From contig JAJYCL010000010.1 in assembly GCA_021778415.1 (NCBI GenBank), positions 38,388 to 71,445 on the forward strand: a stretch of 33,058 nucleotides of DNA, read 5' to 3'. Positions within the stretch are counted from its first letter, which is position 1. The number at the start of each line of letters is the position of its first letter. The notes under the pieces were generated by a model that saw only the letters and a list, made by a program, of their open reading frames with translations, was not told the origin of the DNA and did not search any database. The translations under genes and the position numbers were made by a program. This document shows positions 1 through 33,058 of the stretch, one piece after another. The DNA comes from a bacterium. Its GTDB lineage: Bacteria; Vulcanimicrobiota; Vulcanimicrobiia; Vulcanimicrobiales; Vulcanimicrobiaceae.

Positions 1-5
1 AGCAC

Positions 6-203
6 TGTCACCCTGAGGAGCGCACGAAGTGCGCGTCTCGAAGGGCCACCCCTGTCACCCTGAGGAGCACGCGCAGCGTGCGTCTCGAAGGGCGCCAAAA
101 AGGTTGCACGCTTCGCGTGCTCCGTTCTGATGATGCTTCGAGACGCGATGCTTCGCATCGCTCCTCAGCATGACAGAGGGCGCATCGTTCCTCGGCATGA
201 CAT
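6..203. repeat. Cluster of intergenic palindromic repeat elements
   Basis: Two direct copies (6-45 and 53-92) share the ends TGTCACCCTGAGGAG and CGTCTCGAAGGG. Between the ends lies a short inverted repeat that differs in sequence: CGCAC/GTGCG in the first copy and GCACGC/GCGTGC in the second. A longer inverted copy (104-175) reads CTTCGAGACGCGATGC ... CTCCTCAGCATGACA, and a decayed fragment follows at about 182-201. The same family recurs at 5651-5801 and 20359-21112. Open frames crossing this stretch only translate the repeat. The block fills the region before leuD, and no promoter is visible in it. Confidence 0.85.
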
Positions 204-231
204 CGATCTGTGTGGCGCGAAAGGAAAGTAG

Positions 232-735
232 ATGGAACAGACACTGCATGGCTTCGCCCATACGTATGGCAAAAATGTCGATACCGATGTGATCATCCCC
301 GGGAAATACTGCAACATTATCGATCATGCAGAACTCGGAAAGCATGCACTCGAAGGGATCGATCCGGAGTTTTCGTCGCGTGTGAAAGCGGGCGATGTCA
401 TTGTTGCCGATACGAATTTCGGTTGTGGTTCCAGTCGCGAAGTCGCACCCATCGCCATCAAAGGCGCGGGCGTTTCCGCGGTGATCGCAAAATCATTCGC
501 GCGTATTTTTTTCCGCAATGCGCTCAACATCGGGTTGCCGATTTTCGAATGTCCGGAAGCCGTCGATGATATTGCCGCCGGCGACGAAATCGTTATCGTG
601 CCTGGTACCGGAATGATCCATAATAAAACAAAAGGGACGCAGCACCGTGCTGCGGCGCTGCCCCCCTTCATGCAATCGCTTATTGCCGTCGGCGGCCTCA
701 AAAATTATGTCGAGGAACGCCTAGCCAAAGCTTAG
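232..735 (+). CDS. leuD: 3-isopropylmalate dehydratase small subunit (LeuD-type)
   Basis: 167 aa, the usual length for the small 'swivel' subunit of isopropylmalate isomerase. With LeuC it converts 2-isopropylmalate to 3-isopropylmalate in cytoplasmic leucine synthesis. The family signature N-F-G-C-G-S-S-R-E lies at residues 62-70, and the N-terminal VDTDVIIPGKY segment is typical. The ATG is preceded by an AAAGGAAAG ribosome binding site at 220-228. The family also includes homoaconitase and methylthioalkylmalate isomerase small subunits, which sequence alone does not separate. No leuC or other leucine gene lies downstream; upstream is outside the window. The stop overlaps the convergent gene at 732 by four bases (TTAG). 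Confidence 0.9.
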   Translation: MEQTLHGFAHTYGKNVDTDVIIPGKYCNIIDHAELGKHALEGIDPEFSSRVKAGDVIVADTNFGCGSSREVAPIAIKGAGVSAVIAKSFARIFFRNALNIGLPIFECPEAVDDIAAGDEIVIVPGTGMIHNKTKGTQHRAAALPPFMQSLIAVGGLKNYVEERLAKA

Positions 736-1376
736 CGTGGCGGCGTATAACCGCCGCCCATTCCACCGAGTCCGGCACCCGGCGCGATGTTATCGAACAG
801 ATTGGATTTCGCGCGATAGGCGGCCGTAAAGGCGATCTCGCCACTCGGGCCGGTCATCATACCGAGCATATCGGTTGTTCCCGAGACCGATCCCGAAAAC
901 ACAAGTGAGCCACCTTTCGGCAACGTCACGACAATGCGGACGTTTGCGCCCTTCACCACGCCCGCTAACGGGTATGGTTTCTTGTTCTTATCGAGATACG
1001 TGCCGGTGAGGGCGTCGCCCGTTTGCGTGAGTTTGAAGTGCACGTAATCGACGTTATCGCCGCCGGGCTGAATCTGGACTTCCCAGACGCCGGTAAGGCC
1101 GACGCGCGCAGGTGGCGGCGTAGGCGTTGGCTTTGCCCCTTTTTTCGCCGGAGTGAGTGTAACGCAGCGATTTTGCCCTGGAGCGGGCAGAACGTTCCCG
1201 CCGATCGGAACCGGCGTCGGCGACGGTTTGCAATCGGGTGCGGGCATTGGAGGAAGCGTGATCGGCGCCGCTGTCGGAGCGGGCGACGGAATTGGCGTGA
1301 CCGAGGGCGCTGCCGCGACAAGCGCAACAGCGAAAGAGAGCGCAAGAGCGCGGATCGTGTTCGTGGTGGAAATCAT
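732..1376 (-). CDS. Secreted proline-rich protein with C-terminal beta domain
   Basis: 214 aa from the chosen ATG at 1374-1376; a longer open frame exists but lacks sensible N-terminal features. Residues 1 to about 22 look like a signal peptide (charged start, hydrophobic stretch rich in Ala/Val/Leu, AAAPS end). A Pro/Thr/Ala-rich linker with repeated P-x-P groups follows to about residue 95. The final ~110 residues begin GLTGVWEVQI and alternate hydrophobic and polar residues with QTGDALTGTYL, as in small lipocalin-like or beta-barrel secreted domains. The C-terminus is Gly-rich and ends TPPR. A TAGGAA ribosome binding site precedes the start. It lies 16 bp after the gene ending at 1393, probably in one transcript. 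Function not recognised; export is inferred. Confidence 0.7.
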   Translation of the reverse strand: MISTTNTIRALALSFAVALVAAAPSVTPIPSPAPTAAPITLPPMPAPDCKPSPTPVPIGGNVLPAPGQNRCVTLTPAKKGAKPTPTPPPARVGLTGVWEVQIQPGGDNVDYVHFKLTQTGDALTGTYLDKNKKPYPLAGVVKGANVRIVVTLPKGGSLVFSGSVSGTTDMLGMMTGPSGEIAFTAAYRAKSNLFDNIAPGAGLGGMGGGYTPPR

Positions 1377-1392
1377 CGTCGCGTTCCTACCC

Positions 1393-1917
1393 CTAACGTC
1401 CGCGATTCCCTGCGGGCGGGGCCGAAGCCGATGCGCTCGGCAGTGGGCGACGCATTTCATTTGGGAGCGGCTGGATGCTTCGCGAGGCGGGCGCCGCGGC
1501 TGCGAGAATCGCCTGGGCGTCAGCCTTGAGGGCGACGGCGGGGCCGTTGACCGGGCAGAAGAGATCGGGTGATTTCCAACCGTGCCACATCACAAAGAGG
1601 GAAGAGCCGAACGAAACCGACTTCATGCAGGGCACGCCGAGGCGCCGCGTCAGGCCCGCGGTACGGGCGATCTTTGCGTCGGCGAGAAGCCGAGCGGCCA
1701 GTGCCGGGGCGACGTGAGCCGATGTTGTCGGCGGATGCTGCACACCGCGAATTGCCCGCTCGACGAACGCAGTCCCATCGGCGCGAACGCGGACGAGCGC
1801 TCCGGGGCGATTCGTCGATCCCGAATCGAGCACCGCTGCACCGTCCTGAATGGGCGTCGCGGAATGGACCGCAAGCAGTGCGATGGTGAGCGGCGTAATC
1901 CAAAGTAAAGATTTCAT
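1393..1917 (-). CDS. Small secreted protein of unknown function
   Basis: 174 aa from the ATG at 1915-1917. This start gives a clean signal peptide (MKSLLWITPLTIALLAVHSA), whereas extending upstream enters low-complexity sequence antisense to the next gene. The mature part begins with DSGSTNRPG, then a predicted mixed alpha/beta domain. Two cysteines (in GVPCMKS and DLFCPVN) flank a hydrophobic strand and could form a disulfide. The tail is Pro/Ala/Ser-rich. I recall similar short 'SGSTNxxG' proteins from environmental bacteria, without an assigned role. It is divergent from the lipoprotein gene at 2084 (166 bp between starts) and is followed after 16 bp by another secreted protein. The ribosome binding site is weak. 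Confidence 0.6.
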   Translation of the reverse strand: MKSLLWITPLTIALLAVHSATPIQDGAAVLDSGSTNRPGALVRVRADGTAFVERAIRGVQHPPTTSAHVAPALAARLLADAKIARTAGLTRRLGVPCMKSVSFGSSLFVMWHGWKSPDLFCPVNGPAVALKADAQAILAAAAPASRSIQPLPNEMRRPLPSASASAPPAGNRGR

Positions 1918-2083
1918 ACCGGAGTAACGTACGCCGTACTCCCGTGCGTTGCAAGCGCAGGGAAGAAAGTGAAGCACGAGAATACCGGGGACACAGAAAA
2001 TCCTCAGAAATGCTTTTTGCAAGCGTTTCGGATATTTTTCACTTTTGGCGTATCTAAAACACAAGACGTAGGAGTCCGGCATT

Positions 2084-3481
2084 ATGAATGGGCGATGGGT
2101 ACTAGCAGCGGCGTTCGCTTTGAGCGTCGGAGTTGTCGCATGCGGCGGCGGCGGAGGAGGCGGGAATCCCAATCCGCCGGTACCAGCGCCGGGGACGCCA
2201 ACGCCCGTTTCCAGCGCGACGCCAACGCCCACAGCGTCTCCGACCCCAATTGCAACGGCAACGCCGCCGGTTGTGCAAGCAACCTGTAATCCGGCGCCCG
2301 CGGTCCCCGCGATCCCCACTCCCTCCGGCAATTACGAATTTACGGGCACGCTGAAGCAACAAGCCACGTATTTCTATCCGGCAACCGTCACGCCGACCAC
2401 ATCGCCTACGGCTCCTCCGACCTGCGTCGTCGAATCGGTCGCCGCGGTGTTTGCTGGAACCAGCGCGGTCGATCCGAGTGGCAAAGGCGGCAGCAACTTG
2501 CATGAAAACGAACTCGATGCCTCGCCGCTTTCAACGACGAGCGTCGGCAGCGACGTGTGGACGCTTGGCGGCGCGCAAACCACATTGACCGCGACCCAAG
2601 TGGTCTCGCCGAATAACGGCTCGCCGACCTCAACGACGTTGCAAGAGTTTACGACGCCGCCCGTTATCGGCCAGGCGTCGCTTGGAACCTTCGGCACAGG
2701 CAATAGCGATGCCGGAACGCTCAATCAATCAACATCCTACGGGCTCTCCTATTCGCGTACCATCAACGCCGATGGATCATATTCGGAATCGGGAACCACG
2801 CAAACGGGAACCGGCGGTTCCGGCGGAACGATTTTCATTTCCGAGGCTGCAAATGGTTCCGGAACCATTACGGGCCCTGCGAATGGTGGCTTTGCGCCGA
2901 AGACGTTTTCGGCTCCAAGTGCCGGGAAGATAACGCTGACGGTTAACCCCGGAGCGAATCAGACGACGAAACTTATTCCGGTTTGGTGGACGACGCTCAC
3001 GCTCTATAGCGAAAACAATAGTATCACTGCGGTGACTAGCGAGCCGTCGCCCTGTACCGGAACGGCCGCGTATAAAGCAGAGCGCATTGTCACCCAGATC
3101 GATACGATCATGGGCTATACGGAAACGACGACGTACGATACCTACGATACTCAGTCGGGGAATGGTGCCGATTGCGTCGCGTATTCCGATACGATCAATA
3201 ATTATTACGATTGGTCCGGCGATATTTTCCTCGCGAATCGATTCTCCAGCAACGGTGCGGCGTATCCGCTTTCGACGTTCGTTACGACGGAAACACTCGC
3301 GCTCGCCCCGGGGCAAGCGGGAAATCGCCCGTTCGACGCATCGCGCGGCAGGCGGGTTTCGGCCGCTTCCGTTAGCGCCGCCGCCGCGGCTCACTTTACT
3401 GCGATTGTCGCGCAAACGCGCGCGCGCATTCTTGCACACGCGTTGCGTCTGCACACCACCAATTCGGTTGGAGGCATCTAA
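2084..3481 (+). CDS. Lipoprotein paired with S53 peptidase, copy A
   Basis: 465 aa. The N-terminus is a lipoprotein signal ending V-V-A-C at Cys20, followed by a Gly run and a Pro/Thr-rich linker to about residue 70, so the protein is probably anchored outside the inner membrane. The body is Thr/Ser/Gly-rich, as in beta-rich extracellular proteins. Near the C-terminus a segment with QIDTIMGYTETTTYDTYD, a cysteine and DTINNYYDWSGD matches the same region of the gene at 5970 (TLDTVLGYVETTEFDAY ... DVINYAYDYAGD), so the two are paralogues. TAGGAG lies 9-10 bases before the ATG. It ends 3 bp before the S53 peptidase gene, so the two are surely cotranscribed. Role unknown; it could be an inhibitor, chaperone or surface partner of the peptidase. 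Confidence 0.8.
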   Translation: MNGRWVLAAAFALSVGVVACGGGGGGGNPNPPVPAPGTPTPVSSATPTPTASPTPIATATPPVVQATCNPAPAVPAIPTPSGNYEFTGTLKQQATYFYPATVTPTTSPTAPPTCVVESVAAVFAGTSAVDPSGKGGSNLHENELDASPLSTTSVGSDVWTLGGAQTTLTATQVVSPNNGSPTSTTLQEFTTPPVIGQASLGTFGTGNSDAGTLNQSTSYGLSYSRTINADGSYSESGTTQTGTGGSGGTIFISEAANGSGTITGPANGGFAPKTFSAPSAGKITLTVNPGANQTTKLIPVWWTTLTLYSENNSITAVTSEPSPCTGTAAYKAERIVTQIDTIMGYTETTTYDTYDTQSGNGADCVAYSDTINNYYDWSGDIFLANRFSSNGAAYPLSTFVTTETLALAPGQAGNRPFDASRGRRVSAASVSAAAAAHFTAIVAQTRARILAHALRLHTTNSVGGI

Positions 3482-3484
3482 CTC

Positions 3485-5557
3485 ATGGATCGTCGTTTAC
3501 TCGCACTCGCAGCGGTGCTCACGCTTTCGTTCGTCGCCTGCGGCGGCGGAAGTGGAAGCAGCACGCTTTCCGCCGTTCCAACGACGAATGGGAGTGGGCC
3601 GAATTTTGCTCCGTACACGGGGCCTGCCGCACTTGCTAGTTTTACCTGGAATAAACAACTCGTCACCCAAATGCAATACCTCGGCCCGGCGGGCCCAGGG
3701 GCAATGGAAGTTCATGTTGGCGTAACGATGCAGAACGCGGCGGGGCTCGCCGCCTACGCGCAACAGGTGAGCGATCCGTCCTCACCGTTGTATCGCCATT
3801 TCCTGACGCCGCAAGAGATCGGCGATCGCTTCGGCGCTTCGCAGAGCGATTACACGGCGGCCGCAAATTATTTTGCGTCCTTCGGCATGAAAGTCGGCGG
3901 TTGGCCGCAGCGCGAAATGCTCGCCGTTACGGGTTCGTATCAGCAACTCGGCGCAGCATTCGGCACGACGTTCGGCAAATATCGCATCGGTAATATTGTC
4001 GGTATCGCGCCGATATCAACACCGCATCTCGCACGCGTTGCTCCCATTGCGTCGGTTGATGGGTTGGCCAATGTGCAACTCTTGCATAGCGATATGGTCC
4101 GCGTTACGAATTCGTTCTTTACCGGCTATTCGCCGCAGCAACTCGCGAACGGCTTCGATTACACCGGCGCGTATAGCGCAGGCTACAAGGGCACGGGTAT
4201 GACCATCGGAATCATTGGGACCGGCCCAATCGATAGCCGCGATCTCACAAACTATGCTGCGCTCTATCACGCGCCGGTGGCAACGATTACCCAAGTCGCG
4301 GCATCGCCGCAAGCTGCATCGACGCAAAACGGGAACACCGGCACGGGCGCGTTCGATCCGAATCCGCAAGGTCTTGCGACGCCACCGCCCGTCACCGCAC
4401 CGGCGACCGGAGCCTGCGTGCTTCCGGCGTGCAACCAGGAAGACGGCGAAGCGCAATTGGATACGCAATCCATTGCATCGCTTGCTCCGAGTGCAAACGT
4501 CCTTTTCTATCTCGCCTATAATCCGACGCTTTGTGTAAACAATACGACGAACGCCGTAACTGCGCCGCCATGCGCTTCCGGCACGACCAACACACCGCAA
4601 ATCGGTATCCAATTACTCGATGATGAGATTCAGCAAGCCATCGCCGATAATAAGGCCGATGCGGTGTCGATTTCCGTCGGCGGCCCGGAAAACGCGCAGG
4701 GGGCATACGGCTTGCCGGGCGGGCTTGGCGATCTCGAGTACGCGTCTCTCGCTGCCGAGGGCATCGCAACATTCATCTCCTCGGGCGATGACGGTGCGTG
4801 GGAAGCGCAAAACCTGGCTGGTACGTATACCGGTGTTCCGGTGGTTTCTTTCCCCGCCAGTGATCCGAATGTCGTCGGCGTCGGCGGCGTGAATATTCCG
4901 CTCGATGTCGCCGGGAAGCTCACCAACGCGATCACCACGTGGGGCGATAACACCACGGGCGGCGGCGATGGTTCATTTAGCAATAACGTTGGTTCCGGTG
5001 GCGGAATCTCGGGGAATTTCCCCGCGCCGAGCTATCAAAGCGCGGCGATCTCCGGTATCACGAAGCGCGAAGTTCCCGATATCGCGCTCGATGCCGATCC
5101 GCTCACGGGCCCGGCAATTTTGCAGAACTCCGGCTTCGCCGGGAAATCACAGCTCTACGCCAGCGGTGGCACATCGGCCGCGGCGCCGGAAGCTGCCGCC
5201 ATGTGGGCTCTCGTCTTAGAAGCGTGTAACGCGACGCCTGCGTGCAAAACCGGGCCGGCTGCCCACCCCTACCGCTTAGGGAATCCGGATCCGCTTTTCT
5301 ATTCCATCTACCATTGCGTCACCGCCCCGTGCTCCGCACTGGGTACCGGCACGTTCGTTTCGAGCCTGCCGTATTCGCAAACGGTCTACGATGTGTTGTA
5401 CGGTGCGAACACGGCCGTCCCGGGAGCCCCGACGCCGGCTCCTCCCGCGACTCTCGCTGGTTACTCTGCGGGTCCCGGGTACGATATGGTCACCGGAATC
5501 GGCGCACCGTTTGCGGGGCATCTGATTCAAGCAATTACGGGCCAAGCCGTCCCGTAG
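3485..5557 (+). CDS. S53 family (sedolisin/kumamolisin-like) serine-carboxyl peptidase lipoprotein, copy A
   Basis: 690 aa. The lipobox is at Cys19 (S-F-V-A-C-G-G-G). A pro-kumamolisin activation domain covers roughly residues 70-220, including PLYRHFLTPQEIGDRFG. In the catalytic domain the S53 Glu-Asp pair is E322 and D326 (G-E-A-Q-L-D-T-Q), the oxyanion-hole Asp is D435 (S-S-G-D-D-G), and the nucleophile is S564 in GGTSAAAPEAAA. The likely calcium site uses D636 (V-Y-D-V) and D667 (GPGYDMVTGIG). All signature residues are present, so it should be active. Known family members are acid endopeptidases that mature by removing the propeptide. GGAGG at 3470-3474 is the ribosome binding site, and a terminator follows at 5611. 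Confidence 0.92.
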   Translation: MDRRLLALAAVLTLSFVACGGGSGSSTLSAVPTTNGSGPNFAPYTGPAALASFTWNKQLVTQMQYLGPAGPGAMEVHVGVTMQNAAGLAAYAQQVSDPSSPLYRHFLTPQEIGDRFGASQSDYTAAANYFASFGMKVGGWPQREMLAVTGSYQQLGAAFGTTFGKYRIGNIVGIAPISTPHLARVAPIASVDGLANVQLLHSDMVRVTNSFFTGYSPQQLANGFDYTGAYSAGYKGTGMTIGIIGTGPIDSRDLTNYAALYHAPVATITQVAASPQAASTQNGNTGTGAFDPNPQGLATPPPVTAPATGACVLPACNQEDGEAQLDTQSIASLAPSANVLFYLAYNPTLCVNNTTNAVTAPPCASGTTNTPQIGIQLLDDEIQQAIADNKADAVSISVGGPENAQGAYGLPGGLGDLEYASLAAEGIATFISSGDDGAWEAQNLAGTYTGVPVVSFPASDPNVVGVGGVNIPLDVAGKLTNAITTWGDNTTGGGDGSFSNNVGSGGGISGNFPAPSYQSAAISGITKREVPDIALDADPLTGPAILQNSGFAGKSQLYASGGTSAAAPEAAAMWALVLEACNATPACKTGPAAHPYRLGNPDPLFYSIYHCVTAPCSALGTGTFVSSLPYSQTVYDVLYGANTAVPGAPTPAPPATLAGYSAGPGYDMVTGIGAPFAGHLIQAITGQAVP

Positions 5558-5610
5558 GGGGTCGGATCGCTCGCGATCGTGGTGCGATGTGCAATGCGCA
5601 TCGACACCGA

Positions 5611-5638
5611 GAGGGGGGCGCTTAGCGCCCCCCTCTTC
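5611..5638 (+). terminator. Strong hairpin terminator after the first peptidase
   Basis: A perfect 11-bp stem (GAGGGGGGCGC / GCGCCCCCCTC) closes a TTA loop and is followed by CTTCACGTTCTT. It lies 53 bp after the peptidase stop. The U tract is short and mixed, but the very stable GC stem fits an intrinsic terminator ending the copy A transcript. Confidence 0.65.
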
Positions 5639-5650
5639 ACGTTCTTGCCC

Positions 5651-5801
5651 CGTCACCCTGAGGAGCGCACAAAGTGCGCGTCTCGAAGGGCTCATGCTTC
5701 GAGACGCGATGCTTCGCATCGCTCCTCAGCATGACAGCACTTTGTCACCCTTAGGAGCACGCGCAGCGTGCGTCTCGAAGGGTGCTCCTCAGCGTGACGG
5801 G
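5651..5801. repeat. Palindromic repeat cluster between the two peptidase units
   Basis: Three elements of the window-wide family lie here: 5651-5690 direct with inner arms GCGCAC/GTGCGC, 5694-5737 inverted with GCGATGC/GCATCGC, and 5743-5782 direct with GCACGC/GCGTGC. A half-element (CTCCTCAGCGTGACGG) runs to 5801. This block is the main content of the 412-base gene-free interval 5558-5969, which also holds a terminator, a perfect palindrome and a possible promoter. Confidence 0.85.
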
Positions 5802-5860
5802 AGGGGGGCTCCGGAAGCGTTGTTATGGGGCTTGTGGGGGGGCAGGGGCCGTGGGGACGC

Positions 5861-5880
5861 GGCAGAATATGTATTCTGCC
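5861..5880. promoter_or_regulatory. Perfect 20-bp palindrome upstream of the second unit
   Basis: Arms GGCAGAATA and TATTCTGCC are separated by only TG. It does not belong to the repeat family around it and is more AT-rich in its arms. The tight two-base centre suits a dimeric regulator's operator better than an RNA hairpin. It lies about 90 bp before the lipoprotein start and about 40 bp before a possible -35 box. No regulator gene is adjacent. Confidence 0.4.
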
Positions 5881-5920
5881 TCTAGTTTGTCGACGCTGCT
5901 TCCATGCGGCTTCGATTTCC

Positions 5921-5948
5921 TTGTATTCTCGGCTCGAAAATTTATCAA
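5921..5948 (+). promoter_or_regulatory. Possible promoter of the second lipoprotein-peptidase unit
   Basis: TTGTAT at 5921-5926 and TATCAA at 5943-5948 are separated by 16 bp, giving a plausible but imperfect sigma-70-type promoter just before the GTG start at 5970. The leader would be very short. A terminator and repeats separate this unit from the first, so it needs a promoter of its own. Confidence 0.3.
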
Positions 5949-5969
5949 TGAAAGTATAGGTGTCTTTTC

Positions 5970-7409
5970 GTGAGCACACGCTTTATGGTGTTCGGAGCAG
6001 TTGCGCTTGTCGCGTCGCTTGCTGCTTGCGGCGGCGGTGGCGGCGGTTCGTCGACTCCCGGTAGCAACGTCATTCCAACTGCCGGACCGGCAACCAATAA
6101 CGGAAATCTGATTTCGTCGGATGTTTTCAAACTCCAATATACCGGAGTGAAATCGGTCAACGATGTCTACACGTATGGATCGGGTCCGCTCGGATCTCCG
6201 AGTCCAAACCCGCCGTCGACGGCGATCTACGCCGTGCAAAGTACGGTGCAGGCCGCTCTCAATGCAGCGCCTTCTACCGTGCCAGTTACTGGTCCGTATC
6301 TCGATGTCAATTCGACGGAGCTCGATTCCTCGAATCTTGCCAGTCAAGAATTTGTGACCGATGCGTGGGTGCAATCGTCAAGCAGCGGCGGCGCTCTTGA
6401 ATACGGAACGCAGTTGATGCAGCCGCTCTCGGCGGAACAGCCGAATACGTTGACGGCCTACGTCGATCCGGTTACCGGCAAGGCGAATCCGCAACAGCTC
6501 GATCAGCTGCCGGAGACATCCGGCGCGTCGTGGACAAACGAGCCTGCAGCCACCATTTCGCAATCGTTTGCCGATGGTCACTCGGTAAAACGCTTTGTGT
6601 ATGCAGATGGAACCTATGTCGATAATGATTCCATTCCGCTGCCAACAGGCGGGGTAGCGTATGCCATCATTCAAGAAAATAGCGATGGCTCGGGATCGTA
6701 CACAGCACCATTTGCAGGTGGAAATGTGTCATCGGTTTCAGTGAGCGCTCCGGCGCTTCCGACGCCTGTTCCAACGGGCACACCGAATCCGATTACGACG
6801 CCGCAAGTGACGGTAACATTGAAACTTGCTGGATTCTACGCGTCGATCTTGGGGCCGACGATCAGTGCGCAATTTACACCGTTTTACGTCTATACGCCGA
6901 AACCGGTGTTCTACTCGGAAACCGATGCAGTCAACACCGCCGGAAGTTTTCCCGCCGGATGCGCCAATTCGTATGGCGCCAGCGGACTTGAACTCGTGCG
7001 CAAAATTGCAACGCTCGATACCGTTCTCGGATACGTCGAAACGACGGAGTTCGATGCCTATGCAGCTGCCGGATATCCGGTGTGCGTTGTTTCTTCCGAT
7101 GTCATCAACTACGCCTATGATTATGCCGGCGATACCGTCGGAGGTTTGGGCGGCTTCCTCTTCGGCCAACTCGGGGGTCGCATTACGACAACCTCGCAGA
7201 CGCTCGTCTTGCAGCCGGGTGCCACTGGAGTCTATCCAAGTTCGACGACTCGTCAGCCAAGCTCGGTCGGAGGTGCGCCTCCGATTGCATCTTCCGTCTT
7301 TGCCGGCATTGAATCCGCAACGTTGCAAACGTATGCCGTCCGACGCAATGCCATCATTCGTGCATACGCTTTAAGTACGCATTCACTCCCGAACGGTGGA
7401 GGGAAGTAA
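5970..7409 (+). CDS. Lipoprotein paired with S53 peptidase, copy B
   Basis: 479 aa from a GTG start. No in-frame ATG fits upstream, and the nearest upstream ATG (5949) is closed at once by TAG. The lipobox is L-A-A-C at Cys20, followed by Gly/Ser residues. The protein is Thr/Ser/Pro/Gly-rich. The C-terminal third contains KIATLDTVLGYVETTEFDAY, VCVVSSDVINYAYDYAGD and TTTSQTLVLQPGATG, which align in order with the equivalent parts of the gene at 2084. The two N-terminal halves look much more diverged. The ATG of the S53 peptidase lies 4 bp after its stop. Probably an envelope-anchored, beta-rich partner of that peptidase; its biochemical role is unknown. Confidence 0.8.
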   Translation: MSTRFMVFGAVALVASLAACGGGGGGSSTPGSNVIPTAGPATNNGNLISSDVFKLQYTGVKSVNDVYTYGSGPLGSPSPNPPSTAIYAVQSTVQAALNAAPSTVPVTGPYLDVNSTELDSSNLASQEFVTDAWVQSSSSGGALEYGTQLMQPLSAEQPNTLTAYVDPVTGKANPQQLDQLPETSGASWTNEPAATISQSFADGHSVKRFVYADGTYVDNDSIPLPTGGVAYAIIQENSDGSGSYTAPFAGGNVSSVSVSAPALPTPVPTGTPNPITTPQVTVTLKLAGFYASILGPTISAQFTPFYVYTPKPVFYSETDAVNTAGSFPAGCANSYGASGLELVRKIATLDTVLGYVETTEFDAYAAAGYPVCVVSSDVINYAYDYAGDTVGGLGGFLFGQLGGRITTTSQTLVLQPGATGVYPSSTTRQPSSVGGAPPIASSVFAGIESATLQTYAVRRNAIIRAYALSTHSLPNGGGK

Positions 7410-7413
7410 GGTT

Positions 7414-9519
7414 ATGAATTTTCGTCAATCGATATCGGCTCTTGCGGCCATCGGCGCGCTTGCGCTCACTCTCTCCGCGTGCGGCGGCGGTGGCGGCGGA
7501 GCAACCACGCTTCCGCAAACATCGGGAAATCCGACCGGCGGATACAACCCTGCGCCATATAATGGCCCGGGCTCGCTTGCCATCAATTACGGTGCGCCGA
7601 TGATGAGCAATTTGCAATATGTCGGAAATGCATCGGTTCCGGCCATGCATGTCAACGTGCAGGTCGCAATGCAAAATGCGCAAGGACTCCTTGCGTATGC
7701 ACAGAGCGCAAGCGATCCGAAATCGCCGCTGTATCGTAAGTTCCTTACCCCGGATCAGATCGCAACGCAATTCGGTGCGACGCAGAGCGATTACAATGCG
7801 GCTGCTGCCTATTTGCAATCGTATGGCTTAGTCGTTGGAACGTGGCCGCAGCGCTTAGGGCTATCGGTAACGGGAACGCAAGCACAGATGCAAGCCGCAT
7901 TTGGAACGACGTTCGGAACATTTACCTATCAAGGGAAATACGTCATCGCCCCAACACAAGCGCCGCATTTATCGCGCGTTGCGCCGATTACCGGCGTGTT
8001 TGGCCTCATCGCGGTGCAAGCGGCCAAACCGCTGTTCATCCGCGGAACCGGTCTCTATAACGGCCTCTCGCCGCAACAGATAGCAAGTGCTGCCGATTTT
8101 TCGGGCGCACGCTACGGCGTCGGTTTTGGCGGATATACCGGCAAAGGTGTCAGCGTTGGCATCATCGGTACCGGCCCGATTATGGCCGCAGATACCGCCG
8201 GATTCGCGACGCACTTCAATACGCAAGTAGCGACGATCACCACGGTAATGGCGCAACCGCAACCGGCCTCGCCGCAAAATGGCGGAACGGGAACCGGGGC
8301 GGTCGATCCCTATCCGGGCGGTCTGTCGCCAACGGCACCGCCGGTCACGGCGCCCTGCTCGCAGCCGACACCTGGCCCGTCGGGGCTCGTACCGGCAAAT
8401 TACAATGTCTGTAATCCCGAAGACGTCGAAGCGCAACTCGATACCCAATCAATTGCGGGCCTCGCTCCGGGTGCCAACGAGTTGTTCTATTTCGCCTATA
8501 ACCCGTCAATCTGCGTCATTCTCTCAACTGGTGCGTATGCGCCGGTGCAATCGACGCCGTGCCCGGCGGGTTCCTCGGCCTATCCGCAAATCGGCATTCA
8601 ACTCTCCGACGACGAAGTTCAGCAAGCCATCGCCGATAATCGGGCGGATGTCCTCTCGCTGAGTTACGGCCTTCCGGAAAACTTGGCGCAGGCATTCGGC
8701 TTGATTCAAGGCCCGGCAACGGGCGGTGCTCCTGGGTTCGAGCAAATCGAATTCGCCTCACTCGCGGCCGAAGGCATTGCCGTCTTCGTCTCTTCGGGCG
8801 ATAACGGCGCCTGGGATTGCCAGGATCCCGCGTCAGGAAATTATCTCGGAATTCCCTGCGTGAGCTACCCGGCGAGCGATCCGAATGTTGTCGCCGTCGG
8901 CGGGGCAAATATTCAGGTCGACGAGTCGGGCAACCTCACGGGCCCGATGACCGCATGGGCGGATAACACGACGGCCGGCGGAAGCGGCACGTTTAGCAAC
9001 GATGTCGGTTCCGGCGGCGGCATTTCGATGGCCTTCACGCCACCGGCATGGCAACTTGCGCTCGTGCCGGGTGCGGTTGGTCGTGAACTCCCCGATGTCT
9101 CCCTCGATGCGGATCCGCTCACCGGACCGTCGATCGGGTACAATCTGGCCTTCCCGGGGCAAGGCGGCTTTGCGCCGATTGGCGGCACCAGTGCCGCAGC
9201 TCCGGAAACCGCCGCGCAATGGGGTGTGGTGCTCTCGGCCTGTGCCGCGAATCCAACCTGCGCCACGGCCCCTGGTCCCAAACCGTATCGCCTCGGCAAT
9301 CCGGCGGCGATCTACTACGCGATTGCCTCCTCGCCAGCCGGCTATGCCGGAACGTTCTACGACATCATCACCGGGAGCAATCAGGCTACCGCTCCGGGAA
9401 CGGGCGGACAGCCTGCCGGATACAACGCCGGCCCCGGCTACGATATGGTCACCGGTATCGGCGTGCCGTTCACCGGTCATCTCATCGATGCCATTATTCC
9501 AGGACAAAAAGTGCCGTAA
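7414..9519 (+). CDS. S53 family (sedolisin/kumamolisin-like) serine-carboxyl peptidase lipoprotein, copy B
   Basis: 701 aa from the ATG at 7414; an upstream in-frame GTG is rejected because GGAGGG (7398-7403) is placed for the ATG. The lipobox is at Cys23 (L-S-A-C). A pro-kumamolisin domain covers roughly residues 60-215 (PLYRKFLTPDQIATQFG). Catalytic residues are E339 and D343 (V-E-A-Q-L-D-T-Q), D463 (S-S-G-D-N-G) and S593 (GGTSAAAPETAA). Likely calcium ligands are D650 and D677 (GPGYDMVTGIGVPF). Copy A has the same domain order and motifs. A longer insertion with several cysteines before the Glu-Asp motif distinguishes this copy. It probably works outside the cytoplasmic membrane on proteins or peptides. 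Confidence 0.92.
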   Translation: MNFRQSISALAAIGALALTLSACGGGGGGATTLPQTSGNPTGGYNPAPYNGPGSLAINYGAPMMSNLQYVGNASVPAMHVNVQVAMQNAQGLLAYAQSASDPKSPLYRKFLTPDQIATQFGATQSDYNAAAAYLQSYGLVVGTWPQRLGLSVTGTQAQMQAAFGTTFGTFTYQGKYVIAPTQAPHLSRVAPITGVFGLIAVQAAKPLFIRGTGLYNGLSPQQIASAADFSGARYGVGFGGYTGKGVSVGIIGTGPIMAADTAGFATHFNTQVATITTVMAQPQPASPQNGGTGTGAVDPYPGGLSPTAPPVTAPCSQPTPGPSGLVPANYNVCNPEDVEAQLDTQSIAGLAPGANELFYFAYNPSICVILSTGAYAPVQSTPCPAGSSAYPQIGIQLSDDEVQQAIADNRADVLSLSYGLPENLAQAFGLIQGPATGGAPGFEQIEFASLAAEGIAVFVSSGDNGAWDCQDPASGNYLGIPCVSYPASDPNVVAVGGANIQVDESGNLTGPMTAWADNTTAGGSGTFSNDVGSGGGISMAFTPPAWQLALVPGAVGRELPDVSLDADPLTGPSIGYNLAFPGQGGFAPIGGTSAAAPETAAQWGVVLSACAANPTCATAPGPKPYRLGNPAAIYYAIASSPAGYAGTFYDIITGSNQATAPGTGGQPAGYNAGPGYDMVTGIGVPFTGHLIDAIIPGQKVP

Positions 9520-9529
9520 GCACTTTCAG
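9508..9529 (+). terminator. Stem-loop spanning the peptidase stop codon
   Basis: AAAGTGC (9508-9514) pairs perfectly with GCACTTT (9520-9526) around CGTAA, which holds the stop codon. There is only a short U run, so it may be a weak terminator or a 3'-end stabilising hairpin. Confidence 0.4.
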
Positions 9530-9533
9530 GCCT

Positions 9534-9580
9534 CGAGACGCTCGCTTCGTGCACCCTGTGTGCGCGAAGTGGGCGTCTCG
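9534..9580. repeat. Degenerate copy of the palindromic repeat
   Basis: CGAGACG (9534-9540) and CGTCTCG (9574-9580) are the outer arms. The interior CGCTTCGTGCAC and GTGTGCGCGAAG pair imperfectly. It resembles the inverted elements elsewhere in the window but has lost the CTGAGGAG box. It closes the second peptidase unit and may help termination. Confidence 0.55.
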
Positions 9581-9635
9581 ATGAATGCCCCGCGAAAATC
9601 CCAAGTCAGGGGCGACCTAACCACTTGCGCGGGCC

Positions 9636-9644
9636 TGATATACT
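9636..9644 (+). promoter_or_regulatory. Extended -10 promoter for rpmE
   Basis: TGATATACT provides an extended TG and the -10 hexamer TATACT. No good -35 box lies 16-18 bp upstream. Transcription would begin near 9651, only a few bases before the GTG start at 9654. Confidence 0.55.
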
Positions 9645-9653
9645 CGTAAGGCT

Positions 9654-9926
9654 GTGAAACAGAAAATTCATCCAAACTGGAATTCCGAGGCGCGCGTGAA
9701 GTGCAACTGCGGAGCGACCTTTACGACCGGCTCGACCGTCAAGGAGATTTCCGTCGAAATCTGCTCGGCGTGCCATCCGCTTTTCACCGGAACGCAAAAG
9801 CTCATCGATACCGCAGGACGCGTCGATAAGTTCAACCAGCGTGCCGCTGCCGCCAAGCGTAAGCAAGAAGAGGCAGCCGTCCGCCAGGCCGAGCGCGATT
9901 CCAAGAGCGTGCCAGTCGAGGCTTAG
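9654..9926 (+). CDS. rpmE: 50S ribosomal protein L31 (zinc-binding type)
   Basis: 90 aa from a GTG start; the MKQKIHP N-terminus matches L31 proteins and fixes the start. Four zinc-ligand cysteines are present: C17 and C19 (C-N-C-G) and C37 and C40 (C-S-A-C-H-P). The conserved FTGTQK and GRVDKFNQR segments follow. The protein is about 20 residues longer than E. coli L31 because of a charged, Ala/Glu/Lys-rich C-terminal tail. L31 bridges the ribosomal subunits. The gene stands alone, with a promoter directly before it and a terminator after it. Being the zinc (C+) form, it could be exchanged for a cysteine-free paralogue under zinc limitation in organisms that have one; none is seen here. Confidence 0.96.
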
Positions 9927-9946
9927 CGCCGCGAAAAGAACACAAG

Positions 9947-9980
9947 GACGGGTCGCTCTGCGGCTCGTCTTTTCTTTTCT
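9947..9980 (+). terminator. Intrinsic terminator after rpmE
   Basis: GACGGGTCGC (9947-9956) and GCGGCTCGTC (9960-9969) form a 10-bp stem with two G-U pairs and a TCT loop. TTTTCTTTTCTTCT follows immediately. This is a classic rho-independent terminator separating rpmE from prfA. Confidence 0.85.
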
Positions 9981-10012
9981 TCTGCGACGCTTGATGAAAC
10001 GAGGACGATCCC

Positions 10013-11090
10013 GTGGCTGAATTTACGCAATCGATGTTGGAACGCTTGGATACCACCGCTCGGCGCTTTGATGAAATCGAAGCGGAGCTCGGCAATCCCA
10101 GTGGCGGATTCGATCAGGCTCGGTTTACCTCGTTAGCCAAAGAGCGCGCACAACTCGAGCCGACGGTGAGCGCGTATCGTGCGCTCCGCAAAATCCGCGA
10201 GGAGCAGAGTGCGAATACCGCGCTGCTCAATGAGGAAGATCCCGAGCTTCGGGCGATGGCCGAAGAAGAAGCGCAGGTGCTCGCAGCGCAACGCGAACGC
10301 CTCGAAGAAGATTTGCGCGTTCTCATGTTGCCCCGCGATCCCGATGACGATAAGGATATTTTCATTGAAGTTCGGGCCGGCGCGGGCGGCGACGAAGCAG
10401 CGATCTTCGCCGGCGATTTGGCTCGCATGTATATGCGCTTCGCCGAGCGTCGCGGAATGACGGTTGAAATCGATTCGGAAAGTGAATCGGATTCCGGAGG
10501 TTTCAAAGAAATTGTTTTTTCCGTTAAGGGATCCGATTGTTTCCGCTATTTCAAACATGAATCCGGCGTGCATCGCGTCCAACGCGTTCCGGTAACCGAA
10601 TCGCAAGGGCGCGTGCATACGTCCACAGCCACCGTCGCCGTGTTGCCGCAGATCGACGATGCTACGCCGATTGAGATTCGTTCTTCCGATCTACAAGTCG
10701 ATACGTATAAATCCAGCGGTGCCGGCGGCCAGTACGTCAATAAAACCGAATCGGCCATCCGCATTACCCATATTCCCAGCGGCATTATCGTCGCTTCTCA
10801 GCAGCAGCGGTCGCAAACGCAGAATCGCGAAAAGGCGATGCAGATGCTGCGCTCGCAACTCTATGAATTGCAACGCCGCCAGCGCGAGGAAGCCGAAGCC
10901 AGCCAGCGCAAGGCGCAGGTTGGAACGGGAGATCGCTCGGAGAAAATCCGTACGTATAACTTCCCGCAAGACCGTGTGACCGATCATCGGATCAATGAAA
11001 ATTTCGGGAACATTCGTGGAATCATGGATGGTGATATCGAGAACATTGTCGAAGCGCTGCTCAAAGATGAGCAAGCACGCCTCCTCGCAG

Positions 11091-11098
<8 letters not shown>
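10013..11098 (+). CDS. prfA: Peptide chain release factor 1
   Basis: 361 aa, normal RF1 length. The catalytic GGQ is at residues 238-240 ([12 protein letters not shown]) and triggers peptidyl-tRNA hydrolysis. The stop-codon recognition tripeptide is P-V-T at 193-195 in [14 protein letters not shown]. The P-x-T form marks RF1 (UAA/UAG reader) rather than RF2, whose motif is SPF. Residues 1 to about 110 form the Glu-rich helical domain 1. The GTG start is chosen because GAGGA (10001-10005) is correctly spaced. It overlaps prmC, whose product methylates the GGQ glutamine, so substrate and enzyme are cotranslated. UGA termination would need prfB elsewhere. Confidence 0.97.
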
Positions 11099-13654
<2,556 letters not shown>

Positions 13655-13665
13655 ACCATCATGAG

Positions 13666-14394
13666 GTGACGGCCGTCATCCTCACGCGCAACGCGGCAGC
13701 GACGCTAGAAAACGCAATGAGGTCGCTCCCGAGCGGCATGCCCATCCTTGTTCTCGACGCATGCTCCACCGATGGCACGACGTTGCTTGCGCGAAACGCG
13801 GGAGCAACCGTGATCGAGCGGGTGTGGACGGATTTTGTCGATGCCCGAACGTTCGCGTTGCAGCAGGTGGTGACACCGTGGGCGTTTTCACTCGACGCCG
13901 ACGAGGCATGCGATGCTCTCTTGGCTGAGGCAATTCTTGCGTGCGACGGTGGCTACGAGGGCTATTCGGTTGTGCGCGATACGATGTATCGTCATCGACG
14001 TCTACGCATGTGGCGCGATGAATCGCTTGTGCGCCTTTTCAAAGTGGCGTGTGTACGCGTCGAAGCTCATCCGACCACCGGCGGCGCTGCCGCGCTTCAC
14101 GAGCGCTATTGTGTTCATGGGCCGGTCGGATCCCTAGCCGGGCATCTCGTGCACAATTCCTATCCGACGTGGCAAAGTTACCGGGAGAAATTCGCTACCT
14201 ATACGCAGATTGAAGCCGAAGGCGTGCCTGCGTCGTTTCTGCGTTTCGTGCGCGAGGCGCTGTTATTCCCGTTACGCGTCGCACGGTATCTTTTTCTTCG
14301 CGGGGCGTTGCTCGATGGCATCGACGGTGTCGTGATTGCGTCGGCATCGGCTGCCTATCCCGTTGTCGTTCAATGGCGGGCGCTACAACGATGA
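13666..14394 (+). CDS. Family 2 glycosyltransferase (WaaE/KdtX-like)
   Basis: 242 aa from the GTG at 13666, which gives the family-typical N-terminus M-T-A-V-I-L-T-R-N. A CTG at 13651 is also possible: it overlaps the pyrG stop as CTGA and has AAGGA at 13637-13641 at ideal spacing. The GT-A fold is shown by the first strand, VLDACSTDGT (residues ~28-37) and the metal-binding D77-A-D79 in SLDADE. Later LVRLFK and the SYPTWQSYREKFATYT segment match the WaaE group of lipopolysaccharide-core and related glucosyltransferases. A hydrophobic C-terminus may associate with the membrane. It probably adds a hexose from a nucleotide sugar to a cell-surface glycan; donor and acceptor are unknown. Confidence 0.85.
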   Translation: MTAVILTRNAAATLENAMRSLPSGMPILVLDACSTDGTTLLARNAGATVIERVWTDFVDARTFALQQVVTPWAFSLDADEACDALLAEAILACDGGYEGYSVVRDTMYRHRRLRMWRDESLVRLFKVACVRVEAHPTTGGAAALHERYCVHGPVGSLAGHLVHNSYPTWQSYREKFATYTQIEAEGVPASFLRFVREALLFPLRVARYLFLRGALLDGIDGVVIASASAAYPVVVQWRALQR

Positions 14395-15407
14395 CGCGCA
14401 TAGCACTCGATTCCCGCATGACGCGGCAAATGTCCGTCGGAATGAAGACCTACGCTCGCGAACTTGTTGCCCGCTTGCCGATTGTCGCTCCCGAGTTTTC
14501 CTATGTTACCTTTGATCGTGGCGCGAATTTCGGTTTTGATGAACAGGTTGCATTGCCGGTGTCGATATCGCGCGCCCGACCGGCGCTGACCCACTACCTT
14601 TCGCTGTATATGCCGTTTTTTGCCCCATCGCCGTTTGTCGTAACGATTCACGATCTGATTCATTTGCGGTTCCCCGAAATGCACAAACGACGAGTTGTCC
14701 CGTATTATGCGACCGTTGTGCGTCAGGCGTGCGCGCGTGCAGCACGCATTATTACCGACGATGAACGAACGATTGCGGATTTGCAGCATTTTTTGCACGC
14801 CGATCCGAGCAAAGTGCGCGTTATCGCTCTCGGCGTCGAAGAATGTTTTCTTCAGCCGGCACAGCCCTATCAAGCGCCGCGACCGTATCTGCTCAATGTC
14901 GGTAATCATCGCGAGCACAAAAGTCTCGCAACGCTTCTCGATGCTTGGTCGGCGCTCCCCGAACGCCTCGAACTCGACTGTTATTTCACCGGTTCCAATG
15001 ATTTCGATGGCGAGCTGGAACGTCGATCGACACCGTATCGGCAGGCTCGGGTACTGGGTGACGTCGATAACCAATCCTTGGCGGGACTCTATGCCGGCGC
15101 ATTCGCGCTCGTACATCCCGCACTGCTTGAGGGCTTTGGCCTTCCGATGCTTGAGGCGATGGCTGTTGGTTGCCCGGTTCTTGCGTGCAGCGACGCTGTG
15201 CCCTCGGTGTTACAACCCGATACGTTGACGTTTGCGCCACGGGATCACGATGCGTTACGCGATTTGATTCTTTCCCTGACAAACGATGCGGGGCTCCGTA
15301 ACGGCCTCGCCGAACGGGGAAAGGCACGAGCGCGCAGATTGACCTGGGACCGCTGCGCGCGATCAACCGCTGATCTTTACGCCGAGGTGTTATCAGACCG
15401 CCGATGA
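14391..15407 (+). CDS. Family 4 glycosyltransferase (GT-B fold)
   Basis: 338 aa. The ATG at 14391 overlaps the previous stop as ATGA; an ATG six codons earlier is less likely. The N-terminal Rossmann domain has YARELVARL and VVTIHDLIHLRFPE. The hinge LLNVGNHREHKSL precedes the donor domain, where the GT4 E-x7-E motif is E247 to E255 in EGFGLPMLE. The organisation resembles mannosyl- and glucosyltransferases of exopolysaccharide or O-antigen clusters. It has no membrane segment and likely acts at the inner leaflet. Translational coupling on both sides (ATGA upstream and downstream) suggests it works in one pathway with the GT2 enzyme. Confidence 0.9.
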   Translation: MTRIALDSRMTRQMSVGMKTYARELVARLPIVAPEFSYVTFDRGANFGFDEQVALPVSISRARPALTHYLSLYMPFFAPSPFVVTIHDLIHLRFPEMHKRRVVPYYATVVRQACARAARIITDDERTIADLQHFLHADPSKVRVIALGVEECFLQPAQPYQAPRPYLLNVGNHREHKSLATLLDAWSALPERLELDCYFTGSNDFDGELERRSTPYRQARVLGDVDNQSLAGLYAGAFALVHPALLEGFGLPMLEAMAVGCPVLACSDAVPSVLQPDTLTFAPRDHDALRDLILSLTNDAGLRNGLAERGKARARRLTWDRCARSTADLYAEVLSDRR

Positions 15408-16912
15408 TTCGTCGCATGCTTTTGGCCTGTTGCTGTGCATTTCTTACCGCCGCTGCTCCGTCGGTAGCGAATTCGCATGCTCCCATAACCTTGGTCATCA
15501 ACGGTGATCGCGTTGCCGTTGCGCCGTCTATTACGATTGTCGGCTCGACGATTTTTGTTCCATTGCGAAAAATTCTCGATATTTTCGGCTTGCCGTTTGA
15601 TCTGCATGGAAAAAACGTAACGACGCAAGTCGGCTCGTCGGTGGTAACGGTGACGATCGGCAGCGATATTGCCCGAGTCGATGATCGAATCGTTCGCTTA
15701 AACTCACCCGTTCGCGAGATTGGCGGAGCCGCGTACGTTCCGCTACGATTTATCACCGATGTGTTAGGCGCGCAGGCGACGTACGATAGCAAACTCCGCG
15801 CAGTCAACGTGAGTGCCGATCGTATCGGCATTACGGGATCCGGCCTCGTTCGTCGCGATGGACGATTGGTGGCAACCGGCACCGTGAGCGCCATCGATCT
15901 TTTAACCGATCCGCCGACCGTTACGCTCGTCAACAATGGCGTTGCTCACACCTTTCCCATGTCCTCGGACGTGACGGTGACCGCGCAAGATGTGGTGTTG
16001 AATGTTCGAACGCCCGGCGAATTGGCATCGATCCACCCGGGAGATTTTGCGCGCATCGCGCTCGGTCGCGATGGACTGGCGCAGTATGTTACGGACGCGT
16101 TCGGATCTCGTGCGGGCCGTATCATTGCCGTCGGCTCCGGCCTGATGCTGCTCGATGATGGTGAAATGATTCGTCCGGTCCGCGGCACGACGATTTCGCT
16201 CAACGGCAATGTCGTTGGGATCGACGCGTTACACCCCGGCGATCAGGTTGTCGTTCGATATAATGTCGAGTCCGGCGAGACGCGGGAAATTCTTGCCAGC
16301 CGCTCGATCGGTGAAGTACCGCAGTCGAATTCAACGGTAAAAATTCTCTCCGTGAGCACCGATGCACAGCGGCCGCTACGCGCCGGGGAAATTCTCCGAG
16401 TGACGATGCAAGGAACTCCGGGCGGTCAAGCATGGTTTGATATCGGGCCATTCGTTCAGCATGTTCCCCTCGTCGAATCGGGAAGCGGAACGTATTCTGG
16501 CACCTATACGATTAAAGCGGGCAGCAATTTTACGGACGTGCCGATTATTGCTCACCTCCAACGTGCAAGCGGCGATACGGCGACCGCCGAAGCGAGTGAC
16601 CATCTCTCCGCCGCAACATCGCCACCGGCGATTTCCTCCTTCGGTCCGCGCGACGGGGCAAACGTCACGAGTCGTCGCCCGGCGATCTTTGCGACCTTTG
16701 CGACGAGCGCCGTGGCCGTCTCCCCATCGTCGGTCATGTTGCGGATCAACGGTCACGACGTGACCGCAAGCTGTATCCGGACGCACCGTTTTATTTCGTA
16801 CCTTCCGAGCGTCAATTATCCGCTGGGCGTGGTCACCGTGGAAGTCCGTGCGACGGACTTCGCCGGAAACGCAACCGATTTTACCTGGCATTTCCGCATA
16901 ACCAGAGGATGA
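15404..16912 (+). CDS. Secreted protein with copper amine oxidase N-terminal-like domain
   Basis: 502 aa, starting ATG in an ATGA overlap. A signal peptide covers residues 1 to about 23 (MIRRMLLACCCAFLTAAAPS). Residues ~27-140 match the copper amine oxidase N-terminal domain family (PF07833 type): LVINGDRV, GSTIFVPLRKILDIFG and AYVPLRFITDVLGAQATYD, with the two characteristic 'vPLR.i.e.lG' repeats. This domain is common in secreted wall-associated proteins and does not imply amine oxidase activity; no catalytic domain follows. Residues ~140-300 look like two beta-rich repeats (TVSAIDLLTDPPTVTL; GRIIAVGSGLMLLDDG). The C-terminus, from about FGPRDGANVTSRRP to DFAGNATDFTWHF, resembles a bacterial Ig-like domain. 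Probably a surface glycan-associated protein. Confidence 0.8.
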   Translation: MIRRMLLACCCAFLTAAAPSVANSHAPITLVINGDRVAVAPSITIVGSTIFVPLRKILDIFGLPFDLHGKNVTTQVGSSVVTVTIGSDIARVDDRIVRLNSPVREIGGAAYVPLRFITDVLGAQATYDSKLRAVNVSADRIGITGSGLVRRDGRLVATGTVSAIDLLTDPPTVTLVNNGVAHTFPMSSDVTVTAQDVVLNVRTPGELASIHPGDFARIALGRDGLAQYVTDAFGSRAGRIIAVGSGLMLLDDGEMIRPVRGTTISLNGNVVGIDALHPGDQVVVRYNVESGETREILASRSIGEVPQSNSTVKILSVSTDAQRPLRAGEILRVTMQGTPGGQAWFDIGPFVQHVPLVESGSGTYSGTYTIKAGSNFTDVPIIAHLQRASGDTATAEASDHLSAATSPPAISSFGPRDGANVTSRRPAIFATFATSAVAVSPSSVMLRINGHDVTASCIRTHRFISYLPSVNYPLGVVTVEVRATDFAGNATDFTWHFRITRG

Positions 16913-17532
16913 TCTCGCACGAGTATCGCTGTATTTTTGTTCACATACCGAAATGCGGCGGAACAAGTATTGAAAATTGTATTTGGCCGGGTCATCGCAG
17001 CGAGGCGGACTTGTGGATGGGTTTTACGTCGCGGTTTGAAAATCGTTATCAAACCGGGGGCTTGCAGCATTTACTTGCCAAGCAGATTCGTGATGCAGTC
17101 GGCATCGAAACGTTCAACGCCTATTTTCGCTTCGCCGTTGTGCGTAATCCCTTTGACCGCGTCATCTCGCAGTACGCGTCGATGCGCCGCCGGCCCGATC
17201 TGCGCGAATTTATCGGCATGAATGAGCATGCGGAGTTTAAGCGTTATCTTGAACTGATCATGAAGAAGACTCATGTTCAGTGGATGCCTCAAACCTCGTT
17301 TTTGTACGATGATGACGGAAGCCTCATCGTTGCGCAGATCGGACGATTCGAGCGGCTCGATGAGTATGCGCGTGCCCTTTTTGCTCGCCTCGGCATACCA
17401 GCGTCGCTTCCACATGCAAATGCCTCGTCACGGCAGCCTTTGGAGGCGTATTACGATGACGAGGCACGTGCAATGGTTGCGTCGCTCTACGCTGATGATC
17501 TTACAGCGTTAGGCTATTCGTTTCCCGACTAG
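16909..17532 (+). CDS. Sulfotransferase family 2-like protein
   Basis: 207 aa in an ATGA overlap with the preceding gene. The 5'-phosphosulfate-binding loop is H-I-P-K-C-G-G-T-S at residues 12-20, with K15 in the expected place. The 3'-phosphate motif is R79-N-P-F-D-R-V-I-S87. These match the sulfotransferase family 2 (PF03567-type) enzymes that move sulfate from PAPS to carbohydrate hydroxyls. It has no signal peptide or transmembrane anchor, unlike eukaryotic Golgi relatives. As the last gene after two glycosyltransferases and a secreted protein, it may sulfate a glycan precursor in the cytoplasm. The stop overlaps the convergent tail-collar gene by four bases (CTAG). Confidence 0.88.
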   Translation: MISHEYRCIFVHIPKCGGTSIENCIWPGHRSEADLWMGFTSRFENRYQTGGLQHLLAKQIRDAVGIETFNAYFRFAVVRNPFDRVISQYASMRRRPDLREFIGMNEHAEFKRYLELIMKKTHVQWMPQTSFLYDDDGSLIVAQIGRFERLDEYARALFARLGIPASLPHANASSRQPLEAYYDDEARAMVASLYADDLTALGYSFPD

Positions 17533-18047
17533 TTGCGTGACGGGAAAATTCCAACGAGGGCAATGCAATAATTCACCGTGAGATAGGGCTGCAGATTGTT
17601 GACGGGTATGCCCTGACCCGTGTTGCCGATTGATCGGGGACTCATTGTGGTGTTCGGAGCATTTGCCGAGTACATCTTATCGGTCGTCGATACTCCGATG
17701 ACGTGATTCGGTCCCGGAAATTCTTTCCCCGATCCGGTCGAATCGCCGAGTAGCCCGTGCGAGTGCGGTGGAAGATTGCTTGTCGTCAGCGTGTTCGTTT
17801 CATATCCACCGATTTGGCCCAAGAAATACGGACTGAGGCCGGGGCCATTGCCGGGGTGGATGGGGACGCGACCCTGAAAATTTGGAAGGCCAAAGGTCGT
17901 GGTCCCGTTGCCGCCGTAGGTCGTCCCCAGGAGGGAAAAGAGCGCGGAATATTGAGAAATCGCAAGCAGTTGCCCGTTGCACAAGGCAAAGCCAGCAGGG
18001 GCAAAATTGCCGCAGAAGAGAATAATCATGCCAAGAAATGGATTCAT
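17529..18047 (-). CDS. Phage tail collar domain protein (microcystin-dependent-protein type)
   Basis: 172 aa, beginning MNPFLGMIILFCGNFAPAG. The tail-collar core is complete: F-A-L-C-N-G-Q-L-L-A-I-S-Q-Y, then SLLGTTYGGNGTTTFGLPNFQGR, and LPPHSHGLLGD with paired histidines as in T4 gp12 metal-binding folds. The ending LQPYLTVNYCIALVGIFP is typical of the stand-alone bacterial tail-collar proteins often found in tandem. AGAGAGG precedes the ATG. No other phage gene is nearby, so it is probably domesticated. Its place beside a sulfotransferase, a Nif11-like protein and a hydroxylase suggests a surface or secreted structural protein that may be modified by these enzymes; that link is inference. 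Confidence 0.9.
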   Translation of the reverse strand: MNPFLGMIILFCGNFAPAGFALCNGQLLAISQYSALFSLLGTTYGGNGTTTFGLPNFQGRVPIHPGNGPGLSPYFLGQIGGYETNTLTTSNLPPHSHGLLGDSTGSGKEFPGPNHVIGVSTTDKMYSANAPNTTMSPRSIGNTGQGIPVNNLQPYLTVNYCIALVGIFPSRN

Positions 18048-18078
18048 CGGGCCTCTCTAAAAAATGTGGGTGGTTCGT

Positions 18079-18090
18079 GTCTCCGGAGAC
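18079..18090. promoter_or_regulatory. 12-bp perfect palindrome between divergent tail-collar genes
   Basis: GTCTCCGGAGAC lies in the 89-bp gap between the two divergent starts (18047 and 18137). The position suits an operator acting on one or both genes. A palindrome of this size can occur by chance. Confidence 0.25.
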
Positions 18091-18136
18091 TTCTGCGTCC
18101 GCTGCTATTTCCTCCCAAAGGAATCTCTTTAGCCAG

Positions 18137-18574
18137 ATGAATCGTCGTTTTTTTGTGCTCGCTTGCTCCTCGGCGGTCTTTGCCGGATGCGCCGGCCATC
18201 ATGCTTCGCTTTTGCCGTCAACCAAAATTGGCGGGCAAAACGTCTCCAGCGATCCGACGCAATATCCAATGCGGCCGCTACCGACGAACCCCATCATCGG
18301 AGAAGTGCGGCGTTTCGATGGAACAGCGCCACCGCAGGCGTGGGCGTTTTGCGATGGACGCGCGTTGGCCGTCGAGCAGTACCCCGTCTTAGCGCAGATG
18401 CTACGCGGCCCAATAAAGCCGGGGCAATCGGCGACGTTTGCCTTGCCCAAGTCGAGCAGCTACACGTTTGTGATTGCTATTTCAGGGATCGTTCCAAGCA
18501 GCCCGTCGGTTGTGCAAACCGCTATGGATCGCCGTTCGCATCGTTATGCCGTCGGCAACGGCCGAGGAAGTTAG
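18137..18574 (+). CDS. Tail-collar-like lipoprotein
   Basis: 145 aa from the ATG at 18137, chosen because it starts a lipoprotein signal (MNRRFFVLACSSAVFAGC, Cys18 lipidated). A longer open frame upstream has no such feature. After a ~30-residue linker, residues ~53-130 follow the tail-collar pattern: IGEVRRFDGTAPPQAWAFC, then D-G-R-A-L-A-V-E-Q-Y-P-V-L, and a short F-A-L-P-K segment before the final strand. It lacks the T-Y-G-G-N-G loop and the histidines of the neighbour at 17529, so it is a reduced, membrane-anchored version. Fusion of a collar domain to a lipobox is unusual. It is divergent from one collar gene and convergent with the sulfotransferase-like gene (TTAG stop overlap). Confidence 0.75.
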   Translation: MNRRFFVLACSSAVFAGCAGHHASLLPSTKIGGQNVSSDPTQYPMRPLPTNPIIGEVRRFDGTAPPQAWAFCDGRALAVEQYPVLAQMLRGPIKPGQSATFALPKSSSYTFVIAISGIVPSSPSVVQTAMDRRSHRYAVGNGRGS

Positions 18575-19533
18575 CGACGAGTAAGGCGGCGAGCTTCAAG
18601 CTCGTCATAGAGCGGTCGTAGGTGCTCATTGACAAGTTCGCGGAGTTGCGGCGAAGCGACGGCCTGCTTTTCCTCTGCGTCTGCGGTAAATGTTTCATGC
18701 GGCCGCTTTGCATGGTAGCGCGAGAGCAGGGCTAACTCGTCGGGATCTGCGATCTCAATGCCAAACGCCGGTGCGATGCGAGAATTGATCGCATCCGGGA
18801 GTTCACGATAGTTGACGAGTTGATGTGGCTCGAAAATGCCGGTGAGAGCAGCGCTTAAGATCCGCGCAAGAACGCGGATGATAAGGAGTTCTCGCGGAAT
18901 CTTGACGGCATCCTGAACCGTCATTTCCAAAGTCGCGGGTGCATTTGCCGGCGACATCATGAAACTTTCCGTTCGTAGATGGGACACAACGACCTCGAGA
19001 GGGTCGCGGTAGAGAAAAAAACTCGGCGTGTGAGCAAACGTCTGCGTTATGGCGGCGTGATTATGCACGTGCCAGGCATCGAGTTTGATAAAGAGATGAC
19101 GTTCTTGCGCATCGAGCGTACGTCCGAGCGTTTGAACGATATTGAAGAGGTGCGAACGCGTTTGCTCGTGCGTTAGCGATGGATCGCGACGCGAAAGCTG
19201 CAAAACATCGTTAATCGGCCCTGCCTCGGAGAGGACAAGGGTATCACGACGATGATTGAATGCGCGGGAAACGAGCGTCGAGCCGCAACGCGAAAGATGG
19301 AACAGGAATCCGGCTGGCGGAAGGCTGCGCTCGCCTTGCGTGCATTCGTCAAGAGCATCGAGCGGTGTTTTTCTTGTGAATATGAGATTGAATGGGTGAT
19401 TGGCGCAGCGCTGCATCGTGTCGCCATAGGTTGGATCGTCGAAACGAATGTCCCCACGATAAAACCAATCGACCGCGTTTGCCTGCTCATCATGCGAGAT
19501 GCAAAATGGGGTCCAGTTCGTAAAGCGATTCAC
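18571..19533 (-). CDS. Sulfotransferase-like protein (PAPS-binding fold)
   Basis: 320 aa from a GTG whose bases overlap the stop of the upstream small gene as GTGA; an upstream TTG would overlap by 55 bp and is rejected. The phosphosulfate-binding loop is F-H-L-S-R-C-G-S-T at 78-86, and the 3'-phosphate motif is Y-R176-D-P-L-E-V-V-V-S184. The N-terminal segment (VDWFYRGDIRFDDPTYGDT) resembles that of bacterial sulfotransferase-like proteins with the 'HLSRsGST' loop. Their substrates are largely unknown. Coupling to the Nif11-like gene suggests it acts on that small protein or on the hydroxylase's product, for example sulfating a hydroxyl made by the hydroxylase. That sequence of steps is inference. 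Confidence 0.82.
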   Translation of the reverse strand: MNRFTNWTPFCISHDEQANAVDWFYRGDIRFDDPTYGDTMQRCANHPFNLIFTRKTPLDALDECTQGERSLPPAGFLFHLSRCGSTLVSRAFNHRRDTLVLSEAGPINDVLQLSRRDPSLTHEQTRSHLFNIVQTLGRTLDAQERHLFIKLDAWHVHNHAAITQTFAHTPSFFLYRDPLEVVVSHLRTESFMMSPANAPATLEMTVQDAVKIPRELLIIRVLARILSAALTGIFEPHQLVNYRELPDAINSRIAPAFGIEIADPDELALLSRYHAKRPHETFTADAEEKQAVASPQLRELVNEHLRPLYDELEARRLTRR

Positions 19534-19739
19534 GGTGTGCACGATCGTAACCAGGTACTGTTCCCAACTGCATGCGCCGACCAAAGTTCACCCTCGACGA
19601 CAGAAAAATCATGGTCCTTGGCATAGCGAAGGACGGCTGTTATCAAAGATTGCGGATCGGTAATGGAGAAAAATTCTTCTGCGAGCCCAGGGTCTTGATC
19701 GATATGCGCCTTTAATGCGGCGAAATCACGCGTTTGCAT
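19530..19739 (-). CDS. Nif11-like small protein (possible peptide precursor)
   Basis: 69 aa. Residues 1-53 fit the Nif11 leader-domain pattern: MQTRDF..LK..I, D-P-G-L-A-E-E-F, a D-P-Q-S-L-I-T-A-V-L helix, YAKDHDFSV and a closing E-x-E-L. Nif11 domains form leader peptides of some RiPP natural products in cyanobacteria and other groups. Here only ~16 residues follow (ending WLRSCTP), with one Cys, two Ser and one Thr, and there is no Gly-Gly cleavage site. The gene overlaps the hydroxylase by 14 bp and the sulfotransferase start by 4 bp (GTGA), so it is embedded in the operon. It may be a precursor peptide, a peptide-binding adaptor or a small regulator. Confidence 0.65.
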   Translation of the reverse strand: MQTRDFAALKAHIDQDPGLAEEFFSITDPQSLITAVLRYAKDHDFSVVEGELWSAHAVGNSTWLRSCTP

Positions 19740-20334
19740 GGTTGAATCTCAAAGCGGAGATGAGCCAAGAATTGACATTGCAATCGATGACTAAGTGGAT
19801 GCGATTGGTGTCGCCGGAATTTGCAACGCTATGCGGCCGGTTGACATCGACGTACCAGCATTCGCCCGGTGTCATCGCTATCGGAATGCCGTCAAGGATG
19901 AACTGAACACCAGGTCCAGTGGTAATGGGGATGTGTAAGCGAGCTTCGCCGAGCGCAAACTCCAGGCCATAATCACGATGTTCTCGGACGTGAGCGCCTG
20001 GTCCCAAGCGTAAAAAACGAATCGATGTTTTTTCACATTCGATCTCCTCAAGGAGACGACGAACGTTGGGGCAGCGATCAAGTGCCGACGTATTCGAGAA
20101 GCCGGACGCCGAATGGGGATCGGGATAGAGCGAAACGGAGTTTCCGCTTGCGCGTAAGGCAATTCCGCTCCAGTCGCCTTCATAATACCCGGTGTTAAAG
20201 TGCGGGAGCCATTCGTCGTCGGCAAAACCTAATGCATCGGATTCCAATCCGGCAACATCACAACGCAATGGCAAAACGACGCGGTCCGGATTTTCCACTC
20301 CGACGCATTTCGTCACACCATCCCCAAAACTCAT
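19726..20334 (-). CDS. Aspartyl/asparaginyl beta-hydroxylase-like 2-oxoglutarate oxygenase
   Basis: 202 aa from the ATG at 20332-20334. The open frame continues upstream only by translating repeats, and the ribosome binding site is poor, so a GTG a few codons downstream is possible. The double-stranded beta-helix core has iron ligands H119 (in H-R-D, with D121 able to be the carboxylate ligand) and H168 (R-P-H-S-V-A-N). R178 sits exactly ten residues later for 2-oxoglutarate. This matches the AspH-type spacing between second His and Arg. Family members hydroxylate Asp/Asn side chains in proteins. It heads a three-gene operon with the Nif11-like peptide and a sulfotransferase-like gene. The repeat array begins ~25 bp upstream. 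Confidence 0.85.
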   Translation of the reverse strand: MSFGDGVTKCVGVENPDRVVLPLRCDVAGLESDALGFADDEWLPHFNTGYYEGDWSGIALRASGNSVSLYPDPHSASGFSNTSALDRCPNVRRLLEEIECEKTSIRFLRLGPGAHVREHRDYGLEFALGEARLHIPITTGPGVQFILDGIPIAMTPGECWYVDVNRPHSVANSGDTNRIHLVIDCNVNSWLISALRFNHANA

Positions 20335-20358
20335 GCACGATACGCAACGCGCAGCCCC

Positions 20359-21112
20359 CGTCACGCTGAGGAGCGATGCGTAGCTTCCTGTCATGCTGAG
20401 GAGCGATGCGCAGCCTCCTGTCACGCTGAGGAGCGATGCGCAGCATCGCGTCTCGAAGCGCGAGGAGCAATGCGCACCCCCCTGTCGCTCTGAGGAGCGA
20501 TGCGCAGCCTCCTGTCATGCTGAGGAGCGATGCGTAGCTTCCTGTCATGCTGAGGAGCGATGCGTAGCATCGCGTCTCGAAGCATCATCGGAACGGAGCA
20601 CGCGAAGCGTGCAACAATTACGCCTGGCCAACCGCCCTTCGAGACGCACGCTTCGCGTGCTCCTCAGGGTGACGAAGCCTTGCCTGTCATGCGCGAGGAG
20701 CGATGCGTAGCCTCCTGTCATGCTGAGGAGCGATGCGTAGCATCGCGTCTCGAAGCATCATCGGAACGGAGCACGCGAAGCGTGCAACAATTACGCCCGG
20801 CTAACCGCCCTTCGAGACGCACGCTTCGCGTGCTCCTCAGGGTGACGAAGCCTTGCCCGTCATGCGCGAGGAGCGATGCGTAGCCTCCTGTCATGCGCGA
20901 GGAACGATGCGTAGCCTCCTGTCATGCTGAGGAGCGATGCGTAGCATCGCGTCTCGAAGCATCATCGGAACGGAGCACGCGAAGCGTGCAACCTTTCCCT
21001 GTGACCCGGCCCTTCGAGACACTCGCTTCGCTCGTTCCTCAGGGTGACAAGGTCCCTTCGAGACGCGCGCTTCGCGTGCTCCTCAGGGTGACGGCAGAGG
21101 GCTCAGGGTGAC
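20359..21112. repeat. Large compound array of palindromic repeats
   Basis: Short ~30-31-bp units of the form TGTCATGCTGAGGAGCGATG + CGTAGCCTCC (or variants) alternate with a long composite. The composite runs from TGTCATGCTGAGG through GCATCGCGTCTCGAAGCATC, a GAACGGAGCACGCGAAGC stretch, and an inverted CTTCGAGACGCACGC...CTCAGGGTGACG half. Composite copies begin at 20543, 20716 and 20920, giving steps of 173 and 204 bp; the second contains one extra 31-bp unit. The last copy is diverged after GTGCAACC. Several frames stay open through it and give MTGGCASLLS- or EERCVASR-like repeats, which are not genes. The array fills nearly all of the 807-base gene-free interval 20335-21141. Confidence 0.9.
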
Positions 21113-21141
21113 AGGGGGGTGGGGCTCGAATCGGGTGCGGC

Positions 21142-21495
21142 ATGAGTGCTCACGATCCAGCGTGTTTGTTTTGTCGCATCGTCGCCGGCGAGATTCCGGC
21201 GACGGTCGTTTCTCGCGATGCCGATGTACTGGTCATTCGTGATGTGAATCCGCAAGCGCCCGAGCATCTGCTGGTGATGCCGACGGTGCATTATTCCGAC
21301 GTCGCGCAGTTCGTCGGCTTCGCGCCTCCGGATCTGGTTGCGAAGCTGTTTTCCGTTGCCGGTCAAGTTGGACGTGAGCAGTCCGCCAGCGGATTTCGCC
21401 TGGTGGTCAATACCGGCCCGGACGGCGGGCAAACCGTCGGCCATCTGCATATTCACGTTTTGGCCGGCCGTCCGATGGCCTGGCCTCCGGGGTAG
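21142..21495 (+). CDS. HIT family (HinT-like) nucleotide hydrolase
   Basis: 117 aa, the standard size of bacterial HinT proteins. The N-terminal C-L-F-C-R-I-V-A-G-E-I-P signature and the histidine triad H101-L-H103-I-H105-V are intact, and the chain ends in the usual W-P-P-G. Family members hydrolyse adenosine phosphoramidates and related nucleotides; the central His of the triad is the nucleophile. In many genomes this gene sits just before rpsU-yqeY, as here. The start lies 30 bp after the repeat array, so its promoter must be inside or next to the repeats. No strong ribosome binding site is seen. Confidence 0.93.
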   Translation: MSAHDPACLFCRIVAGEIPATVVSRDADVLVIRDVNPQAPEHLLVMPTVHYSDVAQFVGFAPPDLVAKLFSVAGQVGREQSASGFRLVVNTGPDGGQTVGHLHIHVLAGRPMAWPPG

Positions 21496-21543
21496 CGGCG
21501 TTCCTCGTGACGCGCTTTGTCGCAGCGGTTTTTGGTGATTTCG

Positions 21544-21552
21544 TGCTAGAAT
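21544..21552 (+). promoter_or_regulatory. Extended -10 promoter for rpsU
   Basis: TGCTAGAAT combines an extended TG with TAGAAT as -10. Transcription would begin near 21559, giving a leader of about 53 nt before the rpsU ATG. No convincing -35 box is seen at 16-18 bp. Confidence 0.6.
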
Positions 21553-21569
21553 CAGGGGCTATTTGCACA

Positions 21570-21589
21570 CCGACCCGGTTGCCGGGCGG
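21570..21589 (+). promoter_or_regulatory. Stem-loop in the rpsU leader
   Basis: CCG-A-CCCGG, loop TTG, CCGGG-CGG forms an eight-pair stem with one bulged A, ending just before the AAAGGGGGG ribosome binding site. It could modulate translation, or simply be a stabilising 5' hairpin. Confidence 0.4.
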
Positions 21590-21611
21590 TCGAAAGGGGG
21601 GTTGAACAAGC

Positions 21612-21782
21612 ATGGAAGTCCGCGTATCTCCTGGTGAAACCATTGAGAGTGCGTTGCGCCGCTTCAAAAAGGCCACCCAAAAGGCCGGTATTCTCGCCGA
21701 GGCTCGTAAACACGAGCATTACGAGAAGCCGTCGGTGAAGAAAAAGAAGAAGTCGGCAGCAGCCAGAAAGCGCCGCGTGTAG
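21612..21782 (+). CDS. rpsU: 30S ribosomal protein S21
   Basis: 56 aa, beginning [20 protein letters not shown], the S21 signature. The basic tail (K-K-K-K-K ... ARKRRV) is typical. S21 binds the 30S platform near the anti-Shine-Dalgarno end of 16S rRNA and helps initiation. A strong AAAGGGGGG ribosome binding site (about 21593-21601) and an upstream extended -10 promoter support high expression. Its stop codon overlaps the GTG of yqeY by one base. The rpsU-yqeY order is conserved in Bacillus and many other bacteria. Confidence 0.97.
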
Positions 21783-22234
21783 TGGGCGTTCTCAAAGATC
21801 GCCTCACCGCTGATCTCAAAACAGCGATGAAGGCGCGAGAGCAACTTAGGGTCGACACCATACGGTCGGCCCTCTCTGCTTTTACCTATAAGCGTACCGA
21901 AGCGGGCGTCGAGCTCTCGGATGCCGATGAACTCGCCGTGGTGCAGAAGCTCTCCAAGCAGCGCTCCGATTCGATCACCGAATTCACGCGCGGCAATCGC
22001 CTTGATCTTGCCGAAAAAGAGCAGGCCGAAAAGGATATCCTAGCCGAGTATTTGCCGCAGCAAAAATCGGCCGAGGAAGTCCGCAGCATCGTTCGCGGTG
22101 TCCTCGCCTCGCTTCCGGTCGACGGTCGCAATCAAGGCGCTGTGATGAAAGCGGTTATGCCGCAACTCAAAGGCCTGGCCGATGGCAACATCGTCCGGCA
22201 GGCTGTCGAATCAGAACTCGCCGCTCAGGCGTAA
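21782..22234 (+). CDS. yqeY: GatB/YqeY domain protein
   Basis: 150 aa from a GTG overlapping the rpsU stop by one base. The sequence matches YqeY throughout: LKDRLTADLKTAMKARE, DTIRSALSAF, ITEFTRGNRLDLAEKEQ, I-L-A-E-Y-L-P-Q-Q, and a C-terminal helical tRNA-binding-like domain (VMPQLKGLADGNIVRQAV). The family resembles the tail of the GatB amidotransferase subunit and may act on tRNA, but its exact role is not settled. Translational coupling to S21 supports a translation-related function. Confidence 0.94.
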   Translation: MGVLKDRLTADLKTAMKAREQLRVDTIRSALSAFTYKRTEAGVELSDADELAVVQKLSKQRSDSITEFTRGNRLDLAEKEQAEKDILAEYLPQQKSAEEVRSIVRGVLASLPVDGRNQGAVMKAVMPQLKGLADGNIVRQAVESELAAQA

Positions 22235-22264
22235 CTTTACGCCTCGTATGCGATACGTAATCGC

Positions 22265-23560
22265 ATGATGCTGGCCTTGCGTCGAGCGTTCGCGCTCACT
22301 GCCGTTCTCCTCGCCGTCGTCGGGTTTACTCGGGCGGCTTTTGGAGCGTCCTCGGGCGATGTCATGGTCATTCCCATTCATGGCACAGTCGATGAAGGCA
22401 TGGCGCACATGGTCGCACGGGCGGTGGCTGCCGCCAATGCAGAACATGCCAAAGCCGTCGTACTCGACGTTGACAGCCCCGGCGGTCTCGTCTCGGCTGC
22501 TTTTGAAATTCGCGATGCCATCTTCGATAGTAAAGCGCCGACCTATGCGTTCGTTTCGCGACGCGCGTACTCGGCAGCCGCCTTGATTTCACTGTCCGCG
22601 CAGCATATCGTCATGGCGCCCGGAGCATCAATCGGTGCGGCCGAACCGATTCCGGCGACGGCGAAAATGATCTCGGCGCTTCGCGCCGAGTTCGCATCGA
22701 CGGCACAGCGCAATCACCACGATCCGCTTCTTGCCGGTGCGATGGTCGATAAGACCATCGATGCGCCGGATTACAAGCGTCCCAACGGCATTCTCACGTT
22801 GGATACGCAGGATGCATTGCGTTCGCATATCGCCGATGCAACCGCTCCGTCATTTTCGGCTGCTATGCGCGACGAAAATCTTTCCGGTTACACCGCGGAT
22901 GCTGCAACGTATACCTGGGGTGAGAAAGTCGCGCGCTTTGCGACCTCGCCGGAAGTGAGCGGCATCTTGCTCACGATCGGCTTGCTCGGCTTACTGATCG
23001 AAATGCAAACGTTACACGGCATTGCCGGTCTCATCGGAGTCGTTGCCTTATCGCTCTTTTTCGGCGCACATATTTACGCCGGCTTTAGCGACTGGATCGT
23101 CGTCTTACTCGCCATCGTTGGGTTGTGTGCGATTCTCTTCGAATTGCATCTCGTTCCCGGTCATGGCCTTCCCGGGGCACTTGGCGCAGTGTTGCTGATC
23201 GTCGCGTCGATGCTTGCGTTCGGCATTGCATTTTATAGTGTCGCAATCGAGACGTTGGCGACGGCCATCGTGCTTTCCGTCGTGCTCTTCGTCATGTTTG
23301 TGCGCGCCTATCCGGAAAATGCATGGTATAAACGCGTCGCTTTGCTCACCGTGCAAGGGCCGGATTACGTCGCGTCAATGGATCATCGTGCGCTCTTGGG
23401 GCGCAGCGGAACGGCTGCCACCTATTTGCGTCCAGCGGGAATGGCGGATATCGACGGTGAGCGCGTCGATGTCTTGACCGCAGGAGAGTTCATCGCTCAA
23501 GGAACACTCATAACCATCGTGCGCGTCGAAGGCGCTCGTATTTTCGTCGAACCACTCTAG
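22265..23560 (+). CDS. nfeD: NfeD-type membrane serine protease, long form
   Basis: 431 aa. A signal peptide or anchor covers residues 1-28. A ClpP-like protease domain follows (~30-220) with DVDSPGG and the nucleophile S103 in R-A-Y-S-A-A-A-L-I. The catalytic lysine is tentatively K134, in the helix after SIGAAEPIP. Four or so membrane segments occupy ~231-350 (ILLTIGLLGLLIE ... VLFVMFVRAY), and an OB-fold NfeD domain fills ~370-431 (LLGRSGTAATYLRPAGMADI). This is the NfeD1b arrangement. It is followed after 12 bp by floA, its usual partner. Related archaeal enzymes cleave stomatin tails. It starts 30 bp after yqeY with ATGATG; the second ATG is an alternative start. Confidence 0.92.
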   Translation: MMLALRRAFALTAVLLAVVGFTRAAFGASSGDVMVIPIHGTVDEGMAHMVARAVAAANAEHAKAVVLDVDSPGGLVSAAFEIRDAIFDSKAPTYAFVSRRAYSAAALISLSAQHIVMAPGASIGAAEPIPATAKMISALRAEFASTAQRNHHDPLLAGAMVDKTIDAPDYKRPNGILTLDTQDALRSHIADATAPSFSAAMRDENLSGYTADAATYTWGEKVARFATSPEVSGILLTIGLLGLLIEMQTLHGIAGLIGVVALSLFFGAHIYAGFSDWIVVLLAIVGLCAILFELHLVPGHGLPGALGAVLLIVASMLAFGIAFYSVAIETLATAIVLSVVLFVMFVRAYPENAWYKRVALLTVQGPDYVASMDHRALLGRSGTAATYLRPAGMADIDGERVDVLTAGEFIAQGTLITIVRVEGARIFVEPL

Positions 23561-23572
23561 CTAGGAGTTGTT

Positions 23573-24586
23573 GTGCCAACAGTTGTTGTATCCGTCGTTT
23601 TTATTCTCGTCCTCATCGGCTTCTTTATGTTTCTCTATTACTTCCCGCTGGGTTTGTGGATTCGCACGATTGCGGCGGGTGTACCGTTGGGAATTATCTC
23701 TCTGGTTCGCATGCGATTCATCGGCATTCCGCCGGGACTCATCGTGAACAATCTCGTGCGGTCGCGCAAAGCCGGATTGGATCTCACCGTCGATCAAATG
23801 CAATCGCATTATCTCGCCGGTGGTAACGTAGAAAACGTTGTCTTGGCGATGATCGCAGCTCAGCGCGCGCAGATCCCACTTGCGTGGCAGCGCGCTGCCG
23901 CCATCGATCTCGCGGGAAGAAACGTGCTCGAAGCATTACAAACATCGGTGACTCCACGCGTTATTGAAACGCCGATCTTCCAAGGCGTTGCGCAAAACGG
24001 CATTCAATTGAATGTCAAAGCGCGAATCACGGTGCGTAGCAATCTTGATCGGTATGTCGGCGGTGCCGGCGAACCAACGATCATCGCCCGCGTCGGTGAA
24101 GGCGTTGTTTCGGCCGTCGGCGCTGCCATCGATCACAAAGAAGTGCTTGAATATCCGGATCGGATTAGTAAGGCCGTTTTGGCGAAAGGTCTCGATGCGG
24201 GAACCGCGTTCGAAATTGTCTCCATCGATATCGCGGATGTCGATGTCGGCAAGAACATCGGTGCCGAGTTGCAGATGAGCCAGGCGGAAGCCGATCGTCG
24301 CATCGCGCAGGCCAAGGCTTCCGAACGGCAATATGCCGCGCAGGCTGCCGAGCAAGAGATGAAAGCCGAGACGCAAGCCATGCGCGCCAAAGTCGTCGAA
24401 GCGGAAGCACAGATTCCGCAAGCGATCTCAGCGGCGTTCAGAAGTGGTAATCTAGGAGTTATGGATTACTATCGCCTCAAAAATCTGCAAGCGGATACGG
24501 AAATGCGTGGCTCCATCGGCGGCGCAAACGATTCGACATCGTCGCCCGATCCATCGCAGCAGAATCCCCCGACGGGCAATAAATAG
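23573..24586 (+). CDS. floA: Flotillin-like protein FloA
   Basis: 337 aa, normal length for FloA (YqfA). A hydrophobic N-terminal hairpin (~residues 3-43) anchors it in the membrane. The SPFH/PHB domain includes [49 protein letters not shown], and a long Ala/Glu/Gln-rich coiled coil (~245-300). The low-complexity Ser/Pro/Asn tail is variable in the family. FloA proteins scaffold membrane microdomains that organise signalling and secretion complexes. The GTG start has TAGGAG at ideal distance. Pairing with nfeD is conserved in many bacteria. Confidence 0.95.
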
Positions 24587-24589
24587 CGC

Positions 24590-24961
24590 ATGGATTTCAG
24601 CCACCTCGTCGGCTTGTTTTGGGTTGCTATGATCGCCATCGGATTCGTGAGTTCGATGCGGAGTAGCAAGAACAAGCCGGCGAGGCAGGCGGCTCCGGTC
24701 GCCCGCCCGCAGACTCCGGCACGGCGCTTTAACGTCACGGTTGCCGATGATATTGTCGTTCCACCCACGCCACCGATACGTCCGCGAGCATCGACGCCGC
24801 TACTGCCGGATATGCCGTTCGTTGATACGATGCCGGTGCAGGCGCCGAAGCGGCATCATACGGCCTGGCTTGCAAGTAAATCCTCGCTTGTTCGCGGCGT
24901 CATCGCCAGTGAGCTCCTAGGCCCGCCGCTTTCTTTGCGCGATCCAGGGTCGCATCTTTGA
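24590..24961 (+). CDS. Small membrane-anchored hypothetical protein
   Basis: 123 aa. One transmembrane segment (LVGLFWVAMIAIGFVSSM, ~residues 6-23) is followed by a basic, proline-rich linker. The C-terminal helix SSLVRGVIASELLGPPLSL resembles the 'r.aii.sEiLgpP.alr' ending seen in small membrane proteins of unknown function in Gram-positive bacteria. It starts 3 bp after floA, and its stop overlaps the probable TTG start of phoH (TTGA), so it belongs to the operon. In Bacillus this place is held by yqfB-yqfD. It might be a FloA/NfeD-associated factor; no function can be assigned. Confidence 0.7.
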   Translation: MDFSHLVGLFWVAMIAIGFVSSMRSSKNKPARQAAPVARPQTPARRFNVTVADDIVVPPTPPIRPRASTPLLPDMPFVDTMPVQAPKRHHTAWLASKSSLVRGVIASELLGPPLSLRDPGSHL

Positions 24962-25890
24962 GTCGCGCTGCTGTGAATGTTGAGGGGCTCGATGATCCCT
25001 TGCGCCTTTTCGGTGAGCACGATCGCAATATCACCGCACTTGAACGTGCGTTGGAGATTTCGGTCCGTTCGTCGCAAGGCGAACTTGTTCTTGACGGGTC
25101 CGTCACCGGCGTCCAACTCGGCGAACATGCGCTCCGCAGCTTGCTCGGTGCGGCGCAATCCGGCGCTCATGTGACCCCGGATGATGTCAGTGTCGCTATC
25201 GACGCTGCGCGAGCCAACGGTACGCAAGCCGTTGCAATGCGAACGCTCTTACAAACATCGCGAGGTCGCGAAGTGCGACCGCGCACGTCTGGGCAACGCG
25301 CGCTTGTTGAGCAGATGGAAAAATCCACGCTTACCTTCGCCGTTGGCCCGGCTGGAAGCGGAAAGACCTTTCTCGCCGTTGTTGCCGCCGTGCGGGCGCT
25401 CAAAGAAAAGCAGGTCGCGCGCTTGATTCTCTCGCGCCCGGCAGTCGAAGCGGGAGAAAAACTTGGCTTTTTGCCCGGTGATATCCGTGAAAAAGTCGAT
25501 CCGTATCTTCGACCACTCTATGATGCCCTAGCACTCCTACTTGAAGACGGTACTGTACAAAAATATATGGAACGCGGCATCATCGAAGTCGCGCCCCTTG
25601 CCTACCTTCGCGGACGAACGCTGAGCGATGCCTTCGTCATTCTCGATGAAGCGCAAAATACGACGCGTGAGCAGATGAAGATGTTCTTAACACGCCTGGG
25701 CGAATCATCGCGCATGGTCGTCGCCGGCGACGTGACGCAAATCGATTTACCGCGCGGAGTTCGTAGCGGTTTGGTCGATGCCGTCGATCGGTTCGGCGAT
25801 GTTGAAGATGTCTCGGTCGTACGCCTGACGGAATCGGATATCGTGCGACATCCGCTTGTCGCGCGCATTGTGCGCGCCTATGAACGGTGA
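24958..25890 (+). CDS. phoH: PhoH-like ATPase (YbeZ type)
   Basis: 310 aa from the TTG at 24958, which overlaps the previous stop as TTGA with CAGGG upstream; a GTG at 24973 is an alternative. The N-terminal ~110 residues include a KH-like segment. Walker A is G-P-A-G-S-G-K-T at 130-137, and Walker B is V-I-L-D230-E231-A-Q-N. TRLGESSRMVVAGDVTQIDLP is a conserved PhoH element. The protein is a cytoplasmic ATPase, probably RNA-related, and its gene precedes ybeY as in most bacteria. Physical and functional association with YbeY in rRNA processing is established in other species. Confidence 0.94.
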   Translation: MSRAAVNVEGLDDPLRLFGEHDRNITALERALEISVRSSQGELVLDGSVTGVQLGEHALRSLLGAAQSGAHVTPDDVSVAIDAARANGTQAVAMRTLLQTSRGREVRPRTSGQRALVEQMEKSTLTFAVGPAGSGKTFLAVVAAVRALKEKQVARLILSRPAVEAGEKLGFLPGDIREKVDPYLRPLYDALALLLEDGTVQKYMERGIIEVAPLAYLRGRTLSDAFVILDEAQNTTREQMKMFLTRLGESSRMVVAGDVTQIDLPRGVRSGLVDAVDRFGDVEDVSVVRLTESDIVRHPLVARIVRAYER

Positions 25891-26333
25891 TGATCCACTA
25901 TCGTAACGATGTAAAAAAGAGCGGGGTCGATGGTCGGGCGCTCGTGAAGACGGCTAAGGAGCTCCTTGTTGCTGCCGGCGAACCGAAAGGCTCGCTATCG
26001 CTAACGCTTGTGAACGATCGGGCAATCCGCGTGCTCAACGCGCAGCATCGCGGCAAGGATCGCCCCACCGATGTCCTATCGTTTCCCGGTGAACCGGCCG
26101 AGTTCGAACATGAGCGATTGCTCGGCGACGTCGTCATCTCGTTAGATACGGCGCGGCGCCAAGCCGAGGAGTACGATGCGCCCCTACAACGCGAGCTTGA
26201 ACGTTTGCTCATTCACGGCATCTTGCACGTGCTTGGCCACGATCACGAGGAGCCCGAGGAACGCGCACTGATGATCGCTCAGGAGCGCCGCCTGGCCGAT
26301 GCAATTCAGATGCCGTGGCCGTATCCGGAGTAA
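25890..26333 (+). CDS. ybeY: Endoribonuclease YbeY (rRNA maturation)
   Basis: 147 aa from the ATG at 25890, which shares one base with the phoH stop (TGATG); an adjacent GTG at 25887 is equally open. The metal motif H109-G-I-L-H113-V-L-G-H-D-H119 matches the family H-x3-H-x5-H zinc site, with His instead of Tyr at residue 117. R-G-K-D-R-P-T-D-V-L-S-F-P is the other hallmark. YbeY is a single-strand-specific RNase for 16S rRNA 3'-end maturation and ribosome quality control. It ends 1 bp before the next gene. Confidence 0.95.
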   Translation: MIHYRNDVKKSGVDGRALVKTAKELLVAAGEPKGSLSLTLVNDRAIRVLNAQHRGKDRPTDVLSFPGEPAEFEHERLLGDVVISLDTARRQAEEYDAPLQRELERLLIHGILHVLGHDHEEPEERALMIAQERRLADAIQMPWPYPE

Positions 26334-26334
26334 G

Positions 26335-27042
26335 ATGGAGCGCTTCATTCGCTCGTTCAATCATGCATTCGACGGCATCATCTACGCCGTGCGAACGCAG
26401 CCGAACATGCGAACCCATCTCATCATCAGTGCGCTCGTCCTGCTCACAACCCTCGTGTTGCGTATCGACCGCATCTATGTCATCGCCATCGTGCTTTGTA
26501 TTGCGCTGGTGGTCTCGCTTGAGCTGGTGAATACGGCAATCGAGTCGCTCGTCGACCTGCTCATCGCGACGCATCATCCGCTTGCCAAAACGGCGAAGGA
26601 CGCAGCAGCCGGGGCCGTCCTCGTCGGGTCGATTTCGGCGGCCGTCGTCGGCTATTTGGTCTTTTATCAGTCGCTGGTCAACAACGGTGGGACGGTCTTT
26701 GGCGCCATCAGCTCCGTTCCCAGCAATGTGGCGCTGATTGTCTTGGCCATTTCGGCCATCGCGACGATCTTCGCCAAATCGTTCTTTCGCCGAGGTTCGG
26801 CCCTGCAGGGTGGGGCGGTTTCCGGTCACGCCGCACTCGCGTTCGCGGCGGCTACGCTCATAGCGCTCCTCTACGCCCGGCCGTTGGCAGCGCTGTTGGG
26901 CTACTTCGTGGCCTTTCTCGTCGCTCAATCTCGGGTAGAGGGACGAATCCACTCGTCCCTTGAGGTCCTCTGGGGTGCAATTCTCGGGACGCTGGTGGCC
27001 CTGCTACTCTACGTGCTGGTTCGTCCGCACGTTGTGCTATAA
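26335..27042 (+). CDS. dgkA: Undecaprenol/diacylglycerol kinase fused to PAP2-like phosphatase domain
   Basis: 235 aa from the ATG at 26335, next to GGAG. Residues ~1-115 are a DgkA-type kinase with three membrane helices and the signature E-L-V-N-T-A-I-E-S-L-V-D; KTAKDAAAGAVLV follows. Residues ~120-235 add membrane helices with PAP2-like pieces: V-S-G-H-A-A-L-A-F and S-R-V-E-G-R-I-H-S-S-L-E, equivalent to the second and third phosphatase motifs with Glu for the usual Asp. The first motif (K-x6-R-P) is not clear. A fusion could phosphorylate and dephosphorylate undecaprenyl or diacylglycerol lipids. The next promoter lies over its last codons. Confidence 0.88.
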   Translation: MERFIRSFNHAFDGIIYAVRTQPNMRTHLIISALVLLTTLVLRIDRIYVIAIVLCIALVVSLELVNTAIESLVDLLIATHHPLAKTAKDAAAGAVLVGSISAAVVGYLVFYQSLVNNGGTVFGAISSVPSNVALIVLAISAIATIFAKSFFRRGSALQGGAVSGHAALAFAAATLIALLYARPLAALLGYFVAFLVAQSRVEGRIHSSLEVLWGAILGTLVALLLYVLVRPHVVL

Positions 27043-27043
27043 T
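27035..27043 (+). promoter_or_regulatory. Extended -10 promoter for the corC operon
   Basis: TGCTATAAT has a perfect TATAAT hexamer and the extended TG. It overlaps the dgkA stop codon. The -35 region (TGCTGG, 27014-27019) is weak. Transcription should start near 27050, about 40 nt before the corC ATG. Confidence 0.7.
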
Positions 27044-27088
27044 ACCCCAGTCTTGGACAACTACCGATCTAGGCGGCCGGGTACGTAG

Positions 27089-28393
27089 ATGACTATCGAC
27101 GCCGATTGGCTCGACGTCGCGGCGCTCGTTGCCCTCGTCTCACTCGCCGCATTTTTCGCCGCTTCCGAAGCTGCGCTCATCTCCGTTTCTCGCTTGCGTG
27201 CCCTTGCGATGGTTGAACGCGGGGTGAAGCGAGCGAAGTCCGTGGTCTCCCTGATCGAAGATCGCAACCGATTTCTGACCTCGGTGCTCATCGCCAATAC
27301 GGTCGTCTTACTGACGGCCGATTCGTTGGCCACCGCCCTGTTCATTAAGATCGGGTTGCCGGAAGCTGCCGTCCTCTCGACCTTGCTGATGGCGGCGGTG
27401 ATCCTGCTCTTTGGCGAGATCATTCCCAAGACGATCGCCGTCTCCGATGCGGAGCGGTGGGCAGTGCGCTTAGCCCCTCCGATGCGTGCGATCGCCTGGC
27501 TTCTCACACCGCTCGTTCGTTTTATGATGTGGCTCGTCGCTTGGATGCTACGCCCGTTCGGTATTAAGGATGCGCAGCATCTGTTTGTGACCGAAGAAGA
27601 TATTCGTACGTTGGTCAACGTCGGCGCCGAACAGCGCGTGATCGAAGAGCAAGAACGCGAAATGATTCACTCGATCATCGAATTCGGCGATACGATCGTT
27701 CGCGAGATCATGACCCCCCGCCCTGAAGTGATCGCCGTGCCCATCGACGATACGCCGCGCCGCGCACTCGATATCGTCGTCTCCGAAGGGTATGCAAAGC
27801 TTCCTGTGTATCAGGAAAGCAAGGATGATATCGTCGGTGTCGTCCACGACCGTGATTTGCTTGTGGCGCTTGCCAATGCATCGCTTGCACAAACATCGTT
27901 ACGTGCCTTGATGCGCCCCGTTGCGCACGTTCCGGAAACGAAGAAAATTGCCGAATTGCTGCGCGAAATGCAGCGAGATAAGTTTTCAATGGCGATTGTC
28001 GTGGACGAATATGGCGGGACGGCAGGCTTGGTTACGATGGAGGATCTGCTCGAAGAGATCGTCGGAGAAATTCGCGACGAACACGATGACGGCGAAGAAG
28101 AGCCTATTCGCCAACTGAACGAGAGCGAAGCCCTTATCGAAGCCGGCGTCAATATCGAAGATGTCAACGCCGAGTTGGGAACGCATCTTCCCGATGACGA
28201 TTTTGAAACAATCGGTGGGCTGACCGTTGGTTTGATCGGGCATTTGCCCGTTGAAGGTGAAGAAGTTACCGCACTCGATGGAACGCGGTTACGTGTCGAG
28301 CGCACGCGAGGTCGTCGTATTTTAAGCGTTCGCGTCATGATGCAAGTGCTTGAAAATAGTGACGATGAAGAACACGAACGCATCGCAGGCTGA
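27089..28393 (+). CDS. CorC/HlyC-type CNNM and CBS domain membrane protein
   Basis: 434 aa. Residues ~5-195 form the CNNM/DUF21 transmembrane domain with several hydrophobic helices, FFAASEAALISVSRLRAL and LLFGEIIPKTIAV. Two CBS domains (~215-335) include IMTPRPEVIAVPID, YAKLPVYQESKDDIVGVVHDRDLL and FSMAIVVDEYGGTAGLVTMEDLLEEIVGEI. A CorC_HlyC domain covers ~345-425. Relatives are magnesium/cobalt efflux or magnesium transport proteins that sense nucleotides through CBS; the 'hemolysin' label is historical. It has its own promoter and overlaps cdd by 29 bp. Its place between dgkA and cdd differs from Bacillus. Confidence 0.92.
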   Translation: MTIDADWLDVAALVALVSLAAFFAASEAALISVSRLRALAMVERGVKRAKSVVSLIEDRNRFLTSVLIANTVVLLTADSLATALFIKIGLPEAAVLSTLLMAAVILLFGEIIPKTIAVSDAERWAVRLAPPMRAIAWLLTPLVRFMMWLVAWMLRPFGIKDAQHLFVTEEDIRTLVNVGAEQRVIEEQEREMIHSIIEFGDTIVREIMTPRPEVIAVPIDDTPRRALDIVVSEGYAKLPVYQESKDDIVGVVHDRDLLVALANASLAQTSLRALMRPVAHVPETKKIAELLREMQRDKFSMAIVVDEYGGTAGLVTMEDLLEEIVGEIRDEHDDGEEEPIRQLNESEALIEAGVNIEDVNAELGTHLPDDDFETIGGLTVGLIGHLPVEGEEVTALDGTRLRVERTRGRRILSVRVMMQVLENSDDEEHERIAG

Positions 28394-28769
28394 TCTGCTT
28401 GCTCGTGCTCGAGCGGCGCGCGCACATGCGTATGCACCATATTCTTCGTTTACGGTCGGGGCAGCGCTGCGCTGTGCCGATGGCAGCATTATTGATGGAT
28501 GCAATGTCGAAAATGCCAGTTATGGCTTGGCGATGTGCGCCGAGCGTGTCGCCATTGGAGCGGCGGTCGCGCAAGGGAAGCACGATTTCGTGGCCATCGC
28601 CGTTGCCGGCCCTGATGGAGTGACGACGGCGCCGTGCGGAGCGTGTCGTCAAGTGCTCGTCGAGTTCAATCCATCGATGCTCGTCGTCTACACGACTCCG
28701 TCGGGGCAATCGAACACGACGGCCGGAGAACTCCTTCCCGAGTATTTCGGCCCGCACGCGCTCCCATGA
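28365..28769 (+). CDS. cdd: Cytidine deaminase
   Basis: 134 aa, the normal tetrameric bacterial size. The ATG at 28365 overlaps corC by 29 bp; an upstream TTG is less likely. YAPYSSFTVGAAL, CNVENASYG, M-C58-A-E60-R and P-C91-G-A-C94-R-Q give the three zinc-binding cysteines and the catalytic Glu of the C-A-E class. It deaminates cytidine and deoxycytidine to (deoxy)uridine for pyrimidine salvage. Its stop overlaps the recO start (ATGA). In Bacillus, era lies between cdd and recO; here there is no room for it. Confidence 0.96.
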   Translation: MKNTNASQADLLARARAARAHAYAPYSSFTVGAALRCADGSIIDGCNVENASYGLAMCAERVAIGAAVAQGKHDFVAIAVAGPDGVTTAPCGACRQVLVEFNPSMLVVYTTPSGQSNTTAGELLPEYFGPHALP

Positions 28770-29488
28770 GTGAATCGCGCGCGTATCGCGCGCGTGGAAT
28801 TGTGCTACGCGCTCGGGCTCTTGGTGAAGCCGATCGGATCGTCACGTTTTTTACGTTGGAGAGCGGGAAGATGAGCGCTGTGGCTAAGGGTATCCGCCGA
28901 CAAAAAAATCGCTTAGCCGGCAAACTTGAATTTGGCGACGAAGTGCAAATGGAATTACATCGCGGGCGCAATTTAGATGTCATCACCGATGCACAAACAA
29001 CGACATCTCGTTGGACGGCGCTCGTCGCTCCGGAGCGATTCGAACACGCCGCCCTTATTTTGGAATTGCTCGATTCGCTCTGCGAAGAAGATCTTGCGCT
29101 TCCCGATGTGTTCGATCTCGCCAATGGTGCTTTAAATGCGATTGCTCATAGTGATAACGCTGAGCGCTTGCTGCCTCGCTTCCGCTTGCGACTGCTCGAT
29201 GCGTTAGGCGTCGCTCCGCCCTACACGGAATGTATCGAATGTACGACGATTCTCGGTGAAACGATGTGGATCGATGCACAGCGCGGCGGATTGATTTGCG
29301 ACGGATGCCATCGTCACGCGGTCGCACTTCCCGCAATAACCGAGGATGATCGCGCCAATCTCGTTGCGCTTTCGACGCCACGCGGTGCGGGTGCTCGTGT
29401 GGCTGCCACACCGGCTGCCGCCCGAGCGAGTGAATTGCTCATCGCTTTTCATCTTGGCCGGCGACCGCGCTCGGGAGGGCAACTCTAA
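28766..29488 (+). CDS. recO: DNA repair protein RecO
   Basis: 240 aa from the ATG at 28766 (ATGA overlap with cdd). The N-terminal OB fold begins RAYRARGIVLRARALGEADR and includes GKMSAVAKGIRRQKNRL. The helical C-terminal domain carries a zinc site from C156, C159, C178 and C181 (two C-x2-C pairs). RecO works with RecR and RecF to load RecA onto SSB-covered single-stranded DNA. The stop shares one base with the ruvX ATG (TAATG). Confidence 0.93.
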   Translation: MSESRAYRARGIVLRARALGEADRIVTFFTLESGKMSAVAKGIRRQKNRLAGKLEFGDEVQMELHRGRNLDVITDAQTTTSRWTALVAPERFEHAALILELLDSLCEEDLALPDVFDLANGALNAIAHSDNAERLLPRFRLRLLDALGVAPPYTECIECTTILGETMWIDAQRGGLICDGCHRHAVALPAITEDDRANLVALSTPRGAGARVAATPAAARASELLIAFHLGRRPRSGGQL

Positions 29489-29913
29489 TGGCGAGCATTT
29501 TAGCCTTGGATGTGGGGAGCAAACGCATCGGCGTCGCGGTTTCCGACCCATCGGAGACGTTTGCCCTTCCCGTCGGGATGATTGAGCGGTCGAATCTCAC
29601 CACCGATATTGCCAAGATCAAGGCGTATATCGAGGATTATAGCGCCATCGAAGTGGTCATTGGTGATCCGATTACGCTTGCCGGAACGCGTGGCTTGGCG
29701 GCGGAAAAAATCGATGCATTTGTCGAGCGTATGCGAGCCAGCGTCGTGCAACCGGTGATTCGTATCGACGAACGCATGACCACCGCACAGGCAACGAAAA
29801 CACTCATCGCAGCGGACGTTTCACGGAAGAAGCGTCGGCAAGTCGTCGATAAGATTGCTGCGACGCTCATTCTCGAAACTTATCTTGCTCGGAGGAAGTA
29901 CCAAGGACGATGA
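29488..29913 (+). CDS. ruvX: Holliday junction resolvase-like / pre-16S rRNA nuclease
   Basis: 141 aa, typical YqgF size. RNase H-like fold with D8 in LALDVGSKRIGVAVSD, the D94-E95-R-M-T-T motif (usually D-E-R-L-T-T), and the last acidic residue D121 in V-V-D-K-I-A-A-T-L-I-L. The middle motif reads V-I-G-D-P-I-T-L-A-G-T-R-G, with Asp where Leu is common. Evidence in E. coli supports 5'-end processing of 16S rRNA. It is coupled to recO upstream (TAATG) and to mltG downstream (ATGA). Confidence 0.94.
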   Translation: MASILALDVGSKRIGVAVSDPSETFALPVGMIERSNLTTDIAKIKAYIEDYSAIEVVIGDPITLAGTRGLAAEKIDAFVERMRASVVQPVIRIDERMTTAQATKTLIAADVSRKKRRQVVDKIAATLILETYLARRKYQGR

Positions 29914-30887
29914 TGCGACGCCTCGCACTTTTTATCGTAGTTTTCGTTGTGGCTGGGGGAATCTGGCTCGTATCCGCTTTCAACGATCAAACCTTGCCGG
30001 CTGCGCCCGTTACAGTCGTTATTCCGCCCGGGATATCGGTGGCAAGCGTCGCCGCACGTTTGTACGATGCGCATGTCATTGCCAATCCTTTGGCGTTACG
30101 CATCCTCTCGAAATTTCGCGGTGCGGATCGCGATATTGGCTCGGGGCGGTACGTGTTTTCCGCTCACCAATCACTTCCCGAGGTTCTCGATACGTTGCGC
30201 AAGGGTGGCGCGCCGCTTTCAGTTCGCGTAACGATACCCGAGGGATTTACGGCAAAGCAAATCGCCGCGCGACTCTCGGCATCGGGGATTGCCGACGAGC
30301 AAGCGCTCGATAACGAATTTACTCACGCAACCTTTGATGTCGATGGTGTTCACGTCGTCGGTCTGGAAGGCTTGCTCTTTCCTGACACCTACGATTTTAC
30401 CGTCGGGATGTCGCCGCAGCGAATTGCGCGGGTGCTCACCCATGAATTTGCGGCGAAACTTCCCAAGAATGCGTCGCAGGATGCAAAGAAACTGGGAATG
30501 ACGCTGGACCAAGCACTCATCGTTGCCTCAATCGTCGAACGTGAGGCCCGCGTCGAGCATGATCGACCGCTGATCGCATCGGTCATCTATAACCGGTTGC
30601 GAGAGAAGATGCCGCTCCAGGTCGACGCGACGGTCGAATACGCCCTCCCGGCCTATAAATCAGCGCTCTCGCTCGCGGATCTGCACGTCGATTCGCCCTA
30701 TAATACCTACGAGCACCAGGGCCTGCCGCCGGGGCCGATCTCCAACCCCGGATTGCCTTCGATCATGGCCGCTTTGCACCCGGCGAAAACGGAGTATCTT
30801 TACTACGTCGCCAAGGGTGATGGAACGCACGCCTTCGCCACCACGCTGGCCCAACATAACGCAAACGTCGCAAAGTACGAGAAATAA
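29910..30887 (+). CDS. mltG: Endolytic murein transglycosylase MltG (YceG-like)
   Basis: 325 aa, starting ATGATG in an ATGA overlap, with AAGGA at 29903-29907. A single N-terminal transmembrane helix (LALFIVVFVVAGGIWLVSAF) is followed by a LysM-like subdomain (~35-110) and the YceG catalytic domain. Hallmarks are LEGLLFPDTYDF and the catalytic glutamate region A-S-I-V-E210-R-E212-A, with VIYNRL, MPLQVDATVEYAL, YNTYEHQGLPPGPI and FATTLAQHNANV. MltG cleaves nascent glycan strands at the inner membrane and sets chain length. The neighbouring ruvX and DUF1292 genes match the Bacillus yrrK-yrzB-yrrL group. Confidence 0.95.
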   Translation: MMRRLALFIVVFVVAGGIWLVSAFNDQTLPAAPVTVVIPPGISVASVAARLYDAHVIANPLALRILSKFRGADRDIGSGRYVFSAHQSLPEVLDTLRKGGAPLSVRVTIPEGFTAKQIAARLSASGIADEQALDNEFTHATFDVDGVHVVGLEGLLFPDTYDFTVGMSPQRIARVLTHEFAAKLPKNASQDAKKLGMTLDQALIVASIVEREARVEHDRPLIASVIYNRLREKMPLQVDATVEYALPAYKSALSLADLHVDSPYNTYEHQGLPPGPISNPGLPSIMAALHPAKTEYLYYVAKGDGTHAFATTLAQHNANVAKYEK

Positions 30888-30889
30888 TC

Positions 30890-31171
30890 ATGACCATTCA
30901 AGATGCAGATGAAGCCAAGAAACCATTAGAACTGAAAGAGCTTCTCGTCGTGCAAACGCACGATGGTTCGGAAGTCACGTTTGAGTGCGTAGGCGTTCTC
31001 CAAGATCCGGACACCGACGTTTCCTACGCCGTTCTCATGCATGAGGACGAAGGCGCCGAAGAAGGCGAATTCGTCGTTACCGATGCGTATGGGAATCTGC
31101 TTGAGGATGACGAGCTCGCGCAAGATATTCTCGATGATTTTCTTTCCTTCGCGCAAGAATCTGGAGATTAG
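30890..31171 (+). CDS. DUF1292 family acidic small protein
   Basis: 93 aa, strongly acidic. It matches the DUF1292 (YrzB) pattern: L-L-V-V-Q-T-H-D-G-S-E-V-T-F-E-C, then SYAVLMHEDEG and a C-terminal acidic helix. The family has no established function but is conserved near ruvX and mltG in Gram-positive bacteria, which supports the call. It begins 2 bp after mltG. Its stop lies 3 bp before the CTG proposed for the next gene, and its last codons contain that gene's ribosome binding site. Confidence 0.88.
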   Translation: MTIQDADEAKKPLELKELLVVQTHDGSEVTFECVGVLQDPDTDVSYAVLMHEDEGAEEGEFVVTDAYGNLLEDDELAQDILDDFLSFAQESGD

Positions 31172-31177
31172 AGACTG
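31163..31177 (+). promoter_or_regulatory. Ribosome binding site and CTG start of the next gene
   Basis: GGAG at 31163-31166 lies eight bases before CTG at 31175. No ATG, GTG or TTG occurs in this frame between the in-frame stop at 31169-31171 and the conserved glycine-rich loop of the glycosyltransferase, so CTG is the only initiator that keeps the loop. Confidence 0.6.
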
Positions 31178-32317
31178 AGTCGCGTACTTTTTCTTTCTGC
31201 CAATGTCGGCGTCGGACACGCAAGTGCCGCACGTGCGATGGAGTTTGCCCTGCGCCAAGAGGATCCTGAACTCAGTTCGCAGACGGTCGATTCGTATCGG
31301 TATGCAGCAAGATTAGTGGCCGGCGTCGTTTCCTCCGGATACTTGAGCATGGTGCGCTCGGTTCCGCAGATGTATCGGTATATTTACGGGCGCGCCGAAC
31401 GTGCAACGGGAACGGGCCGATTCCGTGAATGGGCGCAGCGTTTAACGGCGCGCAATTTGCGCGAACTGTTGCTTGCCGAGCGGCCCGATGTAGTGGTCTG
31501 TACCCACGCGTTCCCGTGCGGTGCGATGGCCGAATACAAACGCTTATACCCGTACGATTCGCCCATCGTTGTTGGCGTGGTCACGGATTTTGCCGTGCAT
31601 GCGTTTTGGGCGCATGCCAATGTCGATGCCTATGTCGTGGCCCACGAAGCCCAAGTCGAGGATCTTACGGCGCGCGGCGTGCCTCGCTCGCGCATTTGCG
31701 CCGTTGGAATTCCGACGCTCCCGTCTTTTGCCACTCCGCGCGCCGCAAAGATGGCATTGCGGGCAGAGCTTGGGATTCCGCAGGATCGGCAATCGGTGTT
31801 GCTTATGGGCGGCGGCCTGGGAATGGGGCCGATCGAGCGTATGCTTTCGGCACTATCGCCAATGCGCAATCGAATCGGCGCTGTTGTGCTCGCTGGGCAT
31901 AATCCGCGATTGATTCGTAAGCTCGATGGCCTCGAACGTGAACTCGGGTTTCCGATTCGCGTTGTCGATTTCGTCGATAACGTGCAAGATTATATGCATG
32001 CGTGCGATATTTTGTTGACGAAGCCGGGAGGCTTGAGCTCCGCTGAAGCGCTTGTCGCCGGAATTCCGATGGTGTTGTATCATCCTTTGCCTGGGCAAGA
32101 AGAACGCAATGCCTCATTCCTTCTCGAGCACGGAGCTGCGCGTAAAGCACGCTCGACGCGTGAAGTGACCGCAATCGTTGAACGCCTTCTTGATGATGCG
32201 CGTGCCGGACGCGAATTACGAACGGCAGCGCATCGATTAGCCCGCCCGCAAGCGGCTTCGGATGCCGCCGACATCGTCTTGGAATCGATTCGTCGTATCC
32301 ACCGCGGGGTTGCATAA
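31175..32317 (+). CDS. MGDG synthase/MurG-like glycosyltransferase
   Basis: 380 aa if begun at CTG 31175. The first ATG (31238) would remove S-A-N-V-G-V-G-H15-A-S-A-A-R, the nucleotide-loop segment with the catalytic His of the family. The N-terminal domain then has DVVVCTHAFPCGAM and VVTDFAVHAFW. The GT28 donor domain contains VLLMGGGLGMGPIERML, VVDFVDNVQDYMHACDILLTKPGGLSSAEAL and YHPLPGQEERNASFLLEHGAA. This fits monogalactosyldiacylglycerol synthase or processive diacylglycerol glucosyltransferase (YpfP/UgtP-like), which make membrane glycolipids from diacylglycerol at the cytoplasmic face. Start uncertainty affects only 21 residues. Confidence 0.88.
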   Translation: MSRVLFLSANVGVGHASAARAMEFALRQEDPELSSQTVDSYRYAARLVAGVVSSGYLSMVRSVPQMYRYIYGRAERATGTGRFREWAQRLTARNLRELLLAERPDVVVCTHAFPCGAMAEYKRLYPYDSPIVVGVVTDFAVHAFWAHANVDAYVVAHEAQVEDLTARGVPRSRICAVGIPTLPSFATPRAAKMALRAELGIPQDRQSVLLMGGGLGMGPIERMLSALSPMRNRIGAVVLAGHNPRLIRKLDGLERELGFPIRVVDFVDNVQDYMHACDILLTKPGGLSSAEALVAGIPMVLYHPLPGQEERNASFLLEHGAARKARSTREVTAIVERLLDDARAGRELRTAAHRLARPQAASDAADIVLESIRRIHRGVA

Positions 32318-32319
32318 TC

Positions 32320-32886
32320 GTGCCGTCGGCTCGAACGTATGGGTTTGTTCTCGCGCTCTTTCGCCTAGCCGTCGGCCTCTTTTGGCTTTCGCATGGGATT
32401 GTGAAATTTACGCATCCCGAACTCTTCATGCCGCCGACCGGTATTTTTGGAACGGTCGTGACGAGCGGCCTCGCTGCAACGCACGGCATCTATCATAATT
32501 TTTTGGCGACGATCGTCGCGCCGAATCTCGGGATTTTTGCCGAGCTTGTTCGCCTCGGTGAAGTCGTGGCCGGTGCGCTGCTTGTCCTTGGGTTCTTTAC
32601 GCGCCTCGGTGGCTTGATCGGCGTCTTTCTCGCACTGAATTATATCCTCGTGAAACATCATCTCGGCTCGGTGGACGGATGGTCCAGTTTAGACGGTGCG
32701 GCGTTGCTTATGAGCGCCGTCAATCTCGTTCTGCCGACCGGTCGTGTTTTTGGCATCGATTGGCTTCTTGCGCGTCTGCGCCGCGCCCCGGCGGTTGCGG
32801 TTGCGCCGAGCAGCCCGTCGGCCCCGGTGACTGCGGAGTTTGTCGAGGAAGCGCCATTGGCCGGGCCCACGGCTCCCCGCGATTAG
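32320..32886 (+). CDS. DoxX-like membrane protein
   Basis: 188 aa from a GTG 2 bp after the previous stop. Four membrane helices are expected: FVLALFRLAVGLFWLSHG (with K-F following), an APNLGIFAELVRLGEVVAGALL segment, LGGLIGVFLALNYILV, and LDGAALLMSAVNLVLP. This is the DoxX/SURF4-like arrangement. The last ~35 residues are an Ala/Pro-rich tail. DoxX proteins are linked to thiosulfate-quinone oxidation in archaea and to redox membrane complexes in others; in most bacteria the role is unknown. It is the last gene of the long co-directional block. Confidence 0.85.
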   Translation: MPSARTYGFVLALFRLAVGLFWLSHGIVKFTHPELFMPPTGIFGTVVTSGLAATHGIYHNFLATIVAPNLGIFAELVRLGEVVAGALLVLGFFTRLGGLIGVFLALNYILVKHHLGSVDGWSSLDGAALLMSAVNLVLPTGRVFGIDWLLARLRRAPAVAVAPSSPSAPVTAEFVEEAPLAGPTAPRD

Positions 32887-32932
32887 GGAGCGCTCGCGGC
32901 TGAATTAGTGCGAGGTGGGGCTTGTCTCGGTG

Positions 32933-32941
32933 TGGTATAGT
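32933..32941 (+). promoter_or_regulatory. Extended -10 promoter for tRNA-Ser
   Basis: TGGTATAGT carries the extended TG and TATAGT hexamer, ending 15 bp before the mature tRNA start. This is the expected distance for a short 5' leader removed by RNase P. Confidence 0.6.
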
Positions 32942-32956
32942 CGGGAGCGTTGCCGC

Positions 32957-33048
32957 GGAGAGATGGCCGAGCGGCTGAAGGCGGCGGTTTGCTAAACCGT
33001 TATACGGCGTGTAAACCCGTATCGAGGGTTCGAATCCCTGTTTGTCCG
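32957..33048 (+). tRNA. tRNA-Ser(GCU)
   Basis: 92 nt, class II. The D-arm region reads TGGCCGAGCGG. The anticodon loop TTGCTAA gives anticodon GCT at 32991-32993, reading AGC/AGU. The long variable arm has a 6-bp stem, ATACGG/CCGTAT (33002-33007 with 33017-33022). The T loop is TTCGAAT. The 3' CCA is not encoded. Two expected pairs are G-G mismatches: acceptor 32960-33044 and the outer T-stem pair 33024-33040; C at both 3' positions would give the usual fold. This could be real degeneration, altered pairing or sequence error near the window end. Confidence 0.85.
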
Positions 33049-33058
33049 AAGCGACCGA

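Follow-up and report, generated by a model that had tools for sequence, protein, structure and literature searches.

A Nif11 domain is usually taken to be a RiPP leader. The Asp_Arg_Hydrox family includes L-proline cis-4-hydroxylase, which acts on the free amino acid, and LpxO, which acts on a lipid. To our knowledge, protein sulfation in bacteria has been described in very few cases; a bacterial enzyme, RaxST, is counted with TPST1/2 among the tyrosylprotein sulfotransferases. We also know of no established function for the chromosomal tail-collar gene triplets (PF07484), which we take to be those of the COG4675 "microcystin-dependent protein". The leader role of Nif11 domains in other systems has been documented (PMC2887384), and in the N11P precursors similarity stops at a cleavage motif, usually Gly-Gly, beyond which lies a low-complexity region rich in Cys, Gly and Ser (PMC2887384). 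Here we compare these systems with a trio of genes that encodes a hydroxylase, a Nif11-like protein and a predicted sulfotransferase.

Gene layout of the trio

The trio lies on the minus strand of the window (the whole stretch of DNA that was analysed, 33,058 nucleotides) and is followed by two collar genes and a further sulfotransferase gene:

19726..20334, minus strand: 2OG/Fe(II) hydroxylase, Asp_Arg_Hydrox (PF05118), 202 aa, with H119-x-D121...H168 and R178
19530..19739, minus strand: Nif11-like domain as a stand-alone 69-aa protein, with a weak PF07862 match and fused homologues
18571..19533, minus strand: predicted PAPS-type sulfotransferase, 320 aa, GTG start, with conserved loops and a predicted fold
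18137..18574, plus strand: tail-collar protein 2, Pfam E 4e-9, convergent with the sulfotransferase
17529..18047, minus strand: tail-collar protein 1 (PF07484), 172 aa, Pfam E 1.5e-27, candidate substrate or partner
16909..17532, plus strand: second sulfotransferase, PF03567 (Sulfotransfer_2), E 7.4e-15, possible island member

The coordinates bear out the three overlapping minus-strand genes of the original prediction. The small ORF shares 14 bp with the hydroxylase gene, and its TGA overlaps the sulfotransferase GTG at 19533 within the 4-bp sequence GTGA. Collar gene 1 is on the same strand as the trio, 523 bp downstream of the sulfotransferase. Collar protein 2, whose ORF in its longest form begins at 18038, carries a lipoprotein-type signal (MNRRFFVLACSSAVFAGC; the lipobox was recognised by visual inspection). 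The PF03567 sulfotransferase gene is convergent with collar gene 1, and its product is unrelated to the trio sulfotransferase; its homologues occur near the trio in another genome, G005. Glycosyltransferase genes were found upstream in the window by Pfam scan. Just upstream of the hydroxylase gene, positions 20349-21105 hold dense 30-bp and 173/204-bp direct repeats as well as 18-bp perfect inverted arms. Farther away, two similar pro-kumamolisin/subtilase proteases are encoded at 3485-5557 and 7396-9519; in front of each gene lies a large ORF that no Pfam model matches.

Enzyme families and the Nif11-like domain

The hydroxylase falls within Asp_Arg_Hydrox (PF05118 E 5.9e-20, 72.1 bits against a cut-off of 22.6), and every aligned relative has H119, D121, H168 and R178, in agreement with the AspH-type H119/H168/R178 that had been read from the sequence. 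It resembles other members of the family (human AspH, L-proline cis-4-hydroxylase, proline 3-hydroxylase, LpxO) in its PF05118 match, its conserved HxD...H and Arg and, for AspH and the proline hydroxylases, its similar predicted fold, but differs from them in carrying or adjoining a Nif11-like domain and a sulfotransferase. Among solved structures, the best sequence match of the hydroxylase profile is L-proline cis-4-hydroxylase (5.6e-17), followed by proline 3-hydroxylase and a beta-hydroxylase from a nucleoside antibiotic pathway. When predicted folds are compared, the proline hydroxylases, the nucleoside-pathway beta-hydroxylase and human AspH are tied at a Z of about 16. Since the hydroxylase is equally near the proline hydroxylases and AspH, Asp/Asn specificity is not singled out. 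The LpxO and nonproteo_OH models match it weakly (LpxO 24.6 against a cut-off of 500).

Searches of the window sulfotransferase against Pfam and NCBIfam gave no match at E<=1, and its profile had no match among the sequences of solved structures. Nonetheless, all of the 61 sulfotransferase sequences compared share the S-R-x-G-S-T-L loop, E102, R175, P177 and S183, and the model (pLDDT 94.6) adopts a sulfotransferase fold. The PAPS-binding loops of the original prediction are thus upheld, and with this fold the window protein is classed as a predicted PAPS sulfotransferase. Its closest solved folds are TPST1/2 (Z 14.3-14.8 over 221-225 residues, 14-15% identity); other sulfotransferases reach Z 9-12, with the curacin-pathway and mycobacterial enzymes at about 12, some 2 below TPST1/2. 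An invariant Glu sits 21 residues after the Arg of the conserved 5'-PSB loop, presumably the spacing of the TPST catalytic base. TPST1/2 therefore offer the best solved fold and share the 5'-PSB loop, but the trio sulfotransferase is set apart from them by its low identity, by its Nif11 partner and by having no covering Pfam or NCBIfam model.

The window 69-aa protein matches Nif11 (PF07862) weakly, at E 0.01-0.024 and 15-16.5 bits against a cut-off of 23.8. However, a hydroxylase-fused Pseudomonas homologue (L090) scores 26.1 bits, above the cut-off, which argues that the Nif11 relation is real; the Nif11-like assignment first made for the small protein therefore stands through its fused homologue, while the window protein itself remains a weak match. 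PF07862 is found at E<=0.01 in 21 of the 58 members of set A5. In the model of a fused protein, the Nif11 part forms a domain of four helices, with pLDDT mostly 85-95. Trp is conserved at positions 59 (83/84 sequences) and 63 (75/77 sequences), and these two, the final Trp residues, rank with the best-conserved columns of the domain. In 76 of 78 relatives at most 3 residues lie between the end of the profile match and the end of the chain, which leaves no core. A Cys occurs within the last 15 residues in two of the 78; 22 contain a GG or GA dipeptide somewhere in their C-terminal half, but no tail follows the domain. Against TIGR03798 (N11P leader, cut-off 32.3 bits), the window protein scores 13.9 and ten relatives at most 30.5, so none reaches the cut-off. 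In comparison with the Nif11-related leader peptides (N11P, TIGR03798; Haft 2010, PMC2887384), the protein has a related helical Nif11 domain and is likewise a small ORF beside tailoring enzymes; it differs in having no variable Cys/Gly/Ser tail and in being fused to enzymes in 61 loci.

Distribution, gene fusions and collar linkage

Among 103 genomes of the window's order, the hydroxylase is present in nine, the window's own included; the other eight proteins are 48-54% identical to it, and in all eight genomes a sulfotransferase gene adjoins the hydroxylase, together with a small Nif11-like frame. A single hydroxylase sequence used as query over genome contigs gave no match, whereas an alignment query succeeded: searching 84,980 species genomes, it returned 80 loci from at least six phyla (Eremiobacterota, Myxococcota, Acidobacteriota, Verrucomicrobiota, Chloroflexota and Pseudomonadota), one of the 80 coming from an Acidimicrobiales MAG. 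In total 89 loci were collected, six of which are the same places fetched twice, leaving 83 distinct. In this sample, drawn by the hydroxylase and rich in Pseudomonas, a Nif11-like domain is found in 85/89 loci and a sulfotransferase in 86/89. Recurrence in nearly all of the 89 loci is far beyond chance, and the relatives in the order and in the 84,980-genome search rule out a single-genome oddity or a chance ORF. The outcomes that would have refuted the original prediction were not seen: the trio is conserved outside the window genome, and the small ORF is both conserved and Nif11-like.

The fusion of the Nif11-like domain with the enzymes is the key new fact. Among the 89 loci there are 59 AspH-Nif11 fusions and 28 stand-alone Nif11-like domains, as well as one Nif11-sulfotransferase fusion (L012) and one single chain in the order Nif11-sulfotransferase-AspH (L036). 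The domain is thus found at the hydroxylase C-terminus in 59 loci and at the sulfotransferase N-terminus in one, and the domain order in the fusions matches the gene order. At one locus (L016, 9508-10170, genome G100), a broken piece of a collar gene and a further Nif11-like copy, which looks degenerate, lie upstream of an intact trio. Two hydroxylase genes (L027, 7036-7602; L035, 9986-10549) have no sulfotransferase or Nif11-like gene within the fetched DNA. Both are accompanied by collars, DUF6916-like genes and GNATs.

The trio is linked to collar genes. Only two collar genes were found in the 2.59-Mb window genome, and both adjoin the trio. Across the 103 genomes of the order, all 11 genomes with the sulfotransferase are among the 21 with collars (Fisher p 1.8e-9, or 4e-4 when counted by genus), and each of the nine hydroxylase loci has a collar gene no more than 10 kb away, with an expectation of about 0.026 per locus. 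In Blastocatellia, with the sulfotransferase and not the hydroxylase as query, collars occur in 16/19 sulfotransferase genomes versus 46/143 others (p 1.8e-5), and the majority of collar genomes are without such a sulfotransferase. Of the ten genomes with close sulfotransferase homologues, at least five (G103, G104, G119, G176 and G208) have a collar within 10 kb of them; in nine genomes with lower-scoring relatives, none was seen adjoining collars. The 83 distinct loci contain collars (45), DUF4347 adhesins (36), GNATs (27), DUF6916 (24) and APS kinases (22). At least one of the island markers sought is present in 72 of the loci, and none in the remaining 11 (Myxococcota, Rhodanobacter and others). 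Bacterial tail-collar triplets therefore adjoin about half of the trio loci, but often occur without the module. Comparison with nine unlinked collars revealed no residue diagnostic of module-linked collar proteins.

The trio-type sulfotransferase is also found beside collars without the hydroxylase, in G092 (a second copy, with a Nif11-like gene), G096 and G097 (a second copy). On an Azospirillum plasmid (L117, 8484-18143), it is annotated as aspartyl/asparaginyl beta-hydroxylase, and the stretch gave no hydroxylase match; the cluster encodes PqqD, asparagine synthase, lasso B2, three tail-fiber proteins, a GNAT and an HPr-kinase-like protein (assigned by reading the sequence). Here, lasso-like machinery adjoins collars. 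In G029, a different hydroxylase (PF13640, 2OG-FeII_Oxy_3) and a different sulfotransferase (PF03567) are encoded beside a collar gene, and G005 carries both of these kinds close to its trio. At L113 (4189-7709), 2OG-FeII_Oxy_3, Sulfotransfer_2 and DUF4915 genes lie beside a collar, and no trio was found in that genome. As an independent parallel, the gene neighbourhoods of G029 and G005 support the view that hydroxylation and sulfation may be recurrent companions of collar proteins.

Possible substrates and reactions

We consider the chances about even that the trio is a protein-tailoring module acting on a co-encoded secreted or surface protein, with the Nif11-like domain holding the enzymes together or at their substrate. 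The helical Nif11-like domain, a separate subunit in the window genome and a built-in domain in others, would join the hydroxylase and the sulfotransferase or bring both to a common substrate, most likely the adjoining tail-collar proteins. The fusions, the spread over phyla, the predicted folds, the collar linkage, the genes for PAPS supply in some islands and the G029 neighbourhood speak for this reading. Against it count the many Blastocatellia collar genomes that lack such a sulfotransferase, the lower-scoring relatives not seen at collars, the 11 loci with no island marker and the want of a diagnostic collar residue. A relay, in which such an adaptor would serve hydroxylation and then O-sulfation of one residue of a surface collar-type protein or adhesin, is a more specific and rather doubtful version; we know of no described precedent for it on one protein residue. 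The two modifications might instead be independent, the sulfotransferase acting on Tyr (or Ser/Thr) of the partner and the hydroxylase on another residue (Pro, Asp, Asn), a tentative possibility that we rank below an even chance. TPST1/2 as the best structural matches, L-proline cis-4-hydroxylase as the best profile match and the hydroxylase-free sulfotransferases beside collars and beside the Azospirillum tail-fiber genes are all consistent with this arrangement; however, an acceptor cannot be deduced from similarity of fold, and such constant pairing, together with the triple fusion, suggests that the two enzymes share a site or, failing that, a substrate.

That the enzymes tailor small molecules, lipids or glycans, with the hydroxylase acting on a free amino acid or lipid and the sulfotransferase on its product or on a surface polysaccharide, seems to us improbable. 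Proline hydroxylases and the nucleoside-pathway beta-hydroxylase are near structural relatives, and the weak LpxO and nonproteo_OH matches and the upstream glycosyltransferase genes point the same way, but the LpxO score is far below its cut-off, no NRPS or lipid-A genes were noticed adjoining the examined loci, and both the Nif11 fusion and the association with secreted proteins favour a protein as the substrate. We regard as very improbable that the 69-aa protein is a RiPP precursor, hydroxylated and sulfated at its C-terminus, even though its gene is placed between those of two tailoring enzymes and Nif11 leaders are known elsewhere. The enzyme fusions, the conserved W...W helix end and the missing core mark the domain as most likely a part of the enzymes, and the precursor reading is rejected; with it falls the original prediction that the small protein is a leader or a modified peptide, as does the peptide half of its proposed target (a peptide or a partner protein), while the partner-protein half fits the data. 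With the precursor reading gone, the domain is most simply explained as an adaptor or scaffold, and fusion and gene order indicate that the Nif11-like domain is most likely an adaptor within the enzymes. Nif11-like ORFs beside tailoring enzymes, therefore, need not be precursor peptides.

Our search of open-licence papers on AspH with Nif11, collars with sulfotransferases, DUF4347/DUF6916 and the island genes retrieved no paper describing this module, which links bacterial protein sulfation, tail-collar triplets and Nif11 domains. The fused form provides a test case for bacterial protein hydroxylation and sulfation in cultivable bacteria, Pseudomonas among them. An APS kinase, a TolC-type protein, an M50-HlyD protein or a DUF4347/cadherin adhesin accompanies the sulfotransferase and the fused hydroxylase of Pseudomonas islands, and in pseudomonads the substrate could perhaps be the island's own giant DUF4347 adhesin. 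Separately, a Pseudomonas fuscovaginae sulfate adenylyltransferase/adenylylsulfate kinase mutant, Pfv 480, was virulence-deficient (PMC4237756). A full ATP sulfurylase-APS kinase is encoded in the L021 island, and an APS kinase is present in the window's genome.
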